From Candidatus Nitrosothermus koennekei (lineage in GTDB: Archaea; Thermoproteota; Nitrososphaeria; Nitrososphaerales; Nitrosocaldaceae), in contig JACAFH010000001.1 of assembly GCA_013538715.1 (NCBI GenBank), positions 186,001-250,000 on the forward strand: 64,000 bases of DNA, in the 5' to 3' direction. Position numbers and translations under genes: made by a program. Positions 1-64,000 of this stretch are shown piece after piece (the stretch's first letter is position 1; each line of letters opens with the position of its first letter). The notes under the pieces were generated by a model, which worked only from the letters and a program-made list of their open reading frames with translations, did no database searches and had not been told where the DNA came from.

Positions 1-2071
1 CATATACTTGATCTCCATCATATAGTTTATCATCTCCAGCATCACCATACATTAGATCATTTCCAGCATCACCATAAAGAATATCTTTTCCACTTCCTCC
101 ATGTATTTCATCATCACCATTTCCTCCCGAGAGGACTTCCTCTTCTATATCATTACTATTCTCTCCATATATCTTATCATTACCATCACCACCAATTAAT
201 CTATCTACATCATCACCACCATGAAGTTCGTCATTTCCTATTCCGCCTAGTATATAGTCTTTACCTACTCCACCGTATACAATATCATTATTAGCATAAG
301 CATCTACATAATCATCACCTTCTCCAGCATATACAGTATCATCACCTCTACCACTATAGATAGAATCATTACCACCACCACCACATATAATGTCATTTCC
401 CGCATATCCATAAATAGTATCGTTTCCTCCTAAACCATCTATTACATCATTACCACTAGTGCCATTTATTACATCATCGCCATTAGTTCCTACTATAGTT
501 GGATTAGCACATTCAGGTGAGGGGCCACCTCCACCACCTCCACCACCTCCACCACTACCATCATCTTCACAATTTACTTTATAATCAGGATCAGTTATGC
601 ATGTATCTTTTATGAAATGATTTCCAGCATCAATCAAATCATTCTTTATTATTCCATCATTGCTATTGATCGTATCATCCTCATCCAAACCAATATGTAT
701 ATCATTGTCAGCACCACCTGTTATATTGTCCTGGGAATCGCCTCCTGTCACTATATCATCCCCATCATTACCTTGTATAGTATCAGCACCACCATCACCC
801 CATATTATATCATTACCTTCATTACCATATAGAGTATCTATTTGATGACCGCCTTGTATAAAGTCGTTACCTAAATTACCGTATATCGTATCGTCTCCCC
901 ATGAACCTAATAATACATCATCTCCATTCTCTCCATATGCTACATCATTACCACTATCTCCAATGACATAATCTCTACCATTTCCTCCGTATATTGTATC
1001 ACTTGATGTAGTATCTATCACTATATCATCCCCATCGTTACCATATACAGTATCATTACCATCACCACTATAGATTATATCATTACCATCATCTCCACAT
1101 ACTATATCATCCCCAGCATTAGCATATATTATATCATCACCACCTAAAGCAACTATTACATCATTACCACTAGTTCCTACTATTACTTCGCTTTTAAATG
1201 TGCCTGTTATAGTTGGTGTAGCGCATAATGGAGATGGTGTAGTAGAACCATTAGATGGTCTCTGTGATGCACCCTCACAATTTATATCGTTATCTGGATT
1301 AGTTAAACATATGTCTTTACCATCTCCACCATCTACATTGTCATTATTTATTATATTATCTCTGCTTAAGATAACATCATTATCATTTTCTCCAAACATT
1401 TTATCATCCCCTGATTCTCCCATAAGCACATCATTACCATTTCCCCCATACAATGTGTCATCAATATCACCACCTTCTAGATAATCATCCCCATCCTCTC
1501 CATATAATTTGTCTATGCCAGCAGCACCTTTCAATACATCATTACCTAAACCACCATAGATTGTATCATCATTATCTAAACCATTAAGAGCATCATTACC
1601 TACACCTCCATAGATTGTATCTTTGCCTTCGCCTCCGTAAATCATATCATCTCCTCCCCCATCAAGATCATTCCCTGTATCACCATAGATTATATCATCG
1701 TCATCAAACTCATAAACTCCCCCATCTATGTAATCATTACCTAAACCACCATAGATTGTATCATCATTAGGTCCACCATTTATAAGATCATTACCATTTC
1801 CTCCATATAATGTATCAATACCATTACCACCAAATATTATATCTATTCCGTCATCTCCACATATTACATCATTACCGTCGTATCCATAAATAGTATCGTT
1901 TCCTCCTAAACCATCTATTACATCATTACCACTAGTGCCATTTATTACATCATCGCCATTAGTTCCTACTATAGTTGGATTAGCACATAATATATCAGCA
2001 TTAACTGTATTGTATGTAATCGTAGACATTAAAAGTATTGTTATTATTGCATATACTTTAAATCTCGTCAT
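1..2071 (-). CDS. secreted RTX-like (hemolysin-type) calcium-repeat protein, C-terminus beyond window
   Basis: The reading frame is open from the ATG at 2071 to the left edge (about 690 codons), so the gene is 3'-truncated by the window. A signal peptide is followed by VNA-D at residues 22-26. The rest is almost entirely nine-residue GGxGxDxxx-type repeats (for example GGNGNDVIY-like units), which in the RTX family bind calcium in a parallel beta-roll after export. Three modules are visible, beginning at about residues 29, 284 and 520, each opening with C-A-x-P-T-I-x-G-T; the first two end in a Cys-containing D-x-C-x-T-x-P-D segment. A linker of Gly residues precedes module 3. A TATA-like box at 2095-2102 suggests a leaderless transcript. 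Probable role is an extracellular or cell-surface scaffold; no catalytic domain is seen in this part. Confidence 0.85.
405..512 (-). repeat. 108-bp direct repeat, copy A (start of RTX module 3)
   Basis: Identical base for base to 1881-1988. It encodes the conserved opening of an RTX module (C-A-N-P-T-I-V-G-T and the next repeat units). Perfect identity at synonymous sites points to recent duplication or gene conversion inside the gene. Confidence 0.9.
1881..1988 (-). repeat. 108-bp direct repeat, copy B (start of RTX module 1)
   Basis: Same 108 bases as 405-512, about 1.48 kb apart. It encodes the opening of module 1 just after the signal peptide. Confidence 0.9.
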
Positions 2072-2094
2072 TGAATTTCTTATAAAAATAGGAT

Positions 2095-2102
2095 ATTATA
2101 AA
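2095..2102 (-). promoter_or_regulatory. TATA box for the RTX gene
   Basis: TTTATAAT on the minus strand is centred about 27 bp upstream of the ATG at 2071, the spacing expected for an archaeal leaderless transcript. Seen by eye only. Confidence 0.45.
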
Positions 2103-2203
2103 GATTGTGTATTGTATGTTATATAACTACATATACATATTTTTTTTTACCTATTCATGATTATAATATATAGACGTATAATACAATTTATTCAAAAAAT
2201 ATA

Positions 2204-3868
2204 TTAGTAATATTTATTTAACGAATTAACGAGGTTCTTTAGAGCTTGTGTAGGTCCTTTCTCATCTTCATATAATTGCGTAGCTAAACCATTTACATCT
2301 TGTGTCACACGCCAGGCCCATGCAGTCCATCCAAATCCCCTGTCCTTAAATGCTTTTACTGAAGTATCACTATTCGTTTGGGTATCTGGTGTAAATTCTG
2401 TTATGAGTACTTCAACACCCCATTCATTTGACCATGTCTTGAATCTATCTACCACTGTTTCAGCATAACTTCCAGCACTAGGAACACTATATAATTGAGG
2501 CGAATATACCAATTTATCAACATTTTTTGGAACTATTTTATACTCATTTTCAGGCATCCTTGTAAATCCCCATGCAGTCTCTCTATCAAAGAATATCTTT
2601 TTAGCTGTTACTTTTCTAAGTTCTTTTGCCATATATGTATAATAATTTCCTAATTGATCATATTGTGCTGCATCAGTTAGCCATGGTTCATTCAATATCT
2701 CATATCCTGCTACACTTTTGTACTTATCTATAGTACCTACTATAACTTTTAGATAATCTAATTGTAGATCCCATACATTCTTTCCATTTACTGTTATCTT
2801 ATTCTGCCAAAAATCTCTCCAGAATGGTTTTACACTATCGACTAGGTTACTTTGTTTAGGATAATTAGTGAGTATATATGAGGGGAAACCATTTGGAGTG
2901 CCTTTCTTACCATCAGGTAATGTAGATCCTGCATATTTGCTAGATACCATCCAGTGGAAGTTTGTATATACTATGCATAAACCATACTTATCTGCTGTTT
3001 GTGCTATTAAATCTAATCTATCGAGGAACTCTTGGGGCCTAGCAACATACGCTTCCCAATTTGCTGGAACTCGTAAGAAGGTAAATCCATAATTGCTTAT
3101 AATCCTCATACTATTCTCTAAGTAATTTGCTGGTTCTTTGAAGGAGAGACCTGATTCCCTAGATGTGAGTATTGGATCATAAAAGCCCATTCCAACCAAT
3201 TCTTTCATTGGTCTATTTGAACAATCTATGATATTACCTCCACTACCTCCATTACCTCCACCACCTGAGTTATCGAATTCATTATAGTATACTATCTTTC
3301 CTGTGCTTAGATCTATTACTTTGATATAATCTATATCTCCTTTATAGTAGTAATCGTTAGTATTTGAACTAGCTCCTATTCTTAATGGTTTACTTATACT
3401 AGTGCTGACAGTAGTGCTTATATTCTTACTTGCAATGTAATTATTATCTACGACAAGTTCTAGTTTTCCTCCATCATATGTAAGTGTAGCATTATGCCAT
3501 TTACCGTCAACGACTTTCCTCATATATACATAATGAGTCAAACCATTCTCATCTTTAAAACCACCTCCTACAGTACCTTCTTTGGTTATAAACAAAGCAT
3601 AGTTGTTGTTCATGTTAGGTTTGTTATTACCCCATCCACCTTTGCTCACTAGGAATGCAAATTTGGTTGGTTGTTCAGTTAGTCTAAACGATGCTTCAAT
3701 AACAAACTTCTGTAGTCTAAGCTCCTTAGTTGATGGTATCTCTATATATTCTGCACCGTTAAAGAATTTATAAGTAGTTGCTGCGAAAGCATGTATATTT
3801 ATGCTAGAAAACAGTAATAGCAGTGCTAATGTAGTTCCCAGTATTAATCTATAACGCATGTAAGTCAT
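2204..3868 (-). CDS. secreted LamG-domain glycoside hydrolase family 5 (cellulase-like)
   Basis: About 554 residues from the chosen start. A hydrophobic signal sequence ending near AFA is followed by a LamG/concanavalin-like domain (residues about 30-200, with the DGKWHN pattern), a Gly-rich linker, and a GH5-type TIM barrel to the C-terminus. Acid/base E394 lies in ILNEPW and nucleophile E491 in ITEF, matching the family's two catalytic glutamates. GH5 enzymes cleave beta-1,4 glucans, mannans or related polysaccharides; the exact substrate cannot be told. An in-frame ATG lies further upstream at 3979, but its 37 extra residues are not signal-like, and a TATA box sits 26 bp before 3868. It lies next to a PQQ-type sugar dehydrogenase, so both may act on extracellular sugars. 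Confidence 0.85.
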   Translation of the reverse strand: MTYMRYRLILGTTLALLLLFSSINIHAFAATTYKFFNGAEYIEIPSTKELRLQKFVIEASFRLTEQPTKFAFLVSKGGWGNNKPNMNNNYALFITKEGTVGGGFKDENGLTHYVYMRKVVDGKWHNATLTYDGGKLELVVDNNYIASKNISTTVSTSISKPLRIGASSNTNDYYYKGDIDYIKVIDLSTGKIVYYNEFDNSGGGGNGGSGGNIIDCSNRPMKELVGMGFYDPILTSRESGLSFKEPANYLENSMRIISNYGFTFLRVPANWEAYVARPQEFLDRLDLIAQTADKYGLCIVYTNFHWMVSSKYAGSTLPDGKKGTPNGFPSYILTNYPKQSNLVDSVKPFWRDFWQNKITVNGKNVWDLQLDYLKVIVGTIDKYKSVAGYEILNEPWLTDAAQYDQLGNYYTYMAKELRKVTAKKIFFDRETAWGFTRMPENEYKIVPKNVDKLVYSPQLYSVPSAGSYAETVVDRFKTWSNEWGVEVLITEFTPDTQTNSDTSVKAFKDRGFGWTAWAWRVTQDVNGLATQLYEDEKGPTQALKNLVNSLNKYY

Positions 3869-3890
3869 TAGTGATATTATAACAGCATTA

Positions 3891-3898
3891 TTTTTAAG
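3891..3898 (-). promoter_or_regulatory. TATA box supporting the GH5 start at 3868
   Basis: CTTAAAAA on the minus strand is centred about 26 bp before the ATG at 3868. This favours the shorter start over the upstream in-frame ATG at 3979. Confidence 0.45.
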
Positions 3899-4022
3899 TC
3901 TTTCTATGTCACATGAGATACATGTATAAATATTAATGAATAAAGAATTATTATATCTATATATATTAATAATAATCATTATTTAATAATTATAATATTA
4001 TAAAGCTATTAGTTTAATATGC

Positions 4023-5768
4023 TTAAATATGGTAAACCGATTTATCTCTTTTAATATATAGCGTGGAGAAGATAAATAAGATAGATAAAACAATTAAGGT
4101 AGAAGTAAATTCTGGTATGTCATTAATATTAAATGTTACACTATCTTTACCACCATTAATATCATTAATCTCAAATGTTAGATTGTTTAATTCTTCTATG
4201 GCTAAAATATAAATTCGTGAACCCAAACCATCTCCAGCGAATATTATATTATTACCATTTTTTACTGTAAATTCATACGATACATCATTAAGTAGTCCAT
4301 TAGTAGTAATATTGATAAATTTTATAGAGAATTCTCTTATAGCATCTTTTGATTTAATTGTCATCTGTACTTTAATATCCTTTATAGTTTTTTCTAATAA
4401 TATTGTCCTATTATCTATAATTTTCTTTGAGCCATCATATTTATCATTACCCTCAAATATTACAGTAATTATATATTCATTACCTACAGGCGTGAAGTAT
4501 GCTACTGCAGAACCATTACTTGAGTTTATAATAGTTGATATATTATTATCACCCTCGACCATAGTAAAGTTTATTGGTAATCCATTTAATTTATTTCCAA
4601 AAAGATCAGTTATAGTAGCATATACTACTATTTTCCCATCTATGTTCCTACTTTCAACTTCTAAAGAGGTTAATATCTTAGATTTTGGAACTATTTTATA
4701 AATGGTGTTAAAATTAGAGATATAAATATATCCATCTGGTCCCTCTTCAATATCTATCAACGGAAGCGATTCTGTGTAATTATAAATATTAATAGATTTT
4801 ACCTTATCATAATCATCTCCTTCTAATTCTATTCTAAATATTGATGCTAGATTATATGATAAAAGGAATAAATTATTTTTGATATCTTCACCATAGATAT
4901 CTTTGGTATAGAATATCATCTCTGTAGGTGCTATAACACTTTCCCATGAATATATTGGATCTGTAAATAATCCACTATAACCTACAACCTTAGGCCAACC
5001 ATAATCTTTCCCAGCCTCTAGTATATTTAATTCATCGTTATTGTCTGGACCATTCTCTGATATATAAGGTTTAGAAGTTATAGGATGGAAGGCTATACCA
5101 AATACATTTCTATGACCATATGTGTAGATTGGAGATCTTGGAAATGGATTTTCTTTTGGTATGTTTCCCTCTCTGTCAATTCTAAATATCTTTCCTGTTA
5201 AAGAGTTTAGATCTTGTGCAGTAGAATTATCCCTAATAGCAGCATCTCCACCAGTTATATATAAATAACCATCTGGACCTACCTCCAAAGGTCCTCCATT
5301 ATGATGATAAGATGCTGGTATCTTGTCTAATAATACTTTCATGTTAACTAGAGTATCATTCTCCAATAAAAATCTAGCAATCTTCCTATATGATTGCCGA
5401 TCTATATCATCCCAGTATGTCCAATGTAAGTAAACATATCTATTATTATTAAAGTCTGGATCTACTTCTAATCCTATCAATCCTCTTTCATCAAATATAC
5501 CACTTGGTTTAGTAGAATGATATACATTTACTTTTAATAAAGGCTTTTTAAGTAATGTACCATTCTCAATAATGTGAACATCGCCACTCTTTAGATCTCC
5601 ACATATTATTCTTCCATCTGGAAGAAATTCAAATGTAGTGCCACAATAATTAAGATTATCTGCAACGATTTGATATGAGAAATTCATAGAAGATTGATCT
5701 GCCCCATATATATTATATGAGAAGAAAATCATTATAACAAGTAATATTAACATTATGCCGTATAACAT
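4023..5768 (-). CDS. PQQ-type soluble aldose/glucose dehydrogenase-like protein with Ig-like domain and PEF C-terminal anchor
   Basis: 581 residues. After a signal peptide, residues about 30-370 form a GSDH-type six-bladed beta-propeller: HHNGGPLEVGPDG followed by LYITGGDA, then GHRNVFG and a P-D-N-N-D-E-L-N/YGWP segment, all typical of PQQ-dependent sugar dehydrogenases that oxidise aldoses outside the membrane. Residues about 375-470 look like an invasin/Ig-type beta-sandwich. The C-terminus has IPEF followed by a hydrophobic span and basic residues, resembling the PEFG-CTERM sorting tail of thaumarchaea, so the protein is probably surface-anchored. Cofactor use is inferred from the family; no pqq biosynthesis genes are seen here. 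Confidence 0.75.
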   Translation of the reverse strand: MLYGIMLILLVIMIFFSYNIYGADQSSMNFSYQIVADNLNYCGTTFEFLPDGRIICGDLKSGDVHIIENGTLLKKPLLKVNVYHSTKPSGIFDERGLIGLEVDPDFNNNRYVYLHWTYWDDIDRQSYRKIARFLLENDTLVNMKVLLDKIPASYHHNGGPLEVGPDGYLYITGGDAAIRDNSTAQDLNSLTGKIFRIDREGNIPKENPFPRSPIYTYGHRNVFGIAFHPITSKPYISENGPDNNDELNILEAGKDYGWPKVVGYSGLFTDPIYSWESVIAPTEMIFYTKDIYGEDIKNNLFLLSYNLASIFRIELEGDDYDKVKSINIYNYTESLPLIDIEEGPDGYIYISNFNTIYKIVPKSKILTSLEVESRNIDGKIVVYATITDLFGNKLNGLPINFTMVEGDNNISTIINSSNGSAVAYFTPVGNEYIITVIFEGNDKYDGSKKIIDNRTILLEKTIKDIKVQMTIKSKDAIREFSIKFINITTNGLLNDVSYEFTVKNGNNIIFAGDGLGSRIYILAIEELNNLTFEINDINGGKDSVTFNINDIPEFTSTLIVLSILFIFSTLYIKRDKSVYHI

Positions 5769-6254
5769 ATATATATAAAGGGTTAATCCTTATTATTAAT
5801 TTATCTTTATTTTAGAATGTGAACAAATGCCTCTCCATAATTAGGTTCGTTGTGTTTGATTTCTGTTTTTACATACAACATGAGAATTATACAAAATAAT
5901 ATTTCAAACAAGGTATATGATAGTTTAGATTGAAAAGGATTAGTATTGATATATAACTACTTTTTTAGACATATGTTGATACTTCTTTACATTTATATGT
6001 AATATATAACATCAATTACTATTGCTAATTGTTATTCCTTACCATCTTTACATTTCTTAATACTAGAGTAATCAATTCATTCTCATATGTACTTAATAAT
6101 TTACTCAAAAGATATAACATATGAACATAATTATAATATTCTATTATATACTTATTAATCTTGCTAATGATATATAACTAATAAAACCATATTATAATAT
6201 ATTAAGAATATAGATACCCTTATCTTTAAATATAGTAGCAAGAGAATAATCTGT
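5769..6254. other. intergenic region between divergent genes, no gene seen
   Basis: AT-rich stretch separating the minus-strand sugar dehydrogenase from plus-strand rpl44e. I see no coding pattern, no tRNA-like fold and no convincing inverted repeat apart from the promoter of rpl44e at its right end. Confidence 0.6.
6225..6234 (+). promoter_or_regulatory. TATA box for rpl44e-rps27e
   Basis: TTTAAATATA is centred about 25 bp before the rpl44e ATG at 6255, again implying a leaderless or nearly leaderless mRNA. Confidence 0.5.
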
Positions 6255-6533
6255 ATGAAGGTTCCAAAAGAGGTATCAACATATTGCCCAAGATGCAAGA
6301 AGCATACAATACATCTAATCACTCTTTACAAGAAGGGAAAGGATAGAGCATCAGCATTAGGTGCTAGAAGACATGCTGAGGATAAGAAGGGTTATGGAGG
6401 ACAAAAATTCCCAGAGTTAGCAAGAACAGCAAAGACTACAAAGAAGCAGACTCTAAAGTATAAATGCAAAGAGTGTAACTATACCATACAAAAGGAAGGT
6501 ATAAGACTAAGAAAGTTGGAGATAAGTGCGTGA
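6255..6533 (+). CDS. rpl44e: 50S ribosomal protein L44e
   Basis: 92 residues, normal length for archaeal L44e. It starts KVPKEVSTYCPRCKKHT and contains a second CxxC (CKECNY) near residue 72, giving the four-cysteine zinc ribbon, plus the conserved GYGGQ segment. It binds the E-site region of the large subunit in known structures. Followed within 4 bp by rps27e, the usual archaeal pairing. Confidence 0.97.
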   Translation: MKVPKEVSTYCPRCKKHTIHLITLYKKGKDRASALGARRHAEDKKGYGGQKFPELARTAKTTKKQTLKYKCKECNYTIQKEGIRLRKLEISA

Positions 6534-6537
6534 GAAT

Positions 6538-6735
6538 ATGAAGCAGGATCTAATCCCTAAACCAAGGAGTAAGTTTCTTCTAGTTAGATGCAAAGAGTGT
6601 AGTAATGAAGTAATAGTATACTCTCATACTACAAAGAATATTCATTGTAAGAGCTGTAACAATCTGTTAGTAGAGAAGAGTGGAGGGTATGCTATCATAA
6701 ATGCTGAGATTGTAAAGAGAGTAGATAATCCTTAA
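6538..6735 (+). CDS. rps27e: 30S ribosomal protein S27e
   Basis: 65 residues from the ATG at 6538. Two CxxC pairs (CKEC and CKSC) form the zinc ribbon, followed by the typical LVEKSGGYA segment. A GTG at 6526 is in frame and would add four residues while overlapping rpl44e; the ATG is preferred because homologues begin close to KPRSKF. The 3' end overlaps the convergent cobY gene by about 40 bp. Confidence 0.95.
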   Translation: MKQDLIPKPRSKFLLVRCKECSNEVIVYSHTTKNIHCKSCNNLLVEKSGGYAIINAEIVKRVDNP

Positions 6736-7297
6736 ATCTCTCCTCTAATAACTCGAGAGTATATTCATTATTAACATTTATGGCTAATCTATAATCATCT
6801 ATTATGAGCATATCTTCATTACCAACCATTGATGGATCTATTACACTTACTCCAGTATAGCATATCTCTTCTCCATTATGAATCCTATAATATCTATTAT
6901 CTATCCCAAATGCATCAACAAAGATCTTCCTAACCATTATAGATATACAACCATTCATCTTGCTGCTTTTATCTATAATATAATTTATAAGCGAAGCATT
7001 TAACAATGGTAGATCTACTGGCACTACAAATACTCTCTCTTTTATCAATTCTAATGCATCTCTCAAGTCTAATGAATATCCATTACTATTACACTCTATA
7101 ACTTTGATACCTTTGCTAATAATATACTCTCGACTCTCTTGAGAATTTAAGGAGCAGAAGATCTCATCAAATCTTGATGAGTTATATAATGCATTTATTA
7201 TGTAAGATATCATCGGCTTATCAAAGAGTTTAATCATTGCCTTATTCTTGTAACCAATTCTACTACCTTTCCCTCCAGCCATTATCAATGCCTTCAT
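6695..7297 (-). CDS. cobY: adenosylcobinamide-phosphate guanylyltransferase (CobY-type)
   Basis: 200 residues, nucleotidyltransferase fold of the MobA/CobY kind. The N-terminal LIMAGGKGSRIG loop binds GTP, KPMISY follows, and VPVDLPLL carries the metal-binding Asp. CobY is the archaeal replacement for bacterial CobU: it converts adenosylcobinamide phosphate to the GDP form. It is the last gene of the cobalamin operon and overlaps cobS by 4 bp, which distinguishes it from MobA (molybdenum cofactor). Confidence 0.85.
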   Translation of the reverse strand: MKALIMAGGKGSRIGYKNKAMIKLFDKPMISYIINALYNSSRFDEIFCSLNSQESREYIISKGIKVIECNSNGYSLDLRDALELIKERVFVVPVDLPLLNASLINYIIDKSSKMNGCISIMVRKIFVDAFGIDNRYYRIHNGEEICYTGVSVIDPSMVGNEDMLIIDDYRLAINVNNEYTLELLEERFKDYLLSLQSQHL

Positions 7298-8034
7298 ATT
7301 ATATCTATAAATGATGTTCTTATATTAAGATGTACAAAGAGTATAAAATTAACAACTCTAATTATCTCATTTGTTGCACCAAATACATCTCCAGAGATAC
7401 CTCCAAATGATCTCTCAGCAATTTTTAGTATTGATAAGGTAGTTATGATAGATAAGATGAGAGCATAAAACCCTTCAAGAGATGCTAATGTATACACTAT
7501 TATTATAGTTAGAATCAATCCAATGAGAAATCTTTTAAGATCAACAATGTTTATAAATATAGAACCCATACCCTCCCATGCTGATCTTCCAGTGTATGCT
7601 AGCAATACCATTGAGAACTTTGCTAATACCTCACTTACAATTATAGAGAGGTATAATTGATTATTACTAATTGATGATAATGCTATTATTGAGCATATAA
7701 AGTATATCACTATAGCAGAGACACCAGCAGAACCAGTAGCTGGATCATGTATTACCCTCTTTTTAACCTCTTTACTACCTTTAACCATTAATGCATCTGC
7801 AAAATCTGCTAAACCATCTATATGATGTGCGCCTGTAATTATCAACAATCCTAGCACTATAATAGATGCTAATATCATCTCATTTATAGGTAAGAAAGAT
7901 AATAAGCCAATGATTGAACCAATTATTAAACCAGCAATAGGGAATAGATACATATTCTTAGCAATGTACATTAAATCATAATCTTTTGTTGGTATGATGG
8001 TTAGGAAAGAGAGTACTGCTAGTAGATTATTCAT
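7294..8034 (-). CDS. cobS: adenosylcobinamide-GDP ribazoletransferase (cobalamin 5'-phosphate synthase)
   Basis: About 246 residues, polytopic membrane protein. The start MNNLLAVLSFLTIIP at 8034 matches the family and gives a 4-bp ATGA overlap with cbiB; an in-frame ATG at 8136 would lie inside cbiB and is rejected. The signature HHIDGLADFADALM provides acidic metal-binding residues. CobS joins adenosylcobinamide-GDP to alpha-ribazole (phosphate), the final step of nucleotide-loop assembly, in the membrane together with CbiB. Confidence 0.92.
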   Translation of the reverse strand: MNNLLAVLSFLTIIPTKDYDLMYIAKNMYLFPIAGLIIGSIIGLLSFLPINEMILASIIVLGLLIITGAHHIDGLADFADALMVKGSKEVKKRVIHDPATGSAGVSAIVIYFICSIIALSSISNNQLYLSIIVSEVLAKFSMVLLAYTGRSAWEGMGSIFINIVDLKRFLIGLILTIIIVYTLASLEGFYALILSIITTLSILKIAERSFGGISGDVFGATNEIIRVVNFILFVHLNIRTSFIDII

Positions 8035-8966
8035 GTATACCAACCTAGATGCATTCTTAAAAGTATTAATGGAAAAGAGATTAATGATATAAATAATAAT
8101 ACAGTAACCTTCATAATCTTGAGTGCAATATAGCAATGCCTTATCTCAATCTCTTCATATACATCTCCAATCTTGTAATACCCAATCTTCTCCAATCTTA
8201 GCCCTAACACTCCAGCCATACTAGAGATAGTCCATCCACCATTTAGACTAGGAGTATTACTCTTATCTCTCATCATAATCTTTAATGCTCTCCTCCAATC
8301 TAATCCTAATATCATTGCTGATAAGATTATCAATAAACCAGTTATTCTAGCGGGTATATAATTTGCTATTGTATCTAACTTAGCAGAGAATAAACCTATA
8401 TTCTTATGATATTCATCTTTATATGCTAGCATGGAATCTAGAGTATTTATAGCTCTATACCCAAATGCTCCTGGAATACCCATTAATGAATAATAGAATA
8501 ATGCACCAGTTATTCCATCCGTTATGCTCTCACTAATACTCTCTATTACTGCTGAGAGTATATGCTCTCTATCTAATGTACTTGTATCTCTACCTACTAT
8601 CATTGATACCCTCTTTCTCGCTTCTAATAAGTTATCATCAATCAATGACTCAATAACCTTCTTTGCATGCTCTTCCATCGATTTTATTGCTATGGTCATC
8701 TTAAGTGCTACTGCACTAACTATTGTTAATATAATATAACCAAATAATGAAGAGATAAATATTATGATGTATGATGATATTATTACTATAAATATTACCA
8801 CTAAAGCAGCTATTATACCTTTAATTACTTCCTTCTCTCTCTCTTCACTCTTTAGTTTAGGCTTTAGATATGCAATTATGTTTCCTATCCATGCTGTTGG
8901 GTGATACCTATTTGTTGGATCTCCTAATATCATATCTAATAAGATTGCTAATGCCAATACTATCAT
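8031..8966 (-). CDS. cbiB: adenosylcobinamide-phosphate synthase (CbiB)
   Basis: 311 residues with several membrane spans. The opening LLDMILGDPTNRYHPTAWIG is the CbiB/CobD signature (GDP-x4-HP). The protein attaches aminopropanol phosphate to adenosylcobyric acid. It overlaps cbiP by one base and cobS by four, consistent with translational coupling. Confidence 0.93.
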   Translation of the reverse strand: MIVLALAILLDMILGDPTNRYHPTAWIGNIIAYLKPKLKSEEREKEVIKGIIAALVVIFIVIISSYIIIFISSLFGYIILTIVSAVALKMTIAIKSMEEHAKKVIESLIDDNLLEARKRVSMIVGRDTSTLDREHILSAVIESISESITDGITGALFYYSLMGIPGAFGYRAINTLDSMLAYKDEYHKNIGLFSAKLDTIANYIPARITGLLIILSAMILGLDWRRALKIMMRDKSNTPSLNGGWTISSMAGVLGLRLEKIGYYKIGDVYEEIEIRHCYIALKIMKVTVLLFISLISFPLILLRMHLGWYT

Positions 8967-10312
8967 TAATTATCCAACCCAATAATCTTCTCAATTTTGC
9001 TAATGTCAACATTCTCTTTAATTATATTTGCTACTCTATCTATCTCCTCATCTACTCTATCTTCTACTTCCAACCTTAACATCTTTGCAACTTCTTCTAT
9101 TATGCCAGAAGCTGCGTATCCTATGATATTTCTCCTTCTATTACCTATTATAAGATCTTTGTCATCAACCTTACTTATCAATGCCTCTTCTCTATTATCA
9201 TTAACATCAAAGCCTATCTTTATGAAGCATCTCTTATCATTAAATAATGCATACTTCTCAACTCTTCTCTTATTAGTTAGTGTGAGATCTAGTAAACCCA
9301 AACCTTTTGTTCCATCTATAGATCTTGCAAGCATAGCATAACCCTCATCTATACCTATTATATTAAAGCCCTTTTTTGAAGCATATCTTATCCAATCTGC
9401 TATACCATTACTCTCCATCCATTTAAGATCTGCTACTAGATCTCTACTAGGTGGTAAGATTATTAATAAAGCATCACGAAGATTATTATCATTAATATAT
9501 GACACTTTAAAAGTGCTAAGTAAAGGATCGATCTCTGTTAGATTCGTTGCATTTGGATATCTTATAACTATAACGTTAGCATCTTTAGTATTATTTAAGG
9601 AAAGTGTATCCTCATTTGATAATCTTATCCCATCTATATATGGTATTACTCCAAGTATTGGTTTATTACATACCATTTCAAACCTCTCTACTGCTGGTCT
9701 TAATATCTCTAGATCTCCTCTAAATTTATTTATAACAAAACCTTTTACAAGTTCTTTGTTAGGAATTAACTCTAACGTTCCTATCATACTAGCAAATGAA
9801 CCACCTCTATCTATATCACTAACTATTATAACACTTGCAGATAATATCTCTGCCAATCTCATATTTGCTATATCATACTCTTGTAAGTTAATCTCTGCTG
9901 GTGAACCAGCCCCCTCTATTACTATCAACTCATACTCTTTAGATAATCTCTCTATAGCATTTAATACATGTTTTAATCCATAGTTTAAAACAAACCTTTC
10001 ATAATAATCCTTTGCATGAAGTATAGAGTATTCTCTACCTAATAAAATAACCTTGCTAAGATAATTGCCTAAAGGTTTAAGTAATATAGGATTCATCTCT
10101 ACACTTGCCTTTGTTCTAGCAGCACGAGCTTGTAAATATTGAGCTTTTGCTATCTCTAAACCTTCTATTATCTCAGAGTTTGATGACATATTTTGAGCCT
10201 TAAATGGTGCTACCTTAATGCCTTTATCTGCAAATATTCTACATAAAGCCATTACTAGTATACTCTTCCCAGCATCTGATGATGTGCCTTGAACCATTAG
10301 AAATCTTGTCAT
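8966..10312 (-). CDS. cbiP: cobyric acid synthase with degenerate glutaminase domain
   Basis: 448 residues, shorter than the usual 480-510. The N-terminal ATP-dependent half is intact: VQGTSSDAGKS (P-loop-like), AQNMSSNS, and VIEGAGSPAEINL. The C-terminal class-I glutaminase half has lost its catalytic residues: where the family has GICGGYQML this protein reads GIDEGYAML (D322-E323 in place of Cys-Gly), and the family's YLHG near the end reads YAASG (residues 399-403). So the ammonia donor may be free ammonia or a partner amidase instead of glutamine. The enzyme normally adds four amides to cobyrinic acid a,c-diamide. Genomic context (between cobD and cbiB) leaves little doubt about the family. 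Confidence 0.9.
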   Translation of the reverse strand: MTRFLMVQGTSSDAGKSILVMALCRIFADKGIKVAPFKAQNMSSNSEIIEGLEIAKAQYLQARAARTKASVEMNPILLKPLGNYLSKVILLGREYSILHAKDYYERFVLNYGLKHVLNAIERLSKEYELIVIEGAGSPAEINLQEYDIANMRLAEILSASVIIVSDIDRGGSFASMIGTLELIPNKELVKGFVINKFRGDLEILRPAVERFEMVCNKPILGVIPYIDGIRLSNEDTLSLNNTKDANVIVIRYPNATNLTEIDPLLSTFKVSYINDNNLRDALLIILPPSRDLVADLKWMESNGIADWIRYASKKGFNIIGIDEGYAMLARSIDGTKGLGLLDLTLTNKRRVEKYALFNDKRCFIKIGFDVNDNREEALISKVDDKDLIIGNRRRNIIGYAASGIIEEVAKMLRLEVEDRVDEEIDRVANIIKENVDISKIEKIIGLDN

Positions 10313-11352
10313 ACTCTCCTCAATGCTTCTAGCAATCTAATATTCTCTTCTCTCTTCCTTATAGAGATCCTGATATGATCATTACTCATGTTAGTAAAAT
10401 TACTACAATCCCTTACAAGTATATCATGCTCAAGTAACCTCTTCTTTAATATAATTGAGTTATCACATCTAACCAAGAAGAAGTTTGTATAAGATTCATA
10501 AGGTTTCAATCCTATCTCTCTTATCTCCTTAATTAGATACCTCTTCTCTTTATTTATAATCCTCTTACTCCTCTCTATATGTTCAAGATCGTTTAATGCT
10601 TCTTTTGCTGCTATCTCTGCCAATGCATTTACATTCCATGTAACATTTGTATTCTCAAATATAGATGCAATTGTCTCATTAGCTATAGCATATCCTATCC
10701 TTAATCCCGCTAAACCAAAAGCCTTTGTAAATGTTCTTAATATAATTAGATTATCAAACTCCTTAACATATCTTATCATAGAATATTTGTTAGGCTCATC
10801 AAGAAACTCATTAAAGCATTCATCAATAAAGATTAATGTATTATTGTTATATGCTCTCTCTACAATACTTTTAACATCACTATATAATGAACCAGTAGGA
10901 TTATTTGGGTTGCATATAAATAATGCTTTTATACCTTTTAACTCATGTTCATATATCATATCTAGATCTATAAACTCTATTATTGCAGAGTTCTTACTAC
11001 ATGCAAATTCATACTCATAGAATGTTGGTTCTGGTATTAACACTCTATCTCCCTCATTAATGAATATATTTGTAAATGAATGTATTATCTCATTTGCACC
11101 ATTCCCAATTATTATGCTAGATGGATTGACAGAGAGGTAATTACTAATAGCATCTTTTAATGATTTGTATGATGGATCAGGATATCTATTTATTAGATGG
11201 AGATTCTCTCTAATTACTTTATAAACAGATCTCGAGCATCCAAATGGGTTTACGCTAGCGCTAAAATCTAATATATTACTCTCTTTAGAGCCTCCATGTG
11301 CTCTTTTAGTAGCGGTTAGATAGCCATTCTTTGCTAACCCTCTTATATCCAT
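10309..11352 (-). CDS. cobD: L-threonine-O-3-phosphate decarboxylase (CobD-type PLP enzyme)
   Basis: 347 residues, class I/II aminotransferase fold. The N-terminus HGGSKESNILDFSASVNPFG is the CobD/CobC hallmark that separates it from HisC. PLP-contacting elements are GANEIIHSF, CNPNNPTGS, and the Schiff-base lysine in RTFTKAFGLAGLRIGYA. It makes (R)-1-amino-2-propanol phosphate for CbiB. First gene of the five-gene cobalamin operon, overlapping cbiP by 4 bp. A HisC role cannot be excluded from sequence alone but the position argues against it. Confidence 0.85.
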   Translation of the reverse strand: MDIRGLAKNGYLTATKRAHGGSKESNILDFSASVNPFGCSRSVYKVIRENLHLINRYPDPSYKSLKDAISNYLSVNPSSIIIGNGANEIIHSFTNIFINEGDRVLIPEPTFYEYEFACSKNSAIIEFIDLDMIYEHELKGIKALFICNPNNPTGSLYSDVKSIVERAYNNNTLIFIDECFNEFLDEPNKYSMIRYVKEFDNLIILRTFTKAFGLAGLRIGYAIANETIASIFENTNVTWNVNALAEIAAKEALNDLEHIERSKRIINKEKRYLIKEIREIGLKPYESYTNFFLVRCDNSIILKKRLLEHDILVRDCSNFTNMSNDHIRISIRKREENIRLLEALRRV

Positions 11353-11493
11353 CGCTAATTGTATTTTAAAGTTTCTATTAAACTATTCTTTATATAATAT
11401 TTTTATATATCTATTACTGTACTAACATATACTATTGATAATTAATCACTCTTTACTAATAATATTTATTAGTAACTTATGAGATATTAAATT

Positions 11494-11889
11494 ATGACAC
11501 ATAAAGGAATATTATATGCTGCAGGGGCAACAACTGCAATAGCTGGTATATTACATCTAATCCTAGTTCCTATGGTTATTAACTTTAATGTGAATAGCGG
11601 TATATTCTTTATTGTAAGCGGTGCAGCCCAGATATTCTGGGCTTTACCAATGATCAAGCAGTATGGAAGAGTATGGTATGTAATTGGAATAATAGGAACT
11701 CTAATACTCATAGCATTATGGGCTATAACTAGAGTAGATGCTAATCCTATAACTGGAAGAGCTGGTCCGATAAATGAGATGGGTATAGCTGTAGAATCAT
11801 TTCAAGTAGCATATATAATATTAGCATCAATAATGTTAGCAAAAGGTAAGAAAGTTGAACCAGAAAAGAAGGATAAAGAGATGCACTAA
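11494..11889 (+). CDS. small membrane protein, four predicted spans, unknown function
   Basis: 131 residues. Hydrophobic segments at about 5-25, 33-52, 60-80 and 98-115; a charged Lys/Glu-rich cytosolic tail. A polar loop between the third and fourth spans contains Asp, Asn and Glu residues. No family recognised with certainty. It sits 56 bp upstream of asd on the same strand, possibly co-transcribed. Confidence 0.75.
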   Translation: MTHKGILYAAGATTAIAGILHLILVPMVINFNVNSGIFFIVSGAAQIFWALPMIKQYGRVWYVIGIIGTLILIALWAITRVDANPITGRAGPINEMGIAVESFQVAYIILASIMLAKGKKVEPEKKDKEMH

Positions 11890-11945
11890 TTTTTTATAAT
11901 AAATCATTAGCAAAAGTTATTAGGTAAAGTAATGGGATAAATTGT

Positions 11946-13025
11946 ATGATTAGAGTAGCAGTGATAGGGGCAACTGGAGTTGTAGGGCAAGAGTTTATTG
12001 TATCATTAGATAATCATCCATGGTTTAAAGTAGAGCATATAGCCGCTTCTCAGCGCTCTGCAGGTAAGAGATACTCAGAAGCATTAAGGGATCCAAACAG
12101 CGGAGTAATAAAATGGCATCAGAGAGAAGATATACCAGAGTATGTAAAGGATATGATTCTAGAGAATGTAGATAACATAAAACCAGATAGTGTAGATCTA
12201 GTCTTTACAGCATTAGATAGTGACGACGCTAAGGTTATCGAGCCTATATATGCGAAGCATACACCAGTTATAAGTACAGCAGCAGCATTTAGATATGATG
12301 ATGACGTGCCTATACTAATACCTGGTATTAACGATGAACATACAGAATTACTTAATGTGCAAAGAAAACATAGAGGATGGAATGGGTTTATAGCACCATT
12401 ACCAAACTGTACAACTACAGGCTTAGCAATAACATTAAAACCTATTCTTGATAGATTTGGGTTAAAGAATGTATTTATGACATCTATGCAAGCTGTATCA
12501 GGTGCAGGAAGAAGTCCTGGAGTTGCCGCTTTGGATATATTTGATAATGTAATACCATACATACCAAAGGAGGAAGAGAAGGTCCAGAAAGAAGCCATAA
12601 AGATACTTGGAAGGTTTAATAACAATGCTATAGAATATGCAAATTTTAAGGTTAGTTGTACATGCACAAGAGTTGCTGTGATAGATGGTCATACAGAGGC
12701 TGTATTTGTAGAGACTAGAGAGAAGTGTGAGCCAGAAGATGTAAAGAGTGCAATGTTAGAATACTCAAAGCATGTTAGTATTAAAGATCTACCAACAGCA
12801 CCTAAGGATTACATATATGTGCATAATGATCCTTCACGACCTCAGCCTAGATTGGATAGAGATATGAATGATGGATTAACTACTGTAGTCGGTAGATTAA
12901 GAAAGGATAATGTATTTGAATATGGTATAAAATATGTGCTTGTTTCACACAACGAGAAGATGGGTTCTGCAAAAGGTGCAGTCCTGCTTGCCGAATTACT
13001 AAAGAGCAAAGATATAATTAGTTAA
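11946..13025 (+). CDS. asd: aspartate-semialdehyde dehydrogenase
   Basis: 359 residues, full length. NADP-binding loop AVIGATGVVGQEF at the N-terminus, catalytic Cys155 in PLPNCTTTG, SGAGRSPG substrate region and the conserved VIDGHTEAV His. It reduces beta-aspartyl phosphate to the semialdehyde in the lysine/threonine/methionine branch. This is the archaeal/fungal-type ASADH. Its last bases overlap a convergent micro-ORF at 13018-13110. Confidence 0.95.
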   Translation: MIRVAVIGATGVVGQEFIVSLDNHPWFKVEHIAASQRSAGKRYSEALRDPNSGVIKWHQREDIPEYVKDMILENVDNIKPDSVDLVFTALDSDDAKVIEPIYAKHTPVISTAAAFRYDDDVPILIPGINDEHTELLNVQRKHRGWNGFIAPLPNCTTTGLAITLKPILDRFGLKNVFMTSMQAVSGAGRSPGVAALDIFDNVIPYIPKEEEKVQKEAIKILGRFNNNAIEYANFKVSCTCTRVAVIDGHTEAVFVETREKCEPEDVKSAMLEYSKHVSIKDLPTAPKDYIYVHNDPSRPQPRLDRDMNDGLTTVVGRLRKDNVFEYGIKYVLVSHNEKMGSAKGAVLLAELLKSKDIIS

Positions 13026-13110
13026 CACAACAACATTTCTCATATTTGCAATTAATACAATTTTTATTAATACATTCTTCTCTAGAACATCCACATATTG
13101 AGCATTTCAT
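13018..13110 (-). CDS. 30-residue Cys-rich micro-protein
   Basis: ATG at 13110, TAA at 13018-13020. Nine of 30 residues are Cys, arranged as C-x2-C-x-C near the start, C-x4-C-x2-C in the middle and a final KCCC. This could fold around one or two zinc or iron-sulfur centres, like a miniature metallothionein or zinc ribbon. The Cys pattern is hard to explain as chance in such an AT-rich gap, so I take it as a real gene, although no family can be named. Confidence 0.6.
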   Translation of the reverse strand: MKCSICGCSREECINKNCINCKYEKCCCVN

Positions 13111-13402
13111 ATATTAAATTATATATCATTACTCATATTTTTACTTTTTTGTAACTATTCTTACGAGAATTTGTTTAAAGATATACAGAATAAATACTGT
13201 AGCAATAGTATTATAGATATATGATAGACAATAATATGTTTAAAGATTTAGATATAGCTATTCAATTAGGAATAGACAAGGATAAGATTAAGGAGATTTG
13301 AATGTATAGATAGAGAATAATCTATATATTCCAATTAGCATACAATAAAGGCGATATATAAACAAATGTTTTGCTAAAACGGTTAATTATAATTCTATTA
13401 TA
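13111..13402. other. intergenic region with a doubtful 26-codon ORF
   Basis: The only coding hint is an ATG at 13221 running to a TGA at 13299-13301 on the plus strand (26 residues, Asp/Lys/Ile-rich, ending KDKIKEI). It may be a remnant or chance. No RNA gene is evident. Confidence 0.35.
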
Positions 13403-13942
13403 TTATATCATACCTATCCTTGCCTTTATCTTTGCTATATCATCTTCTATCTTACCAAACCTTTCGTTTAATATGTTTGTTATATCTTTTCTAAGCATCT
13501 GTATCTCATTGGTTACACCTGTCTTGGCATCATCTAATTTATGTATTATACCATCAAGCCTCTCTAATGTCTGATCTTGTTTAGCAAGCATCTGATCTTG
13601 TTTAGCAAGCATTACGTTAAAGTATAATGCTCCTGTACTAAATCCTTCTGTCATCTCATCTTCTATAGTGCCAGTTATTATTTTAAACGCCTTAAATTCA
13701 CCTCTTGCATCTTCATATATAACATCCATATCCTCAACGTATATAGGCCCCTTTCTTATCCTTATCTCTTCTAGAAATTTACTTATAGGCTCAGCATCAC
13801 CTTCAGCAACCACTTCTACCCTACCATCATCAAGATTCTTAACATAGCCTTTGACTTTATGCTTCATAGCGATATGCTTAACATTATATCTGTAACCAAC
13901 ACCTTGTACCATTCCTTCTATAAATACCTTAACTCTTTTCAT
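13403..13942 (-). CDS. acylphosphatase domain with C-terminal coiled coil
   Basis: 179 residues from ATG 13942 (MKRVKVFIEG); two ATGs upstream at 13963 and 13984 add non-conserved residues. Residues 1-90 are a complete acylphosphatase: VQGVGYR supplies the phosphate-binding Arg and GYVKNLDDGRVEV the catalytic Asn. Residues about 110-179 form a heptad-rich coiled coil, starting with a perfect tandem repeat of MLAKQDQ. Acylphosphatases are normally about 90-100 residues, so this is double-length; the tail probably drives oligomerisation. The enzyme hydrolyses acyl phosphates such as carbamoyl or acetyl phosphate. Confidence 0.88.
   Translation of the reverse strand: MKRVKVFIEGMVQGVGYRYNVKHIAMKHKVKGYVKNLDDGRVEVVAEGDAEPISKFLEEIRIRKGPIYVEDMDVIYEDARGEFKAFKIITGTIEDEMTEGFSTGALYFNVMLAKQDQMLAKQDQTLERLDGIIHKLDDAKTGVTNEIQMLRKDITNILNERFGKIEDDIAKIKARIGMI
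13570..13611 (-). repeat. tandem 21-bp repeat in the acylphosphatase tail
   Basis: Two perfect adjacent copies of a 21-bp unit (13570-13590 and 13591-13611), each encoding seven residues (one heptad) of the coiled coil. Recent tandem duplication is likely. Confidence 0.9.
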
Positions 13943-13984
13943 CCTATATTGATAGTGGAACATCTTATTAATAAATAAAACCAT

Positions 13985-14491
13985 GATAAGAGTCTTTACA
14001 TATGAGATTGTAGAAGCATTATCTAGAGTATATGCATCTTTGCAACTGATAAATGCTTTCCTCTCGTAACATTATTATTCTTATCTCTCCTAAAACTGCT
14101 AAATTCAATCCTGCATATATTCTCCATTTTGTTTGGAATATTCATTACACTATATCCATATACCAACATTTATCTTATAATAAGATAAATCGAGAATGAT
14201 TTTGCTGAACTATTATCTTGTTTATAATAACTTTATACATTATTTTAATGAGTTCTGGTTTTTGGACAGAACATCTTAGGATTTATATTCATATATATGT
14301 GCTAATAAAACGATTATGGTGGGAACCATGCAGTTGAGTGTATATCATACTCTTATCGTATATATACTATAAGTATGAATCTTTGTACTCTAATATGATG
14401 GAAGTGAAGTATCCTTCACAAATACATGAACCACATGAGTTAATTACCAAGAGATTAACAGTATAAGAATTCTAGTTTCTTCTCTATCAAT
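13985..14491. other. non-coding or decayed spacer
   Basis: No intact gene. A small hairpin GTGAAG-TATC-CTTCAC lies near 14403-14418. A short minus-strand frame starting near 14130 runs about 34 codons without recognisable similarity. This spacer leads into the pseudogene cluster. Confidence 0.5.
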
Positions 14492-15558
14492 TTAATATTC
14501 TCCATAGTATAATTCAGTTTCTGGATGGAATGCTAACCATTCAAACCAGAATCCTCGATCAAGTGGTAATCGTTTCAATCTCTTGCCTATCAGCTCTCCA
14601 TCAGTTGCAACACCATCAAAGCTCCATACATTTCAAGTCTGTCTATCGAGCATGATGTCATCCTTGTATTCAAATTCAAAGAAAGACTTCTATTCTGTCA
14701 AATACTCTTGTCATGAATGGAGAGTAAGATGTTATCATAATATGCATACCTGCAAGGTCATCATTTATTACATGCTCTTCCTCTAAGAGCTGGTAAACTC
14801 TGTATACACCATTATATTCAAGCGCGATGACCATTTCAAGTCTGCTATCGTGATTTGCAACAGGGAAATATATCGATGGACTCGTATTAGTCGCCATATG
14901 GATCTGCACCGTATGGTCTACTAAATCCTGTATTAAGTGATAGTACCTTTGCATCGGGATACAACTTCCATTCTCTCCAGTATAATAAATCAAACTGGAT
15001 TTTTTTCAAGCTTTGTGCCTGCATATCTACCAACTATCCCTTCCATTGCTTGGCTCCATAACGATTCGCTTGTCCTATCATACATCACAAGATTACTGTT
15101 GTATAGTTTACCTGATGTTCCAAATTCTAGTATCTGACCATCTATCGCACTACCGAAAATTTGAGTAGTAAACATAATGGGAAGTAAGTTACAGCAACAG
15201 GAACTCCACCTACCTTGTCATTTACAATCTCATGTCATACTAGAATCTGTAGTTGATAAGCTCTTATATCGGCATTGATGTCAAGACCGATAACAATATC
15301 AAAAATTTTGAAAGAATTTGTAAGCCTCTAATACTGATACAAATCTAGGTTTGTCAATAGATGTAATCCCATCTCTTGGTGGTCCTCCACTAACTATCTG
15401 GTCAGGTGCTATTCTCATTGTAATCCTGAGTCTTTTTCATAATTGGAACCTTGGTTTAACATATTTCCTGCTGCTACGCCTAGAACTGCAATACCTCCAA
15501 CAGATATTATTATCATAAGAATCTTCTTCTTGCTCATTCCTACTGTTCTACTGGGCAT
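14492..15558 (-). pseudogene. DUF3179-family secreted protein, broken
   Basis: Starting at ATG 15558, an N-terminal membrane anchor is followed by recognisable DUF3179 blocks: PRFVSVLEAYKF, IVIGLDINADIRAY, HEIVNDKVGGVPVAVTY, FGTSGKLYNSNLVMYDR, SLWSQAMEG and a C-terminal EWLAFHPETELYYG before the stop at 14492-14494. The frame is broken several times by frameshifts and by at least two TGA codons standing where Trp is expected (before HEIVND, and in RQT-x-NVWSF). The blocks are in correct order across about 1 kb, so this was one full gene. Function of DUF3179 is unknown. Confidence 0.88.
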
Positions 15559-16059
15559 GATTCACACCTTTATTCTGTGCTGGCTTAGTAACCTTCTGTT
15601 TAAGTTTGAATACAAATAACCCTGCTAAACCAAGTACTATTGAGAGAGCCAAGTATGAGAATAGCATAGAATATTGAATTAGCAAAACTGATAATGTACT
15701 CCCAAAGATAGATGTAAGAAAAGTCAACTTCCACAGCAGCCAAGGGGTACAAACGAGAAGAATGATAGAAATGATGCAGCGCTACCAGAACCAGTTCCCA
15801 TTATATCTCTTCGCTTGTTTAGCATACAACCGATACTCTACCATAGTTGGAAACAAAAGATTGTATTCCTGTTTCAATAGATATACCAAAGATGATAGGC
15901 GAGTTTCGAAAAAGCAGTATTAACTGCAGCAGGTGGATGAAGGTTAGGAGTTGTTATGATCATTATTAAAAGATAAGTTAATATCGTGATCCCACTTATA
16001 GCAAAACCCCTTAATAATGACCTTTTGACATTGTAACTCACAGTGAACAATTCAGCCAT
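15548..16059 (-). pseudogene. polytopic membrane protein, frameshifted
   Basis: It begins MAELFTVSYNVKRSL, with a first span near residues 18-35, then loses frame after about 60 codons. The continuation in other frames gives a conserved-looking GTGSGSAASFLSFFS-x3-LGCCGS segment, another span and a Lys-rich end at a TAG (15548-15550). A one-base loss at a TGG codon after GCCGS shifts the frame again. Its end overlaps the start of the DUF3179 remnant, so the two were probably one operon. Confidence 0.75.
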
Positions 16060-16162
16060 GAGTATATAAAATAATTCTAACCATTTAATTTTATATTTGA
16101 ATAGTTAAAGATTAGTTTTAACAGATAAAATTATAGCGTCAAATTTGAGACAATCATCAGGA

Positions 16163-16812
16163 TTAAGCACTCCTGATTGAATATCTTATCACTAGTAATT
16201 TACCTAGCGCTGTAAGCCTAGCCAATACTTTACCCCTCTCTCCTTTTTCAACTCTTAGTCCTAAATCCACTAACCTTTTGATTCTCTCGAACCCATAATA
16301 TGATAGCTTAGCAGTGGTTTTCCATACCCTGATGCCTGTTCCAGCTCTTCTAAACCCTCTATAAAACCACCTTGGTCATTTATTGATTTCAGAATCAATC
16401 TTGGCATCAGATATTATTTCATGATAGCTCAATGACAGGTAAGAGCATTGGTATTCCTGCTTCATCCATGCTAAAAGCCTTGATGTAGTTAACAAACGCT
16501 GCAGAAAAGGCTACAACCAAGCAACTTGTCACCACAACTGACATTCATCAATACTTTGAAATTCTCTACCATCTAGATTAATGATCTCATTCACCCTCTC
16601 CATGGTATCTATGATGACATTTTCTCTTGTAACAACACTAATACTTACACGTATGCTTAAGAGACTTGCAAACTTGTAAATTCTTCAGCTTTTTGCTTGT
16701 CTGCATTATAACATAACAATGCCAATTTATGTATCGGAAAGCTTCGTATTCCTCCAGCTATTACTTCTTGACCCTCATTACCAAACGTTGCTATATGTAA
16801 TGTCACAGTCAT
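16163..16812 (-). pseudogene. regulator-like protein (CARF/HFX_2341-like N-terminus, winged-helix C-terminus), broken
   Basis: It opens with LHIATFGNEGQEVI and GIRSFPIHKLALL, a Rossmann-like pattern seen in CARF-type and HFX_2341-type archaeal regulators, and closes with a winged-helix-like segment (AKLSYYGFERIKRLVDLGL, then GKVLARLTALG). Stops and frameshifts interrupt the middle in all frames. The family call is tentative; that the gene is decayed is clear. Confidence 0.55.
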
Positions 16813-16957
16813 ACGCTTAATAACAAGTTTATGTCAAACAATTAAAGATTTTCTTTAACTTTTAAACTAAGTTTTTACATTTCTTCAACTGTTAAGGTAG
16901 TTCTTGAACGATTCTAGAGAATACATATATAGATTCCTATAAAAGTTATTTCCAATA

Positions 16958-18164
16958 ACATCAACAATAGAAGCAAATTATTATTACATACTATAACTGC
17001 TGACATTATAGTAACTGGAATATTGTTTGGAATAATACAAATAGGCAGTATCCCATCGATGAGCCAACAAGTACTAGCTCAGATTACATCAGTTCAGGTT
17101 ACATCACAGAGTATAAACGAATCACATAAAGTGGACCTTGATTGCATTACGATTTCTTTTGAAGTAACACCAAAGGAGGTACATGTCCTAGATCTGGTGA
17201 ATATAAATATCAAGATAACCGACACCTCTTCTGGTGCACCATTATCACATGTAGATTGGGCAATTATAATAAAAGATTCAAATGGTAACGAAGGCATCGA
17301 CTTCACACTCACATGGGAGTAATGAGCTTTAATTATACATTTATGTATTCTTGTAAGAATACTGTTCATGAAGTTGCACCTAGTCCCAAGATGATGGGGA
17401 TGGATGTTCCAAAAGAGGCACAGACACGTATCAAGTCTGGTGATATGATGAAGAGTTCAGAGATTGATCCAAACTTCTTCGGTACAAGGTCCCATGAATA
17501 TGTAATAAACATTGAAAGTCCAAGAGGGATTAAGATTATATCATCAGATATGGATAAGATGGTAGAGCTTTCTCTACAGAGCTTGATGTCATAATAGCTT
17601 GCAGCTTACAACTCATACTGAATATCAGAGACGCAACTAGTGGAGAGTATATCACACATACGGAGGCACTAGTGAAAAATAAAGCACGGTATACTTACGC
17701 TAAATCTATACCTGCAGGAAACCCAATGATGCCTATGAATGGTGCCTATCATGGACATACTAGACAAATAGCATTAACAACAGTCTTTCCTACTACAAGA
17801 TTCTACATTATCAATGTAGACACAAACTCACTCCCTGTATCGAATGTGCAATATGATCATGCAAACACTAGATTAGTTATCGTAACTGAAGCTACAGAAA
17901 GTACAGACTCGTAAAGTACCAAACGAGGTAGTAATACTTGCAAGCAGCACCCTATTAGTCCTCAAAATCTGATCATCAAAGCAGTTACTACCGTGACTTA
18001 TCCATACAGTAACATCGACTGACGCTACACCAAACAATACGTTTGAAACAGGGATACTTGGACATGGAGAATCAAAGTAGATAAAGTTTGAGAAGCCATG
18101 AACGTATAATTACTTTTGCATGATCCATCTACAGATGAGAGGTACAATTACTGTAACTAGCTGA
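16958..18164 (+). pseudogene. membrane-anchored protein with C-terminal plastocyanin-like copper domain, broken
   Basis: Pieces in successive frames: an N-terminal hydrophobic anchor (no ATG left upstream), a beta-sandwich block with SHVDWAIIIKDSNGNE, then HMGVMSFNYTF, KMMGMDVPKEAQTRI, GNPMMPMNGAYHGHT, and finally a cupredoxin domain: HTVTSTDATPNNTF, GILGHGES, then TYNYFCMIHLQMRGTI. The type-1 copper ligands His, Cys, His and Met are still readable (first His near 18003; C-x2-H-x2-M near the end). At least two in-frame stops (TAG, TGA) fall in the copper domain and several frameshifts earlier. An intact cupredoxin gene exists at 31680-32165. Confidence 0.85.
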
Positions 18165-18559
18165 TCAAAGCAGAGATCTAATTACTATTTATTTTGATTT
18201 TAATAACACAACTCATTAAGATAATTGAATTTGCATTGCTAATCCTGACTCCACGTATTACTAGAGGTAAAAAAGAGTACATTTTTGCACTTTATAAGAA
18301 CTATCTACATTAGAAAGGTTAACATGCAGTGACATATTCTATGCTACTAATATAATGAAATGGACACCTATTAATAAAAAAGTCAGAATATCATATTCTG
18401 ATATAGTCTTCCTACTCTTTAGTCTCTTACGTTAGTTGAGATATTGTGGATGGCAAGGTGTGTACTCTAGCTATGGATATCTTTTATATCTGTATTTATA
18501 TTATCAGTTTCTCCTATATCTTCTATATTTTTGTCATATAAGATCCAATATAATAATAG
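18165..18559. other. intergenic, right border of the decayed cluster
   Basis: No gene seen. It contains a perfect 19-bp palindrome at 18383-18401 and lies 3' of the tRNA-Leu gene. Confidence 0.5.
18383..18401. repeat. 19-bp palindrome (9-bp arms, 1-bp centre)
   Basis: TCAGAATAT-C-ATATTCTGA is perfectly symmetric. It could be a terminator hairpin, a protein binding site or an end of a vanished mobile element; there is no gene close enough to choose. Confidence 0.6.
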
Positions 18560-18657
18560 TGCGGGAGGTGGGATTTGAACCCACGAACCCCTAAGGGACA
18601 GGGTTTCTTCAATAATATCTAAGCCCTGCGCCGTTGGCCAGGCTTGGCAACCCCCGC
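18560..18657 (-). tRNA. tRNA-Leu (anticodon UAG) with a 13-nt intron
   Basis: Class II tRNA. Acceptor GCGGGGG pairs with CTCCCGC plus discriminator A. D-arm GCCAAGCCTGGCCAACGGC, anticodon stem CAGGG/CCCTG, long variable arm with CCC/GGG stem, and T-arm GTGGG-TTCAAAT-CCCAC. The loop between the anticodon stems is 20 nt; removing 13 nt (18605-18617) leaves CTTAGAA with anticodon TAG at 18619-18621, placing the intron at the canonical position after base 37. The CCA end is not encoded. Confidence 0.93.
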
Positions 18658-18680
18658 ATAAAGATAAGAACAAAACCTCT

Positions 18681-18690
18681 CTTTAATATA
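18681..18690 (-). promoter_or_regulatory. TATA box for tRNA-Leu
   Basis: TATATTAAAG on the minus strand, centred about 28 bp before the first base of the tRNA (18657). Confidence 0.45.
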
Positions 18691-18692
18691 GT

Positions 18693-19250
18693 TTAAATTA
18701 ATTGTGGAATAATGTCTAATGTATCTGCTAAACTCTTTATCCTTATTATATATCTGTCTTCTTCAATATTACGATTCCATGGTTGATCATAGAGTATTAC
18801 CCTCTTCTTATATCTAGCAATCTTCTTAGCATTTAAAGGAGAATCATCTATAAAGAGATCATATTCAAGTTCTGCTTTATCAGTTCCATATGAAACAAGA
18901 ACATAATTGTTGTAATTGATATTATGCATCATAAGCCAATTCTTTACATTAAAAGTGTTTCTAGGATCTCTAGCAGTAACTATATCAATCATTCCAAAAT
19001 TCTTGAGTTGATTTATTGTATATGATATATTACTTTCCATAGGTTTTACATCCATCCATTTATTCCAACAATCGGATAACTCTTTAAAGAATCTACTTGC
19101 TGTATAACCTAATTCACTCCAGAAATCCCATCTTACTATATCTGCATATCTTAATCTTTTAGAATTCTTCTTATTGTATTCGCTTAACCATAGGCCTATT
19201 ATATCTGCCAACGTTCCATCCAAATCTAAAGCAATCTTTAGATTATTCAA
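18693..19250 (-). CDS. HAD-superfamily 5'(3')-deoxyribonucleotidase-like phosphatase
   Basis: 185 residues. HAD motif I ALDLDGTLAD at residues 6-15, motif II Thr in DIVTARDP, and motif IV acidic pair in FIDDSPLNA. The overall pattern (RWDFWSELGY, YDQPWN) fits the NT5C family that dephosphorylates (deoxy)nucleoside monophosphates. Overlaps the upstream hsp20 gene by 8 bp, so the two are probably co-translated. Confidence 0.8.
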   Translation of the reverse strand: MNNLKIALDLDGTLADIIGLWLSEYNKKNSKRLRYADIVRWDFWSELGYTASRFFKELSDCWNKWMDVKPMESNISYTINQLKNFGMIDIVTARDPRNTFNVKNWLMMHNINYNNYVLVSYGTDKAELEYDLFIDDSPLNAKKIARYKKRVILYDQPWNRNIEEDRYIIRIKSLADTLDIIPQLI

Positions 19251-19620
19251 CTCTAATCTCTTTACCCTCGAGTTTCTTCTTTAACTTTACTTGTAAGACA
19301 CCATTGTTAAAATACGCTTTAGATTCCTTAGGTTCTACTCTAGTAGGAAGTTTAATATGTTTATTATAGCAATCAAATTTCTCAATGAGTGATAATTCTT
19401 TATTGAGGCTAGCCTTTATGGTTAGTGTATCTTCCGTACTCTTTATCTGTATATCATTTTTAGTAGCACAAGGTAGATCAACAGTAACTATAACCTCATC
19501 CTCCGTCTCTATTATATGTGTTAATGGTTTAAGCTCCCGCCTATCTGGATCATATAGATCTGATGTTAGATAATTTATTAATGCATCAAACTCTCTTATC
19601 ATCTTATCAATATCACTCAT
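19243..19620 (-). CDS. hsp20: small heat shock protein (Hsp20/alpha-crystallin)
   Basis: 125 residues. The alpha-crystallin domain spans about residues 35-125: VIVTVDLPCATKNDIQIKS and FNNGVLQVKLKKK. It lacks the classic C-terminal I-x-I anchor (ends KEIRVE), so oligomer assembly may differ. It lies between the HAD gene and PAC2 gene, in a run of protein-quality-control genes with a second Hsp20 at 20386-20955. Confidence 0.88.
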   Translation of the reverse strand: MSDIDKMIREFDALINYLTSDLYDPDRRELKPLTHIIETEDEVIVTVDLPCATKNDIQIKSTEDTLTIKASLNKELSLIEKFDCYNKHIKLPTRVEPKESKAYFNNGVLQVKLKKKLEGKEIRVE

Positions 19621-19629
19621 TATCTCACC

Positions 19630-20352
19630 TCATCCATATATACTTGGTTCAACCTTTGATCTTGTTATTGCACTCTCTGCATGTTTCATAAGTTCTCTAA
19701 CCTTTAATCTTATCATCTCTGACTCCCTATCTAACCTCTCTAAACTTACATTTATGTTTGTTATTAGATTAACCTTCTCTAAAGCTGAGATACTTGCTAT
19801 AGGATCAGGAAAGTTTGGATAAGACTCTGCTAGCAATGTTATGGACGGTATATTATTATTAATACACTCTTTTATTATAGAAGCATATGTACCCATTATA
19901 AACCCATTATTAAAAGGTTTACTATCTATATTATTTATATTATAATCTGTCGCTAATACAAATATCTCTGGCTTATCTATAGATATTCTATTTGGCACAT
20001 TTATACCAGTTATGTTAATAACTGCTTTAGCATCTAATTCTTTTATCCATTGTATTAACACAGTTGAGAAGTCCATTGATAAGAGTGGAGTTATTGGGAC
20101 ATCTGATACTATAGTTATAATATCATCTTTCTCATAGATCCTGATAGGTTTCTTAACAATACCATTCTGTACTATAATTAATGAGTGGAATACAGCAGAA
20201 TCAATATAGCCTATCTCATCCATATCTAATTCTTCTATGAGATATGTTACTGCGATACTACCAACTAATCCAACATCTGGCAAACCCAATATTACAAATG
20301 GTTTCTTAGCTTTACTTTTAGCATTTATAACTAACTTATCTGATTGCATCAT
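19630..20352 (-). CDS. PAC2-family proteasome assembly chaperone homologue
   Basis: 240 residues. The PAC2 pattern is clear: LPDVGLVGSIAVTYLIEELD, then the conserved ITGINVPNR and GTYASIIKECI segments. Archaeal PAC2-like (PbaA/PbaB type) proteins bind proteasome or ATPase assemblies. C-terminal residues about 195-240 are helical and charged. Sits 9 bp upstream of hsp20. Confidence 0.85.
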   Translation of the reverse strand: MMQSDKLVINAKSKAKKPFVILGLPDVGLVGSIAVTYLIEELDMDEIGYIDSAVFHSLIIVQNGIVKKPIRIYEKDDIITIVSDVPITPLLSMDFSTVLIQWIKELDAKAVINITGINVPNRISIDKPEIFVLATDYNINNIDSKPFNNGFIMGTYASIIKECINNNIPSITLLAESYPNFPDPIASISALEKVNLITNINVSLERLDRESEMIRLKVRELMKHAESAITRSKVEPSIYG

Positions 20353-20385
20353 ACTAATACTATAAAAAATAGTTAATAAATTCTT

Positions 20386-20955
20386 TTACTCTATCTTTAT
20401 ATCAGTCCCAGTCTCTCTCCTCTTCTTCTTAAATACTATCTCTAATATTCCATTCTTGTATGTAGATTTTGCACTTGCAACATCTACTTCTGAAGGTAAA
20501 TCGACTTCTCTTTTATACTTCCTTTCAGGTGCATCACACCTTATTGTAAGACTTCTCTCAGTAGCGTTAACCCTAATCTGCTCCTTCTCTACACCAGGTA
20601 ACTCTACTAATACCTTTATTGTATCATCTTCCTCTATTACATCAACTAATGGTTCTCTTTCTCCGCTAAGAGTTAATCTTCCTAGTGCAGGTCTTACATT
20701 ACCAAATTCTCTAATTATTGGTTTTCTATCAGGTCCTATAGTTATAGAATATCCATACACAAATGGACCCCACTCTTTCCTTATAGTTCCATCTGACAGT
20801 CTTCTCTCTCTAACTAACTCTTTAGGCATCTTCTCTATCTCTTTCATACTCTCTTCAAACATCTTCTCCATCTCTTCAAATGTTTTTTCTATCTCGTAAA
20901 ACCATGGTTCACCAAAAGGTTTGAATCTTTTTCTAAACCACTCTTCCCATGACAT
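20386..20955 (-). CDS. hsp20: small heat shock protein (Hsp20), longer paralogue
   Basis: 189 residues. An acidic, Met/Glu-rich N-terminal helix (about residues 20-50) and a linker with PFVYGYSITIGPDRKP precede the alpha-crystallin domain (VLVELPGVEKEQIRV, YKNGILEIVFKKK). It ends with TDIKIE, which supplies an I-x-I motif missing from the paralogue at 19243-19620. ATP-independent holdase of unfolded proteins. Confidence 0.92.
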   Translation of the reverse strand: MSWEEWFRKRFKPFGEPWFYEIEKTFEEMEKMFEESMKEIEKMPKELVRERRLSDGTIRKEWGPFVYGYSITIGPDRKPIIREFGNVRPALGRLTLSGEREPLVDVIEEDDTIKVLVELPGVEKEQIRVNATERSLTIRCDAPERKYKREVDLPSEVDVASAKSTYKNGILEIVFKKKRRETGTDIKIE

Positions 20956-20987
20956 TAAACAAATTATTGTTTTTATAAGATAAAAAT

Positions 20988-22016
20988 CTATCGTAGTAGC
21001 ATATCTTCTATTGTATGGTTTATAGCAACCTCGCTTATATCACTTGCATATTCTGCTACTCTCCTTATATCTTCTAGAATAAGTTTGTAATAGTTTAGGT
21101 TTGTGTTATCTATCATTGATATTATATTCTTCTCCATCTCGCTTATTGTGTTAGATTTTTCTGCTACACTATCTGCTAATTCATAATTCATTCTCAATAA
21201 CGCTTCTATAGAATCTTCAAACATCGATAGTGCAAATAGACTCATATCATCAAGTTTATTCATTATCACTACATTTGGCATAATCTTAAAATCTTTAATC
21301 TTCTCTGCTATACTAGTAGCATGATCTGCTATTCTTTCTATACTCTTTACAACTACTCTATAACCAAGTATATCTGATGCCTTTAGTAAACCTATATCCC
21401 TTAATACCTTCTCATTATGTGCTGCTAATATTAGATTTCTCATTATATAGAGACTGAATTTATCTATCTCATCGTCAGAATTTATTATACTATCTGCAAG
21501 CTCATAATTTAGCTCTCTTAATGCATTCATAGCATCTCTATGCATTGATGATGCTAACAAAAACATTCTTCTTATGACACTCTTAACAGGTAATTCAGGT
21601 ATACTTGCCAATGTTTGAATAGTTATAAAGTTTGATGTAGAAGCAATTATCTCAGTACCAACAAGATTCCTCTTCACAACTTCTCTTATAGCGTCTTTTT
21701 GTTTGGAACTTATCATCTCATTCTTATTTCTTATATGTATTATATTATAACCAGCAAGATATGCGGATATTATCATCCTTTTTAATGATTCTCCACTCTT
21801 ATTTGGATTTGCAAGCAATGTAACCTCTTCTGTTTTAAGTTTTGTTATAACATCTGGTAATAGCAGTAATGCATTACTAGGTTGCTTTATTAAAGTTACA
21901 AGACTACCACTAGATAGTCCTAAATCCTCTACCCATTTCTTTGGTAAGGATACTATATATGTCGTCTTGCCAGTTAGTTGTATCTTTCTAACTTCTTTAT
22001 TTAGAGCTGTTTGCAT
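20988..22016 (-). CDS. phoU: PhoU-family phosphate regulator with AbrB-type N-terminal domain
   Basis: 342 residues. Residues 5-50 form an AbrB/SpoVT-like DNA-binding module (VRKIQLTGKTTYIVSLPKKW), followed by two PhoU helical domains (about 125-215 and 230-335) with the repeated E/D-x3-D metal-binding pattern. The fusion is common in archaea and suggests direct transcription control in response to phosphate. Last gene of the minus-strand pst run, with its own TATA box at 22036-22045. Confidence 0.9.
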   Translation of the reverse strand: MQTALNKEVRKIQLTGKTTYIVSLPKKWVEDLGLSSGSLVTLIKQPSNALLLLPDVITKLKTEEVTLLANPNKSGESLKRMIISAYLAGYNIIHIRNKNEMISSKQKDAIREVVKRNLVGTEIIASTSNFITIQTLASIPELPVKSVIRRMFLLASSMHRDAMNALRELNYELADSIINSDDEIDKFSLYIMRNLILAAHNEKVLRDIGLLKASDILGYRVVVKSIERIADHATSIAEKIKDFKIMPNVVIMNKLDDMSLFALSMFEDSIEALLRMNYELADSVAEKSNTISEMEKNIISMIDNTNLNYYKLILEDIRRVAEYASDISEVAINHTIEDMLLR

Positions 22017-22035
22017 ATACTGAAGTAGAGAAAGA

Positions 22036-22045
22036 TAATATATAG
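22036..22045 (-). promoter_or_regulatory. TATA box for phoU
   Basis: TATATATTAT on the minus strand is centred about 25 bp before the phoU ATG. It suggests that phoU has a leaderless transcript of its own besides read-through from pstA. Confidence 0.4.
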
Positions 22046-22074
22046 ATGTTTCTAAACTATATAGAGAGATATTG

Positions 22075-22926
22075 TTACTCTATAACTGCTCTCTGTACTC
22101 TATTTCTAATATATATAGCCGTAATATTTAAGGATATTAATATTATTAATAATACTATTATCCCAGCAGCAGAAAGTTCTATGAACGCTTGCTGTGGTCT
22201 ACTAATCCAGTTAAATATTTGTAATGGCATAACAGTAAATCTATCAAGTAGAGATACCGGATCCTTTCTAATGAATATCAATCCACTTATAATCAATATA
22301 GGAGCAGCTTCTCCCATAGCTCTTGATAGTGCAAGTATAGAACTTGTTAATGCAGATGGTAATATTTTAGGAAATACTATTCTAAATACTACTTGATACT
22401 TCTTTGCTCCTAAAGCATATGCTGCTAACCTATGATATGATGGAACCAATCTAGCAGCCTCTATAGTTGCTACTGTTATTAACGGCAGTATTAGAAATGC
22501 TAATGCTATGGAGCCCGATAATATAGACCTACCATAACCTATAACGTTTGTAAGAAAACTTAATGCTACTAAGCCAAATATTATAGAAGGTACTCCTGCA
22601 AGATTTACAAGTGACATATTTATTATTGATGCTATCTTACTCTTTCCTCCATATTCATTTAGATATAAACCTGTAGCTATACCAAGAGGTAATGCTATTA
22701 GTATAGCACTACCTACAGTATATAAAGAACCTAATATTGCTGATCTCATACCAGCTTCATTAGGGTTAGAAGATGGATAATTTGTTATTAGGTTAGGAGT
22801 TAGCATATTTTCTCCATTTAAGACTATATTTGTTAGAAGTATAGTTAGGATCATTATAAGTAGAGATATAGATATAAGTAAATAGGTTTGAAAACTAAAT
22901 TCTTGTATAATTGCTAACTTAGTCAT
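22075..22926 (-). CDS. pstA: phosphate ABC transporter permease PstA
   Basis: 283 residues, six spans. The permease EAA loop reads YHRLAAYALGAKKYQVVFRI, and SRAMGEAAPIL is conserved in PstA. With PstC it forms the membrane channel of the high-affinity phosphate importer. Overlaps pstC by 8 bp. Confidence 0.93.
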   Translation of the reverse strand: MTKLAIIQEFSFQTYLLISISLLIMILTILLTNIVLNGENMLTPNLITNYPSSNPNEAGMRSAILGSLYTVGSAILIALPLGIATGLYLNEYGGKSKIASIINMSLVNLAGVPSIIFGLVALSFLTNVIGYGRSILSGSIALAFLILPLITVATIEAARLVPSYHRLAAYALGAKKYQVVFRIVFPKILPSALTSSILALSRAMGEAAPILIISGLIFIRKDPVSLLDRFTVMPLQIFNWISRPQQAFIELSAAGIIVLLIILISLNITAIYIRNRVQRAVIE

Positions 22927-23833
22927 GTTTTATCTCCCATTTAGATCTAATATAATTTGAGATTAGGTTTAAAAGCGCTACTATAACAAACAGGTATGTA
23001 GCAACAGCAAATAGCGAAGTATATTCAAGCGTTCCATGAGGCGCATCACCAGTTGCAGCTTGTGCTATAGCTGCTGTCATAGTCATTATACTCTCAAATG
23101 GATTAATGGTTAATGTAGGTTTTAAACCCGCTGCTATGGTTACTATCATGGTCTCACCTATGGCTCTACCCATTGCAAGTATTATAGTAGCAAATATTGT
23201 TGAGATTGAGTATGGTATAACTATCTTTAATATAACTATGCTCTTTCTAGCACCTAAAGCATATCCAGCACTTTTGAGGCTATTTGGCACTAGATAAAAC
23301 GCATCTTCTGTAAGCGTTGTTATAGTAGGCACTATCATTATACCCATAGCTATACCAGCAGATAATGCATTATATGCATATAGGTCTGGAATAAAGTATC
23401 TTAGATTTGGCGTAATGAAGTATAATGCAAAATATCCATATACTACTGTTGGTATTCCTGCAAGTATCTCTATGATAGGCTTTACTATCTTTCTAATATC
23501 TCTAGAAGCATATTCACTAAGAAATGCAGCAGAACCTATTCCTAATGGTATCGCTAAAGATAATGCTATTGATGTAGTTAATAAAGTGCCTATTAATAAT
23601 GGGATTGTACCAAATGATCTATCATCGAATAAAGCTGCCCATTTAGTTCCAAATATAAATTCATTTAATGATACATGAGAGAAGAAGCTAAGAGATTCAG
23701 ATACTAGCGTGTAGATAATTATTATAATAGCAGCAACTGTAAATAATGCTGCAAATAATAAAATAAATTTTACGAATAAATCTACATTTCTTTTAGATAT
23801 AAAAAATAGTTTTGATTTCGTTTGCATCATCAC
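22919..23833 (-). CDS. pstC: phosphate ABC transporter permease PstC
   Basis: 304 residues with six spans; a cytosolic Lys-rich N-terminus. The FGTIPLLIGTLLTT segment, the EAA loop (SAGYALGARKSIVILKI) and MGRAIGETM match PstC. The start region has three consecutive Met codons (23833, 23830, 23827); the exact one is uncertain. It overlaps the end of pstS. Confidence 0.93.
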   Translation of the reverse strand: MMMQTKSKLFFISKRNVDLFVKFILLFAALFTVAAIIIIIYTLVSESLSFFSHVSLNEFIFGTKWAALFDDRSFGTIPLLIGTLLTTSIALSLAIPLGIGSAAFLSEYASRDIRKIVKPIIEILAGIPTVVYGYFALYFITPNLRYFIPDLYAYNALSAGIAMGIMIVPTITTLTEDAFYLVPNSLKSAGYALGARKSIVILKIVIPYSISTIFATIILAMGRAIGETMIVTIAAGLKPTLTINPFESIMTMTAAIAQAATGDAPHGTLEYTSLFAVATYLFVIVALLNLISNYIRSKWEIKHD

Positions 23834-24885
23834 ATACCTCTATACTTTTTATATAGATCATTGAATATAGTGTCATTAGGATTATATCTACCTTCCTTGA
23901 ATACAGTCAATGCTTCTTTGTAATAATCATCAGAGAGTGGAATATATTTTACTGCGCTAGCAGCATTTTTAGCATTAGCAATATAATACTCTACAAATGC
24001 TTTCAATTCTTCTCTCTCTAATTTATCATAGTTTACATTTATAAACAATGGTCTTGATAACGGATACTTTCCTGATATAACAGCATCAGTATCTGGAAAT
24101 ATACATTCACCCCCTTTAGTCTCAGATATCTTTAATGTCTTTAATTTACTACCAGCCTCTTCTACATATGCTAATGGTATATATCCTAAAGCATATTTAT
24201 CACTTGCGACTCCTTGAACTAATACATTATCATCTTCGCTTGGTATATAATCTACTCTTGAAGATCTTGATTCTCCTACTACACGCTCTGTAAAGTAATC
24301 AAAAGTTCCAGAATCTGGTCCAGCACCGTATAGTAATATTTTATTGCTTGGATATGAAGGGTTGATGTCATTCCAATTATTTATATTACTATCAGGTTTC
24401 CACATCTCTTTTAACTCTTCTATTGATATACAATCTCCAATCCAGTTATTTGATGGATTTACTACTATGCTCAAACCTTCTAATGCTATAGGTATCTCAA
24501 CCCATCTTACATTATTCTGCTTAGCACTATCGATCTCACTCTGTTTTATTGGTCTCGATGCATCATTTATATCTGTCTCACCCACTACAAACCTTTTATA
24601 GCCTCCTCCTGTTCCTGATATGCCTACTGATATTGTTATATCAGGATTGTTATTTTGAAACTTCTCTGCTATATACTCAGTTATTGGGTATACTGTACTT
24701 GAACCATCTATCTCTATTCTACCACTCAATCTCTTTTGTTGTTGTATCTCTTCCCTTTCTTGTTGTTGTATCTCTTCCCTTTCCCTTTCTTGCTGTTGTG
24801 TAAGTGTATTAGTGCCTATTATTGCAACTATGATACCTATAACTACAGCTCCTATTATAGCGCCTATTAAGATCGCTTTGTTCAT
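23830..24885 (-). CDS. pstS: phosphate-binding lipoprotein-like protein PstS with coiled-coil spacer
   Basis: 351 residues. An N-terminal membrane anchor (residues 5-24) without a clear lipobox Cys is followed by a Gln/Arg/Glu-rich spacer of repeated EREEIQQQ units (about 30-53), then the binding domain. Phosphate ligands are recognisable in IDGSSTVYP, GTGGGYKRF and GPDSGTFDYF. It captures phosphate outside the membrane and delivers it to PstCA. The charged repeat is unusual and probably lifts the domain through the surface layer. A TATA box lies 27 bp before the ATG. Confidence 0.93.
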   Translation of the reverse strand: MNKAILIGAIIGAVVIGIIVAIIGTNTLTQQQEREREEIQQQEREEIQQQKRLSGRIEIDGSSTVYPITEYIAEKFQNNNPDITISVGISGTGGGYKRFVVGETDINDASRPIKQSEIDSAKQNNVRWVEIPIALEGLSIVVNPSNNWIGDCISIEELKEMWKPDSNINNWNDINPSYPSNKILLYGAGPDSGTFDYFTERVVGESRSSRVDYIPSEDDNVLVQGVASDKYALGYIPLAYVEEAGSKLKTLKISETKGGECIFPDTDAVISGKYPLSRPLFINVNYDKLEREELKAFVEYYIANAKNAASAVKYIPLSDDYYKEALTVFKEGRYNPNDTIFNDLYKKYRGM

Positions 24886-24908
24886 GCAAATCTCATATAA
24901 TGGTAGAG

Positions 24909-24916
24909 TTATAAAA
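24909..24916 (-). promoter_or_regulatory. TATA box for the pstSCA operon
   Basis: TTTTATAA on the minus strand, centred 27 bp before the pstS ATG (24885), implying a leaderless mRNA. Confidence 0.5.
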
Positions 24917-24927
24917 GTAGGACTACA

Positions 24928-24940
24928 ATACTAATAGTAT
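24928..24940. promoter_or_regulatory. 13-bp palindrome between divergent pst promoters, candidate operator
   Basis: ATACTA-A-TAGTAT is symmetric and lies between the TATA box of pstS and that of pstB. Its position would allow one regulator to control both directions. Whether it is bound is inference. Confidence 0.35.
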
Positions 24941-24952
24941 TCTATATAGTGA

Positions 24953-24960
24953 TATATAAT
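24953..24960 (+). promoter_or_regulatory. TATA box for pstB with a downstream GAGGAG ribosome site
   Basis: TATATAAT predicts a start near 24983, leaving a short leader that contains GAGGAG (24990-24995) 8 nt before the pstB ATG. This is one of the few genes here with a strong Shine-Dalgarno. Confidence 0.45.
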
Positions 24961-25003
24961 CAATATAGAAAAGATATTTAATTATAAGCGAGGAGTACTT
25001 ATT

Positions 25004-25801
25004 ATGCTTAATGATCTTATGATAGAAAGAGAATTGGATAATAAAGATTATGATACAAAGATAACATTAGAATGTAAAGATCTTAGTGTAGCATATGGAA
25101 CAAAATATGGTATAAAAGATATTAATCTTAAGATACCTAGAAATACTGTTACTGCAATAATAGGTCCTTCTGGATGTGGAAAGAGTACTCTTATAAGATG
25201 TTTTAATAGAATGAACGATCTAGTAGATGCCAAGATAGAAGGCAAGATATTATTTAATGGGAGAGATATATATGCAAAAGATGTAAATGTTGCAGAGATA
25301 AGAAGGACAATAGGTATGGTTTTTCAGAAACCTAATCCATTTCCAATGAGCATATATAACAATATAGCATTTGGATTAAAGATAAACGGATTCAAAGGTG
25401 ATATGAAAAAACAGGTAGAATGGGCGCTAAGAGAGGCAGCGCTCTGGGATGAGGTTAAGGATAGGTTAAACGATAACGCTTACAATCTATCTGGAGGACA
25501 ACAACAACGATTATGTATAGCAAGAGCACTAGCAGTAAAACCAGAAGTATTGCTAATGGATGAGCCTACAGCATCTTTAGATCCTATAGCATCTTCGAAG
25601 ATAGAAGAGCTGATCAGAGAGAGTAGAGAGAGGTATACTATAATCATAGTAACACATAATATGCAACAAGCAGCAAGGGTATCAGATTATACAGCATTTA
25701 TGTATCTAGGCAAATTAGTAGAATTTGATATAACAAAGAAGATATTCTCAAATCCAAGTGAGAAGCTTACTGAAGATTATATAAGTGGAAGATTTGGTTA
25801 A
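25004..25801 (+). CDS. pstB: phosphate ABC transporter ATPase PstB
   Basis: 265 residues. Walker [11 protein letters not shown]-loop [10 protein letters not shown], signature LSGGQQQR, Walker [13 protein letters not shown] and switch His in VTHNMQQA; the FQKPNPFP motif is diagnostic for PstB. It is transcribed away from pstSCA-phoU, an unusual split. Its stop overlaps the convergent membrane gene by 4 bp. Confidence 0.95.
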
Positions 25802-26991
25802 ATCTTTACATCCATACTTTTATGTACCATTCTAAGATACAATAAAAGTGCTATTACCAATAACCATCCTGATGCTCCAATAATAAGTAATAAATTATCT
25901 TTTGTCTCGAGCATAAATACACCTACTATCCTTAACACTAAAGATGTCAAGATAAGGTATAATGGTATCATATTAAATCTTACAAATTTTATGCTTCTTC
26001 CTATTATTGGTGGTAACATCATAGGTAAATAAAGTTTTATTGTTATTCCTATGAACCCTATAGTTAATAGATGGATGGAGAGATCGTACAAAGCGAAGTA
26101 GTGATATACATGATATAAGATAGATACTAACAATGAAGAGTATAGAAATATGTATGACAATCTAATATATAATAGGATAAATCTATATCGTGTTAACTCC
26201 TCATCAAGTCCATTTAATCTATCCATTATGCTCTTATAATTAAACCCATGAGTAGCATAAACTGATTTATCAAATGCTATAACAGTTGTTAGTAATGTTA
26301 TACTAAATGGTATTGCTAATTCATATAAATAGAGTGATGTTAACCCCATAGTTATGCTTAAGAAAGCAAATATGAGTGAGATCTTAGTATAGAATATATT
26401 AGGATTTATATAGCCTATAAAAGATGGCAATGTTTTATACTCAACTGCAAATATCATAAAGAGTGGAAACGTTAAACTCATCTCTATACGTTGCAAGGTT
26501 GATGATTGATCAAACAATCTCATTATATTAGTTGAGAGAAGAGAGATTATTGATAATATTACAAAATAATCTGCAATGGGTAATAGTTTAGGTCTTATTC
26601 TAATTATTTTAAACACATAATAACCAAATATTGTAATAGCGAAAAGCATAAAGAGTCTTGAGTATATCATATCTATCATAAATACTAAAGAGATTAGAGA
26701 TAGTGATAATGAACATAGCATGAGAGAAAGTGTTGAATATATATAATATTTAGAAGGTGCATCTATATTCCTAAACCTTGGTATGAGCATATATCCTATG
26801 CCCATTATGATAAATGTGAGGAAACCATCTATTTGGATTATCTTATGTAGCGTCATTATATCAAAACCTAATCGTAAATTAAAACCAAATAGATTCATCA
26901 TCAATAATGCTCCTAGACTAGAACCAATGAAGAGTAATATTATGGATATAATAATAAATGGTTTACTAACACTGCTTACCCTTATGCCCAT
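25798..26991 (-). CDS. NnrS-like / heme-copper-oxidase-subunit-I-like membrane protein
   Basis: 397 residues, about 12 predicted spans. The second span has [20 protein letters not shown] followed by PRF, the His-x-Gly-Phe pattern seen in NnrS and related oxidase-subunit-I-like proteins; other His residues (for example in HVYHYF and IHLL) are spread over later spans and might ligate heme. NnrS proteins are linked to nitric-oxide tolerance. The family call is moderate; the membrane topology is clear. Confidence 0.5.
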
Positions 26992-26993
26992 TA

Positions 26994-27944
26994 TTATATC
27001 ATTCTTTCAAGTCTGTTTATAAACTCGTTAAGTTTATCTTTTGGTATCAAGGCACCACAAGCAAGTTTATGTCCTCCTCCACTTCCTCCTACTTCACTTG
27101 CTACAGATGATAAGATTCTTCCTAAATGTTTATCATATTCTACAGCTCCTCTTAATGAGATAACATATCCATCATTCTTTGGTTTATAAGCCATTGCTAC
27201 TCTTAACTCTTTCATATTTAGTAACATACTTGCTGTAACACCGGTATCCAAAGGTTCATCTATGCTAATATGAGCAAATCCGTTATTAATATATGCTTTT
27301 TCCATAATTGTTATAATTTTCGAGATCTGTTCAGCATAAATCCTGGATCTTTCTACTACACCTTCTATCTCATGAGGTAATTTGCTCTTCAATTCCTCTA
27401 CTAACCTTAAGAGAAAGTTCATATCTTTCTGGCTAGAATATATAGCATAAGATAGTATTGTAGTCTCAAAGAAGAGGAATTGCCTATCATACTTCCTAAC
27501 TAATGTTGATGCTATTGGATTCTTATCCATCTCATCTACTATAGCCGCAGCAGCAACAAGTATCTTGTATCTATCTTCTATTCTATCCTTAAAATTAGAG
27601 TATATTATCACTGAAGTACATTCTGTTAGATTATGTATAAGATTAAGATTTTCACTTAACATTTGTTTTAATTCGTCACTCTGATCATGATGATCTATAT
27701 ATGTTACCTTGACATTTCTATTCTTTAATTGATTTATTATGCTAATAAACTCACTTTGATTAGATTTACTCAAACCTAGGTCACAGATAAATAGATTCTC
27801 TATCTCTTCATCTAATATTCTTCTCAATGTTGGCATCAATGTAGAATAATCTACTAGTATATTCTTTGTGTTAAATAGACTAGAGATTATGCATGCAGAT
27901 ACTATACCATCAGCGTCCTCCATATGAGATATACATATGCTCAT
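26994..27944 (-). CDS. DHH/DHHA1-family phosphoesterase
   Basis: 316 residues. Motif I HMEDADGIVSA, motif II FICDLGLS, motif III YIDHHDQ and the DHHA1 GSGGGHKLACGA near the C-terminus are all present, so metal binding and catalysis look intact. Members are RecJ-like or NrnA-like nucleases, or act on cyclic dinucleotides and short RNAs; the substrate cannot be assigned. Starts 33 bp after the small membrane gene upstream. Confidence 0.85.
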   Translation of the reverse strand: MSICISHMEDADGIVSACIISSLFNTKNILVDYSTLMPTLRRILDEEIENLFICDLGLSKSNQSEFISIINQLKNRNVKVTYIDHHDQSDELKQMLSENLNLIHNLTECTSVIIYSNFKDRIEDRYKILVAAAAIVDEMDKNPIASTLVRKYDRQFLFFETTILSYAIYSSQKDMNFLLRLVEELKSKLPHEIEGVVERSRIYAEQISKIITIMEKAYINNGFAHISIDEPLDTGVTASMLLNMKELRVAMAYKPKNDGYVISLRGAVEYDKHLGRILSSVASEVGGSGGGHKLACGALIPKDKLNEFINRLERMI

Positions 27945-27977
27945 AATCTTCTTATCAATTCAGCATATTATAAATTG

Positions 27978-28214
27978 TTATGCTAAACGTCTATGAACCC
28001 ATAATACAGCTAATAAGCCTATACATAATGAGACAAGTGCTGTATCAACTATAAAATCATAATCCCATAAACCAGTCAATCTTCCTACTATCCAATGTGT
28101 ATAAAAGAAATTTATTTTATATGGAGAGATGAGCTCATTAAGAACTGTTCCTATCATCAATATTATAAATGATAAGAATGTTACTAAAATAAAAGCAACT
28201 AATCTTAAACCCAT
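27978..28214 (-). CDS. small two-span membrane protein, unknown
   Basis: 78 residues with hydrophobic segments at about 4-26 and 52-72, separated by an aromatic loop (FFYTHWIVGRLTGLWDYDF). Ends HRRLA. No family recognised. Directly upstream of the DHH gene on the same strand, likely the same transcript. Confidence 0.6.
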   Translation of the reverse strand: MGLRLVAFILVTFLSFIILMIGTVLNELISPYKINFFYTHWIVGRLTGLWDYDFIVDTALVSLCIGLLAVLWVHRRLA

Positions 28215-28261
28215 AAGTAAAGTTATAAAGAAGATATTTTAATACTTTAAGACATCCAATT

Positions 28262-28333
28262 TTAGGATAAACGATGACGACTCTAGCCCTACTGATCCGA
28301 TGAGGAAGATCTTGAGTGCTGAGTTTGTCCTAA
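28262..28333 (+). ncRNA. candidate C/D box sRNA (2'-O-methylation guide)
   Basis: An 11-bp terminal stem (28262-28272 with 28323-28333, one G-U) encloses, in order, CGATGA (C, 28272-28277), CTGA (D', 28292-28295), CGATGA (C', 28298-28303) and CTGA (D, 28319-28322). Spacers between C and D' (14 nt) and C' and D (15 nt) are near the archaeal norm. Both C boxes have C in place of the usual U before GATGA, and the stem leaves no room for the usual kink-turn bulge, which lowers confidence. It lies in the gap between divergent genes. Confidence 0.5.
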
Positions 28334-28371
28334 CAAAACTTGATAAGTAACAAATTCGTGATATATATGAA

Positions 28372-28785
28372 TTGGTTAGGATAGAAACTGCTTCACCATT
28401 GGAGAATTTTAGGAGATTCTTAATAATTAGCACATGCAAATCATTTATACCAGAGAGTTATCAAAGAGATCCAGAGGTATTTCCAGAGAGAGAAGGAGTA
28501 GGCTCTATATACATAGAAGCAGTAGATAAAGTTACATTAAAGAGTATTAGAGATATAACATTTGTTAACGCAAGGGATGTTTTAGGAATAATATATGTAT
28601 CAAAGAGTGGCAATACTAAGTTGAAGTGGAGACAGATTAGAAAAAGGATAGGGAAGATTACTGGCGAAGCATCTGGAAATGCCCTCGTTAACCTAGTAGA
28701 GGCTAAGATAATAACAAACGAATGGCTAAAGGAGGCTGGTGTTGAGATAAAAGATGGTATGATTGTTAGTGATGAAAGTGAATAG
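28372..28785 (+). CDS. conserved-looking small protein, unknown
   Basis: 137 residues from a TTG start; an in-frame stop lies 27 bp upstream and no ATG is available. Mixed alpha/beta with a basic helix (KLKWRQIRKRIGKI) in the middle and an acidic C-terminus. Composition and codon use look like a real cytosolic gene. No domain recognised. Confidence 0.6.
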   Translation: MVRIETASPLENFRRFLIISTCKSFIPESYQRDPEVFPEREGVGSIYIEAVDKVTLKSIRDITFVNARDVLGIIYVSKSGNTKLKWRQIRKRIGKITGEASGNALVNLVEAKIITNEWLKEAGVEIKDGMIVSDESE

Positions 28786-28789
28786 CACT

Positions 28790-29104
28790 CTATTTTTTTA
28801 TACTCTCAATCATCCAATCTAGATATGATTTGCTAACATTATCCATCTCTAACTCTACTATTTCTGGAACTGTATAAGGATGATTCTCCTTTATTACTCT
28901 CTTCAACTCTTCTAGTTTGCTATCTAAGGTCTTGAATATCGCTAGATACTCATTAGTATCCTCTATCTTTTCTTTCCACCAATAAAGTGATCTAACACTT
29001 GTTATATTTACACATACTGCGGTTTTATTCTCTAATGCTCTTCTAGCACTATCTATAGCATTGGATTCGTTTGGATAGGTTGATATTACCATATATCCCT
29101 TCAT
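28790..29104 (-). CDS. cutA: CutA-family protein
   Basis: 104 residues, standard length for CutA. The family features are the N-terminal ISTYPNESNA strand-helix, CVNITSVRSLYWW in the centre and HPYTVPEIVEL near the end. CutA forms a very stable trimer; its link to divalent cation tolerance comes from E. coli and its role in archaea is unclear. Confidence 0.93.
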   Translation of the reverse strand: MKGYMVISTYPNESNAIDSARRALENKTAVCVNITSVRSLYWWKEKIEDTNEYLAIFKTLDSKLEELKRVIKENHPYTVPEIVELEMDNVSKSYLDWMIESIKK

Positions 29105-29146
29105 AATAATTGATAAATTAAGTATATGATAAAAGGTTAACTAACT

Positions 29147-30361
29147 ATGGCACTAGAAGGATTAGGTGATAATACAAGCATGATAATGCTATTAATAGTA
29201 TGGACTATAGCATTAGTGATAGCCAAAGTCTTAAAACTTGATAAGCGAGGATTTGAACTAAAACCATTTATGATAATGTATAAGAATCATAATGTTTCAA
29301 ATACATTAGATAAGATAGTATCTATAAGTAAGAGTGGTGTAAAGTTATTCTCTAACATAGGTGTTGTTGCTGGAATATTTATGATGGGTTTTGCGTTATT
29401 CTTCTTGATCAATAATCTATCAAATTTCTTTGTAGATCAGCAGAAATTTAGTGAGGTTACATTACTCATCCCAGGTGTTACAATTAGAAGTATACCAAGT
29501 ATAACATACTTCTTATTAGCAGCACCTATAGTTCTTGTTATACATGAGGTTGCGCATGGTATAGTTGCTAGAAGGGAAGGTATTAAGATCAAATCGGGAG
29601 GATTTGCTGTCATAATAGCATTAATAGCAGGATTTGTTGAACCAGATGAGGAAGAGTTTAAAAAGTCTAGAAGGGTATCAAAGATAAGGGTTATATCAGC
29701 AGGATCTACATCTAACGTACTCTTCTCATTCATAATAGCTGCTTTACTTATATTCAATCCAGCATTTGGCAATGTATTAGAGCTTATGTCTCCTCAAGTG
29801 AGGAGTATATTCTATAATGACCCTATAGGTGTACCTATAATAGGTGTTATGGAAGGATATGGTGCTGAGAAGGCTGGTATTAAGGAAGGTGATATAATAA
29901 CATCACTAAATGGAATATCAACAAGAACTCCTGCTGAGCTTGCTAGTATAGAACTTAAACCTGGTGAGATAGCATCAGTAACTCTTCTAAGAGATGGTAA
30001 AGAGATCAATCTAAATATTGAGATCATGGCAGCAGAAGACGATCCTAAGCGTGGATTGATAGGTATAATGAGAGGATCATTTCCTTACTTTGCACCAAAA
30101 TCAAGCTTTTGGATACCATGGCCAGAACCAGTCTTCTCTTTTCTACTCTGGTTATGGATGTTATCATTCTTCATAGGTATATTTAACATGCTTCCTTTAA
30201 CAATCTTAGATGGTGAGAAGTATATTACAAGTATGGTAGAAGGTAAGGTTAGTAAGAGAACATTTACTGTTACAAGAGTAGGAATAAATCTAATAGGATT
30301 TGGATTGTTAGGTGCAAATATCATAGCAACTATAATAAGATCTGGTTTTGTAACAATCTAA
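29147..30361 (+). CDS. site-2 intramembrane metalloprotease with PDZ domain
   Basis: 404 residues. Zinc motif HEVAHG (H133, E134, H137) in a membrane span, second zinc-binding site LDGEKY with D355, and a PDZ domain between them (about residues 225-285, GYGAEKAGIKEGDII). The arrangement is that of archaeal S2P/RseP-like proteases of family M50, which cleave transmembrane proteins, often anti-regulators. Confidence 0.92.
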   Translation: MALEGLGDNTSMIMLLIVWTIALVIAKVLKLDKRGFELKPFMIMYKNHNVSNTLDKIVSISKSGVKLFSNIGVVAGIFMMGFALFFLINNLSNFFVDQQKFSEVTLLIPGVTIRSIPSITYFLLAAPIVLVIHEVAHGIVARREGIKIKSGGFAVIIALIAGFVEPDEEEFKKSRRVSKIRVISAGSTSNVLFSFIIAALLIFNPAFGNVLELMSPQVRSIFYNDPIGVPIIGVMEGYGAEKAGIKEGDIITSLNGISTRTPAELASIELKPGEIASVTLLRDGKEINLNIEIMAAEDDPKRGLIGIMRGSFPYFAPKSSFWIPWPEPVFSFLLWLWMLSFFIGIFNMLPLTILDGEKYITSMVEGKVSKRTFTVTRVGINLIGFGLLGANIIATIIRSGFVTI

Positions 30362-30498
30362 ACACATCTATTTTATCTTTTACATGCAACATATTAGTCT
30401 AATTATAATATATTTAAAACACATACACTGTATAGAACTAAATAATCCATACTTTATAATAGTAACAATTTTTTATAGTTATTAAGGTAAGATAAGTA

Positions 30499-31683
30499 AT
30501 GTATGATATAATAGTAGTAGGTGCTGGTCCGGCAGGATTATCTGCTGCTTATGCAGCAGCTAGTAGAGGTGCTAAAGTTTTAGTAATAGAGAAGGATGAT
30601 GGAATAGGTATTAATGTAAGAACCAGTGGTGCTACATGGGTTAACGATATGAAGAAATTTGGAATAGATAAAGAATTCTTTAATGTAATTAGAAGGATTA
30701 AAATCTATTCGCCATCCAACCATGCAGTCATTAACGATGAATATGAAAGGGCATGTATACTAGATGTAAGAAGAGTTTATCAATATTTAGCACAAAAGGC
30801 TATAGAAAAAGGGGCAGAGATCATACTTAAGAGCAATGTAGATAAGTGTTTAAGAGAGAATAATAGAGTAATAGGTGTTAAAGCAAAGAATCTTAATAGA
30901 GATTTAGAGTTTAAATCAAGACTAGTAATAGATGCAAGTGGTTTCAACTCTATTATAGCAAGAGAAGTTGGATTTGCTGCATGGAAGAGATATGGTGTAG
31001 GAGCTGAGTATGAATGCTATGTAGATAACATTGAAAAGGATTCGTTAATACTCATGGTAGGTAAGCATTATTCTCCAGCAGGATATTCATGGATCTTTCC
31101 TCTTGATGAACATAGAGTAAGGATAGGAGTTGGAATTGGGAGACCAGAATCTAGAGAGGAACCTTTATCTCTATTAAATAATATTATAAAGAAGAGGTAC
31201 AAGCCGTTAGATGAATTAGGAAAGATTGAACCTATTGAACTTCATTATGGATTTATCCCAAATGATGGTATGAGGGAAAGATTAGTATATGATGGGCTTA
31301 TGTTAGTAGGAGACTCTGCTGGTTATTCTAATCCTCTAGTATTAGAGGGTATAAGATATGCTATTAATTTTGGTAGAATAGCGGGAGAGGTAGGAACAAA
31401 AGCATTAGTTGATGGATGCAATGTATCATCTTTAAAAGAGTATGAGGATGAATGTAAGAAGGTAAAGAATAGAATAGATATGGCAATAAGAGTACAAAAT
31501 AGATGGCTATCACTTGATGATAAAGGATGGGATAATGAGATAAGTATTATAAATGATCTAGAGATAGATGAATTCATAGATTTTCTAAGAGCAGATTTTA
31601 CAGTAGAGAAGATGTTGAGACTAGCAATAAATCATCCTAAGACAATAGTTAGGCAATTATTTAGATTAGTAGCAGGATATTAG
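30499..31683 (+). CDS. geranylgeranyl-reductase-family FAD oxidoreductase
   Basis: 394 residues. FAD-binding VVGAGPAGLSAAYAAA at the N-terminus, VIDASGFNS in the middle and GDSAGYSNPLVLEGI toward the end, the layout of digeranylgeranylglycerophospholipid reductases that saturate archaeal membrane lipids. Other reductase substrates (menaquinone) are possible. Its stop abuts the convergent cupredoxin gene; a second family member lies at 32291. Confidence 0.82.
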   Translation: MYDIIVVGAGPAGLSAAYAAASRGAKVLVIEKDDGIGINVRTSGATWVNDMKKFGIDKEFFNVIRRIKIYSPSNHAVINDEYERACILDVRRVYQYLAQKAIEKGAEIILKSNVDKCLRENNRVIGVKAKNLNRDLEFKSRLVIDASGFNSIIAREVGFAAWKRYGVGAEYECYVDNIEKDSLILMVGKHYSPAGYSWIFPLDEHRVRIGVGIGRPESREEPLSLLNNIIKKRYKPLDELGKIEPIELHYGFIPNDGMRERLVYDGLMLVGDSAGYSNPLVLEGIRYAINFGRIAGEVGTKALVDGCNVSSLKEYEDECKKVKNRIDMAIRVQNRWLSLDDKGWDNEISIINDLEIDEFIDFLRADFTVEKMLRLAINHPKTIVRQLFRLVAGY

Positions 31684-32165
31684 AATTTAGCTTTCTCTAC
31701 TATTACTGTACCAGTCATCCATGGATGAGGTACACAATGATATTTATATTCTCCAACTTGAGTAAATACGAACTCAAATATACCTCCAGGTTGGATCATA
31801 GGTTTGCTACCTTCATGTTGCTGTGAATCGAATAATCCACTTCCAGGATCATTATACTCATTATCACTTGTAACTGTATGTGCTATTACATCTTTATTAG
31901 TCCATCTAACCTTATTATTAATCTCTAACTGAACAGTTATACTCTTTGGTATGAAATTATCTTTTTGTTCGGGGTTGAAAGCACCTTCTACAATAGATAC
32001 TTCTGCAATAGATGTAGGATGTAATACTGCTTCAGGTATAACAGGTTTAAGATTTAGATATGGTAAGTAAAAGAATTGGTAATAGCCTATTGATACTCCT
32101 ATTGATACTATAAATGCTAACGCCATAACTATAAATGGACTATATTTTGCCTTTGCTTCAGCCAT
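31680..32165 (-). CDS. membrane-anchored cupredoxin (plastocyanin-like)
   Basis: 161 residues from ATG 32165 (an ATG at 32180 adds five). One N-terminal span (about residues 7-30) anchors it with the domain outside. The type-1 copper ligands are H96 (AHTVTSDN), C144, H147 and M150 in HCVPHPWM. Such proteins replace cytochrome c as electron carriers in thaumarchaea. It lies between two flavoproteins transcribed on the opposite strand. Confidence 0.9.
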   Translation of the reverse strand: MAEAKAKYSPFIVMALAFIVSIGVSIGYYQFFYLPYLNLKPVIPEAVLHPTSIAEVSIVEGAFNPEQKDNFIPKSITVQLEINNKVRWTNKDVIAHTVTSDNEYNDPGSGLFDSQQHEGSKPMIQPGGIFEFVFTQVGEYKYHCVPHPWMTGTVIVEKAKF

Positions 32166-32290
32166 ATTGTACAGTTTCATATAAACTATTAATAAATCAT
32201 TCTATGTATGATATATTAAGAGTTGATATTCATAATATTTATATCAATTCTTATAATAAACATTTATACCAATTTAGATATGATATAGAC

Positions 32291-33316
32291 ATGAGAATTG
32301 CTATAATAGGTGCTGGTGTAGCAGGTTCATTCCTTGCATCAATACTAAATAGGGAACATAACGTTGAGGTATTTGAATCATCAAAAAGGGAAGAACATTT
32401 TCCTGTATGTGCATGGGGCACATCTCGATATATGCTAGAATACTATTCTAAACTCGCTGATCTAAACTTTGATGATTATATACTACATATAGGCAAGAAG
32501 ATAGAGATGAGGCTACCTACAGGTGAAAAAGAGTTCTTAGATTGTAACGGTTTAGTTACTTATGATAAAGAGAGATGGGAGAAGGACCTACTTAGTAAGG
32601 TTAGAGTAAATTATGGTATAAGAGTATCAAGTGATACATTTCCATTACATAGATATGATTATGTCTTAGATTGCACAGGATTCCATAGAACCATGCTACC
32701 TCACGTAGATGATTTTATAGTCCCAGCATATGAATATCTTTTAGAGAACGTAAAACATGATGAATTTTATATAATAGGATATAAGAACGCTACAGGTTAT
32801 TTCTGGTATTTTCCTTTAAACAATAATAGAGCATTTGTTGGTGCAGGAGATGTAAAGAAAGTATATCATGGTATGGAGGAGTTCTTTAATGAGAATAAAG
32901 ATGTTAAGATAATAAGAAAGATAGGAAGGCCGATAAGGATTACACCGCCAACAAAGATGGAACCTTTTAGCGATAGGAATATAATTGGTGTTGGAGAGTC
33001 TATAGGTTGTGTCTTCCCTTTATTAGGAGAAGGAATAATACCTTCTCTAATTTGCTCAGAGATATTACTAAACTCCATTATTAGTAATAAGATAGATATA
33101 GCAAGATATAGGAATGAAGTAATTAAACGATTTAGATATTATGATAATGTCTACAGATTAGTTAGATTGCTTATAGAGAATAGATTTAGTAAGATAAAAC
33201 ATGTGAATATAATATATAGCATATATAGAAATATGAAGAGAGAAGAGAAGAGGTTTGGATTTGAGATCAATCTAAATAAGTTAAGAAGAATACTCAATTC
33301 TTTACATAATATTTGA
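32291..33316 (+). CDS. FAD-dependent oxidoreductase, geranylgeranyl-reductase-like
   Basis: 341 residues from the ATG at 32291 (RIAIIGAGVAGSFLAS); an open extension to 32135 overlaps the cupredoxin gene and is rejected. It has YVLDCTGFHRT and VGESIGCVFPLLGEGI, typical of the GGR/lycopene-cyclase-like group. More compact and more divergent than the protein at 30499; CAWGTS near residue 40 replaces the usual GxSxR region. Substrate unknown. Confidence 0.75.
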   Translation: MRIAIIGAGVAGSFLASILNREHNVEVFESSKREEHFPVCAWGTSRYMLEYYSKLADLNFDDYILHIGKKIEMRLPTGEKEFLDCNGLVTYDKERWEKDLLSKVRVNYGIRVSSDTFPLHRYDYVLDCTGFHRTMLPHVDDFIVPAYEYLLENVKHDEFYIIGYKNATGYFWYFPLNNNRAFVGAGDVKKVYHGMEEFFNENKDVKIIRKIGRPIRITPPTKMEPFSDRNIIGVGESIGCVFPLLGEGIIPSLICSEILLNSIISNKIDIARYRNEVIKRFRYYDNVYRLVRLLIENRFSKIKHVNIIYSIYRNMKREEKRFGFEINLNKLRRILNSLHNI

Positions 33317-33482
33317 TTTTGTTATTCTAGATTATGTATTATATTTATATATACATATTAATTTATTATTGATATATAATTCCATTATAATAAAGTTATT
33401 ATATAACCATACATAATATTATCATATATATGAGAAAGAGTAACATTCTAAATATAATGCATATAATGATGGTGAATAAATT

Positions 33483-34562
33483 ATGAGATTCTACTTTCTG
33501 GTAGATCCATTAATAGCAACGCATGGTTCAGTTACACCTGCTATACTATTAGGTAAGAAGTTTATATATTATGATGAGGTAGAGATAGTATCACCGTTTA
33601 TAAGCAAAGATGTTGAGAGATACTTGAATGATATAGGATTTTATATGAATAATATGAATAAACACTATAAACTAAATGGTTCTTTATTGACGCTTGAATC
33701 ATGGTTTCATCCTTTAGATTTTAAGAATGGAAAGGAAGATGAGATAATAATAAACTTCTCTCAATGCTTTGATTGTAAAGCCGATATATACTATGCACCA
33801 GGACCTATAACATTTGCCTTAGATGATATCTATCCATGGATGAGAGGAATATATAAAATAGTATATAAATCATTAAAAGCATTCATAAATTCACGTGATA
33901 GAATGTTTAATGAGCGAATCAGAAAGCAGACTAAGCTCTTTATAGCTGTAAGTAATTATACTGCAGAATTATATAAAAGATTGAATATTAATGTAGAAGG
34001 AGTACTATATCCACCTATAGATCTAGATACTTTTAAACCTTCTACATCAAAACCATCTGAAGATTATATATTAACATACATAGGTAAAGAGACTAGATTT
34101 GATATATTAAATAAGATAGCAAAGAATGACATAAGGATAAAAGGATTTGGTTCAAAGGTATCATATATACCATCTTACATTCGTAAAAATCCTAACATAG
34201 AATTACTTGGAAGGGTAACAGATGATGAACTCGTAGAGTTATATTCAAATGCGCTATATACATTATTCCCCTTTACACACGAACCATTTGGATATATACC
34301 AATAGAAAGCATGGCTTGCTCTACACCTGTCTTAACATATAATAGACAAGGACCAGCAGAAACTGTGAATAATGATATAGGATGGGCAGTTAATAATGAT
34401 AACGAGATGGTAAACTTGGCAATAAGATTATGGAATAATGGATATGATAAGAAGATTAGAATGAGATGCAAAGAATATTCAATAGAATTTGGTATAGATA
34501 ATATTGCAGAGAAATGGAAAGTTATCTTGACTCAACTTATAGATTCTCAACAATCTCTATAG
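33483..34562 (+). CDS. glycosyltransferase, GT4-like
   Basis: 359 residues, GT-B fold. C-terminal nucleotide-sugar binding features: LLGRVTDDELVELYSNA, then EPFGYIPIESMACSTPV with the E-x7-E motif, and a GWAVNND near the end. The N-terminal half is less typical of the family. Begins the surface-glycan locus; 3' end overlaps the convergent protease gene by 26 bp. Confidence 0.85.
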   Translation: MRFYFLVDPLIATHGSVTPAILLGKKFIYYDEVEIVSPFISKDVERYLNDIGFYMNNMNKHYKLNGSLLTLESWFHPLDFKNGKEDEIIINFSQCFDCKADIYYAPGPITFALDDIYPWMRGIYKIVYKSLKAFINSRDRMFNERIRKQTKLFIAVSNYTAELYKRLNINVEGVLYPPIDLDTFKPSTSKPSEDYILTYIGKETRFDILNKIAKNDIRIKGFGSKVSYIPSYIRKNPNIELLGRVTDDELVELYSNALYTLFPFTHEPFGYIPIESMACSTPVLTYNRQGPAETVNNDIGWAVNNDNEMVNLAIRLWNNGYDKKIRMRCKEYSIEFGIDNIAEKWKVILTQLIDSQQSL

Positions 34563-36504
34563 TATCAGATAGATCAACTATACTATTACCATTATCTCTC
34601 CATCTCATTAGTATTGAAGATCCATCTAACATACCATTATAGATGCTATCATAATGTTGTAATAATTGTAAAGCAGCAGTAGTTCCTTGCCATGATAATC
34701 CCCATACTATTAGTATATCTCTACCATTATCGTTTATTAAAGCAATGATAGCATAATCTTCGTCTATATTATTACTAAATGTATAATTTGCATTAGAGAG
34801 GGATGAGTGTATATATGATTTATTATCTATCCATGTTAGATAGAATGGTAATACTCTATTAACATCATAATAATATGATAATAGATTAACACCTGGTCCT
34901 CCTATTACTACCATATTACTATTTATAGAACTCCAATTGATAGATACACTACCATTATATGATGCTATGTTAGTATCTAATACTTGTGTAGTATTACCAG
35001 ATGATGCTAATAATCCAAGTTTAGATGATAATCCTATAGAGCCTAATAGATCATTAACCATAGCGCCCCATCCATACGCTCCATGCTTATTACTATCTCC
35101 TAGAACAAATGTTGCTGATAATACTTCATTATTGATGAAAGATGATGTATATGATGAGAGTGAGGATACTGATATACCAATCTTATATGGATTATCATCT
35201 TCAAGTATTGTTATAGTAATACCATTCTCGTAATCTCTAAACACTTCTCCTTTTCTCCATATTGCACCTTCATCATTAGGATCTCTATCATTATCAATAT
35301 CCACAACTCTTGCTTGTCTATCACTAAAGTTCTCATTTACTTTATGAATTATAACTCCCGAATCTGGTATACCTATATCAAATCCAACCTTTCTTCTATA
35401 CTCTATTGTGTAGAATTCTGAATCTGTTATAGGAATCTTTATCATGATATACCCATTAGAAGGTGTATCAAGAGGATAGAGATCTATAGTAGCACTTCCT
35501 CCTCTTACTTCATATATCTTTGATGAATTGATCCATCCAAGTTTTGCTTTATGATAGCTTATAGTACCAACAGAGATGCATCCAAAATTATAATGTTGAT
35601 TATTACAGCCATTACCGCTCATAACATCCCAATTTGAATCATATGTTGAATTATATGGTCCAGATGAATGATCTAGACCAAATCCATGACCCATTTCATG
35701 AGCAAAATAAAAATGGTCTAGCGCTGGATAAGCAAGAAAAGTAACACTATAAAGTTTAGTATTACCATCTCTTGTTAATGGAGCAAAGCCACCCCAAACA
35801 CAATTACCAATTAGTGAGTTATATACCAAATTTATACCATCATATGTATTAAAATCTACTTCGCTATCAACCAAAGATGTCATATCATCTAATAAAAGAT
35901 CGAATCGAGGTTCATGTATACATGAACCAGCAACAGTATAGTAACTTTGAGGGTTGGTAAGATTATACCATCCATAGCTTCTCCCAACTATATTTATATT
36001 ATTATATGAGATATCATTCCAATATACATTAAGACTATATAATGGATTATTATAGATTAGCTCATCAAAATAAGCTATAGGTTTGGGGGTAAATGATACA
36101 TCAGAGAATTTTGCTAAGATAGTAACCCATGCTTGTTCACCAACTAAATTAGAATTAACAGTTGTTGCTATCATAAATGGTTCTATGTTACTAATGGTAT
36201 TAACCATGAATATCCCATCGTTTCTAAACTCTCCTTCGATAGTTACATATTTACCATCTAATAAGGTTATTAAGGAATCTTTATCCAAATTATTATTTGT
36301 AATATAAGCATTTAGATCTAATTGAAATTTATCATCATCAGTGAATATAAGAAATATACTTCCATTCTCTCCTCCATCAATAGATAATCCTTTAAATACA
36401 TATATCGTACCTGATAGAATAATACTACCTTCAGCAAAAATTGGCTTGATCATAATATGGAGCATGATTAGTATAATTGCTAATTTAGCAATCATTATAT
36501 ACAT
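34537..36504 (-). CDS. secreted metzincin-like metalloprotease with C-terminal surface domain
   Basis: 655 residues with a signal peptide. Zinc motif HEMGHGFGLDH (H269, H273, H279) followed by a Met-turn in WDVMSG (M295): an HExxHxxGxxH metzincin, closest in style to M6/M11-type peptidases. Residues about 470-640 contain a Rossmann-like domain (SATFVLGDSNKHGAYG, then VVIGGPGVNLL, then ILIVWGLSWQGTTAAL) resembling the C-terminal domain of archaeal S-layer proteins. Likely processes or remodels surface proteins. Confidence 0.8.
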   Translation of the reverse strand: MYIMIAKLAIILIMLHIMIKPIFAEGSIILSGTIYVFKGLSIDGGENGSIFLIFTDDDKFQLDLNAYITNNNLDKDSLITLLDGKYVTIEGEFRNDGIFMVNTISNIEPFMIATTVNSNLVGEQAWVTILAKFSDVSFTPKPIAYFDELIYNNPLYSLNVYWNDISYNNINIVGRSYGWYNLTNPQSYYTVAGSCIHEPRFDLLLDDMTSLVDSEVDFNTYDGINLVYNSLIGNCVWGGFAPLTRDGNTKLYSVTFLAYPALDHFYFAHEMGHGFGLDHSSGPYNSTYDSNWDVMSGNGCNNQHYNFGCISVGTISYHKAKLGWINSSKIYEVRGGSATIDLYPLDTPSNGYIMIKIPITDSEFYTIEYRRKVGFDIGIPDSGVIIHKVNENFSDRQARVVDIDNDRDPNDEGAIWRKGEVFRDYENGITITILEDDNPYKIGISVSSLSSYTSSFINNEVLSATFVLGDSNKHGAYGWGAMVNDLLGSIGLSSKLGLLASSGNTTQVLDTNIASYNGSVSINWSSINSNMVVIGGPGVNLLSYYYDVNRVLPFYLTWIDNKSYIHSSLSNANYTFSNNIDEDYAIIALINDNGRDILIVWGLSWQGTTAALQLLQHYDSIYNGMLDGSSILMRWRDNGNSIVDLSDTIEIVENL

Positions 36505-36558
36505 ATATTAACATATTCTTCGCATTATAATATTATCGTTTCTAATAAAAAATTAGAA

Positions 36559-37539
36559 TTATATATTTAATAACTTTCTTCTTACTGCTAATACACTAAA
36601 TATACTTGCTGCTAATATTATAATTGCTATCGTTCCAAATTCTGGTACTACAAACGTTCCAAATATGCTAACCTCCTCACTAAATGCTGGTATCTCTATT
36701 GTTAATACTCTTTTATTTGCATCACTTGTTTCTTCATACTCAAAAAGCTCACCATCGATTATTATACTAAACTCCGTATCGGTATCATCTGGATTCTTGG
36801 CATCTAGTAATCCTCTTGGTATCTCTATCGTTAGAGTAGCATCATCTTCAACATTAGCCAGCATAAGATTAAGACTTTTTTCGTCTATGTTAAGATCTAC
36901 ATTCTCCACTTTACCGCTAGTTAATGTAACACTAACATCAAATCCTTCTACTGTGAATGTCTCTTCAAAGATCTCTTCTGGAGGCGCTACCATCTTTTCT
37001 CCACTTAATGCAAAGAATGAAAACCCACTTGTTCTTGCAACATAATATACAAAACTTCCATCTTCTCTAATCTTTTCAATTGACAAAGCTTCCCATGTAT
37101 TACTCACTTCATTTAATCTATAAAGTTTTAACGAATCAACATCTATAGCACCTAAACTGCTTTTAGGTACTTTTAGATGAATCTCTGCTTCCCTCATAAT
37201 TGCCTTAATATGTTCTGGTATTGTAATTCTATAATAACATATATTCTCACCTGGAGCTGCAGGTATTCCACTAGGTTTTGTTATCTCTAGCGCTGATAAC
37301 ACAAATGTTCCTCCATCTCGATCGAGTTTAATTATAATCTTCTCGATAGCACATATGCCACTTATTAGAGCCTCTGGATTTTGTCCCGATAAAGTTTGTA
37401 TTGAAGAACCAAGTATAGTAAATGAAGTGCCGCCCCCACCGCCTCCATATTGTGCAAATGCATTGGAATATGAGAAGATTATTAATACTGTCATTGCGGC
37501 AATTATTGGTTTTCTATAATTTATTACTCTTTTAGGCAT
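36559..37539 (-). CDS. PEFG-CTERM surface protein
   Basis: 326 residues. Signal peptide ending ANAFA-like, a GGGGGG stretch, an extracellular region including a PGF-pre-PGF-like segment (YYRITIPEHIKA, SFVYYVARTSGFSFFAL), and a C-terminal VVPEFGTIAIIIL span followed by Arg/Lys. That tail is the thaumarchaeal PEFG sorting signal, recognised by an archaeosortase-like enzyme that is not in this window. Probably a structural or adhesive surface protein. Confidence 0.88.
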   Translation of the reverse strand: MPKRVINYRKPIIAAMTVLIIFSYSNAFAQYGGGGGGTSFTILGSSIQTLSGQNPEALISGICAIEKIIIKLDRDGGTFVLSALEITKPSGIPAAPGENICYYRITIPEHIKAIMREAEIHLKVPKSSLGAIDVDSLKLYRLNEVSNTWEALSIEKIREDGSFVYYVARTSGFSFFALSGEKMVAPPEEIFEETFTVEGFDVSVTLTSGKVENVDLNIDEKSLNLMLANVEDDATLTIEIPRGLLDAKNPDDTDTEFSIIIDGELFEYEETSDANKRVLTIEIPAFSEEVSIFGTFVVPEFGTIAIIILAASIFSVLAVRRKLLNI

Positions 37540-37775
37540 TTCTCTCTAATTACTTACAAGAGAGAATTATAAAAATATTTCTATAATGTAAGATTCTACA
37601 ACAAGTATAATTAAGTAGCACTATATTATACATAATATAAATAAGATATGATATATAAATAATAATAATAAAAAATATGATTAATAATATTAATGACAAA
37701 AAAGAATAATATATGGTTTATAATGCTATAATTTACAAATGTTTATATAACACATTAAGCAAGAACTGATATTAG

Positions 37776-38324
37776 ATGCATAAAATATTATTTAGTACTA
37801 TTATAATTGGTATAATTATATCTATAATAGGATTATCATTTATTGCTATGAAATTACAAAGCAAACTTGTTAGTGAGAGGATAGTAAATAATGCTACTAT
37901 AAAGTTTGATAATCAAGATACTAATATACTAGTATTCAACGCATCTTCTCCTAGCTATAGATTAAAGATTGATATAGAGTTGTTAGAGACGAAATACGGA
38001 GGAATGTCTATAAAACCTTTAGCATATATAATGATGATTGATGATCAAGGATTAAATGAGATGAGAAGTAATAAGACTATATCATATGCATATCTAGCTA
38101 TAGAAGGGTTAGAAGAGAGTAAAAGTTTTAATATAAATAATCTATCTGGTAATAAAAGATACTATCTTTTATTCTCTACACCTTTACCAGAACAAGAAGC
38201 TAAAGTAAATATAGACATGATATATTCTAAGAGAGAAGATATAACATTATTAGATACAGGTATTGTAATTAGCGGTATGACAATAATTATTGTTTCGCTA
38301 ATATCAAGGCGTATCACTCGCTGA
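37776..38324 (+). CDS. bitopic extracytoplasmic protein, unknown
   Basis: 182 residues. N-terminal span (residues 5-25), a polar beta-rich domain with many Asn-linked glycosylation-like NxS/T sites, and a C-terminal span (about 158-177) ending in RRITR. It is 15 bp upstream of the DUF2079 gene on the same strand, so likely co-transcribed and perhaps a subunit of the same machinery. Confidence 0.7.
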   Translation: MHKILFSTIIIGIIISIIGLSFIAMKLQSKLVSERIVNNATIKFDNQDTNILVFNASSPSYRLKIDIELLETKYGGMSIKPLAYIMMIDDQGLNEMRSNKTISYAYLAIEGLEESKSFNINNLSGNKRYYLLFSTPLPEQEAKVNIDMIYSKREDITLLDTGIVISGMTIIIVSLISRRITR

Positions 38325-38339
38325 TTCTTTAGATATAAA

Positions 38340-40766
38340 ATGATACAAAGAATAGTTCAAAGTGGATTCTTCCTAAAACTACCTATTAAAAAAAGAGTAG
38401 ATTTTGTAGATATTATTGTTATTGCTATAATAGTAATAGTGAGTATTTTATATTCAATGATAATAATCCATAAACACGAAGTATATTCTACATATGCATG
38501 GGATTTAGGTATATTTGCACAAACATTAAGAACTACCCTGGAAGGTAAGTTTATGTATCATACACCACAGCTATATCTTCTCCCTAATGGGAATCATATG
38601 TTTATTCACTTTACACCTATATTATTACTACTAATACCATTTTACGCACTTGTCCCTTCTGTATATACGCTGCTAGTTATAAAATCATTCATAACATTCT
38701 TTGCCTCGTATCCATTATATCTTATTAGTAAAAAGTTTAATGATACACTAACTTCGTTTTTTATAGTAATTATCTTCATCTCTAATATTTTATTAACAGG
38801 TGCTTTATGGTTTGATTTCCAATTTGCTATCTTCTTACCTTTATTCATATTTATGAGTGAATATGCTTATATTAGTAGGAGAAAGGCATTATATGTTACA
38901 TCCATTGTCTTACTTGCTCTTGTATCGGAACAAGGAGCATTATATTCAGTAATCATTCTTATAATACATATTATTATGTATGTAGTATATAATACAAGAA
39001 GAGTAAAAACCTATCTAAGTTGGTTATTTAACACCTTAGAAGGAGAATTTATTTGTCTTAGAAATATGTTAGTTATATTAACCCTCCTAATTATATATTA
39101 CATATCCGTAACATCATTACTTGAGTACGCAGTAAATGAATATGTAGTAAGTGAGTTTAGAGAGCATCTTAAGGCATATGGTGCATTTGCAATGCTAGGC
39201 TATAAAGGTAATATACTATCTCTTCCTACATATGCACTTACTCATCCTAACAATGTATTAAACGCTTTAACATTTGATTACAATATAAAAGTTATTTTTA
39301 TAATATTAGTGTATGGTATATTATCATTTATTCCTTTATTATCTATTTATGGTATTCTTTCTACATTCTTTATAAGTATTTTAGTTCTTTCTAATTATAG
39401 ACCTTATTACACTGTAGGCGCACATTATCCATATTATTATATAGGATTTATATTCTTGGGATTTGTTATAGCAATATCAAGATTAAAGTCTAAAATAAGA
39501 ATTCTAGTAGCACTTATCTTATTTAATATATTTATACTAATTAGCTTTGCACCATGGTCAAGTCTATCACCTTCATTAATAGATAAAGGTCTAGTATGGT
39601 ATCCTACTGTACCACCAACAAAAGATCTTCGCGTCCAATCATTAGACAATCTTATTAAACTGATAGATGAAGATAAGAGTTTACTTACTCAAAATCATAT
39701 ATTCACTCACACATCACTTAAAGATAACGTTTATGTCTTGCCACCTTATGATCTTTATCAAATAAATCCGCGATACTTTGATAATTATATAAATAATATT
39801 ACTAAAAGATCAGAATTTATATTAATAGATACAAAATTTGATCCTATAGCATATTCAATTACAAAGAATGCTATTAAAGATAATTTCGGTATATATGCTG
39901 AAGGCTATAATGCTATTCTACTAAAGCGAAATTATTATGACAAAAGGATTATAGATTATAGTATCGGAAGATGTGAGAACATGTTGACTTATGATTTTGT
40001 ATATAAAAACGAAGATTCTATAGGACTAACAAGGGGTATGAAGAATTTCCTTGTTTATGGTCCATATAAATTTATGACAGAAGGAAGCTACGTTGTTACG
40101 TATGAGATCAAGGCTAAGAATATTAGTACTCTTGGAGCAGTTGCTGTAGTGGATGTTAGCAATAATATGGGCTCAAATATATTTGCTAAAAGGGTTATAT
40201 CGGGCTATGAACTTAGTGAAGATAGATGGGCTAAGATTACATTATCGTTTAACATAATAGAACCATTTAGCGATGGGATAGAGTTTAGAGTATACTCACT
40301 AGGCAATGCAGATTTAGAATTTAAGGGTTGTAATGTAGAAAGAGTAAATAAAACTAGTAAAGGTACTGGTGATGTAGGTATGTTACCTAGCGATCTTATA
40401 TTTAATAATGGTTCAATTACTAAAGACGGCTTTACTTTATTCAAAGAATCAAAAAGTAGGTTATTTTGGTATGGACCTATGATAAATATTAAGAGCGGAG
40501 TATATTTTGCTGAATTGTATTTAAAGATCGAACCAGAGCCTACATCTGATGTTATAGATATATCCATACTATATAACTCTAAAAGTAAGATTGTTACAGC
40601 TAATACTATAGATAGTAAAGATCTAGTAAGGATAGGCTATAATTGGTATATAATAAGAATACCTTTTATACTTAATGAGGATGTTAAGGATCTAGAGATC
40701 GTTGGGAATAATCCTAATAGTAATTATACTATCACAATATCGCATATAAATATACAAGGTATATAA
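38340..40766 (+). CDS. DUF2079-type multi-span membrane protein with C-terminal beta-sandwich domains
   Basis: 808 residues. Spans fill residues about 20-420, starting with the DUF2079 signature DLGIFAQTLRTT and HFTPILLLLIPFYALVPS. This family is predicted to be GT-C-like, using lipid-linked sugars outside the membrane. Residues about 570-670 and 690-805 look like two extracellular carbohydrate-binding-type beta-sandwiches. Probably acts in surface glycan assembly or protein glycosylation. Confidence 0.78.
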   Translation: MIQRIVQSGFFLKLPIKKRVDFVDIIVIAIIVIVSILYSMIIIHKHEVYSTYAWDLGIFAQTLRTTLEGKFMYHTPQLYLLPNGNHMFIHFTPILLLLIPFYALVPSVYTLLVIKSFITFFASYPLYLISKKFNDTLTSFFIVIIFISNILLTGALWFDFQFAIFLPLFIFMSEYAYISRRKALYVTSIVLLALVSEQGALYSVIILIIHIIMYVVYNTRRVKTYLSWLFNTLEGEFICLRNMLVILTLLIIYYISVTSLLEYAVNEYVVSEFREHLKAYGAFAMLGYKGNILSLPTYALTHPNNVLNALTFDYNIKVIFIILVYGILSFIPLLSIYGILSTFFISILVLSNYRPYYTVGAHYPYYYIGFIFLGFVIAISRLKSKIRILVALILFNIFILISFAPWSSLSPSLIDKGLVWYPTVPPTKDLRVQSLDNLIKLIDEDKSLLTQNHIFTHTSLKDNVYVLPPYDLYQINPRYFDNYINNITKRSEFILIDTKFDPIAYSITKNAIKDNFGIYAEGYNAILLKRNYYDKRIIDYSIGRCENMLTYDFVYKNEDSIGLTRGMKNFLVYGPYKFMTEGSYVVTYEIKAKNISTLGAVAVVDVSNNMGSNIFAKRVISGYELSEDRWAKITLSFNIIEPFSDGIEFRVYSLGNADLEFKGCNVERVNKTSKGTGDVGMLPSDLIFNNGSITKDGFTLFKESKSRLFWYGPMINIKSGVYFAELYLKIEPEPTSDVIDISILYNSKSKIVTANTIDSKDLVRIGYNWYIIRIPFILNEDVKDLEIVGNNPNSNYTITISHINIQGI

Positions 40767-40802
40767 TCTTTAATAACATTATAAATAATATATTAGAAAA
40801 AA

Positions 40803-41699
40803 TTATGGAATGTTTAGCGTAGTTTCACAATCTGCTTCAGTATCATTACCTTCTTGACCATCTGCATAGTCAGAACCTAAGCCACAATCTATAGCATCAT
40901 CACTATCAAATATATTCTCGGTCTTAATTATCTCATCACCTAAAATTACATCATCGCCACTTGTACTATCTATATCATCCTCTCCATCTGTTGTAGTATC
41001 ATTACCTTTTCCACCATTTACGTTATCACCTATTATATAATCATCTTCAGTGCTAGTATAGTAATAACCAAGCGTAGTATCTCCTCCAATTATATTATCA
41101 TTTCCTCTTATGATTAGATCATGTCCAGATGAACCATTAATATCATCTCCTATTAATACATCATTTCCATTGCCCCCATCAATATTATCATCTCCTCCAA
41201 TAATAACTTCACTCTTTGACGAACCTATCATATAATCCCCATAAATTACATCATCACCATCTCCCCCATCAATACTATCATTACCTCCAAACCACGAAGT
41301 ATTCTTCTTCTTTGCTATCATATAATCCCCATAAATTACATCATCACCATCTCCCCCATCAATACTATCATTACCTCCAATATTGTATTCTCCTTTCTTA
41401 TAATAATCCCCATAAATTACATCATCACCATCTCCCCCATCAATACTATCATCTCCTCTTCCTCCACAAATTATATCATCTCCTCCATTACCATCAACTG
41501 TATCATCACCTTCTAGTGCATGTATGACATCATTGCCAGGAGTTCCTATAATTGAATCATTGCCAGAAGTTCCAACTATAGTTGCTTTATGACCTCCACA
41601 TTTGATTGATGCAGCATCTACATCATCGAACCTTATTATAGTCATTACTAAAATTCCTGCTAATAACAGCGTCAGTATCTTTTTAGTCATTAATAACAT
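40803..41699 (-). CDS. secreted RTX-like calcium-repeat protein (short)
   Basis: 298 residues. Signal peptide, then GTSGNDSIIGTPGNDVI and many nine-residue GGxGxDxxx repeats; the unit SIDGGDGDDVIYGDY occurs three times nearly unchanged. It shares the signal-to-repeat layout and the V-G-T opening with the larger RTX protein at 1-2071. No catalytic domain. It ends with an Asp/Cys-containing tail. Calcium-dependent folding outside the cell is expected from the family. Confidence 0.88.
   Translation of the reverse strand: MLLMTKKILTLLLAGILVMTIIRFDDVDAASIKCGGHKATIVGTSGNDSIIGTPGNDVIHALEGDDTVDGNGGDDIICGGRGDDSIDGGDGDDVIYGDYYKKGEYNIGGNDSIDGGDGDDVIYGDYMIAKKKNTSWFGGNDSIDGGDGDDVIYGDYMIGSSKSEVIIGGDDNIDGGNGNDVLIGDDINGSSGHDLIIRGNDNIIGGDTTLGYYYTSTEDDYIIGDNVNGGKGNDTTTDGEDDIDSTSGDDVILGDEIIKTENIFDSDDAIDCGLGSDYADGQEGNDTEADCETTLNIP
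41225..41290 (-). repeat. 66-bp direct repeat, copy 1
   Basis: Identical to 41315-41380; a shortened third copy (48 bp) lies at 41405-41452. Encodes the RTX unit SIDGGDGDDVIYGDYMI. Confidence 0.9.
41315..41380 (-). repeat. 66-bp direct repeat, copy 2
   Basis: Perfect copy of 41225-41290 with a 90-bp period. Confidence 0.9.
41405..41452 (-). repeat. 48-bp direct repeat, copy 3 (shortened)
   Basis: Matches the core of the two 66-bp copies without mismatches. Confidence 0.85.
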
Positions 41700-41798
41700 A
41701 AAGGAGATTGTATTATAAAAATCTTTTTATATAGTTATTAATTAACTTTTATATCCTTTTCATGGTAATATATTAATAGTATAGAATGTTAATCATAG

Positions 41799-43517
41799 AT
41801 GATGATAGAGAATATAGTATTATATAAAGAGAGGATTAAAAGTATAACATTCTCTATATTAATTCTCTTTAGTATAATTAAGATATTATCCGTTACAAAA
41901 TTAGAATTTAATATAATTCAATATAGAGTAATCTACACACGTACTTTTGAGGATTATTTAATAGATCCATTAATAGATGCGTTATTGATATATGCATCAA
42001 GTATATTCCTTACAGTTTATCTTAAGAAGATATATTTAACATTAGTATTATCAATATTATTTGTACTATCTATAATTAATAACAATCTAATGGACCTTAC
42101 TTCCAGCTCTGCTGCTATAATAGTATCATTCTTTCTTATTAAAGAGAGAAGTATCAATTTTACTTCTCTATATTATATCATATTTATAATATTGATATTT
42201 GAAGCAGCATCACTATTAAGGTGGAGTATACATCCATTATTTCCTTCTCTCATATACGAAGATCAATCATGGAAGGTTGCTTTTATAGAAGCAAAATTAT
42301 TTTATCTTCTTGGTATAATATCTCCTCTATTAATGCTGTTAATACTATTCTCATTCTTTATCAAACCATACATAAAGAGAGTTATAGAAATCAATGATAG
42401 AAATGGTTTACTAAACCATCGATTATTACTATTCTTATCCCTTTTATTCTCAATAATTCTCTCAATCTATCCCTATATACCAACTATAAATCCAGATTTT
42501 AAAGGGGTAAGTATTGATGAGAAATACTATTTGCAATGGATTGAGCAGAGTAAGAGTGAGAGTATATTCACTATTGCTGATGGTAGTAGACCATTAACTT
42601 TATTACTTATAATCTCTCTTCAATCGTTTACTGGATTACCTTCACACATCGTTATAAGATTCCTTCCACTGATACTTGCACCATTATTATCTATCTCTAT
42701 CTATACCTTCATAAAATATAGTATAGAAAATAAAATAGTAGCATCTATAGCATCACTTCTAACTTTATCATCATATCAGTTTGTAATAGGTATATATGCT
42801 GGTTTCTTTGCCAATTGGTTAGCATTAATAACAAGCTATCTTGCATTCTTATTTGCTGTAAAAGCATTAAAGAGAAACAAGAAGATAGATTATCTATTAC
42901 TTTCTATTGCTAGTATTACAACATTATTTATCCATATCTATACATGGAGTTATCTCATTGCTACCTTGCTTCTCTACACTATAATCTCCGTTATCATATA
43001 TAGAAAAGAGATTAGAGAGAAGTATAAAGGTTTGATATTATTAGCCATAATAATAGCATCTAATATTGTTATAGATAACGTTAGAGCATATTATATTAAT
43101 AGTATGGATACAGCAAGTATAAATCTTAAGATAGCAAAGAATAGCATAGGCATGAATTATTTCTTATCCAGATGGAATAATCTAGAGACGACATTCAAGT
43201 TGTATGTAGGAGGACATTTTACAAATTCTATCATGTTAATTTTAGTATTTGTATGGATTATAAATGCAAGGTATGGTAATCCATTTGATAGGATTATCTT
43301 ATCATCAATCTTTATAGGCTTGATACCAACACTCTTTGGAGATATAGTAATGCAGACAAGAATGTTTTATAACATGCCTATTCAAATAGCCACAGCACTT
43401 GCTATCTATCCTCTTACATATGGTTCTTCACTAAGAAAATTAATATTTATATCCATAATCTTACACCTCTTTAACTATACATTAAGAGCATTAGCAAATT
43501 CATATTTACTACAATGA
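41799..43517 (+). CDS. multi-span GT-C-like membrane protein
   Basis: 572 residues with about 12-14 predicted spans and short loops. A first extracytoplasmic loop after residue about 230 includes DEKYYLQWIEQSKSES and DGSRPLTL, similar in position to the acidic loop of GT-C glycosyltransferases (dolichol- or polyprenol-phosphate-sugar users). No specific family recognised. Part of the surface-glycan locus; convergent 9-bp overlap with the next gene. Confidence 0.65.
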   Translation: MMIENIVLYKERIKSITFSILILFSIIKILSVTKLEFNIIQYRVIYTRTFEDYLIDPLIDALLIYASSIFLTVYLKKIYLTLVLSILFVLSIINNNLMDLTSSSAAIIVSFFLIKERSINFTSLYYIIFIILIFEAASLLRWSIHPLFPSLIYEDQSWKVAFIEAKLFYLLGIISPLLMLLILFSFFIKPYIKRVIEINDRNGLLNHRLLLFLSLLFSIILSIYPYIPTINPDFKGVSIDEKYYLQWIEQSKSESIFTIADGSRPLTLLLIISLQSFTGLPSHIVIRFLPLILAPLLSISIYTFIKYSIENKIVASIASLLTLSSYQFVIGIYAGFFANWLALITSYLAFLFAVKALKRNKKIDYLLLSIASITTLFIHIYTWSYLIATLLLYTIISVIIYRKEIREKYKGLILLAIIIASNIVIDNVRAYYINSMDTASINLKIAKNSIGMNYFLSRWNNLETTFKLYVGGHFTNSIMLILVFVWIINARYGNPFDRIILSSIFIGLIPTLFGDIVMQTRMFYNMPIQIATALAIYPLTYGSSLRKLIFISIILHLFNYTLRALANSYLLQ

Positions 43518-44327
43518 TCTTATATTTATCTTAATCCAACCCTTCTTGAATATATATGCAAGTATTGGAATTATTGAGAGTAATGAGAAGAGCATTACAT
43601 CTTTATTAAGTGTTGATTCTTCAGGTTTTTTAATCTTGATTATACTATTAATGCTATCATATGCATTCTCACTCTCTCCAGCAATTATTAATTTTAATAC
43701 ATCACCCACTTTCGCATTTGTTACTTGAGCAGTTAGTGTAGCGTTAAATGGTGGTATAAATGACGATTGATTTAGTTCAATAATCTTAATCTTCTCATTC
43801 TCTAATACCTCTAATCTTACTTCTTCCACTTCCCCTTCTATAGGCTCAACAAATATTTTATACTCAATCTTCTCTCCATTAATTATCTCAACTGCTTGAG
43901 GTTCTAGATTAATCTCAAAATCAAATGTTTTAACATTCTCCTCACTAGAGTTATTTACTATAACAGTTATCTCTCTACTCTCTATAATTTCTTCTCCTTT
44001 AAAATCTACTCTAACTTTATAAACACCACTCGGTGCATTATCATATGTTGCAATTGTTATAGTAGAATTAAATTGAGATACACCATGTTTTGGATATATT
44101 ATGATCCTTCCTACATCTTCTGGTAATCCATCAACACTTATCTCTACTCTCTTATCTATATTTATAATTGCTATTATGTTTGCAAATTCACCTGCATTAA
44201 CTGTAACTTCATCTCTATCAAATCTTATAGTATCATCTCCAAACGCTTGAACAAATATTAGCAATACAATCATAATCAAGTACATCATGGAATTGAATAT
44301 TCTTAAGACGCATAAATATTTTTCCAT
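43509..44327 (-). CDS. secreted beta-sandwich protein with C-terminal anchor
   Basis: 272 residues. Signal peptide, then two Ig/NEW3-like beta domains (about 30-120, with PSGVYKVRVDFKGEE; about 130-235), and a C-terminal span (about 245-265) with Lys-rich end. The pattern resembles COG1470-type archaeal membrane-bound proteins. No PEFG motif. Divergent from the glycosyltransferase operon that follows. Confidence 0.7.
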   Translation of the reverse strand: MEKYLCVLRIFNSMMYLIMIVLLIFVQAFGDDTIRFDRDEVTVNAGEFANIIAIINIDKRVEISVDGLPEDVGRIIIYPKHGVSQFNSTITIATYDNAPSGVYKVRVDFKGEEIIESREITVIVNNSSEENVKTFDFEINLEPQAVEIINGEKIEYKIFVEPIEGEVEEVRLEVLENEKIKIIELNQSSFIPPFNATLTAQVTNAKVGDVLKLIIAGESENAYDSINSIIKIKKPEESTLNKDVMLFSLLSIIPILAYIFKKGWIKINIRSL

Positions 44328-44374
44328 TGAAAAGAAAAAACATTTATATTAATCCCCTTCTCTAAGATTATTAG

Positions 44375-44728
44375 ATGAATATTCACCTATTAAAGGTATT
44401 AAATGATATGAAAAGGAGAATGTTAAGAAAGAAGTTATGGAATCTCATATCAAATAGAGAACAAATGCTGATAAATCTAGTATTAGCAAATATAACAATA
44501 GTAAGGAATAAGATATTAGCAATAACAATCAGTAGGTTAATAATAAAGATATTAGTATTATTAAAGTATAGCAATAAGAGATTGGAAGAGATTGGGAGAT
44601 CATCTCTAATAAAATTTGTTACTCCAGCAATAAGAATAGGATGGAGTAACGCATCAAAATGGATTTATGATATAGCGATAGTTAGATGGTTAGGTTTATT
44701 TGCTTATACTCGAGGGGTGATTGGATGA
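44375..44728 (+). CDS. small basic protein, first gene of a glycosyltransferase operon
   Basis: 117 residues, strongly basic with amphipathic or weakly hydrophobic helices (for example ITISRLIIKILVLL). Its stop overlaps the next ATG in an ATGA (44725-44728), which supports a real, translated gene. No domain recognised; could associate peripherally with the membrane. Confidence 0.55.
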   Translation: MNIHLLKVLNDMKRRMLRKKLWNLISNREQMLINLVLANITIVRNKILAITISRLIIKILVLLKYSNKRLEEIGRSSLIKFVTPAIRIGWSNASKWIYDIAIVRWLGLFAYTRGVIG

Positions 44729-45465
44729 AAAATCTATCTATCATAATACCAGTTTATAATTGCTGTAATGTTATTCTTACTTGCATAGATAATATAAAGA
44801 GTATTGTAGAGAAGATAACTAATAGTTATGAGATAATAATAGTTGATGATGGGAGTATAGATGAGACATGGAAGGTAGCAAGGAGTAAAGCAGATGAGAA
44901 TGTTCGAGTGATAAGTTACTATCCAAACGTTGGTAAAGGCTATGCTATAAAGCGTGGCATAATGAGTGCTAAAGGCGAGAAGATAATATTCATAGATGGA
45001 GATAGAGATATAGATGCGGAATTATTAGCAATATATTATAATGCTTTAGATTATAATGATGTAGTAATTGGTTCGAAATATCATCCAGCATCAAATGTTA
45101 AAGTCCCATTAAGAAGATATATCTTAAGTAAATTATTTAATGTAATAGTTAATAGTATATTAAGATTAGATATAAGTGATACACAAGTAGGTTTAAAGGC
45201 TGGAAAGGCAGAAGTATTTAAGAAGATATTTGAGAGAGTATTGGTTAAGAGATATGCATTTGATGTAGAGATGCTAGTAGTTGCAAGATTATTAGATTAT
45301 AAAATAGCAGAGATGCCAGTAAATCTAGAGATTAATAAACAGTTTAGGATTAGTGAGATAATAAGGATGGTAATAGATATTGCTGGTATAGCATATAGGT
45401 TGAGGATCTTAAACTGGTATAACGAGCCAGAAAAGATTGAATATAAACCATTGATACCGTTATGA
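44725..45465 (+). CDS. family 2 glycosyltransferase (dolichyl-phosphate-sugar synthase-like)
   Basis: 246 residues from ATG 44725; a longer frame would add 13 residues inside the previous gene. Starts NLSIIIPVYN, with IIVDDGSIDETW (nucleotide binding), IDGDRDID (DxD metal site) and a later DISDTQVGLKAG. Pattern and length fit polyprenol-phosphate mannose/glucose synthases that charge the lipid carrier used by GT-C enzymes nearby. Overlaps neighbours by 4 bp on both sides. Confidence 0.85.
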   Translation: MKNLSIIIPVYNCCNVILTCIDNIKSIVEKITNSYEIIIVDDGSIDETWKVARSKADENVRVISYYPNVGKGYAIKRGIMSAKGEKIIFIDGDRDIDAELLAIYYNALDYNDVVIGSKYHPASNVKVPLRRYILSKLFNVIVNSILRLDISDTQVGLKAGKAEVFKKIFERVLVKRYAFDVEMLVVARLLDYKIAEMPVNLEINKQFRISEIIRMVIDIAGIAYRLRILNWYNEPEKIEYKPLIPL

Positions 45466-45674
45466 AGAGTGAGAGTATAGATAAGAGAATAGGCTCTTTC
45501 ATTATTACAATAGCAATCTCCTTCTTCATAGTTTATGCATATCTCTTATTGATATCAGAGTGGAAAGAGGTTGTATTGAGATTAAGCATATTAGTTATAG
45601 TTGGTATAGTGATAAGTGCAATCGTATGGCTTGGTTTAGCAATTAGAAGATCAAGGAGAATAATAGATAGATGA
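45462..45674 (+). CDS. small two-span membrane protein
   Basis: 70 residues: spans at about 13-33 and 39-61, basic end RRSRRIIDR. ATGA overlaps with the GT2 gene before and GT4 gene after make it a true member of the operon. It may be a membrane partner of one of the glycosyltransferases; no family recognised. Confidence 0.65.
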   Translation: MKSESIDKRIGSFIITIAISFFIVYAYLLLISEWKEVVLRLSILVIVGIVISAIVWLGLAIRRSRRIIDR

Positions 45675-46750
45675 ATATTCTCTGGCTTAATTGGAAGGAT
45701 ATAAAACATCCAGAAGCAGGAGGTGCAGAAGTCTTTACACATGAGGTTGCAAAGAGATTAGTAAAAGATGGTTATAATATTACACTCTTTACATCTTTAT
45801 TTGATGGTGTAAGTGAAGAGGTTATAGACGATATAAATATTGTAAGAAGAGGAAGCAAATTAAGTGTATATAAAGAGGCAGCAAGATATTATAAAGAGAA
45901 TAAAGAGAGATTTGATCTTGTTATAGATGAGATAAACACTAAGCCTTTTCTAACTCCAAAGTATGTTAATTCTCCAAAAGTTGCATTAATACATCAGCTT
46001 GCTAGAGAATACTGGTTTTATGAGGTTAGATTCCCAATCAATGTTTTAGGATATTATATTCTAGAGAATTTATGGTTAAAGAATTACTTGAATATACCAA
46101 CAATAGTGCCTTCACAATCTACAAAAGATGATCTTGTAAGGTTAGGTTTCAAGGATATTAGGGTTGTTAAGCAAGGATTGAGTATAGAGCCTCTTGCTAA
46201 TATTCCAGCGAAGGATGATAGACCTACTCTGCTCTTTACTGCTAGATTGAAGAGAGTTAAAAGACCTCTTGATGCAATAAAGGCATTTAAACTTGTAAAG
46301 GAGAAGATCAAAGATGCTCAGTTATGGATAGTTGGAGATGGTTATATGTTTGATGAGATAAAGAGATATGAAGATGACTCAATAAAGGTTTATGGTAAAG
46401 TAAGTCATGAGATGAAGATAAGATTAATGAGTAGAGCACATATACTTCTTGCTCCATTTGTAAGAGAAGGATGGGGTTTAGTTGTTACGGAGGCAAATGC
46501 TTTAGGTACAATTGCTGTAAGTTATGATATACCAGGATTAAGAGATTCTATAATAGATGGTATTACTGGTAAATTAGTTAGATCTGGAGATATAAATGGA
46601 TTGGTAGATGTAAGTATAGAGTTATTAAAAGATGAGAATAGGAGGAGAGAATACGCTATGAATGCTTTAGAATATGCTAAGCAATTCAATTGGAATAGAA
46701 CTGCTAAAGAGTTCATAGATGTATTAGAGGGGAATATAAATAGAGTATAA
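45671..46750 (+). CDS. glycosyltransferase, GT4
   Basis: 359 residues, complete GT-B protein. N-terminal GGAEVFTHEVAKRL acceptor-side glycine loop, TARLKRVKRPLDAIKAF at the domain junction, and REGWGLVVTEANALG with the E-x7-E motif. Last intact gene of the overlapping operon that starts at 44375. Directly followed by a decayed second copy of its C-terminus. Confidence 0.92.
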   Translation: MNILWLNWKDIKHPEAGGAEVFTHEVAKRLVKDGYNITLFTSLFDGVSEEVIDDINIVRRGSKLSVYKEAARYYKENKERFDLVIDEINTKPFLTPKYVNSPKVALIHQLAREYWFYEVRFPINVLGYYILENLWLKNYLNIPTIVPSQSTKDDLVRLGFKDIRVVKQGLSIEPLANIPAKDDRPTLLFTARLKRVKRPLDAIKAFKLVKEKIKDAQLWIVGDGYMFDEIKRYEDDSIKVYGKVSHEMKIRLMSRAHILLAPFVREGWGLVVTEANALGTIAVSYDIPGLRDSIIDGITGKLVRSGDINGLVDVSIELLKDENRRREYAMNALEYAKQFNWNRTAKEFIDVLEGNINRV

Positions 46751-46794
46751 TTAAGAATTATATCAATATTAGTTAATCTATGCTGTGGTGATGG

Positions 46795-47028
46795 AGAGTT
46801 ATAGAACTAGGGAATTTAGTTACAGAAGCAAACACATTAGCAACTATAGCGGTATGTAACTTTCAAGGTTTGATAGATTCTATAATTGATGGAAAAACTT
46901 GATTTAGTGATGTAAAAAGCGATGGTTAATTAAAAGCTAGTGTTGTAAGAAAAGATAAAATGCTATCTAGAAATGCTCTGGAATATGTTAAAGAGTTTTT
47001 AGTTGGTGTAAGTTTCTACATATATTAG
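46795..47028 (+). pseudogene. decayed tandem copy of the GT4 C-terminus
   Basis: Reading with two internal stops gives LVTEANTLATIAV, GLIDSIIDGKT, then LSRNALEYVKEF, which line up in order with VVTEANALGTIAV, GLRDSIIDGIT and YAMNALEYAKQF of the intact gene immediately upstream. The remnant lacks the N-terminal 240 residues. It records a past tandem duplication or the end of a lost paralogue. Confidence 0.85.
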
Positions 47029-47032
47029 AAAT

Positions 47033-47317
47033 ATGCTTAAAATAAAAGCTTCTAGATTTAAACAATTAGTTAAGAATATAACATCGATAAGGATTAGTAT
47101 AGAGATAGATGCTAGAGTAAAAATATATATAAAGAATAATTTAGGAGCACCTTTTATAATAGGATTTATGATCATGCTTATAATATCTGCTATAAATCTT
47201 ACTATTAATAATGTAAATATTGCTGAAAAAACTGCTGAATATGCATATTATTCACTAATAATAGGTGTTATACTCCAAATTATATCAATAAATAAGAAAA
47301 ATAAACATGTACAATAG
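47033..47317 (+). CDS. small two-span membrane protein
   Basis: 94 residues: a basic amphipathic N-terminus and spans at about 40-60 and 68-86, ending in a Lys-rich tail. The stop overlaps the start of the following glycosyltransferase by 11 bp, repeating the pairing of small membrane protein and glycosyltransferase seen at 45462/45671. Starts 4 bp after the GT4 remnant. Confidence 0.6.
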   Translation: MLKIKASRFKQLVKNITSIRISIEIDARVKIYIKNNLGAPFIIGFMIMLIISAINLTINNVNIAEKTAEYAYYSLIIGVILQIISINKKNKHVQ

Positions 47318-48116
47318 AGATAGATTAGAATATAAACCTCTAATAAGCATTATAATTCCAACATACAAAAGCGAATCTTACATAGCAAGAACGTTGGAGT
47401 CTCTAAGTGAGCAAACCTATAAAAATTTTGAAGTGTTTATAGTTAACAGAGGAGATATAGCTGATTTAGAGAATATTTGTGCAAAATATAAATTTTGTAA
47501 GGTATTTAGATTAGATAGCGAAAGAACTAAAGCAATAAATTTTGGCGCTAGGATTTGTAATGGCGACTATATTTATTATCTGCCTTCTGATTATGTTTTA
47601 GAACCTACTACATTGGATGAAATTGTATCAGTTATTAGAAGAGATGATCCAGATGCTATTATAATACCTAATCTAATACATGAATCAGAAGGATTCTGGG
47701 CAAAAGTTAAGAATGTAGAGAAGAAGGCTATATTAAATACTAATATCGAAGCAGCAAGATTCTTCAAGAAAGATGTATTCTTTAAAGTAGGTATGTATGA
47801 TGAAAATATGATAGCTTATGAAGAACATGATCTTCATAACAGAGTAAAACTTTTGAATTATAAGATCTGTAGATTAGAACGTATTGGCGAATACATTACA
47901 AACGAACCTAATCTTATAGGTTATATTAAAAAATATTATTATTATGGAAAAACTATTAATGTATTTATGAAGAAGAATGGTAAATATAGCACACACATAA
48001 TGAATCCTTTTCGCATATCAAGTATTCCAATAAGATTATTGTTACCATTTATATTATATCAACTATGTAGGTATTCTGCTGCTATAATTGGATTTATAGT
48101 AGCAAGAATGAAATAG
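47307..48116 (+). CDS. family 2 glycosyltransferase
   Basis: 269 residues. LISIIIPTYKSESYIARTLESL and EQTYKNFEVFIV are the GT2 opening; SDYVLEP replaces the usual DxD with S-D-Y, a possible change in metal binding. The C-terminal 35 residues contain a hydrophobic region likely to sit at the membrane. Part of the surface-glycan locus. Confidence 0.85.
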   Translation: MYNRDRLEYKPLISIIIPTYKSESYIARTLESLSEQTYKNFEVFIVNRGDIADLENICAKYKFCKVFRLDSERTKAINFGARICNGDYIYYLPSDYVLEPTTLDEIVSVIRRDDPDAIIIPNLIHESEGFWAKVKNVEKKAILNTNIEAARFFKKDVFFKVGMYDENMIAYEEHDLHNRVKLLNYKICRLERIGEYITNEPNLIGYIKKYYYYGKTINVFMKKNGKYSTHIMNPFRISSIPIRLLLPFILYQLCRYSAAIIGFIVARMK

Positions 48117-49696
48117 TTATGATATATTTAAATAGATATAAAAATAAAGAGTTAGCAATTTTAATTGTGTTAAACCTAGTATCGCTGTTAAAGTCGGTCT
48201 AGTTATTACAGGCAGTGATATTCATCCATTCTTGCCAGAATCATTAGATACTTTATCATTCATACTTATGGTCTCTACATAATTTTGGTTCATCATTAAT
48301 TGCTCTAATGCCCATATTACGTACTTTTTATGTAACATTCTACAGATTTAGGTTATGATATAGCTCAGATAGTATTAAGGCTCATTAAACATAATAGTTT
48401 CTAAATATATTTTCTAACAAAGAATTTATAAATAAAATACATACAATTATAAAGTATATTTTATATGTTTAATTTTACATTTATTAACATAATAGATAAT
48501 GATGGCTTATCTAATCTTTATCGCTCATAAACTTCTCATTGTTATAAGATATCTGTTGTTATGACCTAATGTTTTTGCATAAATATTACAGGTTGAACTT
48601 ATGCACTCATAACAGAGCTTGAATAGGTTTGTTCTATACTCACAATTGTTTGTATATATATCTACTATTATATACTTGTGGATGCGATACAGATTCATGC
48701 ACAAATCTATGTTACTGGCTAGTATGCTGCATATTTATATATACACAATTATCCGTAATCAACTGTCTTATATACCGTGATAGCTATTGAATCGTAATTC
48801 ACTAGCAGATCAAATACAGTGTTTCTATTCATCTCATGGTAACGCGTTAGATTTATCTTATCAAATGAGTCTCTCTTCATGAATTTATTCTTCTCTCATG
48901 CATAATTTGGTTGAGCATTTCTATAATAATTCCACACCTTTATACTAGCAGAGTTCATCTATCTTTAGCCATCAATCTTGCTATGCTCTACAGATACTAT
49001 CTACTCCATAACAGCTCTAATCATTCAATATTGTTTGTAACTAATTCCAAGATGGTTGTTTATGTTCAAATATCCTAAGCATGATATACAGAATATGACG
49101 ATAAACCATTTATATAATGATCAATAAGTATAGTCTATTATTAATATGTGAAGGCATTCACTATAATAGTAATGTGGAATATGATTCTATACTTTCATAC
49201 ATCTTAACATTCATTGAATTGAAAAGGTAACATATCAATCACTTCATCTGGTTACCATAAGCAGACAGACATATATAGATTCGTCCAAAATAGTAGTTTT
49301 ATCAATGTAGAAGAATCTATCATTAATTATTGTAACATGATTCTTTATTACTAGCATAGACATTTGTATTACTTTTGAGTGATTATGTTGACGACATCTA
49401 GATTCTATACAATAATTTTTTATCAAATCTAGGCATGTTATGTAATATACTCTATTCATCACTAGCGTGATATTTAATACCGTGTAAAATATGCTAAATA
49501 TAAACGTAAATTAGTAGATACTAATAACATATAGTGCAACAATATAGCGTTTTTAATCAATGATATATAAGTTGCAATAGCATATGAAGAGTTTGATAAA
49601 TTATATAAGTAAATTGATATATTGTAAATAAAATGTATATATTATATAACAATAAGTTATATTATTATAATATTTTAAACTAATACGTCAATTTCT
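48117..49696. other. 1.6-kb stretch without intact genes, probably decayed
   Basis: All six frames are broken. A fragment near 48180-48260 on the plus strand reads like a glycosyltransferase-2 opening (for example FLPESLDTLS), and a 72-codon minus-strand frame at 49244-49462 has no recognisable family. AT-rich and without clear inverted repeats. Best described as gene remnants inside the glycan locus. Confidence 0.5.
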
Positions 49697-52600
49697 TTAT
49701 GTTCGAGAATGGTTTTTCTTTGCCCAATTGTAGATTAGGTATGTTGTGCAAACTATTAAAGTAGTGACTGATATTATTGAACCGATGTAAAACCATCTTT
49801 GGGGTTCATATTCTATGATGATTTCTAAGAGACCTTGTTGATTTATCCAGAAACCATTTATCGTGCCAAACAAGGGTATGGATTGTATTTTTTCTCCATT
49901 TACATAAGTAACCCATAGAGGATCATATGATTCTGCAAAAGAGAGTAGGAAAGGTTTAATAGCATTGACTTTAACTACATATTTAGTGGGGTTTATCTTT
50001 TGGTAACTTATTACTTGAGCTGGATCTTCATCGACAAAAATATTTTCTATAGGTTCGTTCTCTTTTTGTGTGTTATAAAACCAAATAACATCCACATTAG
50101 CAGGAGATTGTGCTAGATTAGTTAGTTCAATAGTATGTTTTCCTCTTTCTAACCCTATCGATCCTATGTAGTTCCAATTTAGTTGGGGTGAATTGATTTT
50201 ATACTCTCTATCATCTATTTTTATTGTCAGATGTCCCATACTTCTAATTGCAAAGATATAATCACTTGTTTTTATAATTTCTATAGTGTTAGAGAGTTTT
50301 GATGTTTCATTTAGTTCTAGCATTTGTCCATTACTGGCTTCCTCATACTTATCTGATATCTTGCTATTTTGGTTGTAAAGATCTGATTCTGCTTCTAGAA
50401 TATATATGATTCTCTTGTCTTGTAAAGACTGCTCTAGTTGTATCTTAGCATCTTCATATTCTTGTTTAGGAATTAATGCGAAGAGGTTTATTGCATTGAA
50501 CCCTTCTAAATTTCGTAATGTGATTTTATGATATCCTTTCCCTACATCTATTGTTCCAATTTCTTTCCATATAAATTTATTGAGTTGATCCGCTGTGTTT
50601 AGAATGTAGTCTTTGTCATCTAACTGTACATGGATTGCTCCACCATACTGATTTTGGAACAACCGTATTAAGAATATGTATTTATTTGTTTCTTCTACTG
50701 TAAATGGGATTTCAAGAGTATTATTGATAGCCCAAGTAAAGATCAAGCCTTTGTTATAGTCAGATTGCCAATTATTCATACCTCTTTGTTCTAAATAATA
50801 ATGCCAAGGGGCATGTAGTCGATCTGCAGTGGCGGCTTTAGACCAGAACTTTGCTGGATTATGGAAGTAGGTGGAGTTAAAAGGTGTTATAAGAACTCCC
50901 TTTTCCTTTGCAGTTTCGTAAAGCCACACTGATTCGAAACCAGATAAAACTACTTTGGCTCTCTCTATCGTATATTTTCTAGCATCTGATGTAACTGTAA
51001 TATGGGATGCATTTGGCAGAAATGTTATAGCATAGAAGTTCTTTCCATCTAGATCCGATAATATTAAATTCCTCGGAACATAAAAAGGTGTAAGATTATA
51101 CGGATTCTCGCATATAGTTAGATAATCAAGTTTGTTGCAACTCAAATATTGATAATCTGTAAAGTTTGATGCGCCTAAGATATCGGTTCTCTTAATAATA
51201 TATTTAATGTTAAGAGCATTTAGGAGATATTGTGGTGCTTCCTCTTTAGTTAACATTTTAACGTATTCAAAATTCTTATTATGAGTTGATCCTATGGATC
51301 GTTCTATAACATCAGATGTTGCTTTTTCATGATTCCAAACATACCTATCGGTGCCGAGAATGCTCTGAGTTGAGATTGGATATAGCCATAAAACCTTATG
51401 CTCTATGGGAATTTTATCATATAAGTCATAATACTCTTGTGGCATGTAGGTAGGTGAATATACCCTGTTTATGTAAACTAGCGAAGGGGAAGATGCTATG
51501 TTTATAATCAATATTACTATAAATGAGAATGATGTTACAACAAATCTTTTCTTATCTTTAAGTAAGGTAAGACCAGATAACAACATCACAACAAGGAATA
51601 TTGGGACTAACACGGCAAGTTTTCCCCATTCTCTAAATGGGGCAAAAATGTCGATATAGCCCATTCGTCCAAAGAAGTGAATTATATTTAATAAAATAGA
51701 ATTGTTAACTCCTTGCATAAAGAAGATTATGCCTACAATAAAAAGTAATGAAAAGAGAGTTAGTGCTCTATGTTTCTTTTCTGCTGCAGGAATAAAGAGC
51801 GCTGTAAGAAAGGCAAACATAAATAATAATAATGAAGTCAGAAGAAACACAGGATTTTTAAGAAGAGTTGTTGGAAGTTGAGGCCACCAATTATTGGTAA
51901 ATGTAAAGATATTAATCAAATCTCCATTTCTAGAAAGAAATGATAGTTGATCTATACTCATAGGTATGGGATATTCTAGACCAGATCTAAATAACAGAAA
52001 TAACAACGATATATTGGAAAAAAGATAAATTGTCATAGGAATGCTAATAAATAAAAGAAGTTTCTTTATATTCCTATCCAACAAGATCAAATGTATGATT
52101 AAAAATACATGTATAACAAACATGTAAATGAATTGGTGAGGAATTATACCGTAGATAGCGAATAGCAATGAATAGATTATTAATTGCGTTATCTTTCTAT
52201 ATAATATGTAAGTCAATCCACAATACAAATATAACGGAAATATAGCATAACTATACCATATCCATAGATGCACTATTCTTTCAACAGACCATAGATTTAA
52301 GTAATAGAATATGGTTATACATGGAATTAATAAAGCACGATAGTGTTCTTTCATTTCAAATAGGTTACATAATTTGAATATGCCATAACATCCTATAATA
52401 ATAGAAGCCAATACTACTATACTGGCAATCTGACTATCTGTAACTGAAGGTATTAATGTTGATAACATAGATATACCTCCAAACAAAGGTCCTATTCTAA
52501 TTTCATCATCTCTTACCTCTCCAGCACGTTGGTTAAATATATAATAGAGTGTTCGATGTCTTTCAAATCCCGAATTATTGCCTATAAATGATGTCAAGTC

Positions 52601-52705
52601 TCCATAAACGAAATTTAATCGATTATCTAAAAGCGGATGCAATAATGGACTAAAGAAAATAAGCACGATACTTAATGAAATCAAAAAAGATATCAAGGAT
52701 AACAT
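49697..52705 (-). CDS. large GT-C/YfhO-like membrane protein with twin beta-sandwich domains
   Basis: 1002 residues. Residues 1-420 hold about 12 spans; an early extracytoplasmic loop follows the first span, as in GT-C enzymes. A long external part contains two similar beta-sandwich modules, each ending in IGT/IGS-x6-G-x-H-x-I-x-L (about 620-705 and 755-835), like carbohydrate-binding modules. The end has the YfhO-style ESYDPLWVTYVNG, NGFWI, EYEPQRW and a final span with Lys-rich tail. Probably transfers or handles lipid-linked sugars at the cell surface. Confidence 0.75.
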   Translation of the reverse strand: MLSLISFLISLSIVLIFFSPLLHPLLDNRLNFVYGDLTSFIGNNSGFERHRTLYYIFNQRAGEVRDDEIRIGPLFGGISMLSTLIPSVTDSQIASIVVLASIIIGCYGIFKLCNLFEMKEHYRALLIPCITIFYYLNLWSVERIVHLWIWYSYAIFPLYLYCGLTYILYRKITQLIIYSLLFAIYGIIPHQFIYMFVIHVFLIIHLILLDRNIKKLLLFISIPMTIYLFSNISLLFLLFRSGLEYPIPMSIDQLSFLSRNGDLINIFTFTNNWWPQLPTTLLKNPVFLLTSLLLFMFAFLTALFIPAAEKKHRALTLFSLLFIVGIIFFMQGVNNSILLNIIHFFGRMGYIDIFAPFREWGKLAVLVPIFLVVMLLSGLTLLKDKKRFVVTSFSFIVILIINIASSPSLVYINRVYSPTYMPQEYYDLYDKIPIEHKVLWLYPISTQSILGTDRYVWNHEKATSDVIERSIGSTHNKNFEYVKMLTKEEAPQYLLNALNIKYIIKRTDILGASNFTDYQYLSCNKLDYLTICENPYNLTPFYVPRNLILSDLDGKNFYAITFLPNASHITVTSDARKYTIERAKVVLSGFESVWLYETAKEKGVLITPFNSTYFHNPAKFWSKAATADRLHAPWHYYLEQRGMNNWQSDYNKGLIFTWAINNTLEIPFTVEETNKYIFLIRLFQNQYGGAIHVQLDDKDYILNTADQLNKFIWKEIGTIDVGKGYHKITLRNLEGFNAINLFALIPKQEYEDAKIQLEQSLQDKRIIYILEAESDLYNQNSKISDKYEEASNGQMLELNETSKLSNTIEIIKTSDYIFAIRSMGHLTIKIDDREYKINSPQLNWNYIGSIGLERGKHTIELTNLAQSPANVDVIWFYNTQKENEPIENIFVDEDPAQVISYQKINPTKYVVKVNAIKPFLLSFAESYDPLWVTYVNGEKIQSIPLFGTINGFWINQQGLLEIIIEYEPQRWFYIGSIISVTTLIVCTTYLIYNWAKKNHSRT

Positions 52706-52709
52706 TACT

Positions 52710-52976
52710 TCATCTAACCTTACTTTCTAAACATTCTACTATTCGTGTTAAGATATAATTGAGTCTCAAAGATCTTACATGACTACCACAACCAACATTT
52801 AGATTGTATTTTGTGTCAGGTAATTTAAGTTGTTCAAAAAACACTTGAGCCATATTGTAAGAGTAATGCTGTCCAGTATGAAGAATAAAGTAATCTAATT
52901 TCAAACGTTCACACTCACGAATAATTGGAGACATTATAATCTCAGGTCACGTCCCAAGTACAATTGAAATTTTCAT
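52710..52976 (-). pseudogene. wecB: UDP-GlcNAc 2-epimerase (wecB) 5' remnant
   Basis: From ATG 52976 it reads KISIVLGT, then TGA where the family has Arg, then PEII-MSPIIRECERLKLDYFI and LHTGQHYSYNMAQVFFEQL, followed by an unrelated-looking tail. Family members have about 360 residues; here only the first 70 or so remain and the frame is broken at the conserved GTRPE motif. The two bases before the ATG belong to the preceding gene's stop overlap. Confidence 0.88.
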
Positions 52977-53251
52977 TCTTCGATCACTACCGTATTATAC
53001 TTGTATATGATACGTGTTAGTATAAATGGTATTACGAATATGGAGAGAATATATTTGTGAATTGGGTAACGTTGATAAATACTATTGTCATGGCGCTTAT
53101 TAATTATCTGTTTTATGTAAATTGTCTTAAGTTTTATAAGAACTCTATCTTGTAACGAAAGTTTATACGAGATCTTGTATCTTAGTACTTTTTTAATTAA
53201 TATATCTATTTTTAGCATTAAACTTTTATTTTTCTCCATTATTGGTATCAT
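52973..53251 (-). CDS. short basic protein, possibly a truncated gene
   Basis: 92 residues, very Lys/Ile/Tyr-rich with a hydrophobic C-terminal part (YILSIFVIPFILTRIIY). Its stop overlaps the wecB remnant's ATG in ATGA. No domain recognised. It may itself be the end of a larger lost gene, given the decay around it. Confidence 0.4.
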   Translation of the reverse strand: MIPIMEKNKSLMLKIDILIKKVLRYKISYKLSLQDRVLIKLKTIYIKQIINKRHDNSIYQRYPIHKYILSIFVIPFILTRIIYKYNTVVIEE

Positions 53252-53738
53252 TATACCAACGACTATATATTAACTTTTCTAATGTGACATATCTGTATAA
53301 GAATTATCCTGAGTTCATCTTATTTTAGTTACAAGTATATTAATACTCTCTATTTTAGTAGGAGAAATGATATTAGTTAAAATACAACATAGGCTATAGA
53401 TATCAAGGTTACTATATTGATCTAGTTATCATACAGGAATGGTGATGGATTTCTAGCAAGCAGTTAGTGTTACAATGCACTTATATATTGTCAGAATCAT
53501 ATGAATAGCATAAGTATTTGATAATACTCAAGCAAGCAGGCATTAGCATTACATAAGCAATTCACTTATAGATAAAGGTTTATGATATAGACTAGCATAA
53601 GTTTTGGTTTTATATATGAAGAACAAAACATTTAAGAAATAGTATTAAAAATTGTTTCGACAACCTCAATAGCAGGTTAAATCAATTATATACAAAAGTT
53701 GGCATTATTGAGGACTAGAATTATAGGTGAAATCTTGT
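53252..53738. other. intergenic, with an imperfect repeated segment
   Basis: No gene. Two similar stretches of about 75-85 bp, near 53450-53525 and 53530-53615, share AGCAAGCA, a TTACA-containing core, CACTTATA and TAGCATAAGT in the same order, suggesting an old tandem duplication. Confidence 0.45.
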
Positions 53739-54248
53739 TTATTGGTTAATCGAACTATACACTTTATTATATAACTCTAACAATATATCATTATATACTA
53801 CTAACCTATCATACTCTTCCTCTTCTAATATAAGTAATTCATTTGATAATCTTCTACAAAAACCTCTCTTGCAGAGGATAAGTACTCTATTCCATATATA
53901 TCTCTCATTTCTAGTATTTATGAAGTTGATAATATCATTCTTTGCTACTGGTAAACCTTTTCCAGAGATCATAACTCCTTTATGATAATAATAGTATAGC
54001 ATAGCAAGTGATAATATATGTAGTAGAGAAAGGTTTAGTTTATATGCTAGATATAAAGCCTGTCCATATAACGTTAATGTAAACCTCTCTTCTATCTTAG
54101 ATATAATACCACGCTTCATTAGTCTCTTAATCTCCATATCCAAATTGGTAGGCTTAGTAAGCATATCTTTTATCTCGTTTCTTACCATTGGTTTAGAGAA
54201 GAGTATACAAATTATATTACTAGCAACACTACCCTGCTTTATAAACAT
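53739..54248 (-). CDS. winged-helix-like protein of the TFB/ParB operon
   Basis: 169 residues. Residues about 10-70 follow a winged-helix pattern (MVRNEIKDMLTKPTNLDMEI, RLMKRGIISK, ERFTLTLYGQAL), the last part resembling the wing and a following helix. A second half (about 95-160) has another helix-turn-helix-like run, KNDIINFINTRNERYIW. Start overlaps the ParB-like gene's stop by one base (TAATG). Function unknown; DNA binding is inferred. Confidence 0.6.
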   Translation of the reverse strand: MFIKQGSVASNIICILFSKPMVRNEIKDMLTKPTNLDMEIKRLMKRGIISKIEERFTLTLYGQALYLAYKLNLSLLHILSLAMLYYYYHKGVMISGKGLPVAKNDIINFINTRNERYIWNRVLILCKRGFCRRLSNELLILEEEEYDRLVVYNDILLELYNKVYSSINQ

Positions 54249-55225
54249 TATTCATTTTCACATGTCAATATAAGAAACTTTCTGCTTTTACTCTTGCTTA
54301 TTAACTTAAACGCTTCTTCTTTATTAGAAGCAATAAAGAGATGCAATAAACCTTCATTCTCAAACTCCTCTACTATATCAGGATGAAGAGCATATGTATT
54401 TTTGGCTACGTCATCTTTTATAATTAAAAGATTATGGTTAGATTCTAATAATGATACAGTTAACTTCTTCTTATTTATAGCATATGTAGTATCACATTTT
54501 ATACATTTAAGTATTGTTAGCTCTTTTGATTCATTGATTAACTTCTTCTCCAATTTATCTGCAGTCTTTAGACTTTGTTCTTTGTTAGTATTACTCTTAT
54601 AATACGATACAAACGCTAATATACTATCTTCTTCAGGAAATGAGAATCTATTCTCTGGTCTATCTATGTTTATAAATATGTAATCTACTACCTCCTTTTG
54701 ATGCTCGATTGGTATTTTTGAGAGTGTCTTGATTATATAATGTGGTATATACACATTGTCAAATTTCTTACAAAGTAAATCTATATAATACTTGAGTGAA
54801 TTGTATGCCTCTTCTCCTAATTTTGAGATTGAAAGTATAGTTCTTACCTCTTCCACATCAAGCCAATACTTCTTTGCTATCTTATAAAGATCCTTCTCAT
54901 CCTCATCTTTTAGAGCTTCGTAAAGCATTAAAGGATTAAACATACTGTGCTTGTTATATCTTATATGATTTACAACTACCTCCTCTTTATCATTTAACTC
55001 ATGTATATTTGCTTGTATGTAAGATAAACCTGCTCTCTTGAATGCTTCTACTCTTGCATGACCATCTATTATATAATACTCTCCATTTAAAAATCCTACT
55101 TCTATAGGCAGTATAGATTCTGGAGCCTCTTTTGCAGTATTGGCTATCTTAGCAATAAGCTTCTCGCTACTTACAGTTGTCTTTAAAAATGATAACTTTA
55201 ATAGATCTATTCTGATCTTCTCCAT
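54248..55225 (-). CDS. ParB-like N-terminal domain protein
   Basis: 325 residues. Residues about 30-100 form a ParB/Srx-type domain with YYIIDGHARVEAFKRAG (the D-G-H-x-R loop that binds nucleotide in ParB-like proteins). A helical middle (about 105-225) includes a helix-turn-helix-like WLDVEEVRTILSISKLG. A CxxC pair near residue 240 (KCIKCDT) suggests half of a zinc site. No ParA partner is nearby. Overlaps the TFB-like gene by 19 bp. Confidence 0.7.
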   Translation of the reverse strand: MEKIRIDLLKLSFLKTTVSSEKLIAKIANTAKEAPESILPIEVGFLNGEYYIIDGHARVEAFKRAGLSYIQANIHELNDKEEVVVNHIRYNKHSMFNPLMLYEALKDEDEKDLYKIAKKYWLDVEEVRTILSISKLGEEAYNSLKYYIDLLCKKFDNVYIPHYIIKTLSKIPIEHQKEVVDYIFINIDRPENRFSFPEEDSILAFVSYYKSNTNKEQSLKTADKLEKKLINESKELTILKCIKCDTTYAINKKKLTVSLLESNHNLLIIKDDVAKNTYALHPDIVEEFENEGLLHLFIASNKEEAFKLISKSKSRKFLILTCENE

Positions 55226-55896
55226 TCTTTATCAACTCTTTTAATATTTATTAAAAGTTTCAAACTCCTTTGCATCCTTGTACTTCTTCTCCCTTTTAAC
55301 ATATTATACATTTTTATTGCTTTCATCATCAAATATTTATCACATGTTTCTACATAATTATTCAATTCATTGATGAGTATTTTTGTAAAATATTCATCAT
55401 TATATGATATATTACATATATCAGATAATTTATTCATTATTTTTAATAGACTAGGTAATTTATTTACAACATAAACAGATTTTATTACTTCTTTAATTTC
55501 ATACTCTGATTTTGGAATTGCATATCTTATACACGTATTACTTATTGATAGAAGTGCAGCTTCGGCTTTTTTTATTCGAGAAGATGATTTTAATAAGCGA
55601 GAATAGTAAGACCATGCATCTAACGCTGCATAAAGCGGTAGATTTAACTTCTCACATACTATTGAAAAGTCAGAGCTTGTATATTCATTAATATGTAGCC
55701 TTTTAAACTGTTCCTTTCCACCTAATTCTACTACATGGAAAAGACGTGGATTATTCGTCATCTTTAACTCTTCATTATAAGTATATCCTAAGACATAACC
55801 ACAGCTATCACATACCATCTCTCCATCAATATTTCTTATGAACGAATGCACATGAGTCTCTCTCTTCTTATAGATTGCATCTGTATGAAATTCCAT
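55207..55896 (-). CDS. divergent TFB/TFIIB-like protein
   Basis: 229 residues, against about 300 in ordinary archaeal TFB. The N-terminal zinc ribbon is altered: HVHSF with two His, then MVCDSCGYVLG with two Cys. Two cyclin-like helical repeats follow: about 65-135 (IVCEKLNLPLYAALDAWSYY, then AALLSISNTCIRYAIP) and 140-225. The B-finger region is shortened. It may be a specialised initiation factor for a few promoters or a repurposed DNA-binding protein. First gene of a three-gene operon. Confidence 0.7.
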   Translation of the reverse strand: MEFHTDAIYKKRETHVHSFIRNIDGEMVCDSCGYVLGYTYNEELKMTNNPRLFHVVELGGKEQFKRLHINEYTSSDFSIVCEKLNLPLYAALDAWSYYSRLLKSSSRIKKAEAALLSISNTCIRYAIPKSEYEIKEVIKSVYVVNKLPSLLKIMNKLSDICNISYNDEYFTKILINELNNYVETCDKYLMMKAIKMYNMLKGRRSTRMQRSLKLLINIKRVDKEWRRSE

Positions 55897-56147
55897 CGAT
55901 ATACAACTTGTGAACCTATTATTTATAATTATTGGTACATTGATAGTAATATTAATAGAAATATTAAATTAATGTATGTATATTATTAATATTATTATAA
56001 TGTTATATTATTTATAATCTTCTTCAAGATACTTCTACTAAAGCAATCTATTATAATTCATCTAGAATACTGAGATAGGAATAAGATTTCTTATATGTAT
56101 ATATAATTTAACAGCTTTTATATATTACTATCAATCCGATTTAGAAT

Positions 56148-56303
56148 ATGAAGATAGTAATAATGGAGAATGGTCCGATAATAATAGAGGGTAAGAAAAG
56201 AGTAGCATTATGTAGATGTGGTCATTCAAATAATAAACCATATTGTGATGGCAGTCATAGAAACGCTGATTTTAAAGCAGCAGGTGTAGAGTTAGATCTC
56301 TAA
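56148..56303 (+). CDS. CDGSH-type iron-sulfur protein
   Basis: 51 residues, ATG 56148 to TAA 56301-56303. One CDGSH motif: C-R-C-G-H-S-x4-P-Y-C-D-G-S-H, with three Cys and one His that hold a 2Fe-2S cluster in the mitoNEET family. Single-motif proteins of this size are usual in archaea. The 3' end overlaps the convergent zinc-ribbon gene by 12 bp. Confidence 0.9.
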   Translation: MKIVIMENGPIIIEGKKRVALCRCGHSNNKPYCDGSHRNADFKAAGVELDL

Positions 56304-56603
56304 ATCTTTTATTTTATCCAGTATTGTGATATAACTGATTATTAGTTTAGTGATATCTAACTGTTTGTTTATATCATCTTCTCCATTTAAGTGTAATATA
56401 CATTCATTAATCTTTCTCTTTATTACTTCTTTTGGTTCAGTCTTCTCAACTATCTTCTCAGTCTCAGTCTTCTTACCACAGTTTATGCATAGTATACCAT
56501 CTTTGAATTTAATCTGAACACCTTTACATACTTCACATGGATCTGCTAGTAACGTTCCACCTTTTCTTATTAGTTCTGCTGCTGATGCTATATTACTCAT
56601 CAT
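56292..56603 (-). CDS. SSSCA1/p27-type zinc-ribbon protein
   Basis: 103 residues. An N-terminal helix, SAAELIRKGGTLLADPC, precedes a zinc ribbon CEVC ... CINCG (residues about 23-43), the layout of the Sjogren's syndrome/scleroderma autoantigen 1 family, common in archaea. A Glu/Lys-rich linker and a C-terminal helix follow. Function unknown. Confidence 0.85.
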   Translation of the reverse strand: MMSNIASAAELIRKGGTLLADPCEVCKGVQIKFKDGILCINCGKKTETEKIVEKTEPKEVIKRKINECILHLNGEDDINKQLDITKLIISYITILDKIKDLEI

Positions 56604-56683
56604 CTTATCTACACTTACGAATAATAAAAACTTAATCTAATAGGAATACTTTAATAGTAATAATGCATAAATCATAATTGTAG

Positions 56684-56989
56684 ATGGCGGGTATATGCAA
56701 AAAATGTGGATTACCACAAGATCTATGTGCTTGTGTAGAGTTGGATAAAGAAGCAGTAAGAGTAGTAGTTAGACTAGAGAAGAGGAGATTCAACAAGGAT
56801 ACAACACTAGTAGAAGGTTTTGGAAAAGAGACTGATATAAATGGTGTAGCAAAGTATCTTAAAAGCAAATTAGCATGTGGAGGAACTGTTAAGGATGGTT
56901 CTATAATGTTACAAGGTGATCATAGAGATAATGTTAAGAAATATCTAATAGAATGTGGTTTTAATGAGGATGTTATAGAGGTTCATTAA
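56684..56989 (+). CDS. translation initiation factor aIF1 (SUI1)
   Basis: 101 residues. An N-terminal CKKCGLPQDLCAC zinc-binding segment, then the SUI1 core with VRLEKRRFNKDTTLVEGF, KLACGGTVKDGSIMLQGDH and a C-terminal LIECGF. aIF1 monitors start-codon choice on the 30S subunit. Overlaps the following CPBP gene by a single base (TAATG). Confidence 0.95.
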   Translation: MAGICKKCGLPQDLCACVELDKEAVRVVVRLEKRRFNKDTTLVEGFGKETDINGVAKYLKSKLACGGTVKDGSIMLQGDHRDNVKKYLIECGFNEDVIEVH

Positions 56990-57954
56990 TGAGTGTTAAA
57001 AAGATTTTCCAGCAAATTCTTTTACTTCTTTACTGTGGTCTTATAATGGTTATTGCAGGATTCATGTTATTATCATTCCCTATAGGCTCATATACTGTCT
57101 TTAATACCGATATTGGGGGTGCAATAACTTATGAATATCCAATCTCTTCACTTAATAGTTTGTATTTACCATTTACATTTAATATAGGTAACATATTTAT
57201 AATTTTATGGTGCATTTACCTCTCATTGTTCTCAATACTATTATTTAAGAGTAAGAATATTCTATATGCTTTACTTTATGCTATTCAGAGTAGTTCACAT
57301 CCATATAATAATAAACTTGCTATGAGTATAGTATGGTTCTCAATACTATTCATAGGTTCAAAGAGTATAAACCTAATTCAGCAACACTTTGGGATAGATA
57401 TAGGCTCGTTAAACGAAGATAATTTACTCTTACAATTCTTTGGTCTTAGTATAGCACCATTATTAGAAGAATCTATCTTTAGAGTTATACTCATAGGCTT
57501 GCCAGTATACCTCTTTCTCATCAATAAAAGGTTTAATATCAATGAGCTATTGAGAGTTTTATGGAACCCTTTTGCTCATCTTCCTTTTACTAAGATCAGT
57601 TATGCCATAATATTGGTAAGTTCTATCATATTTGGATTGTTACATATAGCAACAGGATGGAATTATGGTAAATTGTCTCAAGCAACATTCGCTGGTATTA
57701 TATTAGGTTATGTATACTATAGATATGGTTTACATGCATCTATCATATTACATTGGTCTGCCAATTACTTTTTAGTAGCATATGGATTGTTTAGTAGTAT
57801 AATATATGGATTTACATGGAACGAACCATCTAATAATCCGTTACTATCATGGTTAGATATACTTCTTACAGCAATAAGTATTATAGCTTTATCCATTTAT
57901 TCTTATAAATTAATTACAAGATTTGGTATGAGTATTAAGTATGAAGGTTCCTAG
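56989..57954 (+). CDS. CPBP-family intramembrane metalloprotease (CAAX protease-like)
   Basis: 321 residues with about 8 spans. Catalytic EESIFR (EExxxR) near residue 158, FGLLHIATGWN near 210-220 and HWSANY near 265 match CPBP/Abi motifs 1-3. Family members cleave prenylated or membrane proteins or act as immunity factors; the substrate is not known. The 3' end overlaps the convergent Nif3-like gene by 20 bp. Confidence 0.88.
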   Translation: MSVKKIFQQILLLLYCGLIMVIAGFMLLSFPIGSYTVFNTDIGGAITYEYPISSLNSLYLPFTFNIGNIFIILWCIYLSLFSILLFKSKNILYALLYAIQSSSHPYNNKLAMSIVWFSILFIGSKSINLIQQHFGIDIGSLNEDNLLLQFFGLSIAPLLEESIFRVILIGLPVYLFLINKRFNINELLRVLWNPFAHLPFTKISYAIILVSSIIFGLLHIATGWNYGKLSQATFAGIILGYVYYRYGLHASIILHWSANYFLVAYGLFSSIIYGFTWNEPSNNPLLSWLDILLTAISIIALSIYSYKLITRFGMSIKYEGS

Positions 57955-58756
57955 ATATTATTCCTAATCTAGTTACCTCTAATCCATGCTTCTCTAACTC
58001 ATCTGCTAAGATATTCAAACCTATAGAATCTCCTGCAAGATGTCCTAGTATCACTAGATTACCATTAACTATGCTACTTCTTAACTTTGTTAACTCATCA
58101 TTACTTATATGAAGATAGATTACTGTATCTATATTAGCAATATAGTATAACTTTGCAATATCAGCTCCTCCATTAGTTCCAGCTGCTACTACCAAAGCGT
58201 ATCTATTCACATTATTATCAGCATCGCCATATACTACCATTGGCTTTGTATCTGCATTCTTAAATTCCTCTATTGTACTAATACTCTCTATTATATCTGA
58301 AACCTTCCTTATATCACTCTTCATTAATGTATCCTTGATTTTTAATCTCATTAATTCATCACATGGTAAGTGTATATTGAGTAATGGCATCTTTAAAAGC
58401 GAGGCAATTGCTACTACATGTGTATAGATCGATGTATGAGAATTTAATGATACTCTCTGCTTCAATCTATTTACTGCATCTTTTGCTAATGCTTCATCTA
58501 TACCATGTTCAACCATATACTCTACATGCCTATCGAATACACGATGAAAGTTAAGCATACTCTTCCCTAATGGATGATGTGCTATTACTGCATCATACTT
58601 CATCTCTTTTGCAAGCATTATTATAGATGGATCAACATCTATTGTTAACAATACCCTCTTTATATTAGAACCATGAACATGAATTGCACTATCTGCTGGT
58701 ATATCGCTCATGTTAGCAAGATTTAATGCGATATTCATTATCTCTTCCGTATTCAT
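57935..58756 (-). CDS. Nif3-like dinuclear-metal protein
   Basis: 273 residues. The metal site is visible as IAHHPLGKS, SLNSHTSIYTH and LVILGHLAGDSIG, characteristic of the NIF3/YbgI family (sometimes called GTP cyclohydrolase 1 type 2). LLTIDVDPS gives the family's Asp strand. Biochemical role is not settled. Overlaps the M20 peptidase gene by 4 bp. Confidence 0.85.
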   Translation of the reverse strand: MNTEEIMNIALNLANMSDIPADSAIHVHGSNIKRVLLTIDVDPSIIMLAKEMKYDAVIAHHPLGKSMLNFHRVFDRHVEYMVEHGIDEALAKDAVNRLKQRVSLNSHTSIYTHVVAIASLLKMPLLNIHLPCDELMRLKIKDTLMKSDIRKVSDIIESISTIEEFKNADTKPMVVYGDADNNVNRYALVVAAGTNGGADIAKLYYIANIDTVIYLHISNDELTKLRSSIVNGNLVILGHLAGDSIGLNILADELEKHGLEVTRLGIISRNLHT

Positions 58757-59868
58757 ATCTTATCCTTCTTTATCATCTTATATAATGATAATGCTAAGAT
58801 CCTCATAGCGAGATCTATCTCCTTTATATCTATCATCTCATCTATTGCATGTGCTCTTGATAGATCTCCAGGTCCCCAAACTATACTCTCTATCTTATCT
58901 GCTATATGCTCGTTATCAGTTGCCCCACTAAAACATATCACCTCTGCTTTACCAGTAATCTTCTTCATAGAAGCATGTAATACTTTACATATCTTGGACG
59001 ATGGATCTATCTTTACTCCTCTTCTAGATCCTATTACCTCAATCTTCTCATTAATTCTTCTCAACTCTTCAATTACTTGCTTAGGGTCTTCACTTGGTAG
59101 TAACCTTCTATCTAATGTTAGATAGCATTCATCAGGTATTATATTCTCTTTTATACCAGCGTTTATCATAGTTATGCTACATGTAGGATTTGTATTAGCC
59201 TCTTCTCTCTTACTTAGAGTGAGAGCATACCTCTCTATATCATCTATTACATTCTTTGCTAATACTATAGCATTAACACCTTTATCTGGTAATGATGCAT
59301 GTGTAGACTTTCCATTGATCTTCATCTTTATCCATAAGGCTCCTCGCTGATAAGGAGAGATGGCAAGTGATGTAGGTTCAAAGACTATACCATACTTTAC
59401 TGTAGATGGAAGATATTTCATAAGAGTAAGAGTACCAGGTTCTGCTCTCTCTTCTCCAACTGCAAATGTTAGTATTAAACCCTTATCTATTATACGTGTA
59501 ATATGTATCATCATTGCTAGTGCACTCTTCATATCCACTGCTCCTCTTCCATATAGAAATCCATCTTTAACTATGCCTCCAAATGGATCTACACTCCAGA
59601 GATTGATATTACCTTCAGGTACTGTATCGATATGACCATTTAGTAATATACTAGGATTTTCATCATTACTTGCTATTATCTGTGCTCTATCTTTAAAAGG
59701 TTCATTTATAATCTTAACATCTAAACCTATCTCTCTTAATCTCTTTGCTATATACTCTGCACATTTTCCTTCTTCACCAGGAGGGTTCCTACTAGGTATC
59801 TTTATAAGATCTGCTGCAGTCTCAATTACATCTCTTCTTATCATCTCTACACTTTCTATTATATCCAT
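58753..59868 (-). CDS. M20-family metallopeptidase (ArgE/DapE-like)
   Basis: 371 residues. Zinc ligands and catalytic residues: ILLNGHIDTVP (His and the following Asp), GRGAVDMKSALAMM (bridging Asp), VGEERAEPGT (catalytic Glu pair) and FEPTS. The PSRNPPGEEG start is typical of the ArgE/DapE/ACY1 group. Substrate could be N-acetylated or N-succinylated amino acids or short peptides; not assignable. Confidence 0.88.
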   Translation of the reverse strand: MDIIESVEMIRRDVIETAADLIKIPSRNPPGEEGKCAEYIAKRLREIGLDVKIINEPFKDRAQIIASNDENPSILLNGHIDTVPEGNINLWSVDPFGGIVKDGFLYGRGAVDMKSALAMMIHITRIIDKGLILTFAVGEERAEPGTLTLMKYLPSTVKYGIVFEPTSLAISPYQRGALWIKMKINGKSTHASLPDKGVNAIVLAKNVIDDIERYALTLSKREEANTNPTCSITMINAGIKENIIPDECYLTLDRRLLPSEDPKQVIEELRRINEKIEVIGSRRGVKIDPSSKICKVLHASMKKITGKAEVICFSGATDNEHIADKIESIVWGPGDLSRAHAIDEMIDIKEIDLAMRILALSLYKMIKKDKI

Positions 59869-59926
59869 ATAGAGATATCATTAGTGCTATGTATTAAGAG
59901 TATTGTATTCACAAAGACTATAATAT

Positions 59927-60892
59927 ATGAGAGATTATAATGAGAATATGGCAGTATTAGAGAAGTTCAATAGTATAAGTAATAATGGTTTGGTATGGGT
60001 TGATGTAAATGAACCTAATAGGAATACTCTCTTAGAGCTAAGTGAGATATATCCATTACATGCTCTTAATATAGAAGACTCACTCTCGAAAGTTCAGATA
60101 CCAAAGATAGATAGATATAAGGATCAGTTATTTATCATAATTCATTTTCCTATCTATGAAGGAGGTATACCAAAACAGTCTCAACTCTCTATCTTCATAG
60201 GTAATGACTATCTTATTACAATTCACAAAGATGATCTAAAGGTATTAACAGATATGTTTAATCAATGTAAAAATGATCAAAGACAAAGAAATACTTTAAT
60301 GGGTATTTCATCGGGATATCTACTCTATAAGATAATAGATTTATTGGTTGATGATCTTCTTCATATATTAGTAAAGGTAGAGAATAGTTTAGATGATATA
60401 GAAGATCTAGTATTTGATGAGAATATATCGGCAATTAGACCTATAACATATCTAAGGCGTGAGATAGTAACACTTAGAAGGATAGTAGTGCCTCTAAAGC
60501 GTATAGTTGCTGATATATCAAGAGATATTCAACGCTTCTCTAATGAGGATCTTACATTATACTTGAATGATTTAAAAGATCATCTAGATAAGGCAATTGA
60601 AGTATTGGATGTTGCAAAGGAGACCGTAGAGATATTTACAGATACAGATTATATAAATAATAGCGAGAAGACAAATAAGATTCTTGCTATCTTAACTATA
60701 GTATTTACTCTTTCCATTCCAGCAACTCTTATAGCAGCCTTTTATGGTATGAATATAAACCTGCCTGGTGGTTTAGGTGAGGATGTTAATTTCTTAGGTA
60801 AGTATACTGTATTTATAATAATAACAATAATCTCAATAGCAAGCGTGCTTCTAATGGCATATATCTTCTATAGGAAGAGATGGTTGAGTTAA
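59927..60892 (+). CDS. corA: CorA-type magnesium/metal channel
   Basis: 321 residues. A large cytosolic N-terminal domain, a long helix (about residues 170-245) and two C-terminal spans; the signature YGMN is at residues 273-276 between them, with an Asn/Gly-rich pore loop NLPGGLGED. Ends in basic YRKRWLS. Homopentameric import of Mg2+ (or Co2+/Ni2+/Zn2+ in subgroups). Confidence 0.92.
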   Translation: MRDYNENMAVLEKFNSISNNGLVWVDVNEPNRNTLLELSEIYPLHALNIEDSLSKVQIPKIDRYKDQLFIIIHFPIYEGGIPKQSQLSIFIGNDYLITIHKDDLKVLTDMFNQCKNDQRQRNTLMGISSGYLLYKIIDLLVDDLLHILVKVENSLDDIEDLVFDENISAIRPITYLRREIVTLRRIVVPLKRIVADISRDIQRFSNEDLTLYLNDLKDHLDKAIEVLDVAKETVEIFTDTDYINNSEKTNKILAILTIVFTLSIPATLIAAFYGMNINLPGGLGEDVNFLGKYTVFIIITIISIASVLLMAYIFYRKRWLS

Positions 60893-60923
60893 AGTTTAAT
60901 AGAGATTATATGTAAAGATTATT

Positions 60924-61922
60924 ATGAGTTGTTCAGGAGAAGAGTTTAATGATATACTACAAATCAAACCTAGAATAATGATGCAATTAAAGAAAGCAAA
61001 ATATGGCGTTTACAATCATTCAACTGTAGAATTATGTCACTGGAGCAAGAAGTCATTTCTAAATGAGGGAGAATGCTATAAGAGCAAGTTTTATGGTATA
61101 GACACTCATCGTTGTATGGAATTCTCTCCTATGGGAATGGTATGTGAGAATAGATGTGTATATTGTTGGAGACCAATGGAGTTTTATGATTTCCTAAACA
61201 TAAATGAGAAGAGTGTTGACGAACCTAAAACAATCTATGATAATTTGGTTGATGAAAGGAAGAGGCTGATAAGTGGTTATTTTGGAAATGATAAGGCTGA
61301 TAAGAAGAAGGTTCATGAAGCATTATTACCAACCCATTATGCAATCTCATTATCTGGTGAACCAACATTATATCCAAAACTACCAGAACTAATTAGGTAT
61401 CTGAAGAGTCTCAAGGATACACGTTCTATATTTCTAGTAACCAATGGTCAAGAACCAGAGATGCTTTATAAACTCCAAGAAGAGGATGCTTTACCTACAC
61501 AGTTGTATCTCTCGACTAATGCTCCCAATAAGGATCTCTTTATGATGATAAATAAACCACTATATAAAGATGCATGGGAGAGGTGGAATAAGAGTCTAGA
61601 ATTTCTAAGAGTAGCTAAGACAAGAACAGTGATAAGGATCACTTTGATAAAAGGATATAACGATGCTTTAGAATTGATAAAAGATTATGCTTCGCTTTTA
61701 ATGAAAGGCGAACCGCATTTTGTAGAAGTAAAATCTTACATGCATGTAGGAAAATCTAGAATGAGACTAGATGAGGATGATATGCTTTCAATGGAAGAGA
61801 TTAAGAGGTTTGCAAAAGAATTAGCAACGTATCTAGATTTTGATATAATGGATGAGAGCATAGAATCTAGAATAGTTGTATTACAAAATAAGAAGAGGTA
61901 TGTTAATAGGATGATAAGTTAG
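60924..61922 (+). CDS. taw1: TYW1-type 4-demethylwyosine synthase (radical SAM)
   Basis: 332 residues. The radical-SAM cluster motif C-x3-C-x2-C occurs in VCENRCVYCWRP, preceded by a further Cys-containing CHWSKKSFLNEGECYKSKFY that can hold a second cluster, as in archaeal Taw1. SLSGEPTLYPKLPELI and STNAPNKDLF follow. Acts on position 37 of tRNA-Phe in the wyosine pathway. The 3' end overlaps the convergent cysC by 4 bp. Confidence 0.93.
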   Translation: MSCSGEEFNDILQIKPRIMMQLKKAKYGVYNHSTVELCHWSKKSFLNEGECYKSKFYGIDTHRCMEFSPMGMVCENRCVYCWRPMEFYDFLNINEKSVDEPKTIYDNLVDERKRLISGYFGNDKADKKKVHEALLPTHYAISLSGEPTLYPKLPELIRYLKSLKDTRSIFLVTNGQEPEMLYKLQEEDALPTQLYLSTNAPNKDLFMMINKPLYKDAWERWNKSLEFLRVAKTRTVIRITLIKGYNDALELIKDYASLLMKGEPHFVEVKSYMHVGKSRMRLDEDDMLSMEEIKRFAKELATYLDFDIMDESIESRIVVLQNKKRYVNRMIS

Positions 61923-62464
61923 ATGTAGTTTAACTCCTTTAAACGCTTTATTATCTTCTCACTACATTCATCTACACTCTCTTTCTCTGTATGTACAGTT
62001 ACTTCCGGATTTAATGGTTCTTCATATATATCCTGTAAACCCGTTAAATCTTTGATCTCACCATTCATAGCCTTTTTATACAAACCTTTTGGATCTCTCT
62101 TGATGCATGTATCTAGACTAGTATTAACATATACTTCTACAAAATCTTTAAGTTCATTTCTTGCAAACTCTCTAAATGCTCTATATGGAGAGATTAATGA
62201 TACTATAGATATTATTCCATGTTTTGCTAGTAATTTAGCTAGATATACAACTCTTTTAGCATGTAATTCTCTATCCTGTTTAGTAAACCCTAGATCTGGA
62301 CTTAATTGCTTTCTAACCTCATCTCCATCAAATAATTCTACCTTTAAACCTAGATTAGATAATTTTGGTGCTAGATTTCTTGCTATTGTAGTCTTTCCTG
62401 CTCCTGGTAAACCTGTGAGCCATATAACAAATCCTTTATTTTGCATTATATTTACATCAAACAT
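61919..62464 (-). CDS. cysC: adenylylsulfate (APS) kinase
   Basis: 181 residues. P-loop WLTGLPGAGKTT, DGDEVRKQLSPDLGFT, and SLISPYRAFREFAR are the APS-kinase signatures. Phosphorylates APS to PAPS, the sulfate donor for sulfotransferases; in a genome with many surface glycans it could support sulfation. No sulfate adenylyltransferase or sulfotransferase is seen in this window. Confidence 0.92.
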   Translation of the reverse strand: MFDVNIMQNKGFVIWLTGLPGAGKTTIARNLAPKLSNLGLKVELFDGDEVRKQLSPDLGFTKQDRELHAKRVVYLAKLLAKHGIISIVSLISPYRAFREFARNELKDFVEVYVNTSLDTCIKRDPKGLYKKAMNGEIKDLTGLQDIYEEPLNPEVTVHTEKESVDECSEKIIKRLKELNYI

Positions 62465-62505
62465 ACCTCTATAAACTCTTTTCGTATATACATTAAGGAA
62501 AAAAT

Positions 62506-63516
62506 TTACTTGAGTTCATTCCTTGCTAGCTCTACACCCTTTACTATGCTCTTTATCTTCTCAAACGCTATCTCTCTACTTCTAGTTCTTAAACCACAAT
62601 CTGGATTTACATATATCTTACTCGCATCTATAAACTTTGAAGCATATAGTAATCTATCTCTAACCAATTCTGGTGGTTCTACCTCATCTATATGAACATC
62701 TACTACTCCTAAGCCTATCTCACCATCAAATCCATGTTCTTTGAACTCTTTTAATATTGAGTAGCCTTTTCTAACATCATCATTAACTCCTAACTCCCAA
62801 CTATCTCTATTTGCAAACTCTAATGCATATTGTCTTACTTTAATCTCATTTAGATATGGCATCAATACTCTATACTCATTACCACTATAACATATATGCA
62901 TGGTAATCTTTGCATTGATATCCTTTATACACTCATTTATCGCTTCTTTAAATATATTCATCTCTACTGGATGGGTTGTAGCTGCCGGTTCATCCAATTG
63001 TATTATATTTGCACCATTCTTAACAAGATCATCTAACAATGGTTTTATAACATTCTTTGCTAATGCTATTATAAATTCTTCCTTGCTATCATAATATTCA
63101 TTATATGACCAATCTGCTAATGTATATGGTCCAGTGACTGGTATCTTTAATTGATTCTTTGCTATCCTCTTTACAAACTTGAACTCATCAAGATGATAAT
63201 CTGTTTTATACTTTACCTCATCTATACATCTTGCTTTCTTATAATATTTATTATCCCATGATCTTACCAAACCAGCAAACTTAAACCCTTCTATATTCCT
63301 TATTGGATATTCATACATCTCTACTCTCCTTGCCTCTCCATCATAAACAATATCTAAGCCTAGATCCTCTAATATCCTTGTATTGAGATATGCCAGATCA
63401 TCCCTTGCCCTCTCTTTCTCTATAGCATCTATCTCTTCACTTCTTAGGATAGTTAAAAGCCATTTAGGCTTCCTAATACTTCCTATCTCTTGTGTTACAA
63501 ATTTATTCTCACTCAT
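62506..63516 (-). CDS. metE: methionine synthase, cobalamin-independent type, catalytic part
   Basis: 336 residues, short archaeal-type MetE. Zinc ligands are His and Cys in TMHICYSGN and Cys in NPDCGLRTRS; the substrate loops QLDEPA and IGLGVVDVHIDEVEPP are also typical. It methylates homocysteine, but the methyl donor of the archaeal form is not the usual folate in all lineages. Overlaps the preceding companion gene by 8 bp. Confidence 0.88.
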   Translation of the reverse strand: MSENKFVTQEIGSIRKPKWLLTILRSEEIDAIEKERARDDLAYLNTRILEDLGLDIVYDGEARRVEMYEYPIRNIEGFKFAGLVRSWDNKYYKKARCIDEVKYKTDYHLDEFKFVKRIAKNQLKIPVTGPYTLADWSYNEYYDSKEEFIIALAKNVIKPLLDDLVKNGANIIQLDEPAATTHPVEMNIFKEAINECIKDINAKITMHICYSGNEYRVLMPYLNEIKVRQYALEFANRDSWELGVNDDVRKGYSILKEFKEHGFDGEIGLGVVDVHIDEVEPPELVRDRLLYASKFIDASKIYVNPDCGLRTRSREIAFEKIKSIVKGVELARNELK

Positions 63517-64000
63517 ACTTTACCCTCTTTGCTATTTCTGCTAATCTATTAATCTTCTTGAGCGCAAATTCATAAGGTAAAAACTCTAGATCTGTGTTTG
63601 TAGATAGATAAGCCTCACTAGGATTCATCTTCTCTATAATCTTCTCTATACTCTTTACAATCTTTAGATCTTCAATTCTTGTATTCATAGCATCAATCAT
63701 TCCAAGTGTTAAGCCTTTGCCCTTCATACTATATTCCATAATATCATCTCCTCTATTATTTATAAGATCTATAGATAATCCATCTATCCTTATATCTAAT
63801 AGTTTAGAGAATATCTTAGTTATGTTGCCAAAGTAAAGGTGCAAGTACACTTTCGCTGATACCCTTCTCTTCACATTCTCTATAGCCTCCTTTATTAATG
63901 CCAGTTTATCATTATCTAATCGTTCAGCATTATAAGCTATTGCTGGAGCATTTAATTGTATCAATACTACCCCTTCTTCTGCTAGTTTCTTAGCCTCTTT
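63509..64000 (-). CDS. MetE N-terminal-like companion, 5' end beyond window
   Basis: The frame is open to the right edge, so the gene is 5'-truncated here (164 residues visible). It has the barrel pattern of MetE-related proteins: GVVLIQLNAPAIAY, VYLHLYFGN, KGLTLGMIDAMNTRIED and a C-terminal SEAYLSTNTDLEFLP. The pair of adjacent genes mirrors the two-barrel bacterial MetE split into separate proteins. An apparent start at 63964 (TTG) is within the domain and is not the true start. Confidence 0.8.
   Translation of the reverse strand, partial: KEAKKLAEEGVVLIQLNAPAIAYNAERLDNDKLALIKEAIENVKRRVSAKVYLHLYFGNITKIFSKLLDIRIDGLSIDLINNRGDDIMEYSMKGKGLTLGMIDAMNTRIEDLKIVKSIEKIIEKMNPSEAYLSTNTDLEFLPYEFALKKINRLAEIAKRVKYE

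Follow-up and report, generated by a model that had tools for sequence, protein, structure and literature searches.

A conserved operon of a divergent TFB, a ParB-fold protein and a winged-helix-type protein as a candidate transcription-control module for thaumarchaeal conjugation and pilus genes

Three overlapping genes in the window, by which we mean the whole analysed stretch of 64,000 nucleotides from Candidatus Nitrosothermus koennekei, encode a divergent TFB-like protein, a ParB-like protein and a winged-helix-type protein, and together they are a conserved, co-inherited unit. The reading that we prefer, at a probability of roughly 0.55, is that this operon serves as a module dedicated to the transcriptional control of conjugation and pilus genes, of the kind associated with thaumarchaeal integrative-conjugative elements (ICEs) and type IV pilus clusters, which here stands alone. 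We know of no account of how conjugation and pili are controlled in ammonia-oxidising archaea, and a conserved operon in which a special TFB is linked with a ParB-fold protein and a partner that binds DNA would offer a direct and testable entry to this question.

The Operon and Its Promoter Region

The window is taken from an assembly of 1.46 Mb in 34 contigs (G000). All three minus-strand frames are intact, and the overlaps of 19 bp (TFB-like/ParB-like) and 1 bp (ParB-like/winged-helix), from which a sequence-only reading had concluded that the genes are made together, agree exactly with the ORF coordinates (Table 1). The operon transcript, if it starts from the TATA-like element in front of the first gene, is possibly leaderless. 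A 14-bp element of this region is shared with the promoter of a divergent gene for a CDGSH iron-sulfur protein (51 aa, 56148–56303). Its exact copies occur at the operon locus alone, but as a regulon marker it was considered and dropped, since in such AT-rich DNA it lacks significance: the 14-bp inverted repeat of the operon promoter is no better than chance against shuffled sequence (p = 0.58), and the near-copies inspected elsewhere fall mostly within genes. At other places in the window, proteins with GxxGNDxI repeats that resemble the calcium-binding repeats of RTX proteins are encoded at 1–2071 and 40803–41699, and a tRNA gene of 98 nt that probably contains an intron (18560–18657) was found by Rfam and missed by ARAGORN.

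Table 1. Positions of the operon, its protein motifs and its upstream elements in the window.
Feature	Position	Strand	Remarks
TFB-like gene, 229 aa	55207..55896	-	One complete cyclin repeat after a zinc ribbon and a short linker; shortened C-terminus
TFB-like: zinc ribbon H-x-H...C-x-x-C, residues 15-36	55789..55854	-	
TFB-like: first cyclin repeat, residues 73-161	55414..55680	-	Five helices, pLDDT mostly ~90 or above
TFB-like: C-terminus, residues 167-228	55213..55398	-	Three helices where a full second cyclin repeat would lie; modelled with lower confidence
ParB-like gene, 325 aa	54248..55225	-	ParB/Srx-fold domain, helical DNA-binding region, Cys-containing C-terminal domain
ParB-like: GxxR phosphate (P) motif, residues 55-58	55052..55063	-	DGHAR here; named after PMC12704722
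ParB-like: helix-turn-helix-like stretch, residues 113-135	54821..54889	-	
ParB-like: CxxC of putative C-terminal zinc ribbon, residues 241-244	54494..54505	-	
Third gene, winged-helix-type, 169 aa	53739..54248	-	
TATA-like element TTATAAAT	55921..55928	-	25-32 nt 5' of the TFB-like start codon; inferred operon promoter
14-bp element ATATTACTATCAAT	55939..55952	-	5' of the operon; not significant against shuffles
14-bp element, second copy	56122..56135	+	5' of the divergent CDGSH gene; sole other exact copy in the assembly

The Three Proteins

Each of the three proteins alone is nearly invisible to family libraries, and single-sequence searches of genome contigs and viral contigs returned no relatives, so that profiles of relatives were needed; these were built in part from the loci tallied below, and the E-values are therefore not independent of the tally, while the gene order is. 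For the TFB-like protein the single sequence gives a zinc-ribbon match below threshold (Pfam 18.3 bits, cut-off 29), but its proposed identity is borne out by a family profile of 30 sequences, which finds TFIIB (E = 6e-8) and Brf1 (E = 3e-6), and by the structure model, whose best PDB fold matches are TFIIB (E = 0.006, probability 0.99). The N-terminal zinc ribbon of canonical TFBs is present by profile and alignment. It had been described as altered, and indeed H-x-H replaces CPxC in the ligand set H-x-H/C-x-x-C of the window protein, although relatives have CPxC or, commonly, C-x-H forms.

In the tree, one branch with a support of 99/100 splits 34 module TFBs from six canonical TFBs, with which the window protein does not group, and the module TFBs are a separate clade, distinct from ordinary TFB paralogues. 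The TFB of the pilus-linked modules is clearly homologous to the other module TFBs (hhalign 99%, E = 5e-18). Several TFBs per archaeon are common and the source genome has three canonical ones, which would suit an ordinary extra paralogue with chance neighbours; the separate clade, the failure of PF00382 to match the window protein and neighbours that are conserved in 41 loci make this very improbable, and the possibility on which the sequence-only reading was to fall is in effect ruled out.

The model of the TFB-like protein shows the ribbon, then a confident five-helix cyclin repeat, then three less certain helices, and the family profiles align with TFIIB chiefly via the ribbon and the first cyclin repeat; profiles and model thus give one complete repeat instead of the two of a canonical TFB. 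In TFB, recruitment of RNA polymerase falls to the zinc ribbon and recognition of the BRE to the second cyclin repeat (PMC7289017). Because the full second repeat, the BRE reader, is absent, we infer that such a TFB must be placed on DNA by some other factor.

The ParB-type identity of the second protein is upheld by a family profile that finds Noc and ParB, with Noc as best match (E = 3e-10), and by fold matches of its model to ParB/Noc/KorB (E ~ 1e-9). The highest target TM-score among the listed ParB-family matches of the model (0.65) is that of the KorB-KorA complex 8qa9, and a pNOB8-like ParB-N is found with E = 2e-4, weaker than Noc and KorB. The model is confident at residues 1–185 and of low confidence in the C-terminal part. 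Both the ParB-CTPase fold and the GxxR P motif are present in the window protein, as seen in profile, model and alignment, and so is the HTH-containing DNA-binding domain, which the Noc/ParB profile alignment spans and which the model gives as confident helices. A box III (ENLQR-type) motif is absent, with a motif of the N-x(5)-N-P type instead; box III is often missing in orphan ParBs (PMC12704722). With the window counted, 30/37 modules retain GxxR and 7/37 have lost it, which indicates that nucleotide binding is dispensable in some. The Noc match could speak for a Noc-like set of chromosome-organising or division-site proteins, but the resemblance is common to KorB and ParB, and the patchy distribution and the mobile or pilus contexts of the module leave this reading with very little credibility.

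The third protein had been called DNA-binding-like, a description that the family profile weakly favours, since it leads to winged-helix repressors (IdeR/DtxR, E = 0.007), and that the protein alone, matching nothing in the family libraries, does not support. The idea of one family for the third gene throughout found no support in the pilus-linked clade (hhalign probability 18%), where this gene is PadR-like. The third slot is constant, and its occupant differs between clades.

Conservation of the Module

Loci were collected by an initial search of 300 genomes of the phylum and a profile search of 400 genomes of the order, and the tally set comprises 52 loci found via the ParB-like protein. 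The TFB-like gene lies directly upstream of the ParB-like gene in 50 of these and a winged-helix-type gene directly downstream in 43, while all three genes occur in the same order, with their overlaps kept, in 41. Since 41/52 homologous loci keep this order, the grouping is not due to chance. The same sub-clades appear in the TFB tree and the ParB tree, and the pairwise identities of distant pairs correlate (r = 0.86 for TFB-ParB, and 0.75 and 0.77 for the two comparisons that involve the third protein). The three genes therefore do co-occur elsewhere as a real set, as the sequence-only reading had supposed, and the absence of co-occurrence that would have spoken against it is excluded.

The window proteins share 25–33% identity with their nearest copies. 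Hits beyond the order of the window (L048 and L033 in G130, L024 in G080 and L022 in G172) all belong to family f4. Many of the weaker matches of the order scan look like a different ParB-like family of ~290 aa, and the two loci of this type that were inspected (L049, L136) have no TFB neighbour. A tblastn search of plasmids with the ParB of L039 gave no match.

Genomic Context in Relatives

Components of conjugation (T4SS) or type IV pilus (T4P) systems are found in 35 of the 52 module flanks. Control stretches from these and related genomes yielded none, save the VirB4 contig itself. The other genomes of the family (6/6) have consecutive genes for RHH, TFB, ParB, winged-helix protein and VirB4, with VirB4 directly downstream of the module and VirB6 further on, an arrangement that resembles the one described for Nitrosocaldus elements. 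Judged by these relatives, the source genome would be that of a thaumarchaeon of the ammonia-oxidising type. A pilus cluster (pilins, FlaI, TadC) adjoins the module in seven loci, and in many loci a prepilin peptidase gene follows immediately after the third gene. An RHH gene is found in 19/52 flanks. It is often transcribed away from the TFB gene, and the promoter region between the two has repeats that beat shuffles in some loci. In six genomes of the family the module is also accompanied by a conserved protein of ~600 aa with a P-loop-like motif and no Pfam match (L035:5302–7128, with homologues in L036, L037 and L102–L104).

ParM-like actin genes lie in 13/52 flanks, and in L039 directly after the module. 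They fit partition as well, and because of these neighbours in some relatives the main rival of the control module is a partition module, in which the ParB-like protein would bind a centromere-like site of a present or former mobile element, the winged-helix protein would be a spreading or adaptor factor like pNOB8 AspA, and the TFB would merely sustain expression of the operon in new hosts. A ParB fold with a DNA-binding region, the pNOB8-like ParB-N among the fold matches and the PadR-like third protein of the pilus clade are in line with this, but inspection of modules brought no ParA to light, the source genome yielded no ParM homologue, and Noc/KorB are better matches than the pNOB8 ParB. 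Moreover, partition does not explain a TFB slot that is nearly as constant as ParB, and it sits poorly with a window copy on a 294-kb contig among housekeeping neighbours. We consider partition possible, but on balance unlikely.

The Stand-Alone Copy in the Window

No conjugation, RHH, pilus or ParM-like genes are found beside the window copy, which has neither the ParA or ParM partner of a ParABS system nor, anywhere in the window, the VirB4/VirD4 element of an ICE. The lack of ParA that had been remarked on is true locally, and the only two ParA-type (AAA_31) matches in the source genome lie on other contigs. On one side the operon is flanked by the CDGSH gene, a p27-type zinc-ribbon gene and SUI1 (the last by inspection), and on the other, to its left, by sparse DNA (53252–53738), a truncated piece of a UDP-GlcNAc epimerase gene (WecB, 52710–52934) and genes for membrane proteins. 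Synteny with the other copies of the family was looked for and rejected: in four relatives the SUI1-p27 region is without the module, and their copies lie by VirB4.

The truncated epimerase piece next to sparse DNA, the missing conjugation genes and the non-syntenic site would all agree with a relic, that is, a remnant of an ICE with no present function. Three frames and key motifs that are intact despite long divergence count against this reading, and we hold it to be improbable.

Conjugation-type genes of the source genome lie outside the window: VirB4 is found only on a separate contig of 4.1 kb (C25, L051:1–4128), which carries a VirB4-like ATPase and membrane proteins of VirB2/VirB3 size. 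FlaI-type pilus ATPases are encoded elsewhere in this genome, one of them inside a pilus-type cluster; the pilus-type cluster on contig C18 (L154:516–11128; adhesin-like protein, pilins, FlaI and prepilin peptidase) has no adjacent module. A second, very divergent module, with an RHH gene, a TFB-like gene, a protein in the ParB position that lacks the GxxR motif and a winged-helix-like gene, lies on a contig of 3.5 kb (C26, L118:178–2718). Contig C33 has a CRISPR-like array near a canonical TFB gene (L053:4437–6114).

Proposed Function

Control of conjugation and pilus genes is favoured because a partial TFB is combined with constant DNA-binding partners, among them a KorB fold, and because KorB-KorA and TFB3 provide precedents. 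In such a control module the winged-helix and ParB-fold proteins would bind operator DNA near the target promoters, the latter probably as a nucleotide-regulated DNA clamp as in KorB, and together they would gate the access of the special TFB to these promoters. The special TFB, in which the first cyclin repeat and the ribbon that recruits polymerase are kept but a full BRE-reading second repeat is missing, would then work where its partners in the operon have marked a promoter; alternatively, it may be a co-activator beside the normal TFB, as TFB3 is in Sulfolobus. The usual targets would be the conjugation or pilus genes and the promoter of the module itself. Separated from such genes, the window copy may control its own promoter together with genes in trans, such as the pilus or VirB4 genes found elsewhere in the source genome, or it may be in early decay. 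The fact that no binding site or target gene was found for the window copy counts against the control module, as do its lack of conjugation, RHH or pilus neighbours, the loss of GxxR in 7/37 modules and a third gene that varies from clade to clade.

A more speculative version, which we think quite unlikely to be right in this form, is that a nucleotide-switched ParB-fold clamp and its winged-helix partner decide whether a dedicated one-cyclin TFB reaches distant promoters, and that the window copy is a domesticated, stand-alone form whose targets in trans are chromosomal genes for the cell surface or for DNA transfer. If so, an archaeal general initiation factor would be under the control of a sliding DNA clamp. 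The earlier suggestion of a new transcription-initiation or chromosome-organising device is partly retained: the protein families are those of transcription initiation and DNA binding, whereas chromosome organisation is disfavoured because the relatives adjoin conjugation or pilus genes and partition motor proteins are missing near the window copy.

Comparison With Known Systems

The operon had been put forward as a candidate for an undescribed system, a view that is not supported, since the coupling of TFB and ParB is already known. Divergent TFIIBs were noted in Nitrosocaldus ICEs in 2018 (PMC5797428), and, according to the available part of a later paper, most thaumarchaeal ICEs have a TFIIB homologue immediately upstream of a ParB-like gene, probably in one operon (Krupovic et al., 2019, PMC6563490). 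The TFB-like gene of the window likewise lies directly upstream of the ParB-like gene in a likely operon; however, the published pair adjoins genes for VirB4, VirB6, TadC, FlaI and prepilin peptidase, whereas no recognisable element encloses the window copy. A third winged-helix slot goes unmentioned in the same part of that paper, in which the coupling is described as one that thaumarchaeal ICEs apparently have to themselves, while modules are also found beyond the order, in family f4. What is new is therefore the constant third slot, the pilus-linked clade, the occurrence outside the order and a window copy alone, without conjugation, RHH or ParA/ParM genes; in the literature consulted, supplementary files aside, no description of the three-gene unit, the pilus clade, the extra-order occurrence or the stand-alone copy was found.

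One of the closest known systems is the AspA-ParB-ParA segregation operon of pNOB8, an archaeal mobile element, which also combines winged-helix and ParB-fold proteins and is represented among our fold matches by structure 5k5d. Unlike it, the window operon is without ParA and has a TFB in the first slot, and the pNOB8-like ParB-N is the weaker structural match.

In Sulfolobales, the Ced and Ups operons for DNA transfer and pili are co-regulated by the paralogue TFB3 (PMC9905601), which cannot substitute for the normal TFB (PMC7289017). By these published descriptions, the module TFB resembles TFB3 as a divergent TFB linked to DNA-transfer or pilus genes, but it is tied to ParB and winged-helix partners. 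In plasmid RK2, KorB with KorA controls promoters from a distance (PMC11790492), and the likeness is that of a ParB-family protein, putatively a clamp here too, with a small DNA-binding partner, the ParB-like fold of the window matching the KorB-KorA complex. KorB-KorA controls plasmid and conjugation genes, a role to which the module points by its location beside conjugation genes in relatives and by fold similarity; it differs in being archaeal, in having a TFB added to the operon and in its GxxR context, DGHAR. Finally, a survey of ParB folds from 2025 reports links to mobile elements and bacterial fusions of ParB fold and Sigma70 (PMC12704722), and nowhere in its main text refers to TFIIB. 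These fusions also tie a ParB fold to a transcription-initiation factor, although they are bacterial gene fusions with a sigma factor and the module is an operon with a TFB. The module would thus be an archaeal counterpart of both KorB-KorA and the bacterial ParB-sigma fusions, and it suggests that mobile elements may bring their own promoter-selecting factor.
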